DNA of 64,000 nt from Myxococcus guangdongensis (GTDB lineage Bacteria > Myxococcota > Myxococcia > Myxococcales > Myxococcaceae), in contig NZ_JAJVKW010000002.1 in NCBI RefSeq assembly GCF_024198255.1, forward strand, positions 558,001 through 622,000. The letters are read 5' to 3'. Below are positions 1 through 64,000 of the stretch, one piece after another. The notes below the pieces were generated by a model, which had not been told where the DNA came from, ran no database searches, and was given only the letters and a program-made list of their open reading frames with translations. The position numbers were made by a program, and so were the translations under genes. Position 1 is the first letter of the stretch. Every line of letters begins with the position of its first letter.

Positions 1-812
1 TCCTCGCGGCGCCTTCGCATCAGCCACAGCGCGAGCAGGCCCTGACCGAGGACGAAGAACACGATGCCGCCTCGGGACAGCGTCAGCACCACGCCCAGCC
101 CACACGCGCCCGCCGCCAGCGCATACGGCAGCGCCTTCATGGGAGGACGCATCGTGAGCGCCAGCCCCACGCCCACCGACGCCCCCAGGCCGAGGAAGCC
201 CGCCAGGTGGTTGGGGTTGCCGAAGAACGTCACCAGCGTCGGATGCGCATGCACCCAGGAGCGCAGTCCGAACAGCGACGTCACGCCCATGAGCGCGTGG
301 CCCAACCCCACCAGCGTCACCGCCGCGCCCGTGAAGGTCACCACCGCGAGCAGCCTGCGACGGCTGTCCTTCGAGCGCGACACCTGGACCGTGGCGAGGA
401 AGACGAACAGGTACGCCAGGTGCTTCGACAGCTCACGCCACGTGGCCGGCGGGTCCAACGACACGGGCCGCGCACCGCCGAGGCCCAGGGGCTCCAGCGC
501 GAACTCCCGCAGCGCCGCGGCCTCCGGGCTCACCAGCCCCAGCACACCAGACGGCAAGGGGACGAGCTGCGCCACGCACAGCACCGCGCCGGCGGCCAGG
601 GGCACGGCCACGAGGGGGAAGCGCAACGAGTGCCCGTGTCGCCGCGCGCCAATACACGCCAGCAGCGCGGCCGCGCCGGAGAGGAGGCCCAGCGGGACGA
701 GCACCCACCTGGCCGCTCCGCCGAGCGCCAGCGGACACACGACGACGAGCGTGGCCAGGGCCACTTCGGCGAGCCGGGTGTACCGGGAGCTGCTGCGTTG
801 CGAGGGGGCCAT
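1..812 (-). CDS. O-antigen ligase/polymerase-like membrane protein (Wzy_C family), 3' end outside window
   Basis: The first 270 residues are visible and the gene runs off the window edge, so the C-terminus is missing. Hydrophobic segments alternate with short loops. The family hallmark FFGNPNHLAGFLG lies near residues 196-208, and a TLSRGG motif follows near 244-249. Both are typical of O-antigen ligase/polymerase proteins, which join lipid-linked repeat units at the periplasmic face of the inner membrane. The ATG at 812 has no strong ribosome site but is the only start in front of the first membrane segment. The position, far from wzc across a wzx-containing island, matches where I recall wzyB in the M. 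xanthus BPS locus. Polymerase is more likely than ligase, but sequence alone cannot separate them. Confidence 0.8.
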   Translation of the reverse strand, partial: MAPSQRSSSRYTRLAEVALATLVVVCPLALGGAARWVLVPLGLLSGAAALLACIGARRHGHSLRFPLVAVPLAAGAVLCVAQLVPLPSGVLGLVSPEAAALREFALEPLGLGGARPVSLDPPATWRELSKHLAYLFVFLATVQVSRSKDSRRRLLAVVTFTGAAVTLVGLGHALMGVTSLFGLRSWVHAHPTLVTFFGNPNHLAGFLGLGASVGVGLALTMRPPMKALPYALAAGACGLGVVLTLSRGGIVFFVLGQGLLALWLMRRRRE

Positions 813-997
813 TCGGGGTGCGCGTCGAGTATGGCATGGGCTCCGGAACCCTCTGCTTTCCGGCCCGCACATCCTGCTCGGCGGCTGACAGGGCCGGCAG
901 GCGCGGAGCCCCTCCCTCCCTGTCCGGCGTTGAAAACCCCTCCGGCCCCCGAGTGGGCTTGCATCCCGAAGACCTTCTGGCATCTTCGCCCGCACCC

Positions 998-1288
998 ATG
1001 CGCCGCTTCCTGCTCGCCACCGCCCTCCTCTGCGCCACCCTGTCCGGCCTCGCCGGCTGCAAGGGGCCCTGCCGCGAGCTGTCCGAGAAGCTGTGCGACT
1101 GCTCCATCAACTCGGTGGAGAAGGAAATCTGTCTCCAGAACGCCTCGCGCGAGGAGAACCGGGTGGAGCCCACGCCCGAGCAGGAGGCCGTCTGCGAGAC
1201 GAAGCTCGCCGGCTGCGACTGCAAGAAGATCGAGACCCCCGAAGGCAAGCGCGAGTGCGGCATCGCCCGCGAGGGTGGCATCGACTGA
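998..1288 (+). CDS. Small cysteine-rich lipoprotein
   Basis: This 96-residue protein starts with a lipoprotein signal peptide (RRFLLATALLCATLSGLAGC), with the lipobox LAGC giving an N-terminal lipid-modified cysteine. The mature part is short and cysteine-rich (CKGPC, CDC, CDC pairs) and charged, so disulfides in the periplasm or outer membrane are likely. I chose the ATG at 998 because upstream in-frame starts would put non-hydrophobic sequence before the signal peptide. The stop lies 6 nt from the convergent acyltransferase stop, and a 12-bp perfect palindrome (1286-1297) covers both stop codons. I do not recognise a functional family. Small Cys-rich lipoproteins of this kind are common in myxobacteria. 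Confidence 0.75.
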   Translation: MRRFLLATALLCATLSGLAGCKGPCRELSEKLCDCSINSVEKEICLQNASREENRVEPTPEQEAVCETKLAGCDCKKIETPEGKRECGIAREGGID

Positions 1289-1294
1289 GGGCCC

Positions 1295-2485
1295 TCAGGC
1301 CCCCGGCGCCACCGGCCGCGCGCGCGTGGATGCACCGTCCGCATCCACCCACGGCTGCAGCGCCTTTCGCACCCGCGAGCGCATCGGCGTCTCCACGTAG
1401 CGGTGCACCAGCACGGACGCGGGCAGCGCCAGCAGCAGCACCGAGCCCAGCCAGCCCCACGGCGTGTTGAGGTCCACCCACGGCGACAGCACGCGCTCGA
1501 GCTTCATCGCCGCCTCGCCCGCGGGGTACTGCAGCAGGTACAGCGCGTAGCTCGCCGAGCCCAGGTGCACCACCCACGGGCGTGACAGCACCCGGCCCAA
1601 CAAGCCCCCACCCCGCGCCAGTCCGTACACCAGCAGCCCCGACGCGGGCGCCAGCAGCGCGTTGTGCATCAGCACGTACGGAATCCGCGCGCCCGCCGCG
1701 CCCGCCGCCACCAGCAGCGCCGCGCCCAGCGCCGCCAGCACCGCGCCCGAGCCCTTCGCCGCACCCGACTGGCGCTCGCGCACGAAGCACCAGCCCAGCA
1801 GCACGCCGAAGAGGAACTCCGGCAGGCGCGAGAGCGGCGCGAACTTGAGCACCGCCAGCCACGTGCCCCACGAATGCGCGTCCACGGTGTCCAGCCCATC
1901 GGGCCGCAGCGCGAGGTAGAGCACCGGCGGCACCAGCCCCAGCACCCACGTCGCGGCCAGCGCCACCGGCAACAGCGAGGGCCTCAGCCGCGACAGCCCG
2001 CGCGCGAGCCGGGGGAACAGCGCGTAGAAGAACGCCTCCACCGCCACGGACCAGCCCGGCGGGTTCCAGTACAGCGCGAGCAGCGGCACCCACGCCTGCA
2101 CCAGCGCCAGCGTCGCCACCGCCGCCACCACGAGCTTCACGGCGGCCACGTGCCACGCGTTGCTCGCGAACGAGGCGAGCATGGTGGGCGGCGCGGACAA
2201 CAGGAAGGTCAGCAGATAGACGGGATAGACGCGGGCCACGCGGGCGGCGAGGAAGGCGCGCGTGCCCGTCTCCATGCGCCCGTCCGCGTCCAGGTAGTTC
2301 CAGGCGAGCACGAAGCCGGACAGGACGAAGAACACGCCCACGGCCGAGAAGCCCGCGCCCACCAGGTCCTGCAGCCACTCGGGCGCCGGCGCCAGGGCCG
2401 GACGCGCGAAGTGGAACAGCACGACGTGCAGGGCCGCGAAGAAGCGCAGCCCCGTCAGTGCATCGAGTGAACCGCCCCGGCTCAC
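1295..2485 (-). CDS. Acyltransferase family 3 membrane protein
   Basis: This 396-residue polytopic protein belongs to acyltransferase family 3 (OatA/NodX type), which O-acylates sugars using acyl groups delivered across the membrane. It opens with LDALTGLRFFAALHVVLFHF, the usual first membrane segment with its conserved H. GVFFVLSGFVLAW and an arginine-rich RVARVYPVYLLTF segment follow, and about ten hydrophobic stretches run to the C-terminus. The start is a GTG at 2485 that overlaps the TGA of ugd (GTGA), so translation is probably coupled. A longer reading frame upstream lies inside ugd and is not credible. The context suggests acetylation or a similar decoration of the polysaccharide. The acyl group and sugar cannot be told. 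Confidence 0.85.
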   Translation of the reverse strand: MSRGGSLDALTGLRFFAALHVVLFHFARPALAPAPEWLQDLVGAGFSAVGVFFVLSGFVLAWNYLDADGRMETGTRAFLAARVARVYPVYLLTFLLSAPPTMLASFASNAWHVAAVKLVVAAVATLALVQAWVPLLALYWNPPGWSVAVEAFFYALFPRLARGLSRLRPSLLPVALAATWVLGLVPPVLYLALRPDGLDTVDAHSWGTWLAVLKFAPLSRLPEFLFGVLLGWCFVRERQSGAAKGSGAVLAALGAALLVAAGAAGARIPYVLMHNALLAPASGLLVYGLARGGGLLGRVLSRPWVVHLGSASYALYLLQYPAGEAAMKLERVLSPWVDLNTPWGWLGSVLLLALPASVLVHRYVETPMRSRVRKALQPWVDADGASTRARPVAPGA

Positions 2486-3780
2486 CGCCGGCCGATGCCG
2501 AAGTACGTGAAGCCCAGCTCGCGCATGCGCACGGGGTCGAACACGTTGCGGCCGTCGAAGATGACCGGCGACTTCATCAGCGACTTCATGCGCTCGAAGT
2601 CCGGGTGGCGGAACTCGTTCCACTCCGTGACGACAAAGAGCGCGTCCACGCCCTCCAGCGCCTCGTAGGGCACGCTGGCATAGCGGATGCGGTCACCGAA
2701 GACGCGCTTGGCCGTGTGCGTGGCCACCGGGTCGTGCGCCACCACCGTGGCGCCCTTGCCGATGAGGCCCTCGATGACCTCGATGGACGGAGCCTCGCGC
2801 ATGTCGTCCGTCTTCGGCTTGAAGGCCAGACCCCACACGCCGAACTTCTTGCCCTCCAGCGAGCCGAAGTGCTTGGTCGCCTTGTTCACCAGGAGCTTCT
2901 TCTGCCGCTCGTTGGTGCGCTCCACGGCGCGCAGCAGGTCCAGCTCCAGGCCGAACTCGCGCGCGGTGGCGCCCAGCGCCTTCACGTCCTTGGGGAAGCA
3001 CGAGCCGCCGTAGCCCACGCCCGGGAACAGGAACGGGTAGCCGATGCGCTTGTCGGAGCCCAGGCCCTTGCGCACGAAGTCCACGTCCGCGCCCACCTTC
3101 TCACAGAGCGCGGAGATGTCGTTCATGAAGGAGATGCGCGTGGCGAGCATCGCGTTGGCGGCGTACTTGGTCAGCTCCGCCGAGCGCGTGTCCATGAAGA
3201 GCACCGGGTTCTCGGTGCGCACGAAGGGCGCGTACAGCTCGCCCATCACCTTGCGGCCGCGCTCGGAGTCCACGCCGATGACGACGCGGTCCGGCTTGAG
3301 GAAGTCGTCCAGCGCGGCGCCCTCCTTGAGGAACTCCGGGTTGGAGACGACGTCGAACTCCACGCTCGTCACCTTGCGGATGGCCTCGCGCACCTTGTCC
3401 GCGGTGCCCACCGGCACGGTGCTCTTGTCCACCACCACCGTGTACTGCTTCATCGCCTTGCCGATCTGCTCGGCGGCGGCCAGCACGTACTGGAGGTCGG
3501 CGTCGCCGCTCTCACCCTCGGGCGTGCCCACCGCGATGAACACCACGTGCGCGTTGGAGACGGCCTCCGGCAGGTCGCGCGTGAAGAACAGGCGCTTCTC
3601 GCGCACGTTCTTCTTGATGAGCTCCTCGAGCCCGGGCTCGTAGATGGGCACCTCGCCCGCCTGGAGCATCCGGATCTTCCGCTCGTCGATGTCCACGCAC
3701 GTGACGTCGTTGCCCGAGTCCGCGAAGCAGGTGCCCGCGACGAGGCCGACGTAGCCCGTTCCGATGATGGCAATACGCAT
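2482..3780 (-). CDS. ugd: UDP-glucose 6-dehydrogenase
   Basis: This 432-residue protein has normal length for UDP-glucose/GDP-mannose dehydrogenases. The Rossmann NAD loop GTGYVGLVAG is at residues 7-16. The central helix and the catalytic cysteine motif GVGYGGSCFPKD place the nucleophile at Cys261. The C-terminal UDP-binding domain contains FGVWGLAFKPKTDDMREAPS. It oxidises UDP-glucose twice to UDP-glucuronate with NAD+ in the cytoplasm, supplying an acidic sugar for the polysaccharide made by the surrounding genes. Related enzymes act on UDP-ManNAc or GDP-mannose, but the overall pattern fits UDP-glucose best. It sits 101 nt after the upstream NTP_transf_5 gene and overlaps the acyltransferase start by 4 nt. 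Confidence 0.93.
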   Translation of the reverse strand: MRIAIIGTGYVGLVAGTCFADSGNDVTCVDIDERKIRMLQAGEVPIYEPGLEELIKKNVREKRLFFTRDLPEAVSNAHVVFIAVGTPEGESGDADLQYVLAAAEQIGKAMKQYTVVVDKSTVPVGTADKVREAIRKVTSVEFDVVSNPEFLKEGAALDDFLKPDRVVIGVDSERGRKVMGELYAPFVRTENPVLFMDTRSAELTKYAANAMLATRISFMNDISALCEKVGADVDFVRKGLGSDKRIGYPFLFPGVGYGGSCFPKDVKALGATAREFGLELDLLRAVERTNERQKKLLVNKATKHFGSLEGKKFGVWGLAFKPKTDDMREAPSIEVIEGLIGKGATVVAHDPVATHTAKRVFGDRIRYASVPYEALEGVDALFVVTEWNEFRHPDFERMKSLMKSPVIFDGRNVFDPVRMRELGFTYFGIGRR

Positions 3781-3881
3781 TGAAGGAGTCCCAGTGGGGA
3801 GGTGTCTTGACCAGAACTCATACGCCGGGACGCGCTCGGAAAGGAAGCCCGTCCCAGGGCCAGTTCAGCAACCGGGCGGGC

Positions 3882-4853
3882 TCACTGCCCGGTGAGCAGG
3901 CGACGCACTCTTTCCAAGCCCCTGAGAGCCGAGGTCCGGCCGGGGGTGCTGACTGGACCCACCACCGTGCGGTCCAGGAGCTCACGGGTGGCGCGGCGCA
4001 GGGGCGGCAGCGCGGCGGTGGCGTCGGCCGCGGCCTCCGGGAAGAGGCGGGCGATGATGGACAGCGACGTGTACAGGGCGCGCTCCAGGCGCCAGTCGGC
4101 GGCCCGGGCGAGCAGCGCGGGCACGTCCAACGGCCGCGAGTAGACCCCGCCCATCCACTTCGCGCCCGTGACGAGTTCGCGAAGGTCGATGAAGGACAGC
4201 CAGGGTACGTCGTACCCCTGACGCGCGTGCTCCAGGCAGACCAGGAGGACCGAATCCTCCAGGTCGGCCCGGTACATGGACGGGCCGTAGACCTTCATCG
4301 GTTTGGCGCGCTCGATGATGCCGGCGGCCTGCTCGCGGCGCTGGGGCCCCAGGATGTCGGAGTAGAGGTGGATGGCGGTGCGGCCGTCGGTGACGACCTT
4401 GGTGGCCCCGCTGTGGGAGGTGTCGGCCTCCGGCTTGAACTCGTGGTTGGAGAGGAAGCCGGCGAAGCCGTCCACGTCCATGCGGCGCATGAGCAGCTGA
4501 AGCTCGAGCACGGGGCGGAAGCCGATGTGCGGATAGAGCGCCTCGGCGAAGGCGGCCGAGCCCATGAGGACCAGCTTGCGCCCCTCCAGCTCGTCGACGA
4601 CCTGCTTGAAGTTGACGAGCTTCATCACGTTGTCGTTGACGGAGCCCTGGTAGACGGAGAGCAGCCTGTCGCGAGCCCACTCGGGCGCGGCGGTGGCGCC
4701 CAGGCGGTACTCCAGGTTGTAGGCCGCCAGCGGCGCCAGGCCCTGGGCGATGGCCCAGTCCACGTACTCCTCCCAGGGCGCGCCCTTGAGGGCACCTCGC
4801 GGTGGGTCGAACGAGGCGAGGACGCGGAAGGTGTCGAGCAGGCTGAGCGGCAT
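3882..4853 (-). CDS. NTP_transf_5-like protein with degenerate active site
   Basis: This 323-residue protein resembles the nucleotidyltransferase family NTP_transf_5 (PF14907), common in capsule and exopolysaccharide loci but of unproven reaction. The core segment runs from VLMGSAAFAEALYPH (about residues 95-109) to ELQLLM (117-122). In the neighbouring paralogue the same region reads LKGYGLALRLYPDP then DVDLLV. Here the lysine and both acidic residues of the DxD are replaced (ExQ), so metal-dependent transfer is unlikely. The ATG at 4853 is chosen because it begins MPLSLLDTFRVL; upstream residues are low-complexity. The gene is probably a pseudoenzyme partner or a diverged copy that keeps a binding role. 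Confidence 0.75.
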   Translation of the reverse strand: MPLSLLDTFRVLASFDPPRGALKGAPWEEYVDWAIAQGLAPLAAYNLEYRLGATAAPEWARDRLLSVYQGSVNDNVMKLVNFKQVVDELEGRKLVLMGSAAFAEALYPHIGFRPVLELQLLMRRMDVDGFAGFLSNHEFKPEADTSHSGATKVVTDGRTAIHLYSDILGPQRREQAAGIIERAKPMKVYGPSMYRADLEDSVLLVCLEHARQGYDVPWLSFIDLRELVTGAKWMGGVYSRPLDVPALLARAADWRLERALYTSLSIIARLFPEAAADATAALPPLRRATRELLDRTVVGPVSTPGRTSALRGLERVRRLLTGQ

Positions 4854-4971
4854 GGTGGCCCCCTTTAACGGGCCCACCGCATGCCCTGCAATCACTGCCT
4901 GCGCCCGTCGGGACGAGGCCCTGGTGGACAGCGGACATCCCGCCCGCCCCCCAGGGCGAGCCCCCACCCGC

Positions 4972-6009
4972 TCACCTGTCGGGCGGGCCGCGCAGCAGGG
5001 TGTCCAGGCGCCGCAGCGCATAGCGGACCATCGCCACGGGCTCGGGCGACAGGAGCAGCTTCGCCGCCATCCAGCGCGGCCGGCTGTGCACCAGCTCGGT
5101 CGCCACCAGCCGCGGCTCGGAGAAGAACCGCCGCCCCAGGCGCCTGCGCCACCCCGCGGGCGCAAGCGCGGCGAGGACGTCCTCCGGCACCGGCGCCCCC
5201 AACAGCCGCCTCGCCACCTCCCAGCCGTGGAAGACGAGCTGGGGCAGCCCCGTGTCCCGAGCCCCCTCGATGACGCGGTCCCAGTCCAGCCCCCGCGCCG
5301 CCAGGAGCTTCAGGTCGAACAGCCACGCCAGGCGCTGCAGCAGGTGGTGGCTGGCGTGGAGGGCCAGGTAGACAGCCTCGTCCTCGGGGCGGAGCCACCG
5401 CACCCGCTGGCCATCCACCGTCCCCTCCACCGCGCGCGCCAGCAGCGCGTCGCCCTCGAGCGCCCTGCCCCAGCCCGCGAGCGCGCGGAAGTGCAGCTCC
5501 ACCAGCCCCGCCTTGCCCTCCAGCTCCAGGTGGTGCGAGTCCACGTCCGCGTGGCGCCCATCGCGCGACGGGCGCACCGTCAGCCCCAGGCTGGAGAGCT
5601 GGTGCACCGCCGTCGCCACCTCGGCGCGGGACACGAGCAGGTCCACGTCGCGCGTGGCGCGCTGGAGCGGGTCCGGGTACAGCCTCAGCGCCAGGCCGTA
5701 GCCCTTGAGGGACACCGGCGTGATTCCCTCGCGGGACAGCGCCTCCAGGCTCTTGAGTAACAGCGCCTTGACCTGCAGCGAGCGGGCCGCGCCAGCGAGG
5801 GACTCCCGACGCAGCAGCGCGCTCGACTCCGAGGGGAGCTGCCACCCCGCCTGTCCCACCGCGTGGGCCACGAGCCCGGCCAGCCCATGACGGACGGCGC
5901 TGCGCACGAAGGTGTCCGCGTCGGTGCCCAAGGGCGCGCGAACCTCGGGGGGCTCGGGCCAGGCGCGCAGCAGCCCGACGAGGGGGCTCGGGCCTGGGCG
6001 GGGCGTCAT
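4972..6009 (-). CDS. NTP_transf_5 family nucleotidyltransferase-like protein
   Basis: This 345-residue protein carries an intact family core: PVSLKGYGLALRLYPDP near residues 98-114, then RDVDLLVSRAEVATAV with acidic residues D121 and D123. This is the polymerase-beta-like nucleotidyltransferase pattern (GK...DxD). A later segment YLALHASHHLLQRLAWLFDL matches the helical part of the family. Its ATG overlaps the TGA of the upstream initiating transferase (ATGA at 6006-6009), so both are co-translated. Family members recur in polysaccharide clusters, but no reaction is established. A role in nucleotide-sugar or lipid-linked intermediate metabolism is an inference from context only. Confidence 0.8.
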   Translation of the reverse strand: MTPRPGPSPLVGLLRAWPEPPEVRAPLGTDADTFVRSAVRHGLAGLVAHAVGQAGWQLPSESSALLRRESLAGAARSLQVKALLLKSLEALSREGITPVSLKGYGLALRLYPDPLQRATRDVDLLVSRAEVATAVHQLSSLGLTVRPSRDGRHADVDSHHLELEGKAGLVELHFRALAGWGRALEGDALLARAVEGTVDGQRVRWLRPEDEAVYLALHASHHLLQRLAWLFDLKLLAARGLDWDRVIEGARDTGLPQLVFHGWEVARRLLGAPVPEDVLAALAPAGWRRRLGRRFFSEPRLVATELVHSRPRWMAAKLLLSPEPVAMVRYALRRLDTLLRGPPDR

Positions 6010-7490
6010 CGGCGCAGCGCGATGACGCGCCCGGGTTCGGCGTCCGCGACGGCCAGGAACTTCACGGCGCGCTCCGCGATGGCGTCCGCCACCAGCTCCA
6101 GCGCCAGCTCCTCGTCCCGGTCGATGGCGTCGCGGCCGTCGCGCCAGACGAGCAGCAGCGAGCCGAGCACCTGGTCCTCATCCTTCACCTCGAGCCTCCG
6201 CTCGAAGGGCAGGGACAGCCCCGCGGCGCGCTCGGTCTCGAAGACGATGCCCTCCACGAGCTCGTCGTGGGCCTGCTGGAAGCGCAGCTCCTGGCGCGAC
6301 ACGCCCAGCACGTCCGCCAGCGGGCGCACGGCGCTCCAGACCTCCTGCGGCGAGCGGGTCTCACGCACCGAGCCGATGACCTGCTTCACCACCGAGCGCA
6401 GCCGGAGGTTTCGCTGACGAAGCTGCTGCATGTCCCCGGCGCGTCCCAGGTCCAGGTAGCCCAGCTTGCGCATCATCACCGCGATGACCACGCCCATGCC
6501 GCACAGCAAGAGGGCGCTCTGCGCGCTGTTGGCGAAGTTCAGGCCCAGCGCGGTGAGCATGAACAGGCCACACAGGGCATACAGCACCAGCACGGTGGAG
6601 CGGTGGCTGAGCACCATGCGGCTCATCACGCGGTGGTGGATGTGCTCCTTGTCCGCGCTGAACAGGGGCCGGCCCAACAGCGAGCGGCGAATCACCGCGA
6701 GCAGCGTGTCCATGATGGGCAGGCCCAGCGCCATGATGGGCACGAGCATGGCCACCGCGGTGCCGCTCTTGGTGCTCGTCTTGATGGAGACGGCCGCGAG
6801 CACGAAGCCCAGGAACATGCTGCCCGTGTCCCCCATGAAGATGGAGGCCGGGTTGAAGTTGAAGACGAGGAACCCGAGGATGGCCCCCGCGAGCGCCGCC
6901 ATCAGCAGGCACAGCAGCACGTCGCCTCGCGACAGCGCGAGGATGAAGTTGGTGCTCACGCCGAAGAACGCCACGCCGCCCGCGAGCCCATCTAGCCCGT
7001 CGATGAGGTTGAGCGCGTTGACTACGCCCACCATCCACAGCACGGTGAAGGGCAGGCTCAGCGCGCCCAAGCTCAGCTCGGGGCCGAAGGGATTGGCGAT
7101 GACCTCGATGCGGAAGCCCAGCGCATACAGGCCGAGCGCCACCGCGAACTGCACGCTGAACTTCAGCCGCGCGTTCGCGCCGCGCAAATCGTCGTAGAGC
7201 CCGAGCGCGGCGATGACGCCACCGCCGACGAACAAGCCCATCACCAGTTCCGTGTGGGAGCGGAAGTTGTGCCCGACGCCCGAGTCCACCAGGAACAGCG
7301 CGCACAGGGGCGCGAAGAAGCCCGCGACGATGCCGATTCCCCCGAGCCGGGGAATGGGCCGCACGTGGACCTTGCGACTGGAATTGGCCTGGTCGAGCCA
7401 CCCCCACGCCAGCGCCTGATTGCGCACGACGTACGTGAGCCCCAGGGCGACCATCAGCGAAACGAGGAAGGCAACGAAGAAGGTGATCAT
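6006..7490 (-). CDS. WecA/MraY-family phosphosugar-undecaprenyl transferase with extra C-terminal domain
   Basis: This 494-residue protein transfers a sugar-1-phosphate from a UDP-sugar to undecaprenyl phosphate, the first committed step of lipid-linked repeat assembly at the inner membrane. Residues 1 to about 345 hold roughly ten membrane segments and all polyprenyl-phosphate HexNAc-1-phosphate transferase signatures. These are RPIPRLGG (44-51), LYDDLRG with the DD at 100-101, NALNLIDGLDGLAGG (158-172), FNPASIFMGDTGS with D221, and HIHH (283-286). WecA/TagO proteins usually end near 350-380 residues. Here about 140 soluble residues follow, starting with a basic coiled segment (MQQLRQRNLRLRSVV) and continuing in a GAF-like alternation of strands and helices. 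The substrate is probably a UDP-N-acetylhexosamine, but this is not proven by sequence. Confidence 0.88.
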   Translation of the reverse strand: MITFFVAFLVSLMVALGLTYVVRNQALAWGWLDQANSSRKVHVRPIPRLGGIGIVAGFFAPLCALFLVDSGVGHNFRSHTELVMGLFVGGGVIAALGLYDDLRGANARLKFSVQFAVALGLYALGFRIEVIANPFGPELSLGALSLPFTVLWMVGVVNALNLIDGLDGLAGGVAFFGVSTNFILALSRGDVLLCLLMAALAGAILGFLVFNFNPASIFMGDTGSMFLGFVLAAVSIKTSTKSGTAVAMLVPIMALGLPIMDTLLAVIRRSLLGRPLFSADKEHIHHRVMSRMVLSHRSTVLVLYALCGLFMLTALGLNFANSAQSALLLCGMGVVIAVMMRKLGYLDLGRAGDMQQLRQRNLRLRSVVKQVIGSVRETRSPQEVWSAVRPLADVLGVSRQELRFQQAHDELVEGIVFETERAAGLSLPFERRLEVKDEDQVLGSLLLVWRDGRDAIDRDEELALELVADAIAERAVKFLAVADAEPGRVIALRR

Positions 7491-7805
7491 CGAGATGGGC
7501 CGCCTTCGTCATGCTGACGGTGAGCGTCACGGCGCGTCAATGAATGTCGTTGTGCGACACCGCGATGTCGCCTGAGTCGTCCCTCGCCGAGCAACCATGC
7601 GGGCTGTGACGTGTCATTGTTGACCTCGAACGGAACCGATTCCTCGTCGGAGGAGAATGCGAGAGGCCGGCCCTGCTGTCAGGCCCTTCGTCGTCCGCTG
7701 TTGACGCCCTCGCGTCGGGGGACACAATGCGCCAGCCATCCACATGCCTCCCAGGACATCCCTTCGTCGAGAAGCCCACGGACCGCCGCCGTCGGGAGCA
7801 CCCCG
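7491..7805. other. Divergent intergenic region, promoters only
   Basis: This 315-bp stretch separates the minus-strand initiating transferase from the plus-strand acyltransferase operon and is visibly less GC-rich than the coding DNA. No credible gene was found: the small frames here lack ribosome sites and have poor composition. It contains short inverted repeats (TGACG/CGTCA near 7512-7530 and GTCG/CGAC near 7547-7560) and a plausible sigma-70-like promoter for the rightward operon. Regulation of both polysaccharide operons probably meets here. Confidence 0.55.
7701..7728 (+). promoter_or_regulatory. Putative sigma-70-type promoter of the acyltransferase/GT2 operon
   Basis: A TTGACG -35 element (7701-7706) is followed after 16 nt by CACAAT (7723-7728), four of six matches to TATAAT. 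It lies about 75 nt upstream of the TTG start at 7806. This is a pattern match only. Confidence 0.35.
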
Positions 7806-8903
7806 TTGAGTGGCGAGCTCGCGTCCCCGCGGCGCATGGATGGGCTGGATGTGCTGCGGGCCTTCGCCATCCTCGGCGTGCTGGTGTTCCATGCGCCCGC
7901 GGCGGTGCATGACGCCGTGCCGTACGCGGTGCGCTTCGCGTTCGCGCACGGGTGGATGGGCGTGGACCTGTTCTTCGTGCTCTCGGGTTACCTCGTGGGT
8001 CGGCAGGTCTTCGCCACGGAGGAAGGGCCCACGTTGGGCGCGCAGCTGCGCACCTTCTGGCTGAAGCGCTGGATGCGCACGCTGCCGCTGTACTTCGTGG
8101 TGCTCGCGCTCTACGCGCTCAAGCCGTGGACGGTGGGCACGCCGTTCGTTGGAGGCGGCTGGCACTACGCGCTGTTCCTCCAGAACTTCGGGCACCCGCG
8201 CGACTTCGTGCAGAGCTGGTCCCTGTGCGTGGAGGAGCACTTCTACCTGGTGCTGCCGCTGCTCGCGTTCGCCCTGGGGGGGCGTCGCTGGCCCGCGTGG
8301 GCGTGGCTGGGCTCGGTGGCGTTGAGCGTCTCGGCGCGCTGGCTCTTCTCGCGCGGCCTGCCGGCGGACGTCACCCTGTCGAGCCTGGACACGCTCGCGC
8401 CGTGGTCCACCGAGATGCACCTGGACGGGCTGGGCATCGGCGTGTTCCTGGCGAAGACCGCGCCCACGTGGCGGAGCTGGTCGCCGCGCGGACGGATGCT
8501 GTGTGGGCTCGCGGGCGTGGGCGTGCTGGCGGCTACGGTGGGGCACCACGGCGCCATCGTGACGACGACGAACCACCTCTGGCTCTTCGCCGGGCTGGCG
8601 GTGGGCTTCGGCGGGGTGCTCGTGGGCATCGAGTCGCTCCAGCTCCCTCGCGCCCCGCGCTGGGCCGTGTACCAGGTCGCGCTGTTGTCCTATGGCGCGT
8701 ATCTCTGGCACGGGCTCGTGCTGCGAGGGGTGGAGCGACTGGACCTCCGCCTGGGCGCGTGGGGGCTGGACCTCCTGGCGTACCTCGCGCTGACGTTGGG
8801 CGTTTCGTGGGTGACCTACGTCGCGGTGGAGAAACCCTGCCTCAAGCTGAGGGACTGGATGCTCTCGCGAGGCGCGGTGCCCCAGGGAGTTCCGGCGCCA
8901 TGA
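7806..8903 (+). CDS. Acyltransferase family 3 membrane protein
   Basis: This polytopic acyltransferase-3 protein of about 365 residues begins with the typical arginine then RMDGLDVLRAFAILGVLVFH. It continues with GVDLFFVLSGYLVGRQVF and an SWSLCVEEHFYLVLPLL segment that carries the conserved acidic residues. I choose the TTG at 7806 because GGGAG (7794-7798) sits 7 nt upstream. The ATG at 7836 would remove the conserved Arg region and has no ribosome site, and the frame open to 7611 has poor composition. The next gene starts at 8900, overlapping the stop as ATGA, so this is the first gene of an acyltransferase-GT2-acyltransferase operon. It is predicted to acylate a glycan in the inner membrane. 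Confidence 0.85.
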   Translation: MSGELASPRRMDGLDVLRAFAILGVLVFHAPAAVHDAVPYAVRFAFAHGWMGVDLFFVLSGYLVGRQVFATEEGPTLGAQLRTFWLKRWMRTLPLYFVVLALYALKPWTVGTPFVGGGWHYALFLQNFGHPRDFVQSWSLCVEEHFYLVLPLLAFALGGRRWPAWAWLGSVALSVSARWLFSRGLPADVTLSSLDTLAPWSTEMHLDGLGIGVFLAKTAPTWRSWSPRGRMLCGLAGVGVLAATVGHHGAIVTTTNHLWLFAGLAVGFGGVLVGIESLQLPRAPRWAVYQVALLSYGAYLWHGLVLRGVERLDLRLGAWGLDLLAYLALTLGVSWVTYVAVEKPCLKLRDWMLSRGAVPQGVPAP

Positions 8904-9862
8904 GTCAACCCGGCGTCACGCTGGTCATCCCCACCTACAACGGCGCTCGCCGAGTGGAAGCCCCTCTGCGAGCACTGCTCGAGCAGACCGCGACGAGCGA
9001 CTGCTTCGACGTGGTCGTGGTGGACAACAACTCGAAGGACGACACGGCGCGCGTGGTGAAGGAGAGCGCGGCTGTCGCGGGGCTGCGCCGTCGTGGCGTG
9101 GAGGTCCGCGTCGTGCACGAGGCGCGGCAGGGGCTGCTCTTCGCGCGACTGTGCGGAATCCTGAGCGCGCAGCGGGACATCATCTGCTTCCTGGATGATG
9201 ACAACGTCCCGGAGCCGAACTTCATCGTCGATGGACTGGCGCACTTCGCGGATGCCAGTGTCGGCGTGGTGGTCTCACGGCTGTACCCTCGCTACGAGAC
9301 ACCGCCTCCGCCCAGCATCTCCCGGAGGGAGCACCTGCTCGCCATCAATCACCGGCTGGGGGATGCGGTCATCGACTTCGGAGCGGGGGCCACAATCGCC
9401 CCCACGATTGGGGCCGGGCTGTGGCTGCGCCGCACGGCCTTCCTGGGTGCGGTTCCCTGGCAGACACCCGAGCAACTCATGCCGGATAGGCTGGGCAACC
9501 GACTCCTGAGCGGAGGAGACATCGAGCTGGGGTTCCTGGTCGGCAAGGCAGGACACCGGCGCATCTACGCTCCCGCGTTGAAGGTGTGGCACCTCATCCC
9601 GCCCTCCCGGTTCGAGACGCGGTACTTCCTGCGGCTCATCGTCGGCGTGGTGCGCAGCGAGAAGACCCTGGAGGCGCGCTATCTCGGGCGACGCATGGGT
9701 GCGCTGTCCCGGCTGAAGAACTGGGCACGACTGGTGGGAGCGGGGCTCGCGAGCCCCGTGCTGGCGCTCCGGGGAGACCCCGTGCGCGAGGTGTTGTTCG
9801 TGCTCGCGAGCCGCTGGGCACAAGCGCTGGGCCCCTATCCCCACCTGCATCAGTCACGTTGA
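8900..9862 (+). CDS. Family 2 glycosyltransferase (copy 1 of a duplicated pair)
   Basis: This 320-residue GT-A glycosyltransferase has VIPTYNG at residues 9-15, VVVDNNSKDDT near 39-49, the metal-binding FLDDDNVPEPNF near 97-108, and an acceptor/base motif GGDIELGFLVGKAGHRR near 208-224. It should transfer a sugar from a nucleotide sugar to the lipid-linked oligosaccharide on the cytoplasmic side. The ATG overlaps the upstream TGA by 4 nt. The protein has the same length and near-gapless alignment with the GT2 at 11216-12178, so the two are recent duplicates flanking an acyltransferase. Sugar specificity cannot be told. Confidence 0.9.
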   Translation: MSQPGVTLVIPTYNGARRVEAPLRALLEQTATSDCFDVVVVDNNSKDDTARVVKESAAVAGLRRRGVEVRVVHEARQGLLFARLCGILSAQRDIICFLDDDNVPEPNFIVDGLAHFADASVGVVVSRLYPRYETPPPPSISRREHLLAINHRLGDAVIDFGAGATIAPTIGAGLWLRRTAFLGAVPWQTPEQLMPDRLGNRLLSGGDIELGFLVGKAGHRRIYAPALKVWHLIPPSRFETRYFLRLIVGVVRSEKTLEARYLGRRMGALSRLKNWARLVGAGLASPVLALRGDPVREVLFVLASRWAQALGPYPHLHQSR

Positions 9863-9875
9863 ACGAGCCCTCACC

Positions 9876-10937
9876 ATGGCGTCCCCACCACGTCGCACCT
9901 TGGGTGAGTGTCTGGAAGGCCGGGGGAACAACCTGGACTTCCTCCGCTTCGCGGCGGCCACGGGCGTCATCGTCAGCCATGCATTCCCGTTGGGCGAGGG
10001 CCTCGCGAACTCCACCGAGCCCCTGATGGACTTCACGCGTGGGCAGCTCTCGCTCGGGCTGGTCTGCGTGGCGGTGTTCCTGGTCATCAGCGGCGTGCTC
10101 ATCACCCGGAGCTGGGAGCGCAGACCCGACGCCCGAGGCTTCCTCCTGGCGCGCACGTTGCGAATCTTCCCCGGGCTCGCGGTGTCGCTGCTGCTGACCG
10201 CCTTCGTGCTCGGCGCCGTGTTCACCACGTTCCCGCTGGCGGAGTACTTCTCGTCGCGGGACACGTACACGTTCATCCTTCGCAACCTCACCCTGGTCGA
10301 GCCGCAATGGACGTTGCCCGGGGTGTTCGAGGGGAACGTGTACCCGGCAGCCGTCAACGGCTCGCTGTGGACGCTGAAGTACGAGGTGGGCTTCTACCTG
10401 CTCGTGCTGGGCCTGGGCGTCACGGGATTGTTGCGCAAGGAGCTAGCGCTGGTCGGGTGGTGTGTCACGGCGGGGGTGTCGCTGCTGCACATCGGGCGGC
10501 TGGGCTTCTGGCCGAACCTGGGGCTCGCCTTCGGAGGCGGGCTGGTGATCTACCTCTGGCGCGAGCGCGTGAGGATGAGTCCGTGGATTGCCGCGGGCTG
10601 TGTGCTCGTGCTCGTGGCCACGTCGCTGCTGGGCAAGGGCCTGTCCATCGCCATGGGCTCTTGTGGCGCGTACCTGGTGGTCTACCTCGCGTTCCTTCCG
10701 AGCCGACTCGCGAGCTTCGGGCGCTACGGTGACTTCTCGTACGGGCTCTACATCTACGCTTTTCCCATGCAGCAAGTCGTCGCGGCACTGATGGGCGGCA
10801 ACAACCCGTGGTGGTGGAACGCGGCCCTGGCGTTCCTCCCCACGCTCGTGCTCGCCGTCCTGTCCTGGCGGCTCGTCGAAGCGAAGGCGCGGTTCATCGG
10901 CGGCAGACAGCCCCACCCCGCGCCCACGTTCTCGTAA
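9876..10937 (+). CDS. Acyltransferase family 3 membrane protein
   Basis: This 353-residue protein starts with RGNNLDFLRFAAATGVIVSH, the first membrane helix with its conserved His. GLVCVAVFLVISGVLITRSW and the diagnostic NGSLWTLKYEVGFYLLVL follow; the last is strongly conserved in sugar O-acetyltransferases of this family. About ten hydrophobic segments are present. It lies 13 nt after the first GT2 gene and before the second, so the three appear functionally linked. Acetyl decoration of one sugar in the repeat unit is the likely role. The GC-rich end runs into a 278-bp non-coding gap. Confidence 0.88.
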   Translation: MASPPRRTLGECLEGRGNNLDFLRFAAATGVIVSHAFPLGEGLANSTEPLMDFTRGQLSLGLVCVAVFLVISGVLITRSWERRPDARGFLLARTLRIFPGLAVSLLLTAFVLGAVFTTFPLAEYFSSRDTYTFILRNLTLVEPQWTLPGVFEGNVYPAAVNGSLWTLKYEVGFYLLVLGLGVTGLLRKELALVGWCVTAGVSLLHIGRLGFWPNLGLAFGGGLVIYLWRERVRMSPWIAAGCVLVLVATSLLGKGLSIAMGSCGAYLVVYLAFLPSRLASFGRYGDFSYGLYIYAFPMQQVVAALMGGNNPWWWNAALAFLPTLVLAVLSWRLVEAKARFIGGRQPHPAPTFS

Positions 10938-11215
10938 ACAGGGAACCGCGAGAAGCCGTCTCCTCGTCGTGGGACTGCCTGCGCGAACGCAGGGGTATCC
11001 ACACTGGCGCCAGCACCGCCTGAGTGATTAGGAATGGCGCTCGAGAATCGGAGGGGTCCGCGTCCCAGAGAGCCATGATCAATCCCCGCGCGAAAGATGG
11101 CTCGCCCAGGAGCCCTCCCCACGAGCCGTGTGTCCCCATCCAGAGCGCTCCGGGTGCCGAGGGTCGACTTCGCGAGGTCTGGTGCGAGCAGAGGCTCGAC
11201 GACCGAGGCGCGTCG
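10938..11215. other. 278-bp intergenic stretch with a small hairpin
   Basis: No gene is supported here. One clear element is the hairpin CCTGCG-CGAA-CGCAGG (10978-10993), 40 nt after the acyltransferase stop. It lacks a T-tract, so a terminator role is weak. The second GT2 gene may have its own promoter in this gap. Confidence 0.4.
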
Positions 11216-12178
11216 ATGAGCGCACCTGGCGTCACGGTGGTCATCCCCACGTTCAACGGAGCCCGGCGCGTGGAGGCGCCGTTGCATGCCCTGGTCGCGC
11301 AGCAGGCGCCGAGCGGAGGCTTCGAAGTGGTGGTGGTGGACAACAACTCGTCGGACGGCACGGCGCGCGTGGTGGAAGAGAGCGCGTCCGTCGCGGAGCT
11401 GCGTCGCCGAGGCGTGGACGTGCGCGTGGTCCTCGAGTCACGCCAAGGGTTGCTCTTCGCGCGCCTGTGCGGAATCCATAGCGCGCGGCGAGAGATCATC
11501 TGCTTCCTGGATGACGACAACCTCCCCGAGCCGAACTTCATCGCCGACGGGCTGGCGCACTTCGAGGACGCGGGCGTCGGCATGGTGGTGTCACGCATCT
11601 ATCCTCGGTACGAGACGCCACCACCGCCGAGCATCTCGCGGCGCGAGCACCTGCTGGCCATCAACCACCGGATGGGGGATGCGCTCATTGATTTCGGTGC
11701 AGAGGCGACGCTCGCGCCGACGATTGGCGCGGGATTGTGGATGCGACGCTCGGCCGTTCTCGATGCGGTCCCCTGGCGAACGCCCGAGCGGCTCATGCCG
11801 GGCCGGCTGGGGAAGCGGATGGTGAGTGGGGAGGACATCGAGCTGGGATATCTGCTCGGCAAGGCGGGCCACCGGCGCATCTACGGGCCCACGCTGAAGG
11901 TGTGGCATGTCATCCCAAGCACCCGCTTCGAGACGCGCTACTTCATCCGCCTCATCATGGGCGTGGTGCGCAGCGAGAGGACGCTCGAGGCGCGCTACCT
12001 GGGGCGCCGCATGGGAGCGCTCTCCCGGCTGAGGAAGTGCGTGAGCCTGGTCGGGGCGGGACTCGCGAGTCCCGCGCTGGCGCTCCGGGGGGACTCGGTT
12101 CGAGAGGTGTTGTTCGTGCTGGCGAGCCGCTGGGCACAGGTGCAGGGCCCGTATGCGCAGTTGCACGAGTCGCGCTGA
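11216..12178 (+). CDS. Family 2 glycosyltransferase (copy 2 of a duplicated pair)
   Basis: This 320-residue protein matches the GT2 at 8900-9862 almost without gaps: VIPTFNGARRVEAPL at the N-terminus, VVVDNNSSDGT, FLDDDNLPEPNF, and SGEDIELGYLLGKAGHRR as the acceptor/base region. All catalytic acidic residues are intact, so it should be active. The ATG at 11216 begins MSAPGVTVVIPT, parallel to MSQPGVTLVIPT of copy 1. The open frame extends upstream to 11024 but the extra residues have no counterpart in copy 1. Duplicate enzymes may add the same sugar twice or have split donor or acceptor specificity. Confidence 0.9.
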   Translation: MSAPGVTVVIPTFNGARRVEAPLHALVAQQAPSGGFEVVVVDNNSSDGTARVVEESASVAELRRRGVDVRVVLESRQGLLFARLCGIHSARREIICFLDDDNLPEPNFIADGLAHFEDAGVGMVVSRIYPRYETPPPPSISRREHLLAINHRMGDALIDFGAEATLAPTIGAGLWMRRSAVLDAVPWRTPERLMPGRLGKRMVSGEDIELGYLLGKAGHRRIYGPTLKVWHVIPSTRFETRYFIRLIMGVVRSERTLEARYLGRRMGALSRLRKCVSLVGAGLASPALALRGDSVREVLFVLASRWAQVQGPYAQLHESR

Positions 12179-12189
12179 TTGACGCTCCT

Positions 12190-12205
12190 GCCCATCACCA
12201 TGGGC
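12190..12205. terminator. Weak hairpin between convergent genes
   Basis: A perfect 6-bp stem (GCCCAT/ATGGGC) with a CACC loop lies 12 nt after the GT2 stop, where it converges with a minus-strand gene. No T-tract follows, so it is a weak terminator candidate. Confidence 0.3.
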
Positions 12206-12272
12206 GCGTATCGGGTCGTCTATCTCGCGAGCATGGGATGCCTCCCCGTGGCCTTACGCCCCCAGCACCGTC

Positions 12273-12644
12273 TCAATCCATCCAGAAATCAGCCGTCTTG
12301 GCGAAGACCCGACCATCCGATCCAAAGCGGATGGTCCGGATCCGGTAGTTGTTCTTCGAGGCACTTCTCGAGAACGACCAGCCGACTCCGCTTCCCGTGG
12401 ATAGCTCCTTGATGTCCATGGGTTCGCCTAACAGGGCTCGAACCTCTTCTTCAGACATACTTGGAGAAACAGCTCGAAAACCCCTGTCCGAATACTTCGG
12501 TGAGTAGACCGTATCCTCGCCCATCCCCCAGGCAAGAAGGGACCCACTGATTCCATCCAGCAGCACCCGATTCGACAACACCACACCGCAGGCGACAACA
12601 CTCGACAACACAACCAGACAGCCGCCAATCCGGCGCATCCCCAC
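12273..12644 (-). CDS. Small secreted or membrane-anchored hypothetical protein
   Basis: This 123-residue protein opens with a hydrophobic segment (GGCLVVLSSVVACGVVL) that may be a lipoprotein signal ending at VAC or a simple membrane anchor. The rest is soluble. SMSEEEVRALLGEP near the middle resembles the SmpA/BamE-type motif 'EVRxLLGxP' found in small outer-membrane lipoproteins, but similarity is limited to this stretch. The GTG start at 12644 shares its G with the TAG stop of the preceding gene (TAGTG); an ATG two codons later is an alternative. Base composition is lower in GC than its neighbours, hinting at acquired DNA. The function is unknown. Confidence 0.6.
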   Translation of the reverse strand: MGMRRIGGCLVVLSSVVACGVVLSNRVLLDGISGSLLAWGMGEDTVYSPKYSDRGFRAVSPSMSEEEVRALLGEPMDIKELSTGSGVGWSFSRSASKNNYRIRTIRFGSDGRVFAKTADFWMD

Positions 12645-12928
12645 TAGAGGTCACCCTGCAACCATCGTCCGAACAGCATCACGCCCAGGGTGAAAACAAT
12701 CGAAATGACCCCACAGCCCCAAAACCAAGGCATCGAGTAGATCTGGAAGCGCGGACGACGAACCGGGCCCGTCACGAAAACCAGATACTCCATCCAGTCG
12801 CTGCGTTTCCGCGGCCAATGCCCCGTGATGGAGACGGCGGCCAGGACACGCATTCCCACGAGCCCCGTCAGCCCGATTGCAATCCCGCTCGAGAACGCAA
12901 GGAAGATCATCAAGGTTCTGGCATCCAT
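12644..12928 (-). CDS. Small two-helix membrane protein, unknown function
   Basis: This 94-residue protein has an N-terminal helix (LMIFLAFSSGIAIGLTGLVG), a charged loop with HWPRKRSDWMEY, and a second helix ending in FTLGVMLFGRW. The ATG at 12928 is preceded by GAGGGGAA, a good ribosome site. The following gene is translationally linked (TAGTG). The 267-bp stretch just upstream (12958-13224) encodes an interrupted paralogue of the same length. No known family was recognised. Confidence 0.65.
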   Translation of the reverse strand: MDARTLMIFLAFSSGIAIGLTGLVGMRVLAAVSITGHWPRKRSDWMEYLVFVTGPVRRPRFQIYSMPWFWGCGVISIVFTLGVMLFGRWLQGDL

Positions 12929-12957
12929 TTCCCCTCACGCGTCTGCGGAATCGACCC

Positions 12958-13224
12958 TCACGGCCAACCGTACGTCCGCTTGCCGTAGAGCATCACCGCG
13001 ATGATGAACGCGCTCCCGAAGAACCACGCGAAGCTCAGCCACTGGATGCGGCGAGACTTCACGCCCCCGAGCAGGAGCATGCACTCCCCCCACTCCCGCC
13101 GTCCCTCGGGCAATCACCCCATGACGGCCGCCCCGGATAACAAGCGCCCTCCCAGAAGTCCCACCAGACCAAGCAGAGCCCTGCCTGAAAAAGCGACCGT
13201 CGAGAAGATGTCCTTGCTGTACAC
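12958..13224 (-). pseudogene. Nonsense-interrupted paralogue of the 94-aa membrane protein
   Basis: Reading from a GTG at 13224, the first 25 residues align position by position with the first 25 residues of the downstream 94-aa protein (FSGRALLGLVGLLG versus FSSGIAIGLTGLVG). The frame then meets TGA after AAVMG. Reading through it, LPEGRREWGECMLLLGG aligns with WPRKRSDWMEYLVFVTG and the second helix WFFGSAFIIAVMLYGK aligns with WFWGCGVISIVFTLGVMLFGR. The true stop is at 12958. One in-frame stop in an otherwise collinear paralogue points to a recent pseudogene. A sequencing error or a readthrough codon is less likely. Confidence 0.6.
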
Positions 13225-13357
13225 GGTCCCCTCACGTCGCGCATTCACGCGGCCTGTCCACGCGACGTGATCCTGCCCACCAAGGCGGAGCCGTGTCCAC
13301 ATCGGCGGCGCTCTCGTCTGGCCCGTGTCGCTCGACTCAAAATCGAGTGGGCACACA

Positions 13358-14386
13358 CTACGTCACGTCAGGCTCGACCAGCAGCGCCGCGCCAATCGCG
13401 CCCGACAGCTCACCCAACTCCGCGACCAGCACCGGGGGCTGTCGCTCCGTCATGAAGACATGCGGGCTCATGGCCTCATGAATCCGCCCGGCGTACTCGA
13501 CGCCCAGACGTGAGCCCAACCCGCCGCCCAGGATGACGGCCTCCACATCCAGCAGGTTGATGGCTGACGCGAGTCCGACGCCCAGCATGTGCACCGCCCG
13601 CTCGATGAGCTTCGTGGCCAGCACGTCCTCCTCCTCCAGCGCCTTCTTCCAGATGCTGCTCGTCAGCCGCGTGCGCCGCTTCTTGCGCATCAACTCGAAC
13701 AGCTGCGTCTTCTCGCCCTTCTCCTCAGCCTTGCGCGCCTCGCGCTCCATGTTTCCGCGCCCCGCGTAGGCCTCCATGCAGCCTCGCCGGCCACAGCCAC
13801 ATCGCGCCCCGCCGGGCTTCACCACCATGTGGCCAATCTCTCCGGCCGCCCCACGGCCTCGCCAGGGCACGCCATCCAACACCAGCCCTCCACCCACCCC
13901 GGTGCCCCACCACACCCCCAGCACCGAGCGATAGGGACGCCCCGCCCCCAGCCGATACTCCGCTGCCACCGCCACCTGGACATCGTTGCCCAGCACCACG
14001 GGACCACGGGTCAGCTCGGACAGGCTCCCCGCCAGCGGGAACGGAGCCGTCCATCCACGCCCCACGTTGCTCACCCGCGCCAGCGTCCCCGCGTTCGCGT
14101 CCACCGCCCCAGGCGCCCCCACGCCGACGCCTCCCAGCCGTGTCAGCCGCAGCCCCGCCGTCCGCACCGCCTCCTCCAGCGCGCCGTACATCTCGCGCAC
14201 CACGTCGGCCGGCTCGCCCTGCGTGGGCGTCGGATGCCTCGCGTGCCCTATCGGCTTGCCGTGCCCATCGATGACCACGGCTTCGATCTTCGTCCCGCCC
14301 AGGTCGATGCCTCCCCACACCTTCCCGCGTCGCGGGGCTCGCGACCTGCGAGACGTCACCGTCCTCTTCGAGCGGACCCGTTCCAT
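13358..14386 (-). CDS. ROK-family sugar kinase (glucokinase-like)
   Basis: This 342-residue protein has the ROK signatures: ATP-binding GGIDLGGTKIE (25-35), catalytic Asp in LGNDVQVA (D135), and the zinc site GHM...CGCGRRGCMEAYAG with H186, C196, C198 and C203. It should phosphorylate glucose or a related hexose (for example N-acetylhexosamine) in the cytoplasm. I prefer the ATG at 14386 because GGAGG lies 6 nt upstream; a GTG eight codons earlier is possible. The first 20 residues are strongly basic and extend the usual family start. There is no DNA-binding domain, so it is a kinase and not a ROK repressor. It could feed sugar phosphates into nucleotide-sugar synthesis. Confidence 0.87.
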   Translation of the reverse strand: MERVRSKRTVTSRRSRAPRRGKVWGGIDLGGTKIEAVVIDGHGKPIGHARHPTPTQGEPADVVREMYGALEEAVRTAGLRLTRLGGVGVGAPGAVDANAGTLARVSNVGRGWTAPFPLAGSLSELTRGPVVLGNDVQVAVAAEYRLGAGRPYRSVLGVWWGTGVGGGLVLDGVPWRGRGAAGEIGHMVVKPGGARCGCGRRGCMEAYAGRGNMEREARKAEEKGEKTQLFELMRKKRRTRLTSSIWKKALEEEDVLATKLIERAVHMLGVGLASAINLLDVEAVILGGGLGSRLGVEYAGRIHEAMSPHVFMTERQPPVLVAELGELSGAIGAALLVEPDVT

Positions 14387-14518
14387 GTCCAGCCTCCGCG
14401 CAAGGGCCACACAAACGTCCCTCGGAAGATGCGCAGACCTCGCTCCGCTCGGCAGCCCGGATGGCCGCCTGCTGTGGAAACACTCGAGACGGGCAAGGCC
14501 CTGGCCGCTCGGCCGGGC

Positions 14519-15436
14519 TCAACGACGCCGGACGAGGTGCTTCAGCCGCCTCAACGCCACCTTGGGCAAAAACCCCAACAGATAGCGCCACCGGGGCACC
14601 TCCCGATGGAACGGCAACCCTCGCCAATACAAATCCATCGCGAGGTCCATCCGGTGGTGGTCCACCATCACGTGTGACACGTGCCGCGTGGCGTACAGCA
14701 ACATCTCCAGTCGCTCGCGCCTGCGCTCAGGGCCTCCGGGATAGCGACCCAGCCGCTCCTGCATCAACTGGTACGCCATGCCCTGATGGGCCGACTCCAG
14801 CATCGTCGACTCGGAGCCGTGGTGCTGGCGATAACCCACCATCACCGGCGAGCGCACCCACGCGAAGCCCCGCTCCGTCCCCAACCGGAACAGCAGGTCG
14901 TAGTCCTCCGCGACGATGCGCAGCGGCGTGAAGCCCTCCACCCTCCGCAGCGCCTCCGTCCGCACCGCCAGCACACAGGCCGTGCGCGGCGTCCGGTCCA
15001 AGGCGCTCGCGAGATAGTCCGCGAACGGTGACGCGCGCACGGGCTCACGGCCCACCCGCGCCAGCTCCGACTCGTCTCGGAAGGTCACCGACGTGCCCAT
15101 CACCACCGTCGGCTTTCCTTGCTCCTCGATCACCTTTCGGTACGAGGACAGCGTCCACGGGAACCACAGGTCATCACTGTCCAGGAACACCACGTACTCG
15201 CCCCGGGCCGCCTCGATGCCCCGGTTGCGCGCGACCCCGGGCCCCGCGTTGGACTGCTGAAGCACCCTCACCTGCTCGCCCAGCCGCGCCAGGACCTCCA
15301 GCGTGTCGTCCGTGGAGCCGTCGTCCACGACGAGCACCTCGAAGTTCCGCTCCTCCTGCGCGAACACCGAGACCAGCGTCCGCTCCAACAGCCGCGCCCG
15401 GTTGTACGTGGGGATGACGACAGAGAAGAAGGGCAT
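14519..15436 (-). CDS. Family 2 glycosyltransferase
   Basis: This 305-residue GT2 enzyme starts VVIPTYNRARLLERTLVSV, followed by VVDDGSTDDT and the DxD-type FLDSDDLWFP. The pattern is that of a canonical inverting GT-A transferase. The C-terminal third is helical and basic, with no membrane helix, so it is cytoplasmic or peripheral. It is the last gene of a three-gene minus-strand unit with the flippase and another GT2; the gap to the upstream gene is 4 nt. It likely adds one sugar of the repeat unit, with donor unknown. Confidence 0.88.
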   Translation of the reverse strand: MPFFSVVIPTYNRARLLERTLVSVFAQEERNFEVLVVDDGSTDDTLEVLARLGEQVRVLQQSNAGPGVARNRGIEAARGEYVVFLDSDDLWFPWTLSSYRKVIEEQGKPTVVMGTSVTFRDESELARVGREPVRASPFADYLASALDRTPRTACVLAVRTEALRRVEGFTPLRIVAEDYDLLFRLGTERGFAWVRSPVMVGYRQHHGSESTMLESAHQGMAYQLMQERLGRYPGGPERRRERLEMLLYATRHVSHVMVDHHRMDLAMDLYWRGLPFHREVPRWRYLLGFLPKVALRRLKHLVRRR

Positions 15437-15440
15437 GTCG

Positions 15441-16391
15441 TCAGACCCGCGTCCGCAGCCCCATCTCGGAGATGCGCAGGAACGTGGCGAGCTGCCGCCG
15501 ATACTCCGTCAACTCCATGCGCCCTCGCAGCAACGTCTGCGTCAGCACCAGCGAGTTGTACGGCAGCGTCCCCACCAGGATGGCGCGCAGCATCCACTCG
15601 CGCATCCGACCATGGTGCTTGCGGAAGTACGCCACCCGCGTGCGCCACAGCTCCACGCGCACCTTGTCCGGCCCCGTGGCCGAGGGACGGAACGAGCGGC
15701 TGGTCAGGTGGGTAATCACCGCCTCCGGACAGAAGGCCACCTCCCAGCCCGCCTTCCACGCCCGGACACACCAGTCCGTGTCCTCCGTGTTCCCCAGGGG
15801 CGACATCGCCTCGTCGAGCAGCCCCACCTCCGCCAACGTCTCCTCGCGCACCACGATGCACGCGCCGAGCACCCAGTTCACCCGGGCCTCCTCGTGCCCG
15901 TACTGCGCCGGGTCGATGTCCTTGCGCTTCAGGAAGTGCAACGGACGCGGCAGGAACACCAAATCGAACAGCTGCCCCGACAACGACATCGGCCGGAAGG
16001 TGCAGTTCTGGATGGTGCCATCCGCGTTCAACAGCCGCGCGCCCGCCATCCCCACCCGCGGGTTCTCATCCATGAACCGCACGAGCGAGTCGAACGCCCC
16101 CTCGTGCACGATGGTGTCGTCATTGAAGATGCAGAAGTAGCGGCCCGACGCCTGCCGCAGCACCTGGTTGTGATTGGCGGAGAAGCCCTTGCGCGCGGTG
16201 TTGAAGAGCCAGCGCACCTGCGGGAAGTCGCGCCGCATCGCCTCCACGCCCCGGCCGTCCGTGGCGTTGTCCACCACCCACACCTCGAAGGTGCAATCGC
16301 GCGTCGTCGCGTACAGCGTCCGCAGGCAGTCGTGCAGCAGCTCCGGGTTGCTGTGATTGACGATGGAGATGATCAAGTCGGGCTTCGACAT
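15441..16391 (-). CDS. Family 2 glycosyltransferase (rhamnosyltransferase-like)
   Basis: This 316-residue protein has ISIVNHSNPELLHDCL at the start, VWVVDNATDGRG, the metal site FNDDTIVHEG, and NTEDTDWCVRAWKAGW as the acceptor/base motif. This combination is common in GT2 proteins annotated as rhamnosyl- or N-acetylglucosaminyl-transferases. The ATG at 16391 is preferred because GTGAGG sits 6 nt upstream. An earlier in-frame ATG at 16412 overlaps the flippase stop (ATGA) and is the alternative. It acts on the lipid-linked repeat unit in the cytoplasm. The sugar is not predictable with confidence. Confidence 0.87.
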   Translation of the reverse strand: MSKPDLIISIVNHSNPELLHDCLRTLYATTRDCTFEVWVVDNATDGRGVEAMRRDFPQVRWLFNTARKGFSANHNQVLRQASGRYFCIFNDDTIVHEGAFDSLVRFMDENPRVGMAGARLLNADGTIQNCTFRPMSLSGQLFDLVFLPRPLHFLKRKDIDPAQYGHEEARVNWVLGACIVVREETLAEVGLLDEAMSPLGNTEDTDWCVRAWKAGWEVAFCPEAVITHLTSRSFRPSATGPDKVRVELWRTRVAYFRKHHGRMREWMLRAILVGTLPYNSLVLTQTLLRGRMELTEYRRQLATFLRISEMGLRTRV

Positions 16392-16408
16392 CGAATGCCT
16401 CACGTCCT

Positions 16409-17926
16409 TCATGACGCCGGGCTCGCCGGCGCGGACCGGGTCGCGCGTCGCGCCCGGACGAACTCGATGATGTCCCGCACCTCGCCCACCATGGAGCGCA
16501 GCCCCGGGAGCCACTCCCGCGCGAGGACGAGCAACAGGAACGACACACCGCCCACGCCCCACCGCGCCCAATCCCCCTCGGGGACCAGCCTCAGCGCTAT
16601 CAGCGCCGCCACCGCCAACAGGAGCCCCACCGAGACCAGCGGCTCCACCACCTGCCACATCAGCCCTCGCAGCCCAGGGTTCAGGTGCGACACCCGCCAC
16701 GCCGTCACCCCGACCTCCAGCGCCGACACCATCAGGCCCACCGGTCCGATTCCCTCCAGCCCCCAGCGATGGATGGCCCAGGTGCCGAGCCCCCACTTCG
16801 CCACGCCCACGCCCACCACCACCGCGAAGCGCTCCCACGGCCGACCGCCCGCGTTCTGCGCCGTGGCCAACAGCCCCGTGAGCGTGATGAGCAGACACTC
16901 CAGCGTGAACCACTGCACCAGCGGCACCGCGGCAATCCAGCGCTGACCGAAGAACAGCGGCACCAGCACCGGCATCCCCAGCACCGCCACCGGCAACGTC
17001 AGCAACAGCGCCGCGGACAACCGCCGGAGCGACGTCTTCAGATACTCCGCGAACCCGCTCGGGTCATCCTGCATCCGGCAGTACGCGGGGAAGGCCACGC
17101 GGTTGAGGACCACGCTCAACATCATCGGCGTGGAGGCCAGCGCCCAGGCCCAGTTCACCAACCCCACCACGTCCTTGCCGAGCACCTGCCCCACCACCAG
17201 GGGCACCCAGCCCGCGACCAGCGCCGCCACCAACGGCGGGAGTTGGAAAGCCAGCCCGAAGCCCACCAGCCGCCTCAGCACCTCCCACCGGAACATCCCT
17301 CGCGGACGCCACGGGGACGCCCAAGCGATGCAGACGAGCCCCACCGCGCCTCGGATGAGCGAGCCCACCACCAAGGCCCAGGCCCCCATCCCCGCCGCCG
17401 CCAGGGCCAGGGTGCCGGCCACCTGCGCCACGTTCTCCACCAACTCCGCGCGCGCGATGAGCGGAAACGCGAGCTTCCGCTCCAGCGCCATCAACGGAAT
17501 CACGCGCAGCGAGGACAGGAACAACCCCAGCGCCATGGCCCACACCATCGGCACGGCTTCCGCACCCAGCGCGTAGCCCTCGGTGAGCACCGGCGCCATC
17601 GCGCACACCGCGGCCACGATGACGGCGGTGAGGGCCTGGTGGCTCCAGAAGATGGTGAAGGTCTCATCCTGGGTGGGCTCGTGCGACTGACGCACCAGCG
17701 CGGCGCTCAGGCCCAGGTCGCCCAGGAACACGCCCAGCGAGCTCGCGTAGGCCACGATGCCGAACAGGCCGTAGTCCGCGGGGAACAGCAGCCGGGAGAG
17801 CACCAGGGCGCTGATGACCCGCAGCCCTTGCGAGGCCACGGTGCGCAGCACGAGGACAATCATGCCCTTCAGGGCACGGGCCTTGACCTCGCCGGTGTCC
17901 ACCTGGGGTGCCGCGGTCGCATTCAT
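16409..17926 (-). CDS. wzx: Wzx-type polysaccharide flippase
   Basis: This 505-residue protein has about 12-14 hydrophobic segments and the oligosaccharide flippase (MATE/MOP) pattern. It has an N-terminal cytoplasmic stretch, then KGMIVLVLRTVASQGLRVIS, SRLLFPADYGLFGIVAYASS and a GLSAALVRQ motif. It should move undecaprenyl-linked repeat units from the cytoplasmic to the periplasmic face for polymerisation by the Wzy-like proteins. The ATG at 17926 begins MNATAAPQ; the longer frame upstream is Pro/Arg-rich non-coding sequence. Two GT2 genes follow in the same operon. In the BPS locus as I remember it, wzxB lies about ten genes from wzcB, which is the spacing seen here. Confidence 0.88.
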   Translation of the reverse strand: MNATAAPQVDTGEVKARALKGMIVLVLRTVASQGLRVISALVLSRLLFPADYGLFGIVAYASSLGVFLGDLGLSAALVRQSHEPTQDETFTIFWSHQALTAVIVAAVCAMAPVLTEGYALGAEAVPMVWAMALGLFLSSLRVIPLMALERKLAFPLIARAELVENVAQVAGTLALAAAGMGAWALVVGSLIRGAVGLVCIAWASPWRPRGMFRWEVLRRLVGFGLAFQLPPLVAALVAGWVPLVVGQVLGKDVVGLVNWAWALASTPMMLSVVLNRVAFPAYCRMQDDPSGFAEYLKTSLRRLSAALLLTLPVAVLGMPVLVPLFFGQRWIAAVPLVQWFTLECLLITLTGLLATAQNAGGRPWERFAVVVGVGVAKWGLGTWAIHRWGLEGIGPVGLMVSALEVGVTAWRVSHLNPGLRGLMWQVVEPLVSVGLLLAVAALIALRLVPEGDWARWGVGGVSFLLLVLAREWLPGLRSMVGEVRDIIEFVRARRATRSAPASPAS

Positions 17927-18172
17927 CGCAAAGGGGGCTGTCTGCTTCCGGGCCGCGGGGAGAAGGCCGGCCCACGTGGACGGCGCCCACCCGCGCTCGA
18001 GGCTCGAATGAGGGTTCGATGGTAGCGAGGCCCCTCTCCCCTCACAAGCGACACGCGCGGGCCTGCACTTGTGTGCCGCGTGGGTCACCAGAGGACCAGG
18101 GCCCGCTCGGTCGCCAGGGTGCCGCACTCGTGGTTGCCACCCAGGAAGCCGCGAGGCTACGGTCCGCCCGCC
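17927..18172. promoter_or_regulatory. Divergent promoter region, flippase and methyltransferase operons
   Basis: This 246-bp gap between divergent operons holds no gene. On the plus strand TTGCCA is followed after 18 nt by TACGGT, ending about 10 nt before the methyltransferase ATG. That would give a very short or absent leader; no Shine-Dalgarno sequence is visible there, which fits leaderless translation. Confidence 0.35.
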
Positions 18173-18841
18173 ATGTCACCGAGCCCATCCCTCTTCCAGT
18201 TCCTCAAGCGCGAGGTCCTCGTCGCCGAGCACGAGGTGTTCCACCGCACGCTGCGAGAGACGCTCGTGGGCACCTGCGACAGCGTGCTCGATATCGGCTG
18301 TGGTTCGGGTTCTCCCCTGAAGCACATCTCCCGCGAGTTCTCGCGCACCGTGGGCGTCGATGGCTACTCGGCGAGCATCGAGCGCAGCCGCGCCGCGGGC
18401 ATCCATCAGGAGTACCACCAGCTGGACCTGCTCCAGGTGGGACAGCACTTCGCGCCCAAGAGCTTCGACGCGGTCGTCGCGCTGGACGTCATCGAGCACT
18501 TCGACAAGCCCGAGGGCTATCGACTGCTGGAGATGATGGAGTCGCTCGCGCGCAAGCGCGTCGTCATCTTCACACCCAACGGCTTCCTCCCGCAGGACGA
18601 GTGGGACAACAACGTGCACCAGGTGCACCGCTCGGGCTGGGAGGTCTATGACTTCGAGCTGCGCGGATACCGTGTCACCGGCATGAGCGGCTTGAAGCCC
18701 CTGCGCGGAGACTTCGCGCTGCCGCGCATCCGGCCCGCGCGACTGGGCAGCCGCCTGTCCATCCTCACCGAGCCGCTGGCGACGCGCGTCCCCCAGCTCG
18801 CCTTCCAGCTCTTCGCCGTCCGCGACATGGAGGCCTCCTGA
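18173..18841 (+). CDS. SAM-dependent class I methyltransferase
   Basis: This 222-residue protein has the SAM-binding motif I VLDIGCGSGSPL near residues 38-49, the acidic strand-2 motif VGVDGY, and VALDVIEHFDKPEG as motif III/post-motif. This is the Methyltransf_11/23 type, which often modifies sugars or lipid-linked glycans. No membrane segment is present. It is followed by a GT4 gene after 3 nt and a second GT4 overlapping by 4 nt, so its target is probably a sugar of the polysaccharide. The ATG at 18173 lacks a ribosome site; earlier in-frame starts give an atypical basic extension. Confidence 0.85.
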   Translation: MSPSPSLFQFLKREVLVAEHEVFHRTLRETLVGTCDSVLDIGCGSGSPLKHISREFSRTVGVDGYSASIERSRAAGIHQEYHQLDLLQVGQHFAPKSFDAVVALDVIEHFDKPEGYRLLEMMESLARKRVVIFTPNGFLPQDEWDNNVHQVHRSGWEVYDFELRGYRVTGMSGLKPLRGDFALPRIRPARLGSRLSILTEPLATRVPQLAFQLFAVRDMEAS

Positions 18842-18844
18842 GCC

Positions 18845-19987
18845 GTGGAGGCCCGCACGTGGCACCTGCTCACGGGTGAGTATCCGCCCCAGCCCGGCGG
18901 CGTCAGTGACTACACGGCCCTCGTCGCTCAAGGGCTCGCGCTCCGAGGTCAGCGGGTCCACGTCTGGGCTCCTGGTGATGCGGGCACGATCGACGAGCAG
19001 GGCGTCACGGTCCACCGCATCCCCGCGCTCTTCACGCCGCCGGGATTGGTTCGGTTGACGCGTGAGCTGGACCGGTGTCCCGGGCCTCGACGGTTGCTGC
19101 TCCAGTACGTGCCGCATGCCTTCGGGATGAAGGCGATGAACGTGCCGTTCTGCGCCTGGTTCTCCTCGCGGGTGCGGGACGAGCGGTGGGTGTTCTTCCA
19201 CGAGATCGTCTACCCGTGGAGTCTCGGTTCGCCCGTGCGCCATCAGGTGCTCGCCGGCGTCACCCGCGTGATGGCGCGGCTGGTGGCTCGGGACACGGGA
19301 CGTGTGTTCGTCTCCATTCCCACCTGGGCGGACCATCTGCCCTCCGGGCTTCGTGGACGCGCGGAATGGAGGCCGGTTCCCAGCACGCTGCCCACGGAGG
19401 TGCCCGAGGAGCTCGTGCGCGTGGTCCGCGAGGAACTGGGCGCGGGTCTCTGGTTGGGCCACTTCGGGACTTATGGGTCCGCGATTCGAGGGCCGCTCGA
19501 GACAGTGCTCGTGTCACTGCTGCGCGCGGACGAGCGGCGGCGGTTCCTGCTGTTGGGTCGAGGCAGTCGGAGCGTCGCGCGCGAGCTGGGTGAGCAGCAT
19601 CCCGGACTTGCCACGCGAATCGTCGCACGCGAGGACCTCGCGCCCCTGGAGCTCGCGGCGCATCTGGCCGCGATGGAGGTGCTGATTCAGCCCTATCCGG
19701 ATGGAGTCAGCACCCGACGCACGTCCACCATGGCGGGACTGGCGCTGGGCCGTGCGCTCGTCACGCAGACGGGGCACCTGACGGAGCCCCTCTGGCATGA
19801 GTCGCGCGCCGTCGCCCTCGCGGGAGACACGAGCCCGAGTGCGATGATTGAAGTTGCCGAGCGGCTCCTCGCTCAGCCGGAGGAACATGCGGCACTCGGT
19901 GAGCGCGCGGCCGGGCTGTATCGGGAGCGCTTCGCGCTGGAGCACACCGTGGAGACCCTCCTCTCCGATATCGGGAGTCGCTCGTGA
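18845..19987 (+). CDS. Family 4 glycosyltransferase
   Basis: This 380-residue GT-B protein begins with GEYPPQPGGVSDYTALVAQGL, the acceptor-side glycine loop of GT4 enzymes. The usual C-terminal E-x7-E donor motif is altered: the matching region reads QPYPDGVSTRRTSTMAGLALG, so donor phosphate contacts may differ. It starts with GTG at 18845, 3 nt after the methyltransferase stop, and its own stop overlaps the next GTG (GTGA). A related variant of GT4 that recognises pyrophosphate-linked donors differently is possible. It is cytoplasmic and presumed to extend the lipid-linked repeat. Confidence 0.82.
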   Translation: MEARTWHLLTGEYPPQPGGVSDYTALVAQGLALRGQRVHVWAPGDAGTIDEQGVTVHRIPALFTPPGLVRLTRELDRCPGPRRLLLQYVPHAFGMKAMNVPFCAWFSSRVRDERWVFFHEIVYPWSLGSPVRHQVLAGVTRVMARLVARDTGRVFVSIPTWADHLPSGLRGRAEWRPVPSTLPTEVPEELVRVVREELGAGLWLGHFGTYGSAIRGPLETVLVSLLRADERRRFLLLGRGSRSVARELGEQHPGLATRIVAREDLAPLELAAHLAAMEVLIQPYPDGVSTRRTSTMAGLALGRALVTQTGHLTEPLWHESRAVALAGDTSPSAMIEVAERLLAQPEEHAALGERAAGLYRERFALEHTVETLLSDIGSRS

Positions 19988-21123
19988 CAACGTCGCTCGA
20001 GCTCGCGGTGCTGATGGACCCTCGTGAGGAGGGTTGGCACAGCATGGACCTGGTGGGCGAAGCACTCCTGGAGGAACTCGCTGCACACCCTTCCGAGGTC
20101 TCCGCGCATGCGCTTCGTCCGCCCATTCCTTCCGTGGCGCGGCGGGTGCCAGGCGTGGGCGCGCGGAATGTCGCGTTCAATGTCGATCGGCTGCTGACCC
20201 GCTTCGGGCTCTACCCGGCCCGGGCGCTGCTCTCGCGGCCCTGGTTCGACGCCTTCCATGTCGTGGACCACAGCTATGCGCAGCTCGTCCACGCACTCCC
20301 GGCTTCGCGCACGGGTGTCTATTGTCACGACCTGGATGCGTTCCGCTCCATCGTGGAGCCACACCGTGAGCAGCGGCCCGCGTGGTTCCGACTCCTGGCG
20401 CGGGCACAACTCCGTGGGCTCGAGCGCGCTGCCATCGTCTTCCACAACTCACAGGCCGTTCGTGACGAGCTTCTCGCCCACGGACTCGTCGACCCCGCGC
20501 GCCTGGTCTGGGCTCCGCTCGGGACCTCGCCCGAGTACAGACCTGAGCCCGTCCCTGGCGACCAGAGCGAACAGGTGCTCGCGCCCCTCGGTGGACGGCC
20601 CTATCTGTTGCACGTCGGCAGCGCGATTCCGCGCAAGCGATTGGACGTCCTCTTCGAGGTGTTCGCCGCGCTGCGTGCACGGCATCCGGACCTGCGGCTC
20701 GTTCAGCAAGGTGGCGCACTGAATGCGTCGCAGCGAGAGCAGGTCGCGCGGCTGGGGCTCCGCGATGCGCTCGTGCAGCCGCCATTCCAGCCTCGCGCCA
20801 CGCTCGCGGGCCTGTACCGACATGCCAAGGCCGTGCTCATCACGAGCGAAGCCGAGGGCTTCGGTCTGCCACTCATCGAGGCCCTCGCCTGCGGCGTCCC
20901 CGTGGTGGCGAGTGATTTGCCCGTGCTGCGCGAAGTGGGCGCGGAGACCTGCTCCTATTGCCCCATCGGAGACATCGCCGCGTGGACGGAGACCGTCGAC
21001 GCGCTGCTCTCCGGCAAATTGTCGCCGCCCCCGCTCGAAGCCCGCCTCGCCCGCGCGGCGCGCTTCACGTGGACGGCTCACGGGCGAACCCTCCTCGACG
21101 CGTATCAACGCCTCCTGCGCTGA
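19984..21123 (+). CDS. Family 4 glycosyltransferase
   Basis: This 379-residue GT-B enzyme has a C-terminal domain opening with YLLHVGSAIPRKRLDVLFEV and the retaining E-x7-E motif in SEAEGFGLPLIEALACGVPV. The N-terminal half carries VYCHDLDAFRS and HNSQAVRDEL, typical of mannosyl/glucosyl-type GT4 enzymes. It starts with GTG overlapping the preceding TGA. The stop converges with the Ser/Thr kinase gene across 117 bp in which no terminator hairpin was seen. It transfers a sugar with retention of configuration; the donor is unknown. Confidence 0.88.
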   Translation: MTTSLELAVLMDPREEGWHSMDLVGEALLEELAAHPSEVSAHALRPPIPSVARRVPGVGARNVAFNVDRLLTRFGLYPARALLSRPWFDAFHVVDHSYAQLVHALPASRTGVYCHDLDAFRSIVEPHREQRPAWFRLLARAQLRGLERAAIVFHNSQAVRDELLAHGLVDPARLVWAPLGTSPEYRPEPVPGDQSEQVLAPLGGRPYLLHVGSAIPRKRLDVLFEVFAALRARHPDLRLVQQGGALNASQREQVARLGLRDALVQPPFQPRATLAGLYRHAKAVLITSEAEGFGLPLIEALACGVPVVASDLPVLREVGAETCSYCPIGDIAAWTETVDALLSGKLSPPPLEARLARAARFTWTAHGRTLLDAYQRLLR

Positions 21124-21240
21124 GCAGACACACCTCTCAGTACCAGCGCCACGAGGAAGCGGCGCATCGGCGCTTGCTCGACACATCTCCGCGCCGCCAC
21201 GGAGGACATCAGCACCAACGTCACGGAGCCAGTGCCCGGC

Positions 21241-22857
<1,617 letters not shown>

Positions 22858-23087
22858 CGTTGCTCGCATCATTGCCCGGCAAGCAGGCCGGAAGCCATCT
22901 CACCCGAAGGTCTCCCAACGTCTCGCAAAACGCTTTTCTGGATTCACTTCTCTGACTTGATTTCATTTCCAAGACATCGCTGCATCCCCTTGAGTCCTTG
23001 ACGGACAGTGACCCAGGGGTGCGGTCACGCACGACTTCATGAACCCTGATTGACGCCCTCGAAGGGCTCTGCTTCGGTCCGCCGTGC
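22858..23087. promoter_or_regulatory. AT-richer divergent promoter region with near-leaderless promoter for the GT4 gene
   Basis: This gap contains the most AT-rich stretch nearby (about 22921-22985). On the plus strand TTGACG (23050-23055), a 17-nt spacer and TTCGGT (23073-23078) end 9 nt before the GTG at 23088, so transcription would start almost at the start codon. A 35-bp block here (23050-23084) recurs before the next GT4 gene (24329-24363). Confidence 0.4.
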
Positions 23088-24332
23088 GTGCGCCTCCTCT
23101 TCCTCAATCCTGTAGGTATTGTCGGCGGCGCCGAGCGCGCGTTGCTCGATTTGATGTCCTGCCTGCGCGAGTTGGATGCGGGACTGTCGCTCCACCTGTT
23201 CTCGGGGACAGAAGGACCGCTGCTGGAGCAGGCCCATCGACTGGGCGTGGACGCGCGCTGCCTGCCGCTCCCCGCGCGCCTGTCGAGCCTGGGGGACAGC
23301 GCCCTGCGGGGGCGAAACCTGGGCGATACGCTGCGCTTCGCGAGCAAGCTGCTCCCCGTGCCCGCCCTGCTCGCGAGCCACGGACACGTGCTTCGACGCG
23401 AAGTCGCGCGCCTGCGTCCGGACCTCATCCACTCCAACGGCATCAAGTCCCACCTGCTGAGTGCGTTCACCGCGGGACTGCCGCTCCGGCGCGTCTGGCA
23501 CGTCCACGACTTCCTCGGCGAGCGTCCCCTGGTGCGACGCGCGATGGGCGCACTCGCGCCGCTGGCCTCGGCGGCCATCGCCAACTCGCGCGCCGTGGGA
23601 GACGACACCCGGGAGGTGCTCCCCAGGGTCCCCGTGCAGGTCGTCTACAACGGCGTGGACGTGAACCGCTTCGCGCCGGACACGGGCGACACCGCCGACC
23701 TGGACGCGCTGGCGGGCCTGCCTCCCGCCCCAGCGGGGACGTCGCGCGTGGGACTGGTGGCCACCTATGCGCGTTGGAAGGGACAAGACCTCTTCCTGGA
23801 GGCCGCCGAGGCGCTGACGCGCGTGGAGCCGTCGCTGCCCGTGCGCTTCTATGTCGTCGGCTCGCCGCTGTACCAGACCGCGGGCTCGCAGTTCTCCGAG
23901 GACGAGCTGCGTCGCCTCATCGAGCAGCGCAAGCTCACCGGACGCGTCGGGCTCGTGCCCTTCCAGCCCGACTCCGCGCCCGTCTACCGCGCGCTGGACG
24001 TCTTCGTGCACGCCAGCACGCGGCGCGAGCCCTTCGGTCTCACCATCGCGGAGGCCCTCGCCTGTGCCCGCCCCGCCATCGTCTCGCGCGTGAGCGGCGC
24101 GGCCGAGGCCCTCACCGATGGCGTGGACGCGCTCACGCTGGCGCCGAACGATGCCCATGCCCTGGCGGAGGCGCTGCGTCGACTGCTGACGGATGCGCCC
24201 CTGCGTGCCCGGTTGGGCACCGCGGCCCGGAGTACCGCCGTGGAGCGCTTCTCCCGCCAGCGCTACGCCCGCGAGATTCTCTCCGTGTACCGCGCGCTCC
24301 TGAGCGGACAGCCCCTCTCTCGCGCGGGTTGA
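23088..24332 (+). CDS. Family 4 glycosyltransferase
   Basis: This 414-residue GT-B enzyme starts LLFLNPVGIVGGAERALLDLM, the classic GG(A/V)E acceptor loop. The donor domain begins with GLVATYARWKGQDLFLEAAE, and the E-x7-E motif is in REPFGLTIAEALACARPAIV. The GTG at 23088 lies 9 nt after a promoter-like -10 and has no ribosome site, which suggests leaderless translation. It is followed after 46 nt by another GT4 with a repeat of the same promoter block. The role is sugar addition in the cytoplasm, with donor not predictable. Confidence 0.88.
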   Translation: MRLLFLNPVGIVGGAERALLDLMSCLRELDAGLSLHLFSGTEGPLLEQAHRLGVDARCLPLPARLSSLGDSALRGRNLGDTLRFASKLLPVPALLASHGHVLRREVARLRPDLIHSNGIKSHLLSAFTAGLPLRRVWHVHDFLGERPLVRRAMGALAPLASAAIANSRAVGDDTREVLPRVPVQVVYNGVDVNRFAPDTGDTADLDALAGLPPAPAGTSRVGLVATYARWKGQDLFLEAAEALTRVEPSLPVRFYVVGSPLYQTAGSQFSEDELRRLIEQRKLTGRVGLVPFQPDSAPVYRALDVFVHASTRREPFGLTIAEALACARPAIVSRVSGAAEALTDGVDALTLAPNDAHALAEALRRLLTDAPLRARLGTAARSTAVERFSRQRYAREILSVYRALLSGQPLSRAG

Positions 24333-24378
24333 CCACCCCGAGGGGCTCTGGTTTCGTCCGCCGCTCCCTGGAGCTTCC

Positions 24379-25527
24379 GTGCAGCGGCCTCGCAGACTCG
24401 TCACCGTCTCGCACTCGTACGTCGTCACCCTCAACCGGCGCCTCGCCAACGAGATGGCCCGCGTGGGAGGCGGCGCGTGGGACGTCACCGCCGTGGCGCC
24501 GCGCTTCTTCCACGGTGACCTGCGCCCCATCCACCTCCAAGCAGACACCGACGAGCCCGCGAAGGTGGCGGGCGTACGAGCCTTCCTCAGCCGCTCACTC
24601 CACGCGTTCGTCTACGGCCCGGAGCTGCGCGAGCACCTGCGGCGCGGCGTGGACCTGGTCCATGCCTGGGAGGAGCCCTTCGTCCTGGCGGGGCTCGAGG
24701 TGGCGCTGCTCACCCCGCGCCGCGTGCCCCTCGTCTTCAGCACCTTCCAGAACCTCTCCAAGCGCTACCCACCGCCCTTCGCGCAGACGGAGCGCTTCGT
24801 CGTCGGGCGCAGCGCCGGCTGGGTCGCGGGCGGTCAGACGGTGAAGGACAACCTGCTCGGTCGACCGGGCTATGCCGCGCGCCCCTCCTGCATCATCCCC
24901 ATGGGCGTGGACACGGAGCTGTTCCGGCCGGACCGCGCCTCGGGTGAGGCCGTGCGCCGCAAGCTCGGGTGGAGCGCGGACGGTCCTCCCGTCATCGGCT
25001 ACCTGGGGCGCTTCGTCCCCGAGAAGGGTGTGTCGCTGCTGATGCGCGTGCTGGAGCAGCTCCGCACACCGTGGCGCGCGCTGCTGGCAGGGGGTGGCTC
25101 CATGGAGGCGGAGTTGCGCGCCTGGGCCGCGAGCCATGAGGACCGCGTCCGCATCCTCACCGGCGTGCCCCACGAAGGCGTGCCGCGCGTGCTCAACGCC
25201 ATGGATGTGCTCTGCGGCCCGAGCCAGACGATGCCTCGGTGGAAGGAGCAGTTCGGCCGCATGCTCGCGGAGTCCTTCGCGTGCGGCGTGCCCGTGCTCG
25301 CGAGCACCTCCGGCGAAATCCCCCACACCGTGGGCGACGCGGGACGGCTGCTGCCGGAGGCGGATGACAGTGCGTGGGCTCGCGCGCTCTCGGACGTGCT
25401 GGAGAGCCCTGAGCTTCGACGCGAGCTGTCCTCACGTGGCCGCGAGTGGGCCGTGCGGCGCTTCTCGTGGCCCGTCGTCGCTCGCGCGCACCTGGACTTC
25501 TTCGAGGAGTTGCTCGAGCGGCGCTGA
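24379..25527 (+). CDS. Family 4 glycosyltransferase
   Basis: This 382-residue GT-B enzyme has a donor domain with VIGYLGRFVPEKGVSLLMRV and the glutamate motif in KEQFGRMLAESFACGVPVLA, where the first E of E-x7-E is replaced by Q (EQFGRMLAESF). The acceptor domain begins SHSYVVTLNRRLANEMAR. It starts with GTG at 24379, preceded by GGAG at a good distance. The stop is 4 nt from the convergent stop of the next GT4. It resembles trehalose/mannosyl-type GT4 proteins, but specificity is unknown. Confidence 0.86.
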   Translation: MQRPRRLVTVSHSYVVTLNRRLANEMARVGGGAWDVTAVAPRFFHGDLRPIHLQADTDEPAKVAGVRAFLSRSLHAFVYGPELREHLRRGVDLVHAWEEPFVLAGLEVALLTPRRVPLVFSTFQNLSKRYPPPFAQTERFVVGRSAGWVAGGQTVKDNLLGRPGYAARPSCIIPMGVDTELFRPDRASGEAVRRKLGWSADGPPVIGYLGRFVPEKGVSLLMRVLEQLRTPWRALLAGGGSMEAELRAWAASHEDRVRILTGVPHEGVPRVLNAMDVLCGPSQTMPRWKEQFGRMLAESFACGVPVLASTSGEIPHTVGDAGRLLPEADDSAWARALSDVLESPELRRELSSRGREWAVRRFSWPVVARAHLDFFEELLERR

Positions 25528-25531
25528 CCGC

Positions 25532-26674
25532 TCAGCCCTCGCGCTCCATCACCTGGACGATGCCGGCGGCCATGTCGTCCCACGTCCACGCGCGGAGCCG
25601 CTCCGAGAAGGCCGCCACGTGGGGAGCCCAGGCCGCCTCGTGCTCGCGCCACGACTCCAGCGCGCGGACCAGGCCGTCCACGTCATCCGGGTCGTCCAGC
25701 AGCAGGCCCGCGAGCTCCGTTGGATAACGCTCGGCCACGCCCGCCGAGCGACTCACCAGCGCGGGCAGTCCCGAACACAGCGCTTCGTGGACGCCCAGCC
25801 CGTAGGCCTCGTACCGCGTCGGGGACACCAGCAGGTCCGCCGCGGACAACAGCTTGGGTACATCCCGTCGGAAGCCGAGGAACTCGATGCGCCGCTCCAG
25901 CCCTCGCGTGCGCGCCTCCTGCTCCCAGGCCTCGCGCTGCGCGCCCACGCCCACCACCTTCAGGTCCACGCCCCAGTCCCCGTGCGCGTGCAGCCGCGCC
26001 CACGCGTGGAACAGGGAGTCGAAGCCCTTGCGACGGTCTCCCAGCGCGCCCACGAAGAGCGCCACGCGCCGGTCCTCCGGCCAGCCCAGCTCCGCGCGCG
26101 CCGCGCGTCGGGCCTCGGGCGACACCGGATGGAAGCGCTCCGAGTCGTTGCCGTAATAGACGACGTGCACCCGCGCCTCGGGGACGCCCGTGGCCGCCAC
26201 CAGGTCCGCGCGCGTCCGCTTCGAGTTCGCCAAGATGACGTTCGAGCGCCACAGCGCCTTGCGCTCCTCGCTCACGAAGCGCGCGTGCCCCACGCGGCCC
26301 TTCACCTGGCGCAGCACGCCGCCGACGTGCTCCGAGACATAGGCCCCGTGCACGTAGTGCACCCAGTTGGCGCCGGGCACGACGCAGTTGCCGCCGTTGG
26401 CGAGCACCCGGCCGCCCTCGGCGCGCGTGCGCAGCGCCCACGCCTTGCCCATCGCGGCCAGCAGCGGCTCCCCGAGCAGATAGGAGTTCGCGGGCTTGGG
26501 CACCTTCACGAAGCGCACGTTGGGGAAGCCGAGCAGCTCGTCCGCCATGCGGTGGGCCACCAGCCGCACGGGGCCGCCCTGCTTCGCCAGCCAGTGCGCG
26601 AGCGCCAGGTTGGCGCGGTCCATTCCACCCGTGGCGACGAAATCACCGGCGATGAGCGTGTAGGGTCTTCGCAT
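25532..26674 (-). CDS. Family 4 glycosyltransferase
   Basis: This 380-residue GT-B protein begins LIAGDFVATGGMDRANLALAH (acceptor loop GGMD). Its donor domain starts with VALFVGALGDRRKGFDSLF and ends with the E-x7-E motif in YEAYGLGVHEALCSGLPALV. It is the last gene of the wzc operon and its ATG lies 32 nt inside the upstream O-antigen ligase-like gene, a long overlap that implies translational coupling. It acts on the lipid-linked intermediate in the cytoplasm. Confidence 0.87.
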   Translation of the reverse strand: MRRPYTLIAGDFVATGGMDRANLALAHWLAKQGGPVRLVAHRMADELLGFPNVRFVKVPKPANSYLLGEPLLAAMGKAWALRTRAEGGRVLANGGNCVVPGANWVHYVHGAYVSEHVGGVLRQVKGRVGHARFVSEERKALWRSNVILANSKRTRADLVAATGVPEARVHVVYYGNDSERFHPVSPEARRAARAELGWPEDRRVALFVGALGDRRKGFDSLFHAWARLHAHGDWGVDLKVVGVGAQREAWEQEARTRGLERRIEFLGFRRDVPKLLSAADLLVSPTRYEAYGLGVHEALCSGLPALVSRSAGVAERYPTELAGLLLDDPDDVDGLVRALESWREHEAAWAPHVAAFSERLRAWTWDDMAAGIVQVMEREG

Positions 26675-28133
26675 GCGTCCAGGCGCCGAAGAGCGCCGCG
26701 TTGAGCAACCAGAACTCCATGCCCACCTGGCTCATGAAGAACGGATAGCTGAAGGTCAGGGCCAGCGCGCCCAGGTTGTAGGCGAAGATGACGCTTCCCC
26801 ACAGCCAGAACTCATCGCCGGAGTCATGGCGTCGCCGAGCCATCTGGAGCACCCACGCCATGGTCGCCAGGAGCGCCAGGGGGTAGAGCACCACCGCCAC
26901 GATGCCGCCGTCGTAGACCCACGCCGTCCACTGGATTTCGGCCCACAAGGGCGGCTGCGCCGGGTCGGAGTTGTCGCCGAAGTACGCGTTGGCCATGCCG
27001 TAGCGCCCCAGGCCCGCGCCCAGCGGATACTCCGGCAGGAAGTACTCGAAGGTGCCCTCGAGGAAGCGGCCCCGGTTGCTGTGGTAGACCTCCTCCGGCT
27101 TCGCCTCGAACAGGCTGTCCCAGCGCTTCTGCACCGCGTCGCCGCCCACGGCCACGGCCCAGCCGAAGGCGAAGACGCTGGCCATGCCCACCACCGCCAT
27201 CAGCTTCGCCAGCCGCGCCACGCGGCCGGTGAGCACGAGCATGCCCGCCATCGCCGCCAGACAGACGCCCAGCGTCAGGGCAATGGCGCGCACCTGGCAC
27301 AGGTAGAGACAGAGCAACCCCACCATGATGCCCACGACGCTCAGCGCGCGCGACAGGCCCTTGCGTGAGGACAAGAGGAAGCCGCTGCCGAGCAGCACCG
27401 CATAGAAGCCCCCCGTCGCCGCGCCGCCCGGCATGTCCGTCAGCCCCATGGGCCGGAAGACGCGCGCGCCGCTGGCGGTCTCGAACTCCAGGCTGCGCAG
27501 ATAGGAGTCGCCCTGCGCCTGCACCGCGGCCGACATCGCCGGCTGGAAGCGGCCGGGGAAGTAGACCTGGAGCACGCCCACCGAGGCGCTGGCCGTGTTG
27601 AAGAGGAACAACAGCGTGAGGGTGAGCCGGAAGACGCGCGAGTCGATGGACAGCCGCGTCACCCAGAACAACGGCGCGATGATGGACAACTGGATGCCCA
27701 GTTGCACCACGCCGGCCATCGGGCTGACGGTGCCCGGGTGGAAGAAGTTGAGCGTGGTGATGGCCAGCGAGCCCACCACGAAGGGCACCGCCGGATGCCT
27801 CGCCCCGCGCCCGGGGACGAGCACCAGCAGCGCCAGGCTCAACCCGAACGCCAGGATGCGCACCAGCACGCGCAGAGGCGCGATGGCCTCCACCAGCAGC
27901 GCGAGTTGACACGCGACGAGCACGCCGATGAACAGCGGCACCAGCCGGCTCGAGGACAGGAGGCCCGTGCGAGGCGGCGCGGGCGGTGCCTCCTTCGACG
28001 ACGGCGACGGCTGCCTCGGTGGCTGCGGCGTCGCCACCTCCAGCGGCGCGCCCGGCGCGCGGCGCACGTACCTGCGCCCGAGCACGCCAGGCCCCTGGAG
28101 CTGAGGCCGAGGGGACGGCCGTGGAGCGCTCAC
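26643..28133 (-). CDS. O-antigen ligase/polymerase-like membrane protein
   Basis: This 496-residue protein has a Pro/Ser-rich cytoplasmic N-terminus (about 60 residues) followed by about ten to twelve membrane helices. One long periplasmic loop holds the diagnostic LSIDSRVFRL...YFPGRFQPAM and PLGAGLGRYGMANAYF elements of Wzy_C-type enzymes. The start is GTG at 28133 overlapping the preceding TGA (GTGA); longer frames lie inside the upstream GT4. It would polymerise or ligate undecaprenyl-linked repeat units in the periplasm. The window has a second, less similar family member at 1-812, so one may be polymerase and the other ligase or a second polymerase. Confidence 0.82.
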   Translation of the reverse strand: MSAPRPSPRPQLQGPGVLGRRYVRRAPGAPLEVATPQPPRQPSPSSKEAPPAPPRTGLLSSSRLVPLFIGVLVACQLALLVEAIAPLRVLVRILAFGLSLALLVLVPGRGARHPAVPFVVGSLAITTLNFFHPGTVSPMAGVVQLGIQLSIIAPLFWVTRLSIDSRVFRLTLTLLFLFNTASASVGVLQVYFPGRFQPAMSAAVQAQGDSYLRSLEFETASGARVFRPMGLTDMPGGAATGGFYAVLLGSGFLLSSRKGLSRALSVVGIMVGLLCLYLCQVRAIALTLGVCLAAMAGMLVLTGRVARLAKLMAVVGMASVFAFGWAVAVGGDAVQKRWDSLFEAKPEEVYHSNRGRFLEGTFEYFLPEYPLGAGLGRYGMANAYFGDNSDPAQPPLWAEIQWTAWVYDGGIVAVVLYPLALLATMAWVLQMARRRHDSGDEFWLWGSVIFAYNLGALALTFSYPFFMSQVGMEFWLLNAALFGAWTHAKTLHAHRR

Positions 28134-29254
28134 GCCTCGACTCCCGACACGGCCACGCGCAGGTCCTCGTCCAGGCCGCGCAAGAAGACCTCCGGCGCAC
28201 AGAGCGCCGCCGCGCGAGCGGGCCCACCCGCGCCCAGCTTGCGCCGCGCCTCCGCGTCCACCACCAGTCGAAGGAGCGCGGAGGACAACGCGCCGGCCTC
28301 GGGCGCGACGAGCCGACCGCACGTCTCGTCCACGATTTCCAGCGGCCCACCCTGCGCCGTCGTCACCACGGGCAGCCCCGCCTGGAGCGCCTCCACGAAG
28401 GCCAGGCCGAAGGGCTCCGGCGACGTGTTGGGCTGACAGTGCACGTCCGCCGCGCGCATCAGTCGGGGCACGTCCGAGCGCTGCCCCAGGAAGCGCACCC
28501 GCCCGTCCAGGCCGAGCGCACGCGTCTGAGCGAGCAGCCCCTCCAGGTAGCGCGTCTCCTCCTCACGCTGCGCCCCGCCCGCCACCCACAATCGCCAGCC
28601 CCGCGCCTCGCGCAGGCGGCCCAGGGCCTCGAGCAGCAGCCGGTGTCCCTTCCACGCCTCCATCCGGCAGGCCTGGAGGATGACCACGTCCTCGTCGCTC
28701 GCGCCGAGCTCGGCCCGCAGCGCCGCGCGCTCCGAGGACGCTGGAACCCGCGCCGGCGCCTGCACCAACGGATGGCGCACCCGATGCGGAGCCCGGGGAT
28801 ACACGCTGCCGAGTGAGCGCGCGGAGTACGCGCTGTTGGCGAGCACCAGGTCCGGCGAGGTGACACCGGCCCAGCGCTCCACCCAGTGCGCACCCGTCAA
28901 GGCATCGTGCTGGTAGAAGACCAGCGGCACACCGACCGCGCGCGCCACGGGGCCGAACACGGCCTGCGGCCACGCCGCGTGGCAGACGACCACCGCGTAT
29001 CCACCGGTCTTCAGCAACGCGCCCAGCGCCCTCCGAGCGCGCCACACCGTCCAGGGCCGCGCCACCCGCACGCTGCCCAACAGGTGGACCGCGGCGCCCG
29101 CCTCGCGCAGCTCCGTCGACAGCCGCCCCTCGAAGCACAGCGCGTACTCATGCGTCGTGCCCTCGGCGTGAAGCGAGGACGCTCGCGCCAGCGCGACGAG
29201 GAAGGACTCGATGCCTCCGTAGAGGTTGCCGCTGTAGACGTGCAGCGCGCGCAT
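28130..29254 (-). CDS. Family 4 glycosyltransferase
   Basis: This 374-residue GT-B enzyme starts ALHVYSGNLYGGIESFLVAL with the GGIE acceptor loop. VVILQACRMEAWKGHRLLLEAL opens the donor domain and TSPEPFGLAFVEALQAGLPV holds the E-x7-E. The ATG at 29254 is 9 nt after the previous stop and the TGA overlaps the next GTG, so it lies in the wzc operon. It is predicted to add a sugar with retention of configuration. Confidence 0.88.
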   Translation of the reverse strand: MRALHVYSGNLYGGIESFLVALARASSLHAEGTTHEYALCFEGRLSTELREAGAAVHLLGSVRVARPWTVWRARRALGALLKTGGYAVVVCHAAWPQAVFGPVARAVGVPLVFYQHDALTGAHWVERWAGVTSPDLVLANSAYSARSLGSVYPRAPHRVRHPLVQAPARVPASSERAALRAELGASDEDVVILQACRMEAWKGHRLLLEALGRLREARGWRLWVAGGAQREEETRYLEGLLAQTRALGLDGRVRFLGQRSDVPRLMRAADVHCQPNTSPEPFGLAFVEALQAGLPVVTTAQGGPLEIVDETCGRLVAPEAGALSSALLRLVVDAEARRKLGAGGPARAAALCAPEVFLRGLDEDLRVAVSGVEA

Positions 29255-29263
29255 GCGGGCGTC

Positions 29264-30523
29264 TCAGGCCCTCCCCGTACCGGTGAGCGCGGGGACCTCG
29301 CTCGCATCCCCCGCCATCTCGGGCACGGGACGACCCAGCGCCTCCGCGTAGAGCCTCAGGCTGCGCGTCGCCATGACATCGTGCCGCAGCTCCGCCTCCG
29401 CGCGCTCGCGCGCTCCACGGCCCAGCCGCTCCGCGAGCCCGGGCTCCTCCACGAGCCTCCGCGCCGCGCGCGCCAGCGCGTCCGCGTCACCCACCGGCAC
29501 CGTCAGCCCCGTCTCCTCGTGACGGCTCACCCACGCGACGCCCGAGTGCGGAATCGCCGTGTTCAGCACGGGCAGGCCGCTGGCCATCGCCTCCGCCTGC
29601 GACAGACCGTAGGCTTCGCTGCGCGCGTTGCTCGGGAACCAGAGCGCCGTGGCCGCGCGATAGGCCCCCATGAGCGAGGCCGGCGGCAGATAGCCCGCCC
29701 ACGTCACGCGGGACTCCACGCCGAGCGCCTTCGCGCGAACACGCCCCTCCGCCTCCAACGGCCCCACGCCCACCACCACCAGCCGCCCCGGCGCCTTCGC
29801 CAGGGCCTCCAGCGCGGTGAACAAACCCTTGTAGTAGACGAGCCGCCCCACCATCAGCCACAGCGGCGTCCCCTCGAAGTCCTGACGCCAGCGCGCCTCG
29901 GCCTGGAGCGCCTCCACCGACGGCGCCAGGTAGGGCTCCACATCGATGCCGAGCGGCAACGCCCGCACCTTGCTCCGGAACATCTTCAGCAGCGTGGAGC
30001 CCTCGATGTACGCCTCGCTGTCCGAGAAGATTCGCAGCGCGCGCGCATAGAGCAAGAGCTCCAGCGGCCGGAAGAGCGCGCCCGCGACCTTCTGCCGGAT
30101 GACGTCGCTGTGATGCGTGACGAAGACGGCCGGCAGCCGGGGCACCATGTCCAGCGCCAGGAGCATCGTCGGGTTCGGCGTGTGCAGGTGCACCACGTCC
30201 ACGCCCTGGGCGAGCATCCGCCGCAGCGTCCCGGGCAGCTCCGGCAGCACGTCCATGCGCGCCACCGACGCGCGCCGCCCCAACCTCACCACCCGCACCA
30301 GCCCGTCCCACTCCTCATGCGTGGGGCTCTTCCCGTGGAACTCGTGGCTGGTGTTCCCCGAGTCGCGCGAGTGATTGGCGCACAGCACCTCCACCCGCGC
30401 GCCCTGCGCCGCCTGCGCGCGCGCCAGCGTCTGGACATGGCTCTCGATGCCGCCGGACGCCGGCGGATAGAACTTGCCCAGGTGCAACACCCGGAGGCCC
30501 GCTCCCGTCAGCGGCGCGCTCAC
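29264..30523 (-). CDS. Family 4 glycosyltransferase
   Basis: This 419-residue GT-B protein starts VLHLGKFYPPASGGIESHV (PPxxGGIE acceptor loop). LMVGRLVYYKGLFTALEAL opens the donor half, and NARSEAYGLSQAEAMASGLPV contains the paired glutamates. It begins with GTG at 30523 overlapping the Wzc stop (GTGA), tying its translation directly to the tyrosine autokinase. The likely role is elongation of the repeat unit; related enzymes transfer mannose or glucose. Confidence 0.88.
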   Translation of the reverse strand: MSAPLTGAGLRVLHLGKFYPPASGGIESHVQTLARAQAAQGARVEVLCANHSRDSGNTSHEFHGKSPTHEEWDGLVRVVRLGRRASVARMDVLPELPGTLRRMLAQGVDVVHLHTPNPTMLLALDMVPRLPAVFVTHHSDVIRQKVAGALFRPLELLLYARALRIFSDSEAYIEGSTLLKMFRSKVRALPLGIDVEPYLAPSVEALQAEARWRQDFEGTPLWLMVGRLVYYKGLFTALEALAKAPGRLVVVGVGPLEAEGRVRAKALGVESRVTWAGYLPPASLMGAYRAATALWFPSNARSEAYGLSQAEAMASGLPVLNTAIPHSGVAWVSRHEETGLTVPVGDADALARAARRLVEEPGLAERLGRGARERAEAELRHDVMATRSLRLYAEALGRPVPEMAGDASEVPALTGTGRA

Positions 30524-32703
30524 GACTGCGCCACCCGGTCCTTGGGGTCCTCGGCGTACTGCCCATAACCCTGATAGGCGATGTACGTGCCGCCGTAACC
30601 CGGCGCCTTGAGGTCCACGTCGTTGAGGACCGCGCCGTACATGCGCGCCTGCACGTCCGCCAGCGAGCGCAGCGCGCGCTGCGCCGAGTCCCGGTTCGTC
30701 TTGCCCGCCTTGAGCACCAGCACCACGCCGTCACACTGCGTGGCCAGCACCGCCGCGTCCGCCACCGCGTTGAGCGGCGGGCTGTCCAACAGGACGCGGT
30801 CGAACTTCCCCGCCACCAGCTTGAGCAGGTCCGCGAACGCGCGCGTGTGCAGCAGCTCCGCGGGGTTGGGCGGCAAGGGGCCACACGGGAGCACGAAGAG
30901 CCCGGGGACCTCGGTGCTCTTCACCGCGGCCTCCAGCGTGCCCTCGCCCACCACCAGCGAGGAGATGCCCAGCTCGTTGGGCACCCCGAAGGCCCGGTGC
31001 AGCCGGGGCCTGCGCATGTCCGTGTCCAGCAGCAACACCCGGTTGCCGCTCTGGGCCATGGCCACGCCCAGGCTGATGGTCGTGGTGGACTTGCCCTCCT
31101 GCGGCCCGCTGGACGTGACGACCAGCGTCTTGAAGGGCGCGTCCGGCGACATGAAGAGCAGGTTGGTGCGGATGGCGCGGCAGCACTCGGCCACCGACGA
31201 CTTGGGCTCGCGGTGCACGAAGAGGTCGCGGTCCTTGGGCGGACGGTTGCCCTCGATGCGCGGCATCACGCCCAGGAACGCCAGCCCCAGCCGCCCCTCC
31301 ACGTCCTCCTGCGAGGCCACCGTGTTCGCGAGCAGGTCCAGCAGCAGCGCCGCGCCCAGCCCCGTCAAGAGGCCCAGCACCATGCCCACCATCAGGTTGC
31401 GCTTCACGTGGGGCTTCACCGGCGCGAACTGCGGACGCGCCGGGTCCAGTATCCTCACGTTGCTGGTGCGCAAGAGGCCCGACAGCTCGATGTCCTTGAG
31501 CCGCTTGAGCACCAGCTCATACAGGCGCTGGTTGTTGTCCGACTCGCGCTTGAGCCGGTCGTACTCGATGGACTTCTTGTTCACCTGGAAGGCCTCGGCC
31601 TTGGCCTCGTCGAGCAGCTTCACCAGGTTCTTGCGCTGGGCCTCCGCCTCCGACAGCTCCGTCTCCGCCAGGCGCACCACGTTGCGCAGGCTCTTGAGGA
31701 AGTCGGCCTGAATCACCGCGAGCTTGCCCTGGCACTCCAGGAGCTTGGGGTGCTCGGGGAGGTAGCGCTCGGACAGCTCCGCGCACGCGACGCGCGCGTC
31801 CGTGTAGCTCTTGCGCAAATCCTGGATGGGCCCGTCCTTCGCGCCCGGCAGCGCCTCCGCCCACGTCTCGTCGTCGGGGGACGCCTTGCGCAGCTTCTGG
31901 ATGGCCTCCACGCGCGCCTGCAGCGCGGCGATGCGCGTGCTCACCTGGGTGAGGTTCAGGTTGTAGCTGTTGATGCGGTCGCTGACGATGCTCATCCGCG
32001 ACTCGAGCGACGTGGACAGCATGTCCGCGTCCTTCTTGAAGTCGTAGACGGCCAGCTCGCTCGCCTTGGACGTGTTCTCCAAATCCTCCAGCCGGCTCTC
32101 CAGCCAGCTGCGCGCGTCGTCCGTCATGCGCAGCTTGAGCGCCAGGTTCTCCGCCATGTAGGCGTTGGCCACCTCGTTGGCGAGCAGCGCCGCGCGCGCG
32201 GCGTCCAGGTCATCCACCGCGATGTTCATCACCCGCGAGTCCTTGGCGGGCAGCACGCGGATGCGCGACTGGAGCAGCCCCACCGCGTCCGCGCCCTGCA
32301 TCGCCTGCACGCGGGCCTTCTCGTCCACGAGGTGCGCGACGCCCAGGTAGCTGGCGTCCGTGGACAGCCCCAGCTTGTCCACCACGCGGCTGGCCACCGC
32401 GCGCGAGGTGATGATCTCGCTCTGGGTGGCGTAGTACTCCTTGTTGAACCAGTAGTTGCTGCGCTCCTCGCCCATCACCTCCTTGACCTCACCGTCGAGG
32501 AAGCGCGGCGCCGTCACGTCGATGATGAGGGAGGTGCTGGCGGAGAAGACCTTGGGCTGGCGCAGCGTGTAGACGGCCGACAGCGCCGCCACCACCACCG
32601 CCACGCCGAGCACGACCCACTTGCGCCGCCACAGCGCCCGCGCGCGGAGCATCAACCCCGCGGACGTCGGGCCACCGGCCGGGTCGAACACCGTTCCATC
32701 CAC
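30520..32703 (-). CDS. wzc: Wzc-type polysaccharide co-polymerase and tyrosine autokinase (BY-kinase)
   Basis: This 727-residue protein controls chain length and polymerisation of the polysaccharide by cycling autophosphorylation. An inner-membrane helix (VVLGVAVVVAALSAVYTL, about 30-47) precedes a Wzz domain, a long coiled-coil periplasmic part and a second helix near residue 440. The cytoplasmic kinase has Walker A GPQEGKSTT (533-541), Walker A' LLLDTDMRRPR (557-567) and Walker B VLLDSPP (637-643). The C-terminus has a five-tyrosine cluster (703-716), the phosphorylation site. The GTG start has AGGAGA 8 nt upstream. It heads a five-gene minus-strand operon with a GT4, a GT4, a Wzy-like protein and a GT4. 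It resembles M. xanthus WzcB/BtkA by context. No cognate phosphatase or OPX exporter is in the window. Confidence 0.93.
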   Translation of the reverse strand: MDGTVFDPAGGPTSAGLMLRARALWRRKWVVLGVAVVVAALSAVYTLRQPKVFSASTSLIIDVTAPRFLDGEVKEVMGEERSNYWFNKEYYATQSEIITSRAVASRVVDKLGLSTDASYLGVAHLVDEKARVQAMQGADAVGLLQSRIRVLPAKDSRVMNIAVDDLDAARAALLANEVANAYMAENLALKLRMTDDARSWLESRLEDLENTSKASELAVYDFKKDADMLSTSLESRMSIVSDRINSYNLNLTQVSTRIAALQARVEAIQKLRKASPDDETWAEALPGAKDGPIQDLRKSYTDARVACAELSERYLPEHPKLLECQGKLAVIQADFLKSLRNVVRLAETELSEAEAQRKNLVKLLDEAKAEAFQVNKKSIEYDRLKRESDNNQRLYELVLKRLKDIELSGLLRTSNVRILDPARPQFAPVKPHVKRNLMVGMVLGLLTGLGAALLLDLLANTVASQEDVEGRLGLAFLGVMPRIEGNRPPKDRDLFVHREPKSSVAECCRAIRTNLLFMSPDAPFKTLVVTSSGPQEGKSTTTISLGVAMAQSGNRVLLLDTDMRRPRLHRAFGVPNELGISSLVVGEGTLEAAVKSTEVPGLFVLPCGPLPPNPAELLHTRAFADLLKLVAGKFDRVLLDSPPLNAVADAAVLATQCDGVVLVLKAGKTNRDSAQRALRSLADVQARMYGAVLNDVDLKAPGYGGTYIAYQGYGQYAEDPKDRVAQS

Positions 32704-32919
32704 GTCTCGTCTCTCCTGGAGCCCTGGGGCGCCCGCGGTGCGGCGGCGCCCGGCACCCGCCGGCCCCGACCTTCACCCACACCCTTGGAAATCACCGTCG
32801 AGCGTGCCGTGTCCGCCCCGGGTTGTCCATCGTTCCGCCGTCGCCTGGAAGCCCCCCATCCCACCCTTCTTCGAGGCGGGGCCGCGCGCATCCGGGGCGC
32901 CTGTGCTACTGAGCCCGAC
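32704..32919. promoter_or_regulatory. Divergent intergenic region between wzc and the GT-methyltransferase operon
   Basis: This 216-bp gap holds no gene. Short reading frames crossing it are Pro/Arg-rich. TGTGCTACTGA just upstream of the GTG at 32920 resembles a -10 region close to the start codon, but no matching -35 is clear. Confidence 0.3.
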
Positions 32920-34269
32920 GTGAGCTTCCAGCATTCGGTCATCATCCCCTTCGCTCCTTCCACCGTGGATGCCGCCGCCCACTTCGCCCGGGAGCTGTCG
33001 GGTCGCGCCGAGGTCGTCCTCGCCGGAGACGGGCGGCCCGACGTGGCGTCGACCCCCGGCCTGAGGGTGCTGGACGTGCAGGGAGGCAAGGGCGTGGCCA
33101 TCCGGGCGGCGCTCGCGCACGTGACGAGCCCGGTGACGGTCCTCCAGGACCCGGACGCCGCCTACGCGGCGGATGCCTACGAGGCCCTGATGGGGCCCCT
33201 GCGCGACGACACCGCGGACGCCGTGTTCGGCCACCGCGCCGCGACGGGGCTGTCGCCCGGGTTGTGGGCCGAGCGCGCGATGGGCCAGGTCACCCGCTTC
33301 GTCACGGACGTGGCGGTGACCGACCCGCTCAGCGGCGTGCGCGCGTTCCGCACGGAGGCGCTGCGCTCCGTCACGCTCACCAGCGACGACGACGCGGTGG
33401 ACGCGGAGCTGGTGGTGAAGCTGGCCGCGCAGCTGTACCGGCTCACCGAGGTCGCCCTCCCTCCGCTGCAGGCGGTGCCGCGCCGCCCGCGCGCCGCGCG
33501 CCTGTCCCAGCTGCGCACCCTGATGCGCTACGCCACCGTGCGCGACGACGCGGACAACCAGCACGAGGGCTACACCACGCTGGAGCGCATGGACGGCGCC
33601 ACGCACTACAACCAGTGGCTGGGCCGCCGCTTCCGCGAGCACCTGGGCCGCCGCGTGCTGGAGATTGGCGCGGGCATCGGCACCATCACCCGCGAGCTGG
33701 AGTCCGGCGCGGAGCTGCTCATCGCGCTGGAGGTGGACCGCTTCTACGTGGACCGGCTGAAGAACCTCTTCCGTGGCCGTCCGCACGTGCGCCCGTACCT
33801 GTCGGACGTGGCGCTGGCGGATTGGGAGTCGCTGAAGAAGGAGCAGCTGGACACCATCGTGCTGTCCAACGTGCTCGAGCACATCCCCGACGACGGCTCG
33901 GCGGTGCGCCGCTTCCGTCAGATTCTGGCGCCCGGCGGCCGCGTGCTCATCCTGGTGCCGGCGCTCGAGCAGCTCTTCGGCAGCATCGACGAGGCGGTGG
34001 GCCACTACCGTCGCTACACGCCCGCCACGCTGCGCGCGGTGCTGGAAGAGAACGGCTTCGAGGTGGAGAAGCTGGAGTGGATGAACCTGGTGGGCATGCC
34101 CGGCTGGTTCGTCAACAGCCGCCTGTTCCGCCGCCGCTCCGTGCCCAAGCTGCAGCTCAAGCTCTACGACACGCTGGCCCCGCTGTTCGCCCGCGCCGAG
34201 GCCCACGTGAAGCTGCCGGTGGGCATGAGCCTCTTCGCCGTGGCCCGCGTCACCGGTGGCGAGGCATGA
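32920..34269 (+). CDS. Fusion of a compact GT2-like domain and a SAM methyltransferase
   Basis: In this 449-residue protein the first 200 residues resemble a compact dolichol-phosphate-mannose-synthase-like GT2 domain: VIIPF at the start, GGKGVAIRAAL (55-65), QDPDAAYAAD with a DxD at 77-79, and DAELVVKL (161-168). From about 225 a class I methyltransferase follows, with RVLEIGAGIGTIT (245-257) and VLSNVLEHIPDDG. The start is GTG at 32920. It may make or modify an undecaprenyl-phosphate sugar and methylate it or its product. The next gene, 37 nt later, is a GT-C membrane transferase that would use such lipid-linked donors. Confidence 0.75.
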   Translation: MSFQHSVIIPFAPSTVDAAAHFARELSGRAEVVLAGDGRPDVASTPGLRVLDVQGGKGVAIRAALAHVTSPVTVLQDPDAAYAADAYEALMGPLRDDTADAVFGHRAATGLSPGLWAERAMGQVTRFVTDVAVTDPLSGVRAFRTEALRSVTLTSDDDAVDAELVVKLAAQLYRLTEVALPPLQAVPRRPRAARLSQLRTLMRYATVRDDADNQHEGYTTLERMDGATHYNQWLGRRFREHLGRRVLEIGAGIGTITRELESGAELLIALEVDRFYVDRLKNLFRGRPHVRPYLSDVALADWESLKKEQLDTIVLSNVLEHIPDDGSAVRRFRQILAPGGRVLILVPALEQLFGSIDEAVGHYRRYTPATLRAVLEENGFEVEKLEWMNLVGMPGWFVNSRLFRRRSVPKLQLKLYDTLAPLFARAEAHVKLPVGMSLFAVARVTGGEA

Positions 34270-34306
34270 GCGGGCCGTGCCGTCCGAGCCTTGAGGACCG
34301 CACGCC

Positions 34307-36076
34307 GTGAGCCCGGTCGACCCCGCCGCCGCGTCCGGCACCCCGGAAGGACAGCGCGACGAGACGAGCCCTCGCGCGGCGGCGAGCAGCCCCGGCGCCG
34401 AGGTCTCGGCGACTCCGCCGCCCGCTGCCCCGGCGCACCCCGTGTCCACGCCTCACCCCATCGCGGCCTCGCGGGGTGCTCCGCGCTGGGTGTGGGCCGG
34501 CCTCGCGGCGCTGTACCTCCTGCTCTTCCCCTACCACCCGAAGCTGCGCTCGCCCAACGAGCTGTGCCGGCTGTGGCAGAGCATCTCGCTGGTGGACCAC
34601 GGCACGCTGGTCATCAACGAGGTGCTGCGCGAGCGCGGCTATGTGGGGGACCTGTCCGTGAAGGACGGGAAGTACTACCCCAGCAAGGCCCCGCTCCTGT
34701 CGTTCGCCGCCACGCCCCTCTACGCGGCGCTGCGCGCGGTGGCCCGCCCGGGCCCCGTGCCGGAAGTCCCGCTGGTCTTCTTCTCGCGCCTGTTCCTCAC
34801 CGTGCTGCCCACGCTGTGGCTGTTGTGGCTGGTGCGGCGGTACCTGCGCGAGCACCTGACGCCGCTCGTCGCCGACGCGCTCACGGTGACGTATGGCCTG
34901 GGCTCGCTGGCGTTCAGCTATTCGCTCTTGTTCATGAGCCACCAGACGGTGGCGGTGCTGCTCTTCGCCGGCTTCTATGCCCTGTGGCGCTGCGCTCGCG
35001 GCGACTGGCGGGAGCGGGGCTACGTGCTCGCGGGCGTGTGCGCGGGCGCCACCGTGGCCGCGGAGTACACCGGCGCGCTCGGCGTGCTGGGGCTGGTGCT
35101 CTACGGCGGGCTCACCTTCCTGTTCCAGGAGGCTCCCGCGAGCGAGCGCTGGAAGGGCCTGGGACGCGCCGCGGGGCTCGCCACGCTGGGCGCGCTGCCC
35201 TTCGTGGTGGCGCTGATGCTGTACCACCAGGCCGCCTTCGGGCATCCGCTGACGAGCGGATACAAGCACCTCAACGACGCGGGCTATCAGCCGTGGCACC
35301 TGGGCGGGTTCCTGGGCATCCGCACGCCGGACCCGCGCGCCTTCACGCTGTCGCTCGTCTCGCCGTTGCGCGGGCTGTTCACCCTCGCGCCCTTCCTGCT
35401 CCTGGCCATCCCTGGAGTCGCGCGGCTGACGTTCCGGCGAGGCGCGGGCGCCGAGGCCCGCGCCACCGCGTGGATGACGGCGGTGCTCGTCGCCAGCTAC
35501 CTCTACTTCACGTCGTCGTTCTCCTATGACTCCTGGGGATGGACGACGGGCCCTCGCCACCTGACCGGGCTGGTGCCCTTCCTGCTGTTGCCCGCGGGGC
35601 TCTGGCTGGAGCGGCTGCGCGCCGCGTCCCGCCCGGTGGCCTTGGGGCTCGCCGCCATGCTGTGCGGGGCAGCCATCCTCACCACGGGGCTGGCCACCTT
35701 CGTCAATTACATCCCAGACGATGTCTCCAACGTGCTGGGAGGGCTGACGCTCCCGCTGTTGTCCGACGGCTACTTCCCGCCCTCGGTGCTCTCCTTCCTG
35801 GGGCTCCCACAGCCCGCGGCAGGCGCGGTGTTGCTCGCCGTGCTCGTCGCCGTGACGTGCTGGGTCTTCATGGGCCTGGCCACGCCTCCCGGACGCCGCG
35901 CTCCGGGCGTGGGGGCTCTGGGCGCCGCGATGGCCACGCTGCTCGTGCTCGCCGCCCTGCACCACGCCTCCACCGAGCACGACACCGCGGACCAGAACGC
36001 CACGCGCTTCCTGGAGTCAGTGTGGCTCGCACCTCCCCAAAGTCGTGTGTCCTTCTGGCCCCTCCCGGGTCGCTGA
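34307..36076 (+). CDS. GT-C (GT39-like) membrane glycosyltransferase
   Basis: This 589-residue protein starts with 50 disordered Ala/Pro residues, then about 12 membrane helices. After the first helix comes SPNELCRLWQSISLVDHGTL, with the acidic residue at the membrane-loop position used by lipid-phosphate-sugar-dependent GT-C enzymes, and then DGKYYPSKAPLLSFAATPLY. It should transfer a sugar from undecaprenyl-phosphate in the periplasm onto a glycan, lipid or protein. The GTG at 34307 has GAGG upstream and lies 37 nt after the GT2/methyltransferase fusion. That pairing matches the Dpm1-plus-PMT logic. The acceptor is unknown; pilus proteins encoded next door are one possibility. Confidence 0.72.
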   Translation: MSPVDPAAASGTPEGQRDETSPRAAASSPGAEVSATPPPAAPAHPVSTPHPIAASRGAPRWVWAGLAALYLLLFPYHPKLRSPNELCRLWQSISLVDHGTLVINEVLRERGYVGDLSVKDGKYYPSKAPLLSFAATPLYAALRAVARPGPVPEVPLVFFSRLFLTVLPTLWLLWLVRRYLREHLTPLVADALTVTYGLGSLAFSYSLLFMSHQTVAVLLFAGFYALWRCARGDWRERGYVLAGVCAGATVAAEYTGALGVLGLVLYGGLTFLFQEAPASERWKGLGRAAGLATLGALPFVVALMLYHQAAFGHPLTSGYKHLNDAGYQPWHLGGFLGIRTPDPRAFTLSLVSPLRGLFTLAPFLLLAIPGVARLTFRRGAGAEARATAWMTAVLVASYLYFTSSFSYDSWGWTTGPRHLTGLVPFLLLPAGLWLERLRAASRPVALGLAAMLCGAAILTTGLATFVNYIPDDVSNVLGGLTLPLLSDGYFPPSVLSFLGLPQPAAGAVLLAVLVAVTCWVFMGLATPPGRRAPGVGALGAAMATLLVLAALHHASTEHDTADQNATRFLESVWLAPPQSRVSFWPLPGR

Positions 36077-36092
36077 TATTTCAAGTATTTCC

Positions 36093-36118
36093 TGATTCAT
36101 CGCGGATTCGATGAATCA
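36093..36118. terminator. 10-bp perfect hairpin after the GT-C gene
   Basis: TGATTCATCG (36093-36102) and CGATGAATCA (36109-36118) form a 10-bp stem with a 6-nt loop, 16 nt after the GT-C stop. It lacks a T-tract, so it could end transcription or be an operator of the pil operon. Confidence 0.5.
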
Positions 36119-36148
36119 CAAACACATTCCAAGACACGCCTGACACCC

Positions 36149-36197
36149 GTGACACCTCGCAAGTTTTGCGATGCTCGCAAAAGCTTGTCAGTGTCAC
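36149..36197. promoter_or_regulatory. Long nested inverted repeat upstream of the minor-pilin operon
   Basis: GTGACAC (36149-36155) pairs with GTGTCAC (36191-36197). Nested inside, TTTTGCGA (36164-36171) pairs with TCGCAAAA (36175-36182) across a TGC loop, and CAAG pairs with CTTG around it. The outer right arm can alternatively pair with GCGACAC (36212-36218), so two exclusive foldings are possible. The function is unknown. Confidence 0.45.
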
Positions 36198-36252
36198 GCT
36201 TCACCCAGGGTGCGACACAAAGCCCTGAAAGCACTGAAGCCCGGAAGCCCGC

Positions 36253-36290
36253 AGCAGCGGGCCTGGGGATTGCTGATTCAGCCCGCTGCT
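36253..36290. promoter_or_regulatory. Third stem-loop of the pilX leader
   Basis: AGCAGCGGGC (36253-36262) and GCCCGCTGCT (36281-36290) form a 10-bp perfect stem with an 18-nt loop. It ends 19 nt before the AAGGAG ribosome site of pilX (36310-36315). Confidence 0.45.
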
Positions 36291-36321
36291 CGTTCCGCCG
36301 TTCCCCGGCAAGGAGCCGCTG

Positions 36322-37062
36322 GTGTCGCATCCCTCATCCGTCCGTCGTTCGTCTGGAATCCGCCGACATGCCCCACGGGGCATGGCGATGTTGATGGCCA
36401 TCGGCATCATCGCGTTCATCGCCGCGGCCGTCGTCGTGTCCCTGCGCAAGGTGGCCGCGGAGAGCGCGCTGCAGGCCCAGGAGCGCAGGAAGCGCGAGGC
36501 CCACTTCGCCGCGGAGGCGGGACTGGCGGAGGCGCGCGAGCTCACGCGGGTGCTGCGAAGAGCAGAGCAGACCACCTTCGACGGGATCATGGACGCACTG
36601 AGCAATCAGTACAACGGGCAGAGTCGTGCCAATGGCTACGTCCAGGGTGAGCCAGGCCTGCCCAGCGGTCCTCCCAATGGGAACGTGTTCCCCTGGTACG
36701 AGGTCATCCCCTGGACGCCCTATACCCTCGCGGCGGCATCCTCCGGGACGGCCGTCGACTCGGACATCACCACGGCCTTCCTGGAGATGAACGGCGCGGA
36801 TGGCCGCCGCATCCTGGACTTCCCCGCGCAGGAGCGCGTGCTCTACCGGGTCTTCCTCGTCGACGACAACGACGACGCCAACGATCGCACCGCGGACGTC
36901 AACAACCGCGTCTGGCTCGTCTCCGTGGGTGAGGTCCGGGGCCGCGACGGCACCCAACCCCAGCGCGTCATCATCCGGGCCCTCATCACCAGCGGCGCGG
37001 TCCCCGGCGGCGCCTGCAGCACCGAAGACACCAACGGCGCCGCCAACAACGGCGAGTGCTGA
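36322..37062 (+). CDS. pilX: PilX-type minor pilin
   Basis: This 246-residue protein has a type IV prepilin N-terminus: basic leader ending RHAPRG, then MAMLMAIGIIAFIAAAVVVSL as the helix, and a REAHFAAEAGLAEARELTR segment typical of the PilX_N family. The residue at mature position 5 is not Glu, as often in tip-most pilins of the GspK/PilX kind. The C-terminal part has an acidic DDNDDANDRT stretch. The GTG at 36322 is preceded by AAGGAG with 6-nt spacing. It heads the pilX-pilY1-pilV-pilW-fimU operon and would be part of the tip complex that primes the type IVa pilus. Confidence 0.85.
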   Translation: MSHPSSVRRSSGIRRHAPRGMAMLMAIGIIAFIAAAVVVSLRKVAAESALQAQERRKREAHFAAEAGLAEARELTRVLRRAEQTTFDGIMDALSNQYNGQSRANGYVQGEPGLPSGPPNGNVFPWYEVIPWTPYTLAAASSGTAVDSDITTAFLEMNGADGRRILDFPAQERVLYRVFLVDDNDDANDRTADVNNRVWLVSVGEVRGRDGTQPQRVIIRALITSGAVPGGACSTEDTNGAANNGEC

Positions 37063-37104
37063 CCTCCTGTCTGTCCTTTCCCGCACCCCACCCCAGGACT
37101 CCCC

Positions 37105-40100
37105 ATGTCGTACTCACGACCTCTGCTCATCGCCGCGCTGGCGCTCGTCGCCGCGCTCCCGGCGCTCGCCCAGCAAGACGGAGGAACCCCCACCGTCTCC
37201 TACAACCCCTGCATCGACGAGACGGGCAAGGACAAGCAGCCCCCCTTCACCGCCGACGCCGGCTACCCCACCGCCGTCATCCTCACGCCTGACAACAAGC
37301 TGCGGCTCAACACCAACCGCAGCATCCTGGACCCCGAGCGCATCATCCTGCCCTTCGACCAGGAGCTCGAGGCGCTCCTCGTCCATGACCAGGCCGGCGG
37401 CGGCGCCTCCAACACGCTGGGCTGGTTCTATTACGACGACCTCATCGCCGCCGGGTACATCGACCCGAAGGACGAGGACAACCCCAACGACGACGTCCTG
37501 CTCGACAAGAACGGCAATGGCGTGCCGGACTTCCACGAGCATCTCTACAACCTCGACCCGCAGACCTATATCGGCGACGGGCCGCGCTGCGGGAACCAGG
37601 CGAAGACCTTCCAGCACAAGCGCGCCGACGGCATCACGGTGACGCTGCGCGAGCCCGACCTGCTCACCGGCCCCTGCAACGTCGCCAGCACCTACAGCTC
37701 CACGGCAGGCCCCCGCCGATGGCGAGATTCCTATGGCACCAAGCCAAGCGGCGGCGTGGTGGGTGCCCGGGTGATGGACCACCCCGCGGGCGTGTTGAAC
37801 AACGCCAACGACATGCAGACCAACCCCACGAACGTCGACAGCTACTTCAGCGACCGGGGGCTCTTCCCACACATCCCCAACCTGCTCGAGCCCCGGTCCC
37901 AGGAGAACGGCAACCGGGGCATCGGACACTTCGTCTTCCTCGCCACGGACGACGATGACAACCACTGTCCCTCGGGAAACATCGCTGGCGACTCCCCCAC
38001 CTCGGAGTGCTTCCAGCCGCGCATGGCCTACCGCGAGGTCAATGGCGTGCGCTCGGCCGTGGGGCCCGTCTGGGACAGCCGCCTGGCCACGGGACAGGAT
38101 GGCCTGCCCGACTACAAGGCCAGCGCCTTCGATGACCGGGGCGTGCTCATCCCCGGCAGGAATCCCCTCGAGGCCCCCAACGAGGAGGACCGCCGCAAGA
38201 AGATGGGCGTCATCCAGGGACAGCGGGAGATCGTCTTCTTCCTCGTCACGTACGTGGAGCAGATCTACGACGGCACGGACACCTGCTTCATCACCAAGAT
38301 GACGACCTGGCCGGCGAACCAGGGCGGCGGTCCGCGGCTGCAGTGCGACCTGTGGGCCCACGGTGACATCAACGTCTTCTTCACCAAGACGCTGCTCAAC
38401 CTGGACCTGCATCAGACGAAGGACGACATCGTCACCGTGAAGGAGCTGCGCAACGGATGGCTCGACGGCGTCGCCTATGACCGCCTGCGCTCTCCCACCT
38501 ACGGTCAGGTCCGCTTCAACACGAACCAGAACCAGGAGGTCAAATCCTACTTCCGGCGGGCCGCGCACACGCTGGTGGGCGCGCCCGTGGACAACCCCCG
38601 CGTCTGGATTCTCGGGTGGGAGGACCAGAACTCCGGCGGCAACCGGACCTACGACGACACCGTCATCCTCATCAACAAACAGAACAACGGCATCTACAAG
38701 TCGGACCTGGTGTCGAGCATCCCGCTCGATGTCGCCCAGGACTACACCATCACCTCCGTCGAGATGACCATCGACGACCAGCCCTACTACCGGTTCAACA
38801 ACCAGACCAGTGACTGCCAGCCGCCCGCGCCCAACCCGATACCCGACGGCTATGTGCAGCCCAAGCCGCAAATCACCTATCAGGTGTCGCTGGACTGCAA
38901 GGTGTGCGTGGACCGGTGCGCGACGTCCAATCCGGACTTCCAGCCCAATCCCAACCCCCACTGGGTGACGATGCCCTTCCCGGACGCCACGGCCACTCCG
39001 GGGACCCGCGTGAACATCACCCGGACGGTGAACGACTTCCTGGAGCAGGGCTTCACCGGCTCGCAGCTGTGCTGGCGCGCGGTCTTCGAGAGCCCCGGCG
39101 AGTCCTGCCAGCCCACCATCGCCAACGTGAACATCTCCTACAAGGCGCAGAAGGCCGGCCAGTACGGCCGCGCCGCCAGCCTGGGCGTGGCCAACACCGT
39201 CATCCTCGGTGTGTCGGAGACGCCGGGGCGGACCTGGTACACGCCCGCGCCCTGGTACGAGCAGTCCTCCGGCAACCCGCTCTACCCCTCCAAGCGTGTC
39301 TACGACCAGCGACTGGACGTGGCCGAGAGGGGCCACGTCTACCTGCGCCGGCTGTACGAGCCCGACCGGCCCAACCGCGCCAACACGGAGGCGGACGACT
39401 GGAATCAGTGGGACGGAGGCGAGCAGCTCAACCGCCTGATTCGCACCGCCTCGCCCAATGACCGCCAGCTCTTCACCAGCATCCCCACGACGACGCCCAC
39501 CTCGCGCGTCACGGTGGCGTCCCAGGCCATTGCGGACGACAACAGCAGTCCCCTGTTCCCCACCGTCGCCAACACCAACGACGAGGCCCGGAACTTCTGC
39601 GCCACCACCCTGGGCCGTCGCTATGACCTGAACCAGGATGGCCTGTGCGACAAGCTGGACCGCACCGCCCTGCGCAACTGGCTGTACGGATGGGAGGACA
39701 ACAGCCTCGCCACCGGCCCCGTCACCCGGCGCACCTGGCCCATGGGCGGCATCAACCTGTCCACGGCGGCCATCGTCGGTCCCGCCAGCGAGCCCACCTG
39801 GGTGAAGCGGGCGTCGCTCAGCGAGCAGGCGGCGTTCCGCAGCAACACCTTCATCGGCAACACGGTGATGAAGACCCGAGGCGCGGCGGCCTTCATCGGC
39901 AGCACCTCGGGCTTCCTGCACGCCCTGTCACTCGGGGAGCTGCGCTCCGGTGATGACTCCTGCACGTCCTTCCGGGACTTCCGAGGGTACTTCGCCCACA
40001 ACTCGGGCTGCTCCACGGGCCGCGAGTACGGGACGGGCGGCGAGCTGTACGCCTACGTGCCCGGCAAGCTCCTGCGCTTCTTCGCGGAGAACTACGTGCG

Positions 40101-41502
40101 CGGCAACGACAAGACGAAGCGCGCCTCCGTGGATGCGTCTCCGGCGGTGACGGTGGTGGACCTGCGCTCGGGCAGCGAGTACCTGCCCGACACCGGCTAC
40201 AACCCCGCCACGGGCACCCAGTGGCGCCTGAGCACCCAGCCCAACGAGCGCACCGACGCGAAGACGGTCCTCGTCAGCCCCACCGGCCCCCAGCAGAGCG
40301 TCTTCTTCGCCCTGGACGTCACCCGCCCCACGGAGACCGGGGCCGGCTACCCCGGCGTCCTCTGGGAGTTCGACCCCCAGAGAGAGCGCATCAACAACTC
40401 GGGAGACCCGTGCGCGGGCACCACCAACGGCTGCAAGCCCCTGGAGGAGCAGTTCGCCCAGCGCCCCGACACCACCGGCTCGCGGCACAACCCGCTCCTG
40501 GTGCGCATGGACTTCGGCACGCGCGGCGGCAAGAAGTGGGTGGCGGCGTTCGCGTCCGACTACTCGCCCAGGAACACGGGCGGCCGCGCGACGCTGTACC
40601 TCATCGACGTGAAGACGGGGCTGCCCATCCAGGTGGCCCATGCCGGGCAGACCCCGATCAGGCGGAAGCTGGCCGGTGTGGTGGTGATGGGTGACGAGGG
40701 CGAGGGCGTCGGCGGCGCGCCCGTGGCCATCGATGTGGACGGCGACAGCAACTACGACGTCGTCTACGTCCCCACGACGAAGGCCCGCGTGTTCCGCGTC
40801 AACCTGCGCGACGTCGACGCGAGCCGCGCACCGGGCCTGGCCGTCCCGACGTGTGTCATCGCCGACGCGCGCACCGACAAGGACCCGGCCACGAACCGGG
40901 TCATCGACGACGCGGCGAGGCAGGGCCTCTACTCGCAAATCGCGGTGAGCCAGGAGCGCTCCGGCTCGGGCACCTCCGTGCGCATCTACATGGGGACCGG
41001 CAACAACCCGGACCTCGACAACGAGGACGTGGACCGCGACCCGCGTCCCCGCTACCACGTGATGGCCTTCGTCGACTCCAACCCGCTGGCCTCCGGGTGC
41101 GTGGGGCGAAGCGTCGCCTGGGTGCAGAAGCTCGGGCCCAGGCAGGTGGTCTGGGGCGGCGTCTCCGTGGACGAGGAGGGCGTCGTCCACACGGCCACCG
41201 CCGTGGGCACCTCCGCCAACCAGTGCAGCCTCGACGCCGACGAGAGTGGCCGGGTCTACGCCTTCAACGGGAGCAACGGCGCGCCCCAGCCCACCAACGA
41301 CGCCAGCCTGGAGGGACACAGCCTCACCCAGCCGCTCATCTTCGACAAGAAGGTCGTCATCCAGACCAACAACGGCTTCAAGCTCGTGAACAACGGCTCG
41401 GATGTCTTCAACAACGAGACGGGCACGGGGCTGGGGAGCACCGCGCGCACCCTCATCTGGGACGTGAAGACCACCGGCAACATCCAGGGGGTGGTCCCAT
41501 GA
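37105..41502 (+). CDS. pilY1: PilY1 family pilus-tip adhesin
   Basis: This 1,465-residue protein has a signal peptide (LLIAALALVAALPALA, residues 6-21), a long variable region and a C-terminal PilY1 beta-propeller (roughly 930-1460). The PilY1-type calcium loop D-V-D-G-D-S-N-Y-D is at 1210-1218. EF-hand-like loops occur at 134-142 (DKNGNGVPD) and 841-849 (DLNQDGLCD). I see no vWA MIDAS motif in the N-terminal half, unlike some PilY1 proteins. It is 42 nt after pilX and its stop overlaps the pilV ATG. PilY1 forms the pilus tip with minor pilins and supports extension and adhesion. M. xanthus has three PilY1 paralogues; this is the cluster beside the BPS genes. Confidence 0.93.
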   Translation: MSYSRPLLIAALALVAALPALAQQDGGTPTVSYNPCIDETGKDKQPPFTADAGYPTAVILTPDNKLRLNTNRSILDPERIILPFDQELEALLVHDQAGGGASNTLGWFYYDDLIAAGYIDPKDEDNPNDDVLLDKNGNGVPDFHEHLYNLDPQTYIGDGPRCGNQAKTFQHKRADGITVTLREPDLLTGPCNVASTYSSTAGPRRWRDSYGTKPSGGVVGARVMDHPAGVLNNANDMQTNPTNVDSYFSDRGLFPHIPNLLEPRSQENGNRGIGHFVFLATDDDDNHCPSGNIAGDSPTSECFQPRMAYREVNGVRSAVGPVWDSRLATGQDGLPDYKASAFDDRGVLIPGRNPLEAPNEEDRRKKMGVIQGQREIVFFLVTYVEQIYDGTDTCFITKMTTWPANQGGGPRLQCDLWAHGDINVFFTKTLLNLDLHQTKDDIVTVKELRNGWLDGVAYDRLRSPTYGQVRFNTNQNQEVKSYFRRAAHTLVGAPVDNPRVWILGWEDQNSGGNRTYDDTVILINKQNNGIYKSDLVSSIPLDVAQDYTITSVEMTIDDQPYYRFNNQTSDCQPPAPNPIPDGYVQPKPQITYQVSLDCKVCVDRCATSNPDFQPNPNPHWVTMPFPDATATPGTRVNITRTVNDFLEQGFTGSQLCWRAVFESPGESCQPTIANVNISYKAQKAGQYGRAASLGVANTVILGVSETPGRTWYTPAPWYEQSSGNPLYPSKRVYDQRLDVAERGHVYLRRLYEPDRPNRANTEADDWNQWDGGEQLNRLIRTASPNDRQLFTSIPTTTPTSRVTVASQAIADDNSSPLFPTVANTNDEARNFCATTLGRRYDLNQDGLCDKLDRTALRNWLYGWEDNSLATGPVTRRTWPMGGINLSTAAIVGPASEPTWVKRASLSEQAAFRSNTFIGNTVMKTRGAAAFIGSTSGFLHALSLGELRSGDDSCTSFRDFRGYFAHNSGCSTGREYGTGGELYAYVPGKLLRFFAENYVRGNDKTKRASVDASPAVTVVDLRSGSEYLPDTGYNPATGTQWRLSTQPNERTDAKTVLVSPTGPQQSVFFALDVTRPTETGAGYPGVLWEFDPQRERINNSGDPCAGTTNGCKPLEEQFAQRPDTTGSRHNPLLVRMDFGTRGGKKWVAAFASDYSPRNTGGRATLYLIDVKTGLPIQVAHAGQTPIRRKLAGVVVMGDEGEGVGGAPVAIDVDGDSNYDVVYVPTTKARVFRVNLRDVDASRAPGLAVPTCVIADARTDKDPATNRVIDDAARQGLYSQIAVSQERSGSGTSVRIYMGTGNNPDLDNEDVDRDPRPRYHVMAFVDSNPLASGCVGRSVAWVQKLGPRQVVWGGVSVDEEGVVHTATAVGTSANQCSLDADESGRVYAFNGSNGAPQPTNDASLEGHSLTQPLIFDKKVVIQTNNGFKLVNNGSDVFNNETGTGLGSTARTLIWDVKTTGNIQGVVP

Positions 41503-42014
41503 GGACGCTTCGTCGCTCCCGCCGGGGCGCCACGCTGCTGGAGGCCATGGCCACCATGGTGGTGGTGGTGTTCGGCATCCTGGGCATCGCGCTCGCGGTG
41601 CTCGCCTCCGCGAAGCAGAACCGCCGCAACCTCATCCAGGCCCAGGCGGGCCTCATCGCGGAGCAGGAGCTGGAGCGCATCACCGCGATGAGGTGTGTCA
41701 CCCCCGCGCCCGGCCGCCCCTGCCAGAACATCGAGGCGCTGGACCGGGACCGGCACGAGGTGTGGTGGAGCGCCAACGGCACGCCCCGCTACGCGGCGCC
41801 CGTCGCGGGCGAGCCCGTGCGGATGAAGTACGACGTCGCGGTGGACGTGGACCCGCCCATGGAGGGCGAGGAGGCGGGGACTCCCGCGCTGGCCCGCGAC
41901 GTCCTCCCCGGCGTGCGGCTGCCCAACGTCGTCAATGTGCGCGTCACCGTGAGCTGGCTGGACCCGGACAAGGTCCTGCGCGCGGTGGCCCTGCAGACCC
42001 GGATGACGCCATGA
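41499..42014 (+). CDS. pilV: PilV-type minor pilin
   Basis: This 171-residue prepilin has a short basic leader ending RRG and the mature helix ATLLEAMATMVVVVFGILGI, with Glu5 in place. The globular part is short and cysteine-containing. Its ATG overlaps the PilY1 stop by 4 nt and its own stop overlaps pilW, so synthesis of the tip proteins is translationally coupled. It would insert below PilX in the tip complex. The open frame starting upstream at 40851 lies inside pilY1 and is not real. Confidence 0.9.
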   Translation: MRTLRRSRRGATLLEAMATMVVVVFGILGIALAVLASAKQNRRNLIQAQAGLIAEQELERITAMRCVTPAPGRPCQNIEALDRDRHEVWWSANGTPRYAAPVAGEPVRMKYDVAVDVDPPMEGEEAGTPALARDVLPGVRLPNVVNVRVTVSWLDPDKVLRAVALQTRMTP

Positions 42015-43231
42015 GCCGCGCATCCAACACTCGAGGCTTCAGCCTCATCGAGCTGATGATGGCCACCACCATCGCGCTGGTGGTCATCGCCGGCGCGGTC
42101 TCCGCGGGCACCTACCTCCAGCGGCGCAGCTACCTGGAGGAGCGCACGATGGAGACCCAGAACGCCGCCCGCGCGGCGCGGGACTTCTTCACCCCCTCGC
42201 TCCAGCGCGCCGGAGAGGGCTTCGGCAGCTCACCGCTCTACCTGGGCGGAGCCCCCGGGGAGCTGCGCTACGCCATCAACGTGACCAGCGCGGCGGGCGC
42301 ATCCGCCGGATACGTGCCTCCCAGTGGCGCCTACACGGCCCTCCGCTCGGATGTGCTGGAGATCTTCGAAGCGGACAGTGCGCGGGCCTTGAGGATGAAT
42401 CGCTGTGGAAGCGGTGGCTCGGACGCACGACACGGAAACACCTCGCCCCTGTGCCTGACGACGCAGGCTCCGCCCGGCACCGAGGCGGGCCTGCCCACGG
42501 GCACCGTGCTCGTCGCCGCGGACCCTCAGGTCCGGGGCGCCTGCGTGGGCGTGGCCCTGGCTCAGCGCAACATCACCATCCCCCCAGCCCTCTCCAGCAA
42601 CAACATCGCCTGGGCCGTGGGCGCTCCAGGGGCCACGCCGTTCAACAACAACAGCTTCTGCACGAACGTGAGCCCCTCTCCCCTGTGGGAGGTCAATGGC
42701 AATGACGAGGACGCACTGCTCATGCCGGTGACCTCGCGCATCTACCGCGTCAACTGGAGCCAGGGCCGGCCCGCCCTGGAGCTGGACCCGGACGGCTCGC
42801 TGGGGCCCGCGGAGTTCCAGGTGCTGTCGGAGGAGATTGAACAGCTGCGCGTGCGCCTGGGCGTCGCCACGCTGGAGGCCCCGAACACCCCCCTGCGCTA
42901 CTTCCCGGACCCCGCCGCCATCCCCGCGCGTCCCGCCATCGACCAGTGCACCAATGCTCAATGCTGGGGCCTCATCCCCGGCGACGCGGGCACCATGGGA
43001 GCACAGGACTACGGACCGGGCAGCGCGCGGGACGAGCTGATGCGACGCGTGCGCGTGGTGGAGCTGCTCGTCACCGCGCGCTCCGCGCGTCCGGACCGAC
43101 AGGCCGCGCGCGGGGCGCCCGACGCGGGGATGCTCCCCTCCGACGACGAGGGCAATCCCGATGACGGCTACAAGCGACGCCACTTCCTCATCCGCGTGAC
43201 GCCGCGCAACTTCGGCTACGCCGGGGGCTGA
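42011..43231 (+). CDS. pilW: PilW-type minor pilin
   Basis: This 406-residue prepilin has leader MSRASNTRG then FSLIELMMATTIALVVIAGA, with Glu5. A long globular domain follows, containing several Cys (for example NRCGSGG, CTNAQCWG). It is larger than typical minor pilins, as PilW proteins are. The ATG overlaps the pilV stop. It should be part of the PilX-PilV-PilW-FimU priming complex in the inner membrane before pilus assembly. Confidence 0.9.
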   Translation: MSRASNTRGFSLIELMMATTIALVVIAGAVSAGTYLQRRSYLEERTMETQNAARAARDFFTPSLQRAGEGFGSSPLYLGGAPGELRYAINVTSAAGASAGYVPPSGAYTALRSDVLEIFEADSARALRMNRCGSGGSDARHGNTSPLCLTTQAPPGTEAGLPTGTVLVAADPQVRGACVGVALAQRNITIPPALSSNNIAWAVGAPGATPFNNNSFCTNVSPSPLWEVNGNDEDALLMPVTSRIYRVNWSQGRPALELDPDGSLGPAEFQVLSEEIEQLRVRLGVATLEAPNTPLRYFPDPAAIPARPAIDQCTNAQCWGLIPGDAGTMGAQDYGPGSARDELMRRVRVVELLVTARSARPDRQAARGAPDAGMLPSDDEGNPDDGYKRRHFLIRVTPRNFGYAGG

Positions 43232-43238
43232 CACCACC

Positions 43239-43874
43239 ATGCGAGTCACTCGACGACACGGAATGACGTTGATTGAGCTGATGATGGCGCTCGCCATCCT
43301 CGGCCTGATGACGGCCCTGGCCACCACGGGCTACCAGGCGCTCACGCGCAACCAGCGCGCCAGCGCCGCCTCGCGCTCCATCCTCCTGGCCGCGCAAGAA
43401 GCCCGGCAGCAGGCCCGGAGCACGCGACAGGCGGTGCGGCTCATGCGCACCACCACGGTGGAGAACGGCGTCAGCCAACCCGCCCTGCGCTGGGAGAAGC
43501 CCGACTGCGCGCCCGGAGACACCTGGGGCTCCCAATGCCCCCGGACCGAGTGCCTCACCGCGGCGTGCGGCGCGTCTGGCTGCACCTGCGCGCAGGTGGG
43601 TGACGCCTTCGCGGTGACCCCCGAGCTGGACGTCTCCAGCCTGCACGGCCTGTGCTGGCTCGGAGAGACCGCGCGCCCCGTCGCCACGCGAGGCGCCACC
43701 ATGTGCGACCCGGAGGGGGCGGCGCCGCTGACGGGCTCGCTGCGCATCCTGCGCAAGCGCGGCCCCCAGGACCCGTCCGTGCCCGACCGCGTGCTCCAGG
43801 TGGACGCACTCACCGGGAACCCGACCTTGGTGGACTGCGAGCTGCAGCCCACCGCCGCCGGGTGCGCTCCCTGA
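43239..43874 (+). CDS. fimU: FimU/GspH-type minor pilin
   Basis: This 211-residue prepilin has leader MRVTRRHG and helix MTLIELMMALAILGLMTALA, with Glu5. The globular domain contains a cysteine-rich stretch (CLTAACGASGCTCAQVG), probably disulfide-bonded. It lies 7 nt after pilW. FimU connects the tip complex to the major pilin. It completes the set of four minor pilins in this operon. Confidence 0.88.
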   Translation: MRVTRRHGMTLIELMMALAILGLMTALATTGYQALTRNQRASAASRSILLAAQEARQQARSTRQAVRLMRTTTVENGVSQPALRWEKPDCAPGDTWGSQCPRTECLTAACGASGCTCAQVGDAFAVTPELDVSSLHGLCWLGETARPVATRGATMCDPEGAAPLTGSLRILRKRGPQDPSVPDRVLQVDALTGNPTLVDCELQPTAAGCAP

Positions 43875-43922
43875 AGCCAGCGTTCCATGTCACAGTCAGG
43901 GCCTCCCAAGGAGGCAGTGACG

Positions 43923-44246
43923 ATGATGAAGCGGTTCGCCCTGATGCTGAGCCTGTGTCTGGCCCCCGCCGCCTACGCGGCCGACGAGGTCGTCGAGGTG
44001 TGGAAGGCCAAGTGCAAGTCCTGTCACGGCGATGACGGCAAGGCCGACACGAAGATGGGCAAGAAGGAGTCCATCACCGACATGAGCCAGCCTGCCTGGC
44101 AGGCGGCCGAGTCCGACGCGGACATCCGCGCGGCCATCGCCGACGGCTCTCCTCGCAACACGAAGATGAAGGCCTTCAAGGACAAGCTCACCGCCGCGCA
44201 GATCGACGCGCTGGTGGGATACATCCGCACCATGAAGGCCAAGTAG
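43923..44246 (+). CDS. Small periplasmic cytochrome c, candidate TfcP-like partner of PilY1
   Basis: This 107-residue protein has a signal peptide (MKRFALMLSLCLAPAAYAA) and one c-type haem motif CKSCHGDDGK. The distal methionine lies in KMKAFKDKLTAAQIDALVGYIR, a class I monohaem pattern. The ATG at 43923 follows AAGGAGG at 43909-43915. It is directly downstream of fimU on the same strand. I recall that M. xanthus TfcP, a small cytochrome c encoded in another minor-pilin/PilY1 cluster, stabilises PilY1 at low calcium. This gene may play the same role for the present PilY1, or may simply be an electron-transfer protein. The 48-nt gap to fimU supports co-transcription. Confidence 0.82.
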   Translation: MMKRFALMLSLCLAPAAYAADEVVEVWKAKCKSCHGDDGKADTKMGKKESITDMSQPAWQAAESDADIRAAIADGSPRNTKMKAFKDKLTAAQIDALVGYIRTMKAK

Positions 44247-44269
44247 GGAGAGGCCTCGGGGCTGAATAA

Positions 44270-44306
44270 CCGTTTCGGGCTCGCGTCTTGCCGAGAAGAG
44301 AAACGG
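44270..44306. promoter_or_regulatory. 7-bp inverted repeat overlapping a ribosome site
   Basis: CCGTTTC (44270-44276) and GAAACGG (44300-44306) flank a 23-nt loop. The right arm shares bases with the GGAG ribosome site of the next gene (ATG at 44316), so folding could hide it. This is a weak signal. Confidence 0.3.
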
Positions 44307-44315
44307 AGCCCCCTC

Positions 44316-44627
44316 ATGAAGGCACTTTCGACCCTCTTCGTTTTCTGCCTGGCCCTCGCGGGCATCTTCACCTCCGTGAAGGCCCACGCGCTGAGCACCC
44401 CGCGCATCGAGCCGGGGGTCTCCCGGCCCGAGCCCCTGTCCCTGCGCCCCGATGACGGCAAGGACAAGGGCGACGGGAAGGACAAGGACAAGGACAAGGG
44501 CGAGGAGGACGAGGAGGACTACCGCTACCGCGGCATCCGCGGAGCGGCGGCGCTGGAGCTGGTGGACCCGGGCGCGCTCAACGACATGCTGCGCCTGCGC
44601 GCCGCGGCCCGCTACGCCCGGTACTGA
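44316..44627 (+). CDS. Small secreted D/K-rich protein
   Basis: This 103-residue protein has a signal peptide (LSTLFVFCLALAGIFTSVKAHA) and a mature part with DDGKDKGDGKDKDKDKGEED, a highly charged acidic-lysine repeat, followed by EEDYRYRGIRGAAALELV. No known domain. It is 69 nt after the cytochrome and probably belongs to the pil operon. The repeat could bind divalent cations or act as a spacer; neither is shown. The stop lies 12 nt from the convergent histidine kinase stop. Confidence 0.65.
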   Translation: MKALSTLFVFCLALAGIFTSVKAHALSTPRIEPGVSRPEPLSLRPDDGKDKGDGKDKDKDKGEEDEEDYRYRGIRGAAALELVDPGALNDMLRLRAAARYARY

Positions 44628-44639
44628 CAGCCCCACCCC

Positions 44640-46112
44640 TCAGGCCCAGCGCGTCTGGGCCTCGTCCTGCGACTGGACCACCCGGGGCAGCGTCACCGCG
44701 AAGCACGTGCCCACCTCCTGCGAGGACGCGACATCCACCCACCCGCCGTGGGCGGTGACGATCTGCGACACGATGTAGAGCCCCAGCCCCAGCCCGTGGC
44801 GATGGGGCCTGGGCATGCCCGGCTCGGGCGCGCCGCGGTGGAAGGGCGCGAACAGGCGCGGGCGCAGCGACTCCGGAATCGGCGGCCCCACGTTGTGCAC
44901 CTCCACCCGCTGGAAGAGCGGCTCGCTCGCCGCCAGCCGCACGCGCACGGACGTGCCCGCGGGGCTGTGCTGCAGGGCGTTGCCCACCAGGTTGGAGAGC
45001 ACCTGCCCCAGCCGCTCCTCGTCCCAGACGCCGCGCGAGTCCCCCACCACCTCCAGGTCCACGCGCTGGTCGGGATGGGCCGGCTCCAGCTCGGAGATGA
45101 TGCGCCGGCACACCGACTCCATGCACACCTCGCGCGGACGCAGGGGGATGCCGCCCGCCATGCGCGCGCGGGTGAAGTCGAGCAGCTGTTTCACCAGCCG
45201 CGCCATGCGCTCGGCGCTCCCGTCGATGCGCGTCGCCACCCGCCGCACGTCCGGCGTCAGCGTCGGCTGGGCGAGCAGCGCCGCCGCGGACAGGCGCACC
45301 GCCGCCAGCGGGTTGCCCAAATCGTGCCCCAGCACGCCGATGAAGCGCTCCTGGAAGCGCGCCTCCTCGTCCCGCTCCAGCTCCTGCCGCCGCCGCGCGG
45401 TGACGTCCCGGCTGATGCCGAACAGGCCGTAGACGGTGCCGTCCCCCCGGCGCAGCACGCCCTTGGTCGTCTGCCAGATGCGGTCGCTGCCAGGGCCCCC
45501 CTCGGAGTCCTCGTACGTGGCGGTGACGCCCGACTCCATCACCGCGTGGTCATGCGCCAGCGTGGGCCCGGCGATGTCTCCACCCAGGAGCTCCAGGTCC
45601 GTGCGCCCCAGGATGTCCTGCGGCGCCCGGTTGAAGGCCCGCGCCGTGGCCGGGTTGATGAGCACGTAGCGCGCGTTCACGTCCTTCACGTAGATGGCGT
45701 CGGTGGCGCTCTCGATGACCGCGTTGAGCAGGTCATGGTCGCGGCGCAGCGTCTCCTCCGAGGCCATCCGCTCCGTCAAATCCTCCAGGAAGACGACGAC
45801 GCCGTCCTCCCACGGGGACACCCGGGCCAAGAGCCACACCGGCCCCACGGAGGACTGGCGCGAGACGCGGATGATTTCGGGCTCGCGCCGCACGGCCACC
45901 CGGACACATGCGGCGAAGAGGCCACATTCCCCCACCCACGCGGCCTCCTCGAGCAGCCGCTGGCGCACCAGGGAGCGCTCCTCGCGCCCCAACCAGCGCT
46001 CCGCGTGCACGTTCGCGGAGACGCACTCGAAGTCCAGGATGCCCTGCTCAGCGGAACGGACGCTGCGCAGCACCACCACGGCTTCGGAGGGGGGCGCGCC
46101 CGCCCCGCTCAT
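44640..46112 (-). CDS. PAS-domain sensor histidine kinase
   Basis: This cytosolic histidine kinase of about 490 residues has a degenerate N-terminal PAS-like region (about 10-115), a clear PAS domain (about 120-240, DAIYVKDVNARYVLINPA) and a HisKA domain with the phospho-acceptor His263 in GHDLGNPL. The ATPase domain has N box LSNLVGNALQHSPAG and G box HGLGLGLYIV. No membrane helix or receiver domain is present, and no response regulator lies beside it, so its partner is elsewhere. An ATG at 46139 would add nine residues. The frame reported further upstream runs through mfd on the opposite strand and is not real. Confidence 0.88.
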   Translation of the reverse strand: MSGAGAPPSEAVVVLRSVRSAEQGILDFECVSANVHAERWLGREERSLVRQRLLEEAAWVGECGLFAACVRVAVRREPEIIRVSRQSSVGPVWLLARVSPWEDGVVVFLEDLTERMASEETLRRDHDLLNAVIESATDAIYVKDVNARYVLINPATARAFNRAPQDILGRTDLELLGGDIAGPTLAHDHAVMESGVTATYEDSEGGPGSDRIWQTTKGVLRRGDGTVYGLFGISRDVTARRRQELERDEEARFQERFIGVLGHDLGNPLAAVRLSAAALLAQPTLTPDVRRVATRIDGSAERMARLVKQLLDFTRARMAGGIPLRPREVCMESVCRRIISELEPAHPDQRVDLEVVGDSRGVWDEERLGQVLSNLVGNALQHSPAGTSVRVRLAASEPLFQRVEVHNVGPPIPESLRPRLFAPFHRGAPEPGMPRPHRHGLGLGLYIVSQIVTAHGGWVDVASSQEVGTCFAVTLPRVVQSQDEAQTRWA

Positions 46113-46349
46113 CACCCTGTTCCAACGGCCGGATTGCATGGCTGGCGTGTGGCACCCCCCAGCGATGCCTTGAGAGGAAGAGTAGGTCCTGCCCCGGGCG
46201 TGCGGCCAACCCAGCCCCGGTACGGCTGATTCGTGGCGGACACAGCACTCCGGGCCGCGTCGGCTCCGACACACGACAGGCAACGCGCTCTGTCGTTGAC
46301 CTGTCAGGGGCGCGCTTCTAATTACCCCGGGGCCCTCAGGGGTCCACTC
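46113..46349. promoter_or_regulatory. Divergent promoter region, histidine kinase and mfd
   Basis: For mfd, TTGACC (46296-46301) is followed by a TCTAAT/TAATTA region (46317-46324) at 15-17 nt spacing, with transcription expected near 46330. A ribosome site AGGGG (46338-46342) lies 7 nt before the ATG at 46350. No gene is seen in the gap. Confidence 0.45.
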
Positions 46350-49300
46350 ATGGACAGTCCTTACACACAGAGGTTGGATGGCGAGGCGGCGCGGGACGGT
46401 GGCGTGCCTCTCGTGACGACGGACACCTTCTCCCGGTTGCTGGGAGAGCTGCGCCCAGGCCAGCGCACGCGCACCCAGGGTCTGAAGGGCGCGGCCCGGG
46501 GCCACGTGCTCGCCCGGCTCTGCCGCGAGGCGAAGGCGCCGCTGGTCTGCGTGGCGGCGGACGAGGAGGCGGCCGACAGCCTGGCCTCGGACCTGGCCTT
46601 CTTCCTGGGCGGAACGGGCACCCTGCGCGAGCCGGGGGTGCTGCGGCTGCCCGCGGACGAGGTGCTCCCCTACGACGAGCTGTCCCCGGACGCGGCCGTC
46701 GTCACCGAGCGCATCGGCGCGCTGTACCACCTGGCCCGGGGCACGCGCTTCCCGGTGCTGGTGCTGTCCCTGCGCGCGCTGTACCGCCGCATGCTGCGCC
46801 CGGACGTGATGGCCCAGCTCACGGACCGGGTGACGGTGGGACAGGATTACGACCGCGACGCGCTGGCGCGGAAGCTTGCGCGCATGGGCTACCAGAACAG
46901 CCCCATGGTGGAGGATGTGGGGACGTTCTCCGTGCGCGGAGGGCTGCTCGACGTCTTCAGCCCGCTCTACGACAAGCCGGTGCGCCTGGAGTTCTTCGGC
47001 GACACCATCGACTCCATCCGCGCCTTCGACCCGGAGTCGCAGCGCACGGTGGACGCGCTGAAGGAAGTGGACCTGGTGCCCGCGCGCGAGCTGTTGCTCA
47101 CCGAGGACACCCGTCCCCGCGCGGAGGCCGCCGCGCGCGCCGTCGCCGACCGCATCAACCTGCCCACCATCCAGCTGCGCGAGCGGCTGGACGCGCTGCG
47201 CGAGGGCCTGCCCGGCTTCGGGTTGGAGGGCCTGCTGCCCGGGCTGTTCGAGGGCGGGCTCGCCACGGTGTTCGACTTCCTGCGCGCGTGGAGCCCCGAG
47301 GGGCCCGTCTTCTACCTGGACGACCCGCTGGAGCTCTCCCGCGCGGCGGACGCGCTGTGGGAGGAGCTGGAGCGCACCTTCGCCCAGGCCGAGGAGCGCA
47401 AGGACCTGGTGTGCCCGCCGGCCGAGCACTTCCTGTCGCGCGACGCGGTGGAGCAGCAGCTCTCCGCCTATCGCGTCGTCGAGGGCGGTGGGCTGTCGCT
47501 GACGCAGTCGGAGAAGCCGCCGGTGTTGTTCCAGTTCGGCGGCACGCAGGACCTGCGGGAGGCCATCCTCGCGCACCATGGAGAAGAGGGCGCGCTGCAA
47601 CCCCTCGTCGAGCGGCTGCAGCGCTGGCGCGACTCGCGGGTGGCGTGCGCGGTGGCGTGCGGCACGCTGAGCCAGGCGGACCGGCTCAAGCGGCTGCTCC
47701 TCGACCGCAACGTGATGGTGAAGGTGCACACCGAGCCCATGAAGGACGCGTCGGCGCTGTACGAGCCGGCCGTCTGGGCGCACCTCTTCACGGGCGAGGT
47801 GAGCCAGGGCTTCGTGGACGGCGCGGGCGGGCTGGCGCTCTTGTCGGACGAGGAGATCTTCGGCGTCCGCGCGCGTCGGCGCGTCAAGCGCGGCAAGAAG
47901 CTGGACGCGTTCGCCGCGGGCTTCAAGGACCTGAAGGAAGGCGACCTCATCGTCCACACCGACTTCGGCATCGGCCGCTACTCGGGCCTGACGAAGATGC
48001 AGGTGAACGGCGTGCCCGGGGACTTCCTCGTCCTCGAGTACGCGGGCCGGGACAAAATCTATCTGCCGGTGGGCCGCATGCGGCTCATCCAGAAGTTCAC
48101 CGGCGGCAACCCGGAGACGGTCCAGCTCGACAAGCTGGGCACGACGAGCTGGGAGAAGACGAAGAAGCGCGTCAAGGAGCAGCTGCTCAAGATGGCGGCG
48201 GAGCTCTTGCAAATCGCCGCCTCGCGCCGCGCGCACCCGGGACACGCCTTCAGCGCGCCGGACCGCTACTTCGCCCAGTTCGAGGCGGACTTCGAGTTCG
48301 AGGAGACGCCGGACCAGGCCAAGGCGATTGAGGACGTGCTCTCCGACATGCAGAAGCCGGAGCCGATGGACCGGCTGGTCTGCGGCGACGTGGGCTACGG
48401 CAAGACGGAGGTCGCCATGCGCGCGGCCTTCAAGGCCACGCTGGACCGCAAGCAGGTGGCGGTGCTGGTGCCCACCACCGTGCTGGCGCAGCAGCACTTC
48501 CTCTCCTTCAAGAAGCGCTTCAAGGACTACCCCGTCGCGGTGGAGGTCATCTCCGGCCTGAAGAAGCCGCCGGAGGTGCGCGAAATCCTCAAGCGCGCCA
48601 AGGAGGGCAAGGTCGACATCCTCATCGGCACGCACAAGCTGTTGGGCGGCGAGGTGGCCTTCAAGGACTTGGGGCTGATGATTGTCGACGAGGAGCAGCG
48701 CTTCGGCGTGAAGCAGAAGGAGTCGCTGAAGAAGTGGCGCTCCCAGATTGACGTGCTGACGCTGACGGCGACGCCCATCCCCCGCACGCTGCACATGAGC
48801 ATGTCGGGCGTGCGCGACATGAGCATCATCGCCACGCCGCCCCAGGACCGGCGCGCCATCCGCACCTTCGTGATGAAGTTCGACCCGATGGTGGTGAAGG
48901 AGGCCATCGAACGCGAGATTGCCCGCGGCGGGCAGGTGTTCTTCGTGCACAACCGCGTCGAGTCCCTGCCCTCCATGGAGCAGCAGCTGCGCGAGCTGGT
49001 GCCGCAGCTGTCCATCGGCGTGGCGCACGGACAGATGGGCGAGGGGCAGCTCGAGAAGGTCATGCTGGAGTTCACCGAGCGCAAGCACCAGGTGCTCCTG
49101 TGCACGGCCATCATCGAGAGCGGCATCGACATCTCCAGCGCCAACACGATGATCGTGAACCGGGCGGACCAGTTCGGTCTGGCGCAGCTCTACCAGTTGC
49201 GAGGCCGCGTGGGCCGCTCCAAGGAGCGCGCGTACGCGTACCTCCTGGTGCCCACGCGCAGGGCGGTGACGCGCGACGCGCAGCGGCGGCTGGAGGTGCT

Positions 49301-49943
49301 CCAGAACTTCACCGAGCTGGGCGCGGGCTTCTCCATCGCCAGTCACGACCTGGAGATTCGCGGCGCGGGCAACCTCCTGGGCGAGAAGCAGTCCGGCGCC
49401 ATCGCCGAGATTGGCTTCGACATGTACGCGCAGCTCCTGGAGGAGGCTGTCGCGGAGCTGCAGGGCCAGCCGCCCAAGGTGCAGATTGAACCGGACGTCA
49501 CGCTGCCGATGCCGGCGCTCATCCCGGACGACTACGTGGCGGACGTGCACCAGCGGCTCGTCTTCTACAAGCGCTTCAGTCAGGCCAGCCACCCGGACGA
49601 GGTGACGGACCTGCGCGCGGAGCTGGTGGACCGCTACGGCGAGGCACCCGACGAGGTCGACCACCTGTCCGAGCTGACGCTGCTGAAGATCGACATGCGC
49701 GACCTGCGGCTGCGCGGCCTGGAGGTGGGGCCGCAGCGGCTGGTGGTGACGCTGGGCGCGGACGCGCTGCTGGACGGGCCGAAGGTCGCGGGGCTGGTGC
49801 AGCGCTCGAAGGGCTACTACCGCCTCACGCCGGACATGAAGCTCATCGCCCGCGTGGCGCAGGGCACCCAGGGACACGACCTCATCGCCGAGGCGCGCAA
49901 GGTGCTCCGCGACTTGGACCACTGCTCGCTGCCGAGGAACTGA
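46350..49943 (+). CDS. mfd: Transcription-repair coupling factor Mfd
   Basis: This 1,197-residue protein is full length for Mfd. The N-terminal UvrB-homology region covers about 1-350. An RNA-polymerase-interacting CarD-like domain begins near 530 (GDLIVHTDFGIGRYSGL). The SF2 translocase has Walker A GDVGYGKTE near 679 and DEEQ at 780-783, and a TRG-like C-terminal half follows. Mfd removes RNA polymerase stalled at lesions and recruits UvrA. The ATG at 46350 has AGGGG 7 nt upstream; the frame open upstream has poor composition. A strong hairpin terminator follows 17 nt after the stop. No unusual substitutions were noticed. Confidence 0.97.
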   Translation: MDSPYTQRLDGEAARDGGVPLVTTDTFSRLLGELRPGQRTRTQGLKGAARGHVLARLCREAKAPLVCVAADEEAADSLASDLAFFLGGTGTLREPGVLRLPADEVLPYDELSPDAAVVTERIGALYHLARGTRFPVLVLSLRALYRRMLRPDVMAQLTDRVTVGQDYDRDALARKLARMGYQNSPMVEDVGTFSVRGGLLDVFSPLYDKPVRLEFFGDTIDSIRAFDPESQRTVDALKEVDLVPARELLLTEDTRPRAEAAARAVADRINLPTIQLRERLDALREGLPGFGLEGLLPGLFEGGLATVFDFLRAWSPEGPVFYLDDPLELSRAADALWEELERTFAQAEERKDLVCPPAEHFLSRDAVEQQLSAYRVVEGGGLSLTQSEKPPVLFQFGGTQDLREAILAHHGEEGALQPLVERLQRWRDSRVACAVACGTLSQADRLKRLLLDRNVMVKVHTEPMKDASALYEPAVWAHLFTGEVSQGFVDGAGGLALLSDEEIFGVRARRRVKRGKKLDAFAAGFKDLKEGDLIVHTDFGIGRYSGLTKMQVNGVPGDFLVLEYAGRDKIYLPVGRMRLIQKFTGGNPETVQLDKLGTTSWEKTKKRVKEQLLKMAAELLQIAASRRAHPGHAFSAPDRYFAQFEADFEFEETPDQAKAIEDVLSDMQKPEPMDRLVCGDVGYGKTEVAMRAAFKATLDRKQVAVLVPTTVLAQQHFLSFKKRFKDYPVAVEVISGLKKPPEVREILKRAKEGKVDILIGTHKLLGGEVAFKDLGLMIVDEEQRFGVKQKESLKKWRSQIDVLTLTATPIPRTLHMSMSGVRDMSIIATPPQDRRAIRTFVMKFDPMVVKEAIEREIARGGQVFFVHNRVESLPSMEQQLRELVPQLSIGVAHGQMGEGQLEKVMLEFTERKHQVLLCTAIIESGIDISSANTMIVNRADQFGLAQLYQLRGRVGRSKERAYAYLLVPTRRAVTRDAQRRLEVLQNFTELGAGFSIASHDLEIRGAGNLLGEKQSGAIAEIGFDMYAQLLEEAVAELQGQPPKVQIEPDVTLPMPALIPDDYVADVHQRLVFYKRFSQASHPDEVTDLRAELVDRYGEAPDEVDHLSELTLLKIDMRDLRLRGLEVGPQRLVVTLGADALLDGPKVAGLVQRSKGYYRLTPDMKLIARVAQGTQGHDLIAEARKVLRDLDHCSLPRN

Positions 49944-49960
49944 AGCGGCGATGGAACGAG

Positions 49961-49993
49961 AAGAGGCTCGGGACACGAAGTCCCGAGCCTCTT
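49961..49993. terminator. Strong bidirectional terminator of mfd and the DUF2167 gene
   Basis: AAGAGGCTCGGGAC (49961-49974) and GTCCCGAGCCTCTT (49980-49993) form a perfect 14-bp stem with an ACGAA loop between convergent genes. It ends in TT on both strands, so it can serve both directions. Confidence 0.85.
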
Positions 49994-50015
49994 GGATTCA
50001 CACGAGGAGCGCCGA

Positions 50016-50924
50016 CTACGGCGTGCCGTCGCTGTTGCCGCCGCGCTTGAACAGCTTGCCCAGCGCGACGAACAGCATCACCACGCCGGCGATGACGACC
50101 TTCTTGCCGGCCACCAGCACGGCGAGCAGGCCCTTGAAGAGGCCCGCCTTGGCGGCGACCTTGCCCGCCACCAGGCCCGCGACACCGTACGCGGCGACGC
50201 GGCCGGTGCTGGGGTCGAAGTCCTCGTAGCGGTGGCCCGCCTGGAACTCGGTGAAGGCGAGCACCTGCTTCATGTCCTTCTCCACCTGGTGCAGCGCCAC
50301 CATGCTGGAGACGGCGTTGAGGACCAGGACGCCCTCCTTGCCCAGCACGCGGACGGCGTAGTTCAGCGTGTGCTCCTTGTTGCCACCGAAGGACAGCTCC
50401 TGGGCCCAGTACAGCTTGCGCGTGCTGGCGTCGTAGTGCGGGGTGGCGGCCCAGCCGACCAGGTCCACGGCCTCGAAGCCCGCGCGGGTGCGCTCCTTGT
50501 TCTCCTCGCGGGTGCCCTCCTGCATCTCCTCGAGCAGCTCCGCGTAGTCGATGCTGGCCGCGTCCTTGTCCTCCACGTGGCCGTCATCGTCGTACTGGAT
50601 GACCACGCCCCAGCCTTCCGGTGCGTCCACGCTCACGTCCGAGGGGACCAGCATGCCCAGCGTCTTCGTGCCCGGAGGATTGCCCCACACCTCCACGAGC
50701 ACCTTCTCCGCGTCCTCGGGCGACAGGTAGCCGAAGTTTGCGGGGACGTTCATCTTCGCCAGGCCGTCGCCCAGCACCACCACGCCCGTGCGCAGGTGCA
50801 ACTCGGGCAGCGCCGGGGCGACCACCTCCGCCTCCTCGGCGGCCTCCTGCGGCTCGGGCGCCTGGGCCCACGCACTCACTCCCACCAGCAACAACACCGC
50901 GAACAACCCACGTCGACACTGCAT
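50016..50924 (-). CDS. DUF2167 family membrane-anchored protein
   Basis: This 302-residue protein has a signal peptide (LFAVLLLVGVSAWAQA), a soluble domain and a C-terminal hydrophobic segment (VVIAGVVMLFVALGKLF) preceded by Gly/Ala-rich helices. The pattern LYWAQELSF and DLVGWAATPHYD matches DUF2167, conserved proteins of unknown function. The ATG at 50924 follows GGAGGGGG. A promoter-like TTGACG/TAGGTT pair lies about 125-155 nt upstream. The function is not known. It is not linked to the neighbouring operons. Confidence 0.8.
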   Translation of the reverse strand: MQCRRGLFAVLLLVGVSAWAQAPEPQEAAEEAEVVAPALPELHLRTGVVVLGDGLAKMNVPANFGYLSPEDAEKVLVEVWGNPPGTKTLGMLVPSDVSVDAPEGWGVVIQYDDDGHVEDKDAASIDYAELLEEMQEGTREENKERTRAGFEAVDLVGWAATPHYDASTRKLYWAQELSFGGNKEHTLNYAVRVLGKEGVLVLNAVSSMVALHQVEKDMKQVLAFTEFQAGHRYEDFDPSTGRVAAYGVAGLVAGKVAAKAGLFKGLLAVLVAGKKVVIAGVVMLFVALGKLFKRGGNSDGTP

Positions 50925-51050
50925 TGAGCGCCCCCTCCAGGGATTCCAGACACAATCGGGCGGAGGGACGTGAAGCATCAGCGAGGCTGACGATGCCGCA
51001 TGCGGCTCGACGCACGCGCACGGCGGGCCCCCGGGCCCGAAAGGCGCGGC

Positions 51051-51080
51051 AACCTAGCGGCGCGTCGGAGCACGCGTCAA
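51051..51080 (-). promoter_or_regulatory. Putative promoter of the DUF2167 gene
   Basis: Reading leftward, TTGACG (51080-51075), an 18-nt spacer and TAGGTT (51056-51051) form a good -35/-10 pair. Between it and the gene, a GC hairpin (51024-51039, CGGGCCC/GGGCCCG) lies in the expected leader. Confidence 0.5.
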
Positions 51081-51105
51081 ATCAGCGCCGGTGCGGGCGA
51101 AGGAC

Positions 51106-51693
51106 TCAGGCAGCTTCGGTTTTCGGGACAGCCACGGGACGCACGAGAAAGTCGCGCGCGGTCGTGACGGCGCGCGTGTCCTCGAGCACCTGACCGGGAG
51201 TGTTGGCGTGGCCGATGAGCGCGCCCCGCCAGTGCATCTCCAGGTAGTCCGCGCTGAGCTGGAGGCTCTTCAACAGGGGCTCGGCGACGACGTCATCCTC
51301 CTCGGAGGAGTGGGAGGTGACCAGCGAGAGCACCTTGCCGCGCATGCGCTCGCGGAAGCGCAGCTCGGTGATTCTCAGCCAGTGGGACCAGTGCTCCAGG
51401 TAGGACACCGCGTTGGCGGGCAGGCCGTACCAATAGACGGGCGCGACGAAGACGAGCTCATCGGCGGACACCGTGCGCTGGGCGAGGTCCCACAGCTCGG
51501 GGCTCAAGGGCTGCGTGTAGCCACCGGGGGTGTGGCGCAGGTCCTTGAAGATTTCACCCCGGTAGCGCTCCAGGTTCACCCACTCCGCCACCGTGCCAGG
51601 AGGCAGGGACTCCGCGGCCTTGCGGGCGAGCTGCTCCGCGTTGCCGTTCTCACGGGCACTGGAGAGCAGGAAGAGGAGTCGACGGGCGTGCAT
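51106..51693 (-). CDS. NAD(P)H-dependent FMN reductase/flavodoxin-fold oxidoreductase
   Basis: This 195-residue flavodoxin-like protein starts LLFLLSSARENGNAEQLARK (FMN phosphate loop). VFVAPVYWYGLPANAVSYLE is the second FMN contact, and the family length of about 190 residues fits NADPH-dependent FMN reductases and quinone reductases. It probably reduces flavin or quinone in the cytoplasm. A perfect 8-bp inverted repeat (51721-51741) lies 28 nt upstream of its ATG and may be an operator. Confidence 0.85.
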   Translation of the reverse strand: MHARRLLFLLSSARENGNAEQLARKAAESLPPGTVAEWVNLERYRGEIFKDLRHTPGGYTQPLSPELWDLAQRTVSADELVFVAPVYWYGLPANAVSYLEHWSHWLRITELRFRERMRGKVLSLVTSHSSEEDDVVAEPLLKSLQLSADYLEMHWRGALIGHANTPGQVLEDTRAVTTARDFLVRPVAVPKTEAA

Positions 51694-51720
51694 GGCGGAG
51701 GTCCGGGAGAAGGAGCGACC

Positions 51721-51741
51721 GCGCCTTCATAACGAAGGCGC
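51721..51741. promoter_or_regulatory. 8-bp inverted repeat upstream of the FMN reductase
   Basis: GCGCCTTC (51721-51728) and GAAGGCGC (51734-51741) form a perfect palindrome with a 5-nt centre, 28 nt upstream of the start codon at 51693. It could be a repressor site or a leader hairpin. Confidence 0.4.
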
Positions 51742-51816
51742 TCGCGTCTCGCACGGGCCGAACTCGTGCGCACATCGAGGCGCACCCGTCGGACAGCCAA
51801 GGCACGGCGAGCGGAA

Positions 51817-52152
51817 CCAGGGTCCGAGGGCTCGCGCACCTCGCATCGCAACGAGAGCCCCGGACGAATAGGCTTCGCCGTCGGCGTTCGGCTTCACCCA
51901 GTCCAGGCGCGAGAGCGCGAGCCAGGACCCGAGGTCTCACACACCTCGCGCCTCCGCGAGAGCCCGGTCGCCACGCTTCGCCGTCGGCGTTCGGCTTCAC
52001 CCAGTCCAGGCGCGAGAGCGCGAGCCAGGACCCGAGGTCTCACACACCTCGCGCCTCCGCGAGAGCCCGGTCGCCAAGCTTCGCCGTCGGCGTTCGGCTT
52101 CACCCAGTCCAGGACCCGAGGGCTCGCGCACCTCGCGTCTCCGTGAGAGCCC
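51817..52152. repeat. 103-bp tandem repeat array, about 3.5 units
   Basis: Two adjacent 103-bp units (51872-51974 and 51975-52077) are identical except at the last base. A third unit (52078-52152) lacks an internal 19-bp segment, and a diverged half-unit (51817-51871) precedes. Each full unit carries a 6-bp hairpin CTCGCG-CCTC-CGCGAG (51945-51960 and 52048-52063). In the third unit one stem base is changed to a G-T pair. Reading frames across the array are not conserved because 103 is not a multiple of 3, so it is non-coding. The 473-bp gap (51694-52166) holds no gene. Confidence 0.85.
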
Positions 52153-52166
52153 TCCGGCGCGCCGAC

Positions 52167-53300
52167 TCACTTGCCGCAGAAGTGCGCGACGGCGCGGGCC
52201 AGCACGGCCTCGCAGCGAATCAGGTCCTCGATGGGCACATGCTCGCCCGTCTGGTGAGCCACCCGGATGTCGCCAGGGCCGAACACCACGGCCTCCGCGC
52301 CCAGCTCCGTCATCTGCGGCGCTTCCGTGCCGAAGGGCACCGTGGTGGACGCGTTGCCGCTGGCCTCGGCCAGGAAACGCACCACCTCCGCGTCCGCGCG
52401 CGTGTTCACGCCCCGGTCCGTGCGCAGCACACGGATGTGCGCCTCGTAGGCGGGCTCGTCGCGCACCAGCTCCTGGCGAATGGACTCCAGCAGCTCGGAC
52501 ACGCGCTCGGTGGGCTGCCCCGGGATGGGTCGCCACTCCACCGTGAAGCGACACGAGCCCGGCAGGATGTTCTTCGCCTTGCCGCCCTGGATGACGCCCA
52601 CGTTCACCGTGGTGAACGGCGGCTGGAAGCCCTCGTCGAGTTCCTCGCGCAACACCGTGGTGGCCAGTTGCTCCAGCCGGTGCAGGAAGCGGCCCGCGCG
52701 GAAGATGGCCGACGCGCCCGTGTCCGGATACGCGCTGTGCCCCTCCTTGCCGAGCACCTCCACCTCCGCCAGGCAGTAACCCTTGTTCGCGCGCACCGGC
52801 GTGAGCTTCGTGGGCTCCCCCACGATGGCGTGCCGCGCGCGGCCCAGCCCCGCGGCCACCAGCTTCTTCGCGCCGATGAGGCCAATCTCCTCGTCGGCGG
52901 TGAGCACCACCATCAGCGGCGCGGAGAGCTTCTCGGCCCGCTCGGCGGCGTGCAGCGCGCACGCGATGAAGCCCTTCGTGTCACAGGCACCGCGCGCGTA
53001 CAGCTTGCCGTCCTTCTCCGTCAGCTTCAGCGCGTCCGTCCACGCCGCGTCGTACGGCACGCAGTCGGAGTGCCCCACCAGCGCGAGCGCCGCGCGCCCC
53101 GTGCCGCCCTTCACCGCGACCAGGTTCACCTTCTCCACACCCGCGTCATCCGTGTAGCGCTGGCGCTCCGAGCTGAACCCCGCCTTCTCCAGCCGTGCCT
53201 GCGCGTAGTCGATGAGCGGGGCGTTGGGTCGAGCGGACGTGGTGTCCATCGCCACCAGCTCCGCCAGGGTGGCCCGCAGCGCGGGCAGCGTGTCGCTCAT
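52167..53300 (-). CDS. argE: M20-family acetylornithine deacetylase-like amidohydrolase
   Basis: This 377-residue metallopeptidase has the M20 zinc ligands and catalytic residues: GHSDCVPY (H77, D79 region), GACDTKGF (D107), ADEEIG (E137, E138) and HQTGEHVP near the end. Length and sequence fit ArgE, which removes acetyl from N-acetylornithine in arginine synthesis. It is 57 nt downstream of hutF on the same strand. Related M20 enzymes act on other N-acyl amino acids, so a role in N-formylglutamate handling is possible but unproven. The ATG at 53300 fits the family N-terminus. Confidence 0.88.
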   Translation of the reverse strand: MSDTLPALRATLAELVAMDTTSARPNAPLIDYAQARLEKAGFSSERQRYTDDAGVEKVNLVAVKGGTGRAALALVGHSDCVPYDAAWTDALKLTEKDGKLYARGACDTKGFIACALHAAERAEKLSAPLMVVLTADEEIGLIGAKKLVAAGLGRARHAIVGEPTKLTPVRANKGYCLAEVEVLGKEGHSAYPDTGASAIFRAGRFLHRLEQLATTVLREELDEGFQPPFTTVNVGVIQGGKAKNILPGSCRFTVEWRPIPGQPTERVSELLESIRQELVRDEPAYEAHIRVLRTDRGVNTRADAEVVRFLAEASGNASTTVPFGTEAPQMTELGAEAVVFGPGDIRVAHQTGEHVPIEDLIRCEAVLARAVAHFCGK

Positions 53301-53357
53301 GAAGACTTCCTCCGTCGTGGCGTCATGCCATCGCCCGGCATCAGGCGCCAGCCCCCG

Positions 53358-54740
53358 TCATCGATACAGCGAATGCGCGAGCGTCTGGAAGGCGCGCCCG
53401 CTCTCCTCCGCCAGCGGATGCACCCCGTCCCGGACCACCAGCCGTCCAGCCACCGCCACCTCGCGCACCGCCGACTTCTCCGCGCCCAGGACGATGGAGA
53501 CGAGCAGCGACTGCGGCGACGCGCCCACGAGCGATGGATGCCCCAGGTCCACCGTAAAGAAGTCCGCCAGCGCGCCCGGCGCCAGCGTCCCCGTGGACAG
53601 CCCCAGACAGCGCGCACCATCCGCGGTGGCCATGTCCAACAGCCGCGCCCCCAGGCCGGAGACCTCGCCACCGCCCGGGTCCAGGACCGAGCGTCGCAGC
53701 CGGGCCAGCCGCAGGTGCCCCTCGAGCTGACGGGCCTCGTCCAGCAGGTCCACGTGCGCCTGACTGTCCGAGCCCAGGCTGATGCGCGCCCCCGCCTTCA
53801 CCAGCGCGTCCGCGGGGACGATGCCGTCCCCCAGGTTGCGCTCCGTGGAGGGACACGCGCACACCGTCGCGCGAGCGGCGCCCAGCATGGACACCTCCTC
53901 GTCCGTCAGGTGCACGCCGTGCACGGCGGTGAAGCCCGGCCCCAAAAGGCTCAGGTCCGACAGCAGCTCCACCGGACGCCGGCCGTACTCCGCGAGGCTC
54001 GCTTCGATTTCCTTGGGCTGCTCGGCGACGTGCATGTGCACGGGGAAGCCCCGCGTCTTCGTGACCGCGGCCAGCCAGCTCTTCGGCACCGCGCGCACGC
54101 TGTGGGGCGCGAGCCCCACGCTCACCGCCGCGTCCCCCTTCACCTCGCTGGCGAGCGACTCCGCCGACGCGAGGAACGTGTCCACGTCCGGGTCGATGAA
54201 GCGCCGCTGACGGGGATTGGGCGCCACCTGGAAGCCCGCGCGCGCATACCCCACGCGGAGCAGACAGATGCGCAGGCCCGCGTCCCGCGCGGCGCGGATG
54301 ACGGCCTTGGCCAGCACGTTCCGGTCCGCGTAAGGCGTGCCGTCCTGCTGGTGGTGGATGTAGTGGAACTCGCCCACGGTGGTGATGCCGGCGAGCGCCA
54401 TCTCCACGAAGACCTGCCGGGAGGCCACGTAGACGTCGTCAGGCCCCAGGGACTCGGCGGCGCGATACATGGCCTCGCGCCAGCTCCAGAAGTCATCCGC
54501 CTCATGCCCGGCGGCCACGTACTCGGTGCGCCCGCGGATGAGCCGCTGGAACGCGTGGGAGTGGCCATTGACGAGCCCCGGCAACAACGCGCGGCCTCGC
54601 AGCCGCACGACGCTCGCCCCGGAGGGCACGGAGGCCGCCTCGAGGATACGGCCGTCGGCGCCCACGGCCAGGGCGCCCCCTTCGATGAGCCGGCCTCCCA
54701 CGTATAGGAAGTCCGGCTGGTAGACAGTGATGTCGCTCAC
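53358..54740 (-). CDS. hutF: Formimidoylglutamate deiminase
   Basis: This 460-residue amidohydrolase has LLPGLVNGHSHAFQRLI (metal ligands H60 and H62), the family-typical FWSWREAMYR and HVAEQPKE, and GSDSQAHVDLL for a further metal ligand. HutF converts N-formimidoyl-L-glutamate to N-formylglutamate and ammonia in histidine degradation. The GTG at 54740 begins VSDITVYQPDFLY; the longer frame upstream is in non-coding DNA. No other hut gene is nearby. The M20 gene follows 57 nt later and may be co-transcribed. Confidence 0.88.
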   Translation of the reverse strand: MSDITVYQPDFLYVGGRLIEGGALAVGADGRILEAASVPSGASVVRLRGRALLPGLVNGHSHAFQRLIRGRTEYVAAGHEADDFWSWREAMYRAAESLGPDDVYVASRQVFVEMALAGITTVGEFHYIHHQQDGTPYADRNVLAKAVIRAARDAGLRICLLRVGYARAGFQVAPNPRQRRFIDPDVDTFLASAESLASEVKGDAAVSVGLAPHSVRAVPKSWLAAVTKTRGFPVHMHVAEQPKEIEASLAEYGRRPVELLSDLSLLGPGFTAVHGVHLTDEEVSMLGAARATVCACPSTERNLGDGIVPADALVKAGARISLGSDSQAHVDLLDEARQLEGHLRLARLRRSVLDPGGGEVSGLGARLLDMATADGARCLGLSTGTLAPGALADFFTVDLGHPSLVGASPQSLLVSIVLGAEKSAVREVAVAGRLVVRDGVHPLAEESGRAFQTLAHSLYR

Positions 54741-54806
54741 CCCGCCGAGCGTACGCCAGCGGACCGGGCCACGCAGCAGCCGTGACACGGTCCACCCACG
54801 TCGCTG

Positions 54807-56342
54807 TCAGCGCCCGAACTCCGCCAGCTTCCAGCCTTCGTCAGGAGCCGGATGATTCGTGTTGTCATCCGCGCCAGGACGCCCCAGGCCCCGGTGCACG
54901 GCCGGCGCGGAGGCGTTCACCGAGCCCACGTAGAACACGCCGTGGTACCCCTCCGAGTTCACCGAGTCCCACGTGTGCACGAAGTAGCGCTCGCCGTTGT
55001 TCTTGCCCTTCGTCTCACGCACGCCGCAGTCCAACCGGTCCCGCTTCCCCTGGCTGTCCACCGAGCAGATCCACGCCGTGCCGCTGTCGTACGCCATGTC
55101 CAGCGCCACCACGTCGTCCAGCTGCTGCTTCAGCAGCAGCCCCATCGGCCGGTGGTCCTTGTTCCACGGCAGGCCCTTCTTCGTGCGCGAATGGATGTTG
55201 CCCGACAGCACCACGTAGAAGCGCTTCGGCGCGGACTCCACCTGATGAATCAGCGTGGCCGCCATCGCGTCTTCACGCTGCTGCCCGTTCGCCTTCGGGT
55301 GGTCGAACACGACGACGTCCACGTCCAGACCCTGCGAGCGCAGCTGACGCAGTTGCTCCAGCATGTTCGCCATCGCCTCGCTGCCGCGACCGTCCGGATA
55401 CGGGCTGCGCCAGAACGGAGCCTCCATCAGCTTCAGCCAGTCACCCTCCTCACCCTGGCTGTCGAGGAACGCATCCACACGGCCCTGGTTCTCCAGCGGC
55501 AGCTCCAACCCCACCGTCACCGGCAGCCCGGCCACGGCCGACTGGCAGGACGTCTGGGCCACGAAGCGCGGCACCTCCTGCGTGCCGTGAAGCTCTCCCA
55601 ACAGGAGCATCGCGCCCGGCTTCGCCTGCTTGCCCAGACCGATGATGGGCAGGCCGCACTCGATGGCCACCTGCGACGGGGCTTCCTTCGCGTTGGGCGC
55701 CTTGGCCACCTGCACCGGCTTGGGCGCGTTCACTTCCTTCGCCAGCTTCGGCGCCACCTCCCGGAACACCCGCCACTCCATCACCAGGTCGCGCTGTCCC
55801 TGCGCCGACTCCGCGAAGAAGGAGTTCTCCCCACGAGGCGCCGCGATGACCTCCTCCCAGTCCTCGGAGCTGGTCAGCGGCGCGCTCTGCGGCTGGGTCG
55901 GCTCGACCATGTAGTCATCCTCGCTCTTCCCCGACATCTCGCTCCTGGGCCCCATGCCCCAGGCCCGGGTCGGGGACCAATCCACCTGGTTCCCCGAGTT
56001 CGCCAGCGTCTTGTTCTGGCTCTTGGTGATGCGGAAGATTTGCAGCTTGCTCGTCGTGGGCGTCTCCCGCCGACCCACGACCATGTAGCGGTGGAAGAAG
56101 CCGGAGACCTTGGAGCCGCCGAACTCCTGCCGCCACTCCGTCTCCAGCACCCGACTGCCTCGGTCCTCGCGGAAGGGCAGCTTGTTGCGGGTGAAGAACT
56201 CCCGGACCTCCGGCCACATCTCGTCCAATGGACGGTCGTAGATGGCCTCCCGGTCCGGAATCTCCAGGTCACTGCGGTGAGCCGCGCACCCCAGCCCCAC
56301 CCATGTCGACACCAACATCACCGCGTAAAGAGCCGAGCGCAT
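54807..56342 (-). CDS. Tandem Tiki/ChaN-like lipoprotein, copy A
   Basis: This 511-residue lipoprotein has a signal peptide ending VGLGC (Cys19). An N-terminal domain (about 20-170) has a conserved DREAIYDRPLDEMWPEV and ETEWRQEFGGSK, faintly BamC-like. A C-terminal domain (about 235-510) has GELHG at 249-253, a core Glu at 280 (VGLELP) and GNIH at 381-384. The GxxH...E...GxxH layout is that of the Tiki/EreA/ChaN-like superfamily of metalloproteases and hydrolases. Copies B and C follow the same plan. The ATG at 56342 directly follows an 18-bp hairpin that contains its own ribosome site (AGGAGG). Substrate and role are unknown; an outer-membrane or periplasmic hydrolase is likely. Confidence 0.75.
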   Translation of the reverse strand: MRSALYAVMLVSTWVGLGCAAHRSDLEIPDREAIYDRPLDEMWPEVREFFTRNKLPFREDRGSRVLETEWRQEFGGSKVSGFFHRYMVVGRRETPTTSKLQIFRITKSQNKTLANSGNQVDWSPTRAWGMGPRSEMSGKSEDDYMVEPTQPQSAPLTSSEDWEEVIAAPRGENSFFAESAQGQRDLVMEWRVFREVAPKLAKEVNAPKPVQVAKAPNAKEAPSQVAIECGLPIIGLGKQAKPGAMLLLGELHGTQEVPRFVAQTSCQSAVAGLPVTVGLELPLENQGRVDAFLDSQGEEGDWLKLMEAPFWRSPYPDGRGSEAMANMLEQLRQLRSQGLDVDVVVFDHPKANGQQREDAMAATLIHQVESAPKRFYVVLSGNIHSRTKKGLPWNKDHRPMGLLLKQQLDDVVALDMAYDSGTAWICSVDSQGKRDRLDCGVRETKGKNNGERYFVHTWDSVNSEGYHGVFYVGSVNASAPAVHRGLGRPGADDNTNHPAPDEGWKLAEFGR

Positions 56343-56393
56343 CCGCCCTCCTGACATCGCGTTGCAACTACAGGAACGCGAGCAGGAGGGCGG
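56343..56393 (-). promoter_or_regulatory. Ribosome-site-sequestering hairpin before copy A
   Basis: On the minus-strand RNA, CCGCCCTCCTG (56393-56383) pairs with CAGGAGGGCGG (56353-56343). Inside, TCGCGTT (56381-56375) pairs with AACGCGA (56363-56357) around an 11-nt loop. The Shine-Dalgarno AGGAGG lies inside the closing arm and the ATG follows immediately. This suggests translational control. Confidence 0.6.
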
Positions 56394-56408
56394 CCATATC
56401 GTCACGGC

Positions 56409-57908
56409 TCAGCGTGAGGACGCGAGCTTCCCCGTCTCCGGCACGAAGGGATTCTTGCTGCCCTCCTTGCCCGGGCCGCTGTCTCCCACGCGGATGGCCG
56501 GCGCGGAGGCGTTCACCGAGCCCACGTAGAACACGCCGTGGTAGCCCTCGGCATTCGCGGAGTCCCAGGTGTGCACGAAGTAGCGCTCGCCGTTGTTCTT
56601 GCCCTTCGTCTCACGCACACCGCAGTCCAGCCTGTCCCGCTTGCCCTGGCTGTCCACCGAGCAGATCCACGCCGTGCCGCTGTCGTACGCCATGTCCAGC
56701 GCCACCACGTCGTCCAGCTTCTCCTTCAAGAGGAGCCCCATGGGCCGGTGGTCCTTGTTCCACGGCAGGCCCTTCTTCGTGCGCGAATGGATGTTGCCTG
56801 ACAGCACCACGTAGAAGCGCTTCGGCGCGGACTCCACCTGGTGAACCAGCGTGGCCGCCATCGCGTCCTCACGCTGCTGCCCGTTCGCCTTCGGGTGGTC
56901 GAACACGACGACGTCCACGTCCAGGCCCTGCGAGCGCAGCTGACGCAGTTGCTCCAGCATGTTCGCCATCGCCTCGCTGCCGCGACCGTCCGGATATGGG
57001 CTGCGCCAGAACGGGGACTCCATCAGCTTGAGCCAGTCGCCCTCCTCACCCTTGCTGTCGAGGAACGCATCCACACGGCCCTGGTTCTCCAGCGGAATCT
57101 CCAGCCCCACCGTCACCGGCGTCCCCGCCACCGTCACCTGGCAGGACGTCTGGGCCACGAAGCGCGGCACCTCCTGCGTGCCGTGCAGCTCACCCAGCAT
57201 CATCACGGTGCCCGGCTGCGCCTTCTTGCCCAGACCGATGATGGGCAGGCCGCACTCGATGGCCATCTGCGACGGCGCCTCGTTGGCCTTGGGCGCCTTG
57301 GCCACCTGCACCGGCTTGGGCGCGTTCTCCTCCTTCGCCAGCAGCGGCGCCACCTCGCGGAATACCCGCCACTCCATCAAGAGGTCGCGCTGCCCCTGCG
57401 CCGACTCCGCGAAGAAGGAGTTCTCTCCACGAGGCTCCGCGATGACCTCTTCCCAGTCCTCGGAGCTGGTCAGCGGCGCGCTCTCGCCCGGACTGTTCGC
57501 CGGCCTGGCATCCGCATCATTGAACATGGCACGCCCGACGCCCCAGTCGACTTGAATGGACGGGTTCTGCAGCGCCTTGTTCCGGCTCTTGGTGATGCGG
57601 AAGATCTGCAGCTTGCTCGACGTGGGCGTCTCCCGTCGGCCCACGACCAGGTAGCGGTGGAAGAAGCCCGCGACCTTCGAGCCTCCGAATTCCTGCCGCC
57701 ACTCCGTCTCCAGCACCCGGCTGCCCCGGTCTTCGCGGAAGGGCAGCTTGTTGCGGGTGAAGAACCCCCGGACCTCCGGCCACATCTCGTCCAGTGGACG
57801 GTCGTAGATGGCCTCCCGGTCCGGAATCTCCAGGTCACTGCGGTGGGCCGCGCACCCCAGCCCCACCCACGTCGACAACAACATCACCGCGTAAAGAACC
57901 GAGCGCAT
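56409..57908 (-). CDS. Tandem Tiki/ChaN-like lipoprotein, copy B
   Basis: This 499-residue lipoprotein (lipobox VGLGC, Cys19) is closely related to copy A over its whole length. It keeps GELHG, the core Glu in VGLEIP and GNIH. The middle linker (about 125-165) is the most divergent part, while the N-terminal motif DRPLDEMWPEVRGFFTRNK and the C-terminal catalytic residues are conserved. The ATG at 57908 directly follows a hairpin of the same design as in copy A. The gap to copy A is 66 nt. Intact motifs argue that all three copies are functional and not relics. Confidence 0.75.
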   Translation of the reverse strand: MRSVLYAVMLLSTWVGLGCAAHRSDLEIPDREAIYDRPLDEMWPEVRGFFTRNKLPFREDRGSRVLETEWRQEFGGSKVAGFFHRYLVVGRRETPTSSKLQIFRITKSRNKALQNPSIQVDWGVGRAMFNDADARPANSPGESAPLTSSEDWEEVIAEPRGENSFFAESAQGQRDLLMEWRVFREVAPLLAKEENAPKPVQVAKAPKANEAPSQMAIECGLPIIGLGKKAQPGTVMMLGELHGTQEVPRFVAQTSCQVTVAGTPVTVGLEIPLENQGRVDAFLDSKGEEGDWLKLMESPFWRSPYPDGRGSEAMANMLEQLRQLRSQGLDVDVVVFDHPKANGQQREDAMAATLVHQVESAPKRFYVVLSGNIHSRTKKGLPWNKDHRPMGLLLKEKLDDVVALDMAYDSGTAWICSVDSQGKRDRLDCGVRETKGKNNGERYFVHTWDSANAEGYHGVFYVGSVNASAPAIRVGDSGPGKEGSKNPFVPETGKLASSR

Positions 57909-57959
57909 CCACCCTCCCGACATCACGTTCCAGAGCGAGAAACGCGAGTGGGAGGGCGG
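57909..57959 (-). promoter_or_regulatory. Ribosome-site-sequestering hairpin before copy B
   Basis: CCGCCCTCCC (57959-57950) pairs with GGGAGGGTGG (57918-57909), and TCGCGTT (57947-57941) pairs with AACGTGA (57929-57923), around an 11-nt loop. Each stem contains one G-U wobble where copy A has G-C, so pairing is kept despite change. The ribosome site is in the closing arm. Confidence 0.6.
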
Positions 57960-57974
57960 ACATATCGCCCGGAG

Positions 57975-59447
57975 CTACTTCGACGACGCGAGCTTCCCCG
58001 CCTCCGGCACGAAGGGGCTCTTGCCGCCCTCCTTGCCCGGGCCGCTGTCACCCACGCGGATGGCGGGCGCGGAGGCGTTCACCGCGCCCACGTAGAACAC
58101 GCCGTGGTAGCCCTCGGCATTCGCGGAGTCCCACGTGTGCACGAAGTAGCGCTCCCCGTTGTTCTTGCCCTTCGCGTCGCGCACGCCACAGTCCAGCCTG
58201 TCTCGCACGCCCTTGCTGTCCACCGAGCAGATCCACGCCGTGCCGCTGTCGTACGCCATGTCCAGCGCCACCACGTCGTCCAGCTTCTGCTTCAGCAGGT
58301 AGCCCATCGGCCGGTGGTCCTTGTTCCACGGCAGGCCCTTCTTCGTGCGCGAGTGGATGTTGCCCGACAGCACCACGTGGAAGCGCTTGGGTCCCACCTC
58401 CGCCTGGAGCGCCACCGTGGCCGCCATCGCGTCCTCGCGCTGCTGCCCGTTCGCCTTCGGGTGGTCGAACACGAAGACATCCACGTCCAGCCCCTGCGAG
58501 CGCAGCTGACGCAGGTGCTCGAGCATGTTCGCCACGGCCGCGCTGCCGCGCCCATCCGGGTACGGGCTGCGCCAGAACGGCGCCTCCATCAGCTTGAGCC
58601 AGTCGCCCTCCTCGCCCTTGCTGTCGAGGAACGCATCCACGCGGCCCTGGTTCTCCAGCGGCAGCTCCAACCCCACCGTCACCGGCAGCCCCGCGACCAC
58701 GGCCTGACACGCCATCTGCGCCACGAAGCGCGGCACCTCCTGCGTGCCGTGCATCTCGCCCAGCAGCATCACCGTGCCCGGCTGCGCCTTCTTGCCCAGG
58801 CCGATGATGGGCAGGCCGCACTCCACCGCCATCTGCGACGGGGCCTCCTTGGCGTTGGGCGCCTTGGCCACCTGCACCGGCTTGGGCGCGTTCTCCTCCT
58901 TCGACAGGAGCGGCGCCACCTCGCGGAACACCCGCCACTCCATCACCATGTCCCGCTGGCCCTGCCCGGACTCCGCGAAGAAGGCGTTCTCGCCCCGAGG
59001 CTCCGCCAGCCGGTCCTCGAAGTCCTCCACGCCCAGACCCCTCGTCTCCGAGTCACTCGGGGGGGCCAGGTTGCGGCTGACGCCCCAGTCGATCTGCACG
59101 GCCGGGTTCTGCAGCGTCTTGTTCCGGCTCTTGGTGATGCGGAAGATCTGCAGCTTGCTCGACGTGGGCGTCTCCCGCCGGCCCACCACCAGGTAGCGGT
59201 GGAAGAAGCCGGAGACCTTGGAGCCGCCGAACTCCTGCCGCCACTCCGTCTCCAACACCCGGCTCCCCTTGTCCTCGCGGAAGGGCAGCTCGTTCCGGGT
59301 GAAGAAGCCCTGGACCTCCGGCCACATCTCCTCGAGGGGCCTGTCGTAGATGGCCTCCCGGTCCGGGTAGTCCAAATCACTGCGATGGGCCGCGCAGCCC
59401 ATGACGAACAGACCTGCCAACACCGCGACGACTGCGGAGCGCACCAT
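57975..59447 (-). CDS. Tandem Tiki/ChaN-like lipoprotein, copy C
   Basis: This 490-residue lipoprotein has a signal peptide ending FVMGC (Cys18), then AHRSDLDYPDREAIYDRP. The N-terminal domain is close to copies A and B, and the C-terminal domain keeps GEMHG, the core Glu in VGLELP and GNIH. It differs from A and B in the linker. The ATG at 59447 follows AGGAGGCGGC. Its leader has a shorter version of the hairpin (GCCTCC/GGAGGC and AGTC/GACT). It is the first gene of the tandem on the minus strand. Its promoter is likely in the gap above 59447. Confidence 0.75.
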   Translation of the reverse strand: MVRSAVVAVLAGLFVMGCAAHRSDLDYPDREAIYDRPLEEMWPEVQGFFTRNELPFREDKGSRVLETEWRQEFGGSKVSGFFHRYLVVGRRETPTSSKLQIFRITKSRNKTLQNPAVQIDWGVSRNLAPPSDSETRGLGVEDFEDRLAEPRGENAFFAESGQGQRDMVMEWRVFREVAPLLSKEENAPKPVQVAKAPNAKEAPSQMAVECGLPIIGLGKKAQPGTVMLLGEMHGTQEVPRFVAQMACQAVVAGLPVTVGLELPLENQGRVDAFLDSKGEEGDWLKLMEAPFWRSPYPDGRGSAAVANMLEHLRQLRSQGLDVDVFVFDHPKANGQQREDAMAATVALQAEVGPKRFHVVLSGNIHSRTKKGLPWNKDHRPMGYLLKQKLDDVVALDMAYDSGTAWICSVDSKGVRDRLDCGVRDAKGKNNGERYFVHTWDSANAEGYHGVFYVGAVNASAPAIRVGDSGPGKEGGKSPFVPEAGKLASSK

Positions 59448-59497
59448 GCCGCCTCCTGGGAGTCCTTGTCCGGGAGACTAGAACGGAGGCACACGGC
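59448..59497 (-). promoter_or_regulatory. Weaker hairpin at the ribosome site before copy C
   Basis: GCCTCC (59490-59485) pairs with GGAGGC (59456-59451), with AGTC/GACT inside (59479-59476 with 59464-59461) and GCC/GGC outside across a 4-nt bulge. The plan is the same as before copies A and B but with fewer pairs. Confidence 0.4.
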
Positions 59498-59540
59498 TGG
59501 CATATCGCAGCGCAGGCCTACTCCGGGTGCGGGCCCTGGG

Positions 59541-60026
59541 TCAGGCCTGGACCTCCGAGCCCTCGTGCAACGGGGCGCGCTCCTTCTCCCAGGGGCGGGT
59601 CCGGACGGCCTCGCGAATCCACAGGATGTGGCGGCGCTCGTCCTCGCGGTGGCGCTCGATGAGCAGGCGCACGTCGGGGCTCCACTCGAAGCGCAGGGCC
59701 ACGTCGTAGGAGCGGTTCGAGTACTCCTCGTTGCCGAGCATCGCCACCAGCGCGGCCTCGGTGCCCATCATGCTGGACATGGCCGTCAGGCCCTTCATCG
59801 CCGCGCCCTTCAGGTCGGGCTTCAGGTCCAGCGGCGTGCCTCCGAAGTGGTGGATGAAGCCGTTGAGCTCCCGCACATGGCGCACGTGGTCGGCACGGAA
59901 CTCGGCGAGCCGCTCACGCACCAGCGGCTCCGGGATGCGCGCGAGCGCCGCGTCATAGGCGCCCACCGCGTCCGCGTCGAGCTGCGCAAGGCTGCGCAGG
60001 CGTGCCACCTCGGACTTCTCGGCCAT
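59541..60026 (-). CDS. Ferritin-like (DUF2383-type) helical protein
   Basis: This 161-residue helical protein has clustered metal-ligand-like residues: D17/D19, H47, H50, E90, E100-E101 and ERHREDERRH (124-133). The order D..H..H / E..EE / E..H is that of ferritin-like four-helix bundles of the DUF2383/PA2169 type. The ATG at 60026 follows GGAGG. It might store or handle iron, or act as a stress protein. No partner gene is beside it. Confidence 0.7.
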   Translation of the reverse strand: MAEKSEVARLRSLAQLDADAVGAYDAALARIPEPLVRERLAEFRADHVRHVRELNGFIHHFGGTPLDLKPDLKGAAMKGLTAMSSMMGTEAALVAMLGNEEYSNRSYDVALRFEWSPDVRLLIERHREDERRHILWIREAVRTRPWEKERAPLHEGSEVQA

Positions 60027-60146
60027 GTCGACTTCCTCCAAGCCAGGGACCGCGAGCAATGTGAGAAGCCTCTTCCCACGAGCCAACCCGTCCCCCGGTG
60101 CCTCGGCCCGGCCGCCCTGACGCCGAGCAGGCGGCCTGGAGGTTGC

Positions 60147-60464
60147 TCAGGAGCGGGGATGTGCGGGACGCAGCGGCAGCGCGCCCTCACCGCGGGCGCC
60201 ACGGCGCTCGGCGCGGCGGTGCTTCAGGACGATGAGCTCGCCGACCAGCGCGCTCACCAGAATCAGCACGTTGGTCACCACGAAGACCCAGTTGCCCACC
60301 AGCACACTGTAGGTGGTGAAACCCACGGAGGCGGTGATCTGCCCGAGGAAGAGCCACTGCGACACGCCCTTGCTGGAGCCGGTCTTCCACTGCTTGTGGA
60401 TCTGCGTCCCCAACGTCAGCAACAAGATGAAGGAACTGAACCAGCCCACCGCCTCGATGCCCAT
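60147..60464 (-). CDS. SemiSWEET/PQ-loop sugar transporter
   Basis: This 105-residue protein has three membrane helices. FSSFILLLTLGTQIHKQWKT and GSSKGVSQWLFLGQITAS include the PQ-loop-type turn with SKGVS, followed by VGFTTYSVLVGNWVFVV. Length and layout are those of bacterial SemiSWEETs, which dimerise to a facilitative sugar or amino-acid pore. The ATG at 60464 is preceded by GGGAGG about 10 nt upstream. Longer upstream frames lie in non-coding DNA. Confidence 0.85.
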   Translation of the reverse strand: MGIEAVGWFSSFILLLTLGTQIHKQWKTGSSKGVSQWLFLGQITASVGFTTYSVLVGNWVFVVTNVLILVSALVGELIVLKHRRAERRGARGEGALPLRPAHPRS

Positions 60465-60671
60465 GCCGCCGTGCCTCCCGGGTACAGATGCGCATGTGTG
60501 CGGGCACGGCGCCAGCCGCGCATTCCTCGGGGGCTCACAAAGACCCCGCTGTGCCGGCGATGAGGCCAGGGCTCGACGGGTCGCCCGCTCGGAGGGGCGG
60601 TGACGCAGGTGCTCGCCAACGGTGGCGCGGTCGACGTTGCGACGGGCCTCCTGGATGCCGACCGTTGAGCC

Positions 60672-61601
60672 GTGAACCGCGCGCGCACACGACGTCATTC
60701 GACGGGCTCGCTGCGAGCACCACGCGCCCAGGCCGCGAGAACCTCCGCGCCCGCATCACACGCCACGCTGACGCATGGGGACCGCGTCCTCTTCCCCGAC
60801 GCGGGCCTGACGAAGGCGGATGTCTTCGCGTACTACCGCGAGGTCGCGCCCCTGATGGTCCCCGTCCTCGAGGACCGTCCCATCTCCGTGCAGCAGTGGC
60901 CCGCTGGAATCCAGGCACCAGGCTTCTTCCGGCATGGGCTGTCGGGCATCCCCGCGTGGGTGCCCACCCAGCGCGTGCGCCACCTGGACAAGACGCTGCG
61001 CCACGTGAACGTGAACGGCGAGCAGCCCCTGCTGTGGCTCGCCAACCAATCCGCGCTCACGCTCCACATGTGGCTGAGCCGCGCGCCCAAGCTCTCGCAG
61101 CCCGACTTCCTGGCCATGGACCTGGACCCGGGCAAGGGCGGCTGGTCCGACGTGGTGACGGTGGCGCTCGCGCTGCGCGGACTGCTCGAGGAACAGGGCC
61201 TCGAGAGCTACCCCAAGACCTCCGGCAAGCGCGGCCTGCACGTCATGATTCCCCTCGCCCCCGGACACACGTACGCGAAGGTGCAGGCACACGCGGACGC
61301 CGTGGCCCATGCGCTGGAGGAGCGACTGGGTGCGCTGGCCACCACGGTGCGCGGCATCCGCGCGCGCAAGGGCCGGCTGTACCTGGACACGGGACAGAAC
61401 GCGCGCGGCAAGACCATCGTCGCGCCCTACTCTCTCCGGGCCAAGGCGGGAGCGCCCTTCTCCGCGCCCCTGAAGTGGAGCGAGGTCACCCGACGCCTCG
61501 ACCCCGCGCGCTTCAACCTCCGCGCACTCAAGAGGCGCCTGGACAAGGTGGGGGACCTGTTCGCGCCCGCGTTGAAGCACCCACAGCGGCTGCCGGACTG
61601 A
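60672..61601 (+). CDS. Stand-alone LigD-type primase-polymerase domain (PolDom)
   Basis: This 309-residue archaeo-eukaryotic primase-type polymerase has the LigD PolDom motifs. DRVLFPDAGLTKADVFAYY lies near the start, metal aspartates D150 and D152 are in LAMDLDPGKG, and SGKRGLHVMIP (184-194) has H190. The start is a GTG at 60672 with a basic 30-residue N-terminus. In bacterial NHEJ the polymerase domain is usually fused to a ligase; here it is alone. It may fill gaps in double-strand-break repair with a ligase encoded elsewhere. Confidence 0.88.
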   Translation: MNRARTRRHSTGSLRAPRAQAARTSAPASHATLTHGDRVLFPDAGLTKADVFAYYREVAPLMVPVLEDRPISVQQWPAGIQAPGFFRHGLSGIPAWVPTQRVRHLDKTLRHVNVNGEQPLLWLANQSALTLHMWLSRAPKLSQPDFLAMDLDPGKGGWSDVVTVALALRGLLEEQGLESYPKTSGKRGLHVMIPLAPGHTYAKVQAHADAVAHALEERLGALATTVRGIRARKGRLYLDTGQNARGKTIVAPYSLRAKAGAPFSAPLKWSEVTRRLDPARFNLRALKRRLDKVGDLFAPALKHPQRLPD

Positions 61602-61679
61602 CACGCTCGGCGGCTCGCCACACCCATTCGCGACACACCGTGCACGACGTCAGTGCCGGTGTTATGGGGGCGACCCACC

Positions 61680-62624
61680 ATGGACTCCGCTGTCGCCTCC
61701 GGCCCCGTGAAGCCCGCGAGCCGTCTGAAGGTCGCCCTCGCCTACTGCACCTGCTTCCTCCTCTGGGGCTCCACCTGGTCCGTGGTGAAGGTGGGCCTGG
61801 AGGACCTGCCACCGTTGCGCTTCCTCGGCACACGGATGCTGGTGGCGGGGCTCGTCCTGATGCCCTTCGCCCGCTCGGCGGGACAGGTGGACCTGCGCAC
61901 CGGCGGACGCATCGCGGGGCTGGGCATGCTCCAGCTCGCGGCGCCCTTCACCCTGCTCTTCTTCGCGCAGCAGTGGATTCCATCCAGCTGGGCCGCGCTG
62001 CTGTTCTCCACCTTCCCGGTGTGGCTGCTGTTCGTCGGCCGCGTCCTGCTGCCGGACCAACCGCTCACCCCCGGCAAGCTCGTGGCCGCGGGCCTGGGCG
62101 TGGCGGGCGTGGTGATGCTCCAGTCCTCCGACATCCAGGGGCTGGCGCTGTCCGGCAAGGTGCTGCTGGGCGTGGGGATGACGCTCTTCTCCGTGGTCCT
62201 CATCGCCGTGGCCAACGTGCTCGTCCGTCGCCACATGGCGCACGTGCCACCGCGCGTGCTCGTCTTCGGACAGGCGCTCAGCAGCGGCGTGCCCCTGCTC
62301 GCGCTCTCCTTCCTGCTGGAGTCGAACGCCACCGTGACGTGGACGCCGCGCGCGGTGGGCGCGGTGCTCTACCTGGCCATCTTCGGCACCGCGTTCACCT
62401 ACCTGTGTCTCTACTGGCTCCTGCCGCGCATCTCCCTCACCGCGCTGGGCGCCATGGCGCTGCTCGACACGCTGGTGGCGGTGGTGCTCGGCGTCGCGTT
62501 CCTCGGCGAGCCGCTCACCGTGTCACTCGTCGTGGGCGGCGCGCTCATCCTGGGGAGCGCGGCCCTGGCCAATGCGCTCCCCCAGCGGTCCCCGCCCCGA
62601 TCCGACGAACAGGCCCGGAGCTGA
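61680..62624 (+). CDS. EamA/DMT-family membrane transporter
   Basis: This 314-residue protein has ten hydrophobic segments in two EamA repeats. The first repeat opens FLLWGSTWSVVKVGLEDLPP and the second GVGMTLFSVVLIAVANVLV, with the usual conserved residues near repeat ends (LGALALLDTLVAVVLG). It is a drug/metabolite transporter exporting small solutes; the substrate is unknown. The ATG at 61680 is preceded by GGGGG; a GTG at 61653 is an alternative. Confidence 0.87.
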   Translation: MDSAVASGPVKPASRLKVALAYCTCFLLWGSTWSVVKVGLEDLPPLRFLGTRMLVAGLVLMPFARSAGQVDLRTGGRIAGLGMLQLAAPFTLLFFAQQWIPSSWAALLFSTFPVWLLFVGRVLLPDQPLTPGKLVAAGLGVAGVVMLQSSDIQGLALSGKVLLGVGMTLFSVVLIAVANVLVRRHMAHVPPRVLVFGQALSSGVPLLALSFLLESNATVTWTPRAVGAVLYLAIFGTAFTYLCLYWLLPRISLTALGAMALLDTLVAVVLGVAFLGEPLTVSLVVGGALILGSAALANALPQRSPPRSDEQARS

Positions 62625-62637
62625 AGGGGCTCGAAGG

Positions 62638-63051
62638 TCACCGCGAGGCGTTCAGCGCGCGGTGCTCCTGTATCCACGCGCGCGCCTCTTCGAGGGTGTC
62701 CACGTAGCGCACGTCCAGCGGACGGCCACCGGTGAGCATGGAGCCCACCATCAAGCTCTTGGTGGTGGCCTTCTGCTCCAGCGCCGCGCCCACGTAGACG
62801 ATGCCCAGGAACCAGTCCGCCTTCGCGTGCTCCACCAGGTAGCGGCGCGACTCCGGGCTCAGCTGCGACTCGGCGATGTCCGCCGCCAGGTAGAAGCGCC
62901 CCTCGGAGGACAGCGACTGATACAGGCCACAGGACCAGCGCGACGTGTCCTCGGTGATGGCGCCCCGGAAGCGCGCCCACAGGATGTCCGGCGCTTCCAA
63001 CCACGCACGCTGCGCGCCGTGGTTCCACTCCTGCTCCCAATCCCTTGCCAT
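62638..63051 (-). CDS. SpoIIAA/STAS-like small cytosolic protein
   Basis: This 137-residue protein has no signal or membrane segment. Its strand-helix pattern (ILWARFRGAITEDTSRW, YLAADIAESQLSPESRRYL, VRYVDTLEEARAWIQEH) resembles the SpoIIAA-like/STAS fold found in small myxobacterial proteins. The ATG at 63051 has GGGAG 4 nt upstream. The phosphorylatable Ser of true STAS antagonists cannot be placed with confidence. The stop is 13 nt from the convergent EamA stop. Confidence 0.7.
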   Translation of the reverse strand: MARDWEQEWNHGAQRAWLEAPDILWARFRGAITEDTSRWSCGLYQSLSSEGRFYLAADIAESQLSPESRRYLVEHAKADWFLGIVYVGAALEQKATTKSLMVGSMLTGGRPLDVRYVDTLEEARAWIQEHRALNASR

Positions 63052-63117
63052 GAGACTCCCGCGAAGAGGCCGGGCCCAGGATAGGCCCGACCGCCCGCGC
63101 TTCCCACTCGTCCGCCG

Positions 63118-64000
63118 CTAGAACCGCAGCGGCAGCGAGAACGCCGTCCCATTCTGCGTGCCCGTCCGGAAGCTGCGCGGCGCGCCGATGACCAGCGTAG
63201 GCGGTGTTGTCTGGTTGCCCGGCGTCAGCGCGATATCCTGACCAATCTGGCTTCGCTCGGAGCCATCCCCCGCGACGAGCAGGAAGGGCGACAGCGCGCC
63301 CTGCATGCCGGGGCCGCCCGCGTAGATGAACACGGCGCCGCCGCCATCCGAGGCCTCGGAGGCGCCCGGCGCGCCCACCACGAGGTCCGGCACCTTGTCG
63401 CCCGACAGGTCCACGTTGCCCGCCAGCGACGTGCCGAAGCCCACCGCGCGCGACTTGTGCACCAGGACGATGGGGTTGAGCCCATCACCGAAGAGGCCCA
63501 CCACGCCCGAGGCCACGTGGTCGGGCTTGGCCATCTCCGCCCGGAGCGTGGCGATGTCGACGAGCAGCACCACCGGCTGGGTGGTGCCGTTGAAGGGCAC
63601 GGACGTGGCGCTGATGGCCAGGAAGTCGCGCGCGTCACCACCGCCGCCCGCGTTGCCCAGGACCTTGCCCGCGCGGGCGATGGCGAGCCCCAGCCCCTGG
63701 TTGTTGAGCTGCACCTCGCTGTCCGCGGCGATGCGCCACACGGTGGCCGTGGTGCGCGAGCACTTCGCGCCGAAGCCCAGGAGGATGGCCACGCCGGAGC
63801 GGGTGCCCTCCGCGTAGCGCCACGCCAGGTCGTCACACGTGTCGCCGTCGATGTCGCCCAGCGACGTGAGCGCGCTGGTCTGCAACGCCATGGAGGGCCA
63901 GGTGTAGACGGGGTCGCAGACCATGGTGAGCTTGCTCAGCCCCGTGTCATCCGGCGCGCGGCCCAGGAACACCTCCAGGCCACGGTCGCGCAGCACGCCC
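63118..64000 (-). CDS. FG-GAP/integrin-like repeat protein, 5' end outside window
   Basis: The C-terminal 293 residues or so are visible. FG-GAP-type calcium-binding loops appear as SLGDIDGDTCDDLAWR and NVDLSGDKVPDLVVGAPG, with repeats spaced as in beta-propeller proteins. The protein ends AFSLPLRF with no anchor. The N-terminus with any signal peptide is outside the window. Such secreted proteins are common in myxobacteria; function unknown. Confidence 0.75.
   Translation of the reverse strand, partial: GVLRDRGLEVFLGRAPDDTGLSKLTMVCDPVYTWPSMALQTSALTSLGDIDGDTCDDLAWRYAEGTRSGVAILLGFGAKCSRTTATVWRIAADSEVQLNNQGLGLAIARAGKVLGNAGGGGDARDFLAISATSVPFNGTTQPVVLLVDIATLRAEMAKPDHVASGVVGLFGDGLNPIVLVHKSRAVGFGTSLAGNVDLSGDKVPDLVVGAPGASEASDGGGAVFIYAGGPGMQGALSPFLLVAGDGSERSQIGQDIALTPGNQTTPPTLVIGAPRSFRTGTQNGTAFSLPLRF

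Follow-up and report, generated by a model that had tools for sequence, protein, structure and literature searches.

We propose that three consecutive genes of Myxococcus guangdongensis, a soil predator bacterium, encode outer-membrane-anchored, metal-independent hydrolases with pseudoenzyme partners, in which a BamC-like domain would serve for docking. To this reading we give a probability of about 0.5. The genes lie in a window of 64,000 nucleotides, which is the whole stretch of DNA analysed.

The gene array and its surroundings

The three genes are consecutive minus-strand open reading frames (Table 1), with pairwise amino acid identities of 0.790 (A-C), 0.847 (B-C) and 0.863 (A-B), i.e., 79-86%, far above chance. 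For copies A and B we used the ATG start, with the list of open reading frames giving a GTG further upstream; with the chosen starts the intergenic gaps C-B and B-A are 51 bp each. All three copies have the lipobox GCAAHRSD, and in each of them GELH or GEMH, GLELP or GLEIP, and GNIH are found. Thus, the tandem lipoproteins of one layout with a conserved GxxH...E...GxxH core, as described in a sequence-only reading of this DNA, are present. Among the copies the dN/dS of the C-terminal domain is 0.22-0.24, and by the sites shared in the coding sequence only, copy B starts A-like and is C-like in its last part.

Table 1. Array genes and conserved neighbours (positions in the window)
Feature	Position	Strand	Remarks
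hutF, formimidoylglutamate deiminase	53358..54740	-	conserved neighbour
lipoprotein copy A, 516 aa	54807..56357	-	last transcribed; C-terminal tail differs from B and C
lipoprotein copy B, 504 aa	56409..57923	-	middle gene; mosaic
lipoprotein copy C, 490 aa	57975..59447	-	first transcribed; lipobox C18
DUF2383 ferritin-like protein	59541..60026	-	directly upstream of copy C; conserved in 10 Myxococcus/Pyxidicoccus-type records (L038-L047)

In the predicted structure of copy C (pLDDT 80.5), a BamC-like domain spans residues ~27-181 and a TIKI/Ere-fold domain residues ~209-464. The former is closed by a conserved helix at ~167-181 ('RDLxMEW') and holds within it a variable insert of low confidence at ~110-160. 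It is noted that the middle of the proteins does vary, as claimed earlier, while the variable part is mostly this insert within the N-terminal domain and not a simple interdomain linker.

The lipobox cysteine and outer-membrane-type sorting residues that mark bacterial lipoproteins are found in the three copies. Under the sorting rules for M. xanthus in the accessible part of PMC3222651, the sorting residues match neither the inner membrane nor the matrix, and lysine at +2 occurs in 0 of the 121 scored family proteins (143 unique, 22 of which had no score). As far as can be judged from these signals, the three array proteins are most likely anchored in the outer membrane, in agreement with the outer-membrane direction assigned to them before.

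The sequence-only reading had taken the triplication as special, which is not borne out. The genus survey gives 2-5 matches per genome, with at least two in 27/27 genomes and at least three in 12/27, so that three copies are nothing out of the ordinary; four of the matches in this count span a stop codon. Match counts from a family search that scored 8 candidates per genome are lower bounds. The copies adjoin hutF in all 18 records where both are visible. From 50900 to 61000, the promoter scan found 0 sites (0.4 expected), and 6 terminator-like sites were found (2.7 expected).

The C-terminal domain

With the copy C model, Foldseek gives a probability of 1.00 to EreC, BcR135 and HopBA1, and the VIA Z scores are 20.1 for BcR135 (2qgm), 19.5 for EreC (240 aligned), 13.2 for HopBA1 and 12.1 for ChaN, with the best match outside the TIKI/Ere/ChaN superfamily at 8.6. 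On this predicted structure, the C-terminal half is of the parallel beta-sheet TIKI/Ere/ChaN core fold, and the superfamily assignment made earlier from motifs is upheld. By contrast with these fold matches, phmmer with the single sequence of copy C against the PDB gave nothing at E<=10, the matches having come from profiles and folds only, and no NCBIfam family was found for copies A, B and C at E<=0.1.

The 2His/2Glu plus Arg set is E231, H233, E261, R337 and H365 in copy C and is kept in all three copies. All five letters (EHERH) are present in 87/139 unique C-terminal domains of the whole family and in 81/83 rows of the array's own clade on the tree, where the two exceptions are a fragment and an Archangium protein on a long branch (L063) that has lost only the last His. 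Inside this clade, then, both the fold match and the GxxH histidines with the core Glu hold, as the sequence-only reading would have it. In 102/102 complete-motif open reading frames the H-to-E spacing is 28, and so is the R-to-H spacing. Both are equal to those of EreC (H50-E78, R261-H289) as given in the available text of PMC7979712, and the H-E spacings of RRSP (3902-3930) and Bcr135 (85-113) in the part of PMC6254334 consulted also fit.

The array proteins thus resemble EreC, BcR135 and BcR136 (PF05139; PDB 6xcq, 3b55, 2qgm) in the fold (Z ~20), in both spacings and in a Glu that closely precedes the first His. They differ in that the helper Glu precedes the His by three residues in EreC (E47-H50) and by two in the array, as in RRSP; in that identity to the erythromycin esterases is only 15-17% and the Pfam model misses the window copies; and in that they are lipoproteins with a BamC-like domain. 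Since the C-terminal domain has ~255 residues compared with 408 in the solved EreC chain, space for a four-helix minor lobe would be scarce. With the TIKI/TraB proteases and RRSP the array shares 2His/2Glu plus a basic residue and the common core fold, while those proteins have other N-terminal modules and the array is lipid-anchored. It should be noted that, according to the accessible part of PMC6254334, the superfamily member ChaN binds haem and another, PMT, is without the 2His/2Glu set, so that the fold does not prove hydrolysis.

This leads to the alternative that the proteins are ChaN-like haem- or porphyrin-binding lipoproteins, whose pocket binds and passes on haem or iron, with the ferritin-like neighbour in iron handling. 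The closest Pfam family is indeed that of ChaN (PF04187; PDB 2g5g), with 54/78 family members matching at E<=0.01. By hmmscan the copies score 25.8, 26.8 and 25.4 bits, just under the curated 27.7, and copy B reaches 31.5 bits in a six-frame search in which neighbours are included in frame. ChaN has the same fold (Z 12.1, and 13.0 with a model of a pseudoenzyme described below), from which the array differs by its additional BamC-like domain, and in 10/10 of the records L038-L047 the ferritin-like gene stands immediately upstream of the first copy. However, the esterase fold match is far stronger (Z 20 versus 12), the array's clade holds the full catalytic set with EreC spacing, and in 7/7 Corallococcus records with both genes visible the ferritin-like gene is separated from the array by hutF. 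We therefore consider haem binding as the main role to be unlikely.

The N-terminal domain

BamC is a lipoprotein of the BAM complex, the outer-membrane assembly machine. Searched against the PDB, a profile of the N-terminal domain matches BamC at E=1.8e-5, with BamC making up the top 11 of 14 matches. Another profile gives E 0.0097 (top 11 of 14), and a further one, having 2 of its 5 sequences in common with the E 1.8e-5 profile, gives E 0.0046 (top 10 of 16). Several BamC chains match the copy C model in Foldseek with a probability of 1.00, their E values being 2.5e-3 or weaker. The VIA Z score to BamC is 8.2, which alone cannot exclude a common fold because KA1 and Flpp3 domains score 7.5-7.7, and with the pseudoenzyme model Flpp3 (8.3) is above BamC (7.2). 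That the match reflects merely the common helix-grip fold is rejected by us, as hardly anything besides BamC comes up with the sequence profiles. Judged from these profiles, the domain is a relative of BamC, corresponding by homology to its first helix-grip domain, and what had been called faintly BamC-like turns out firmer than that.

The array and BamC/NlpB (PF06804) are alike in this domain and in being lipoproteins. They differ in that the array model shows one helix-grip domain, with an insert, fused to the TIKI-fold domain, and in that the array is below the Pfam cut-off: at the curated 25 bits PF06804 is above cut-off in 0/59 genomes, with the E. coli control matching, and 1/78 family members matches at E 0.0063. 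They also differ in that the array occurs in a group where, in the accessible text of a 2012 survey (PMC3359395), BamC-related sequences are reported absent, i.e., the delta-proteobacteria. The BamC-like domain described here questions that absence.

Pseudoenzyme paralogues

The own genome has five further full-length copies, all of them without the first His and the core Glu; that the GxxH His and core Glu are not conserved among same-genome paralogues is an observation absent from the earlier note. The replacements are uniform (DLSRH in 35/49 unique), the predicted model retains the fold, and the median dN/dS of the C-terminal domain is 0.38 compared with 0.35 for the active proteins, where only pairs of 70-93% identity whose dS is below 1.2 were counted. 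The pseudoenzymes are under purifying selection with the fold kept, and on these three grounds we reject their being decaying genes.

On the tree the pseudoenzymes group together, apart from the active clade, although there the long branches of the first domains of one related genome (G034) and of the pseudoenzymes meet, with a warning on L063 too. In a second tree (80 rows, mixture model), from which the G034 rows except L037 were removed, they are still apart (SH-aLRT 94), with the long-branch warning left for L063 only. The two trees come from quick searches, carry no bootstrap values and are midpoint-rooted for drawing only. In G034, open reading frames fuse a pseudoenzyme-clade domain to an active-clade domain. 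The latter is without the first His (GxxQ), and in the one that was scored (L105, at the position of L037) the Arg is lost as well, so that the fusions are no example of a pseudoenzyme linked to an intact enzyme. Among 60 genomes that have active copies, 10 are without a pseudoenzyme at the chosen threshold.

These paralogues bear on a second alternative, that the proteins are a non-catalytic envelope scaffold or BAM accessory, in which the function would lie with the BamC-like domain, and the TIKI domain would do no more than bind a ligand. The BamC homology, the strong matches to a stand-alone BamC-like lipoprotein profile in 27/27 genus genomes, and the many paralogues without catalytic residues yet under purifying selection all point in this direction. 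Against it stand the five letters held throughout the array's clade except in the fragment and L063, and we regard such a non-catalytic role as rather improbable.

Discussion

The last alternative, a self- or cross-protection enzyme that would hydrolyse periplasmic antibiotics of the macrolactone type, in the manner of Ere with erythromycin, is suggested by EreC and BcR135 being among the best fold matches and by the Ere-type catalytic residues and spacing, and is very improbable, since the erythromycin esterase family PF05139 matches 2/78 members weakly and has no match in the own genome at E<=0.01 (the model matches in 3/14 control genomes) and the scanned neighbours are ordinary genes, none biosynthetic for such compounds.

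In our preferred reading of the array as anchored hydrolases with pseudoenzyme partners, water would be activated, by analogy with EreC, by H233, which E231 would assist, and by E261 together with H365, with R337 stabilising charge, and an ester or amide bond would be cut. Docking of the enzyme to a partner in the envelope would fall to the BamC-like helix-grip domain at the N-terminus. Recombination among the tandem genes would lead to copies being gained and reshuffled, the copies being retained for dose or small differences in specificity. The dispersed two-domain pseudoenzyme paralogues may share the ligand or partner of the enzymes and act as regulators or binding partners.

A more far-reaching idea, which we hold to be speculative and doubtful, is that of a Myxococcaceae-private, BamC-derived lipoprotein family, in part of which the BamC-like domain would bring a hydrolase of the TIKI type to the site of barrel assembly, and where dead paralogues would form regulated heterodimers with active ones. 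Together they would make up a system for quality control or cargo processing at the outer membrane, in a lineage regarded as lacking BamC.

In open-licence PMC text, we found no paper pairing 'ChaN family lipoprotein' with Myxococcus (the term itself was found for Bacteroides) and none joining BamC with TIKI. Open-licence PMC papers on the TIKI/TraB/ChaN/EreA superfamily include none on such lipoproteins by their titles and abstract starts, and in those on TIKI/TraB/protease the word 'pseudoenzyme' was not found.

Finally, we note that the family links a domain of a BAM-complex lipoprotein with the TIKI/Ere hydrolase fold, a pairing not found in the papers searched, and that, being compact, made up of enzymes and pseudoenzymes, and present in bacteria that are genetically tractable, it makes the proposed catalysis, docking and pairing directly testable.

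Tandem lipoproteins of the array

Three consecutive genes (copies C, B and A in the order of transcription) encode lipoproteins of like layout, as the sequence-only reading had stated: each open reading frame starts with a signal peptide and lipobox, the C-B and B-A intergenic spacings are 51 bp each, given the chosen start codons, and the pairwise identities are 79.0% (A-C), 84.7% (B-C) and 86.3% (A-B). In M. xanthus, according to PMC3222651, Lys at +2 marks inner-membrane lipoproteins, Ala at +7 marks those of the extracellular matrix, and the outer-membrane lipoproteins have no marked conservation of sorting residues. Because their mature start, CAAHRSD, fits these rules, the three proteins would be outer-membrane lipoproteins, judging from sequence. 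Among the 121 scorable of 143 unique family proteins, Lys is at +2 in 0 and Ala is at +7 in 7.

Coordinates of the features discussed (plain positions refer to the window; L numbers are locus records of family members and neighbours)
Feature	Location	Strand	Remark
Copy C	57975-59447	-	ORF, first in transcription order
Copy B	56409-57923	-	ORF, middle
Copy A	54807-56357	-	ORF, last
hutF with ArgE-like peptidase gene	52167-54740
ArgE-like peptidase gene	52167-53300		named by reading
G034 fusion ORFs	L105:5913-8750; L108:3892-6774		BamC-like plus two TIKI-fold domains
Stand-alone BamC-like lipoproteins	L112:4080-4622 (G000:C8, own genome); L118; L119; L108:6872-7378		about 165-190 aa
SUFU (Suppressor of fused) domain gene	L115:7312-7905		own genome

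Predicted fold and putative catalytic residues of the C-terminal domain

The C-terminal half had been likened to TIKI, EreA and ChaN, with which structure prediction agrees. The nearest Pfam family is PF04187 (ChaN, Tiki superfamily), which is matched by 54 of 78 family members at E<=0.01 and for which the three copies score 25.8, 26.8 and 25.4 bits, just under the 27.7-bit cut-off. The AlphaFold2 model of copy C, made with a 78-sequence alignment (mean pLDDT 80.5, pTM 0.78), has HopBA1, EreC and BcR135 as its top Foldseek matches (E 1.7e-5 to 5.2e-5, probability 1.00), and VIA-align gives Z values of 20.1 to 2qgm, 19.9 to 3b55, 19.5 to EreC (240 aligned, 3.7 A), 13.2 to HopBA1 and 12.1 to ChaN, the best row from outside the TIKI/Ere/ChaN superfamily having Z 8.6.

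The residues E231, H233, E261, R337 and H365 (numbering of copy C) fit the superfamily signature of 2His/2Glu plus a basic residue, as given in PMC6254334, and the like set described for EreC in PMC7979712. Compared with the residue numbers in these sources, the H233-E261 spacing of 28 is that of EreC (H50-E78), Bcr135 (H85-E113) and RRSP (H3902-E3930), and the R337-H365 spacing of 28 is that of EreC (R261-H289), whereas RRSP has 29; the helper Glu E231 is 2 residues ahead of the His as in RRSP, whereas in EreC it is 3 ahead. Both spacings are kept in 102/102 complete-motif ORFs.

From the fold and these residues we infer a hydrolytic mechanism by analogy with EreC, in which H233, E261 and H365 would position a water molecule for attack on the carbonyl of an ester or amide, with E231 tuning H233 and R337 stabilising charge. 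The rivals to this mechanism are that the array proteins bind haem as ChaN does, that they hydrolyse macrolactones as Ere does, or that they are a scaffold without catalysis.

The BamC-like N-terminal domain

The description of the N-terminal half as faintly BamC-like proves correct, and the relationship is stronger than first apparent. Against all PDB sequences, BamC makes up the top 11 of 14 matches of the whole-family profile (best E 0.0097); the same holds for the profile of the N-domain only (17 sequences; E 1.8e-5), and BamC is the top 10 of 16 for a profile of stand-alone N-domain lipoproteins (best E 0.0046), which was built from 5 sequences, 2 of them common to the 17. The N-domain structure matches the first BamC domain with Z 8.2 over 94 residues, which alone may mean just a common arrangement. 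The Pfam BamC model passes its cut-off in 0/59 family genomes and gives 5 weak matches, the two best being within stand-alone N-domain proteins and two others failing the N-domain profile. It is noted that a 2012 survey found BamC in 0/41 delta-proteobacterial genomes and reported BamC-related sequences to be wholly absent there (PMC3359395). The domain would dock the enzyme to a partner in the outer membrane, which may be BAM.

The central linker that was said to diverge is indeed variable, but it lies largely inside the N-domain, as a low-confidence insert (about 110-160): in the active clade (the clade of the array, mostly with EHERH at the five putative catalytic positions) its mean conservation is 0.60, versus 0.81 upstream of it, 0.78 in the next helix and 0.81 in the C-domain.

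The N-domain also occurs by itself as a lipoprotein in the own genome, where a second match to the stand-alone profile (G000:C18) is known from coordinates alone. With this profile, 27/27 genomes of the genus have one match of E<=5e-51 and a further one in the range of about 1e-32 to 1e-40, clearly stronger than those of the fused proteins, which suggests that each genus genome probably has two stand-alone types, the stand-alone state having been read in few cases.

The pseudoenzyme branch

The own genome has five further full-length paralogues elsewhere (L004-L008), and in 5/5 both the first His and core Glu are missing. Among 158 ORFs gathered from the loci, with the window-region copies (L001-L003) excluded and same-genome repeats and a few fragments remaining, 102 have all four letters, 39 the last His alone, 10 the first Glu and last His, and 7 are others or fragments. 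After removal of duplicates and short ones, the 139 unique C-domains comprise 87 EHERH, 3 others and 49 pseudoenzymes (35 DLSRH, 9 ELSRH, 3 DMSRH, 1 DLTRH, 1 ELTRH), with the Arg and the last His each retained in 138/139. In a 140-row maximum-likelihood tree from a quick search, which carried a long-branch warning, the pseudoenzymes share one side of a branch (SH-aLRT 99) with the first domains found in proteins of G034 (a related family genome), and they still lie on one side of a branch in an 80-row mixture-model tree with the G034 rows dropped except L037 (SH-aLRT 94); both trees are unrooted and do not give the direction of change between the two states. The median C-domain dN/dS is 0.35 for active (2922 pairs) and 0.38 for pseudoenzyme (188 pairs) sequences, the pairs not being independent. 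A pseudoenzyme model (pLDDT 76.7) retains the fold, with Z 20.7 to 2qgm and 19.9 to EreC, and matches BamC weakly (Z 7.2). Loss of the 2His/2Glu set is not new to the superfamily, because PMT is also without it, according to PMC6254334. Note also that the SUFU domain gene lies directly downstream of the pseudoenzyme paralogue L006.

Active copies are present in 60 family genomes, 50 of which also have a pseudoenzyme (E<=1e-70 to L079 or L065), and absent from 36, of which 0 have one, a co-occurrence that is partly explained by shared ancestry; G034 carries both domain types yet escapes both thresholds. The family has 13 matches in this genome of 6.9 Mb. Two stop-free single ORFs of 946 and 961 codons occur there, in which the BamC-like domain is followed by a pseudoenzyme-clade and then an active-clade domain. 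Pairing of enzyme and pseudoenzyme is thereby suggested, but a clean enzyme-plus-partner reading is weakened because GxxQ replaces GxxH in the active-clade domain and, in the scored one, His replaces Arg.

Copy number and history of the array

The triplication had been taken as without a described parallel. With E<=1e-62 to copy C as threshold, 60/96 family genomes have an active-clade match, and in the genus at least 2 are present in 27/27 genomes (the own one counted) and at least 3 in 12/27, with a maximum of 5; these counts are of matches, adjacency being established only at loci actually read. The triplication is ordinary tandem duplication. Tandem or near pairs of pseudoenzymes also occur (L068, L070, L072-L074, L076, L077, L079, L085, L087, L090-L092), so tandem duplication is a habit across the wider family.

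The array adjoins hutF in 18/18 contig records showing both: all copies precede the gene in L038-L040, they flank it in L041-L047, and all of them follow it in seven records of Corallococcus and one of Citreicoccus. The ArgE-like gene also keeps close to both in most records examined, and our guess is that its enzyme may complete histidine breakdown. L047 (BNCN01000002.1) is probably mislabelled or mixed, because a typical Myxococcus array with its neighbours stands under the title Comamonas sp.

Distinguishing sites in the coding sequences set C apart at 134, A at 106 and B at 45 positions, and they are strongly clustered, with 66 switches between the C-apart and A-apart kinds versus 118 expected (0/5000 shuffles as low). 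Because A=B sites dominate its start (33 versus 4 B=C sites in the first 150 nt) and B=C sites its last block (36 versus 8), copy B reads as a mosaic of A-like and C-like sequence, a pattern that gene conversion would leave, or unequal crossing-over between two genes of these types. The alternative to a mosaic B is rapid local change at the start of C and the tail of A. The tail of B and C is probably the newer one, because that of A resembles, by eye, the tail seen in the M. xanthus copies of record L046.

Concluding remarks

The earlier observation is thus confirmed and its interpretation partly supported. In the open-licence PMC literature, judged mostly from listings, we found no description of the BamC-related domain, its TIKI/Ere fusion or the pseudoenzyme branch. 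What is less ordinary here is a BamC-related domain in Myxococcota, fused to a TIKI/Ere hydrolase fold, and a large, conserved branch of pseudoenzymes.
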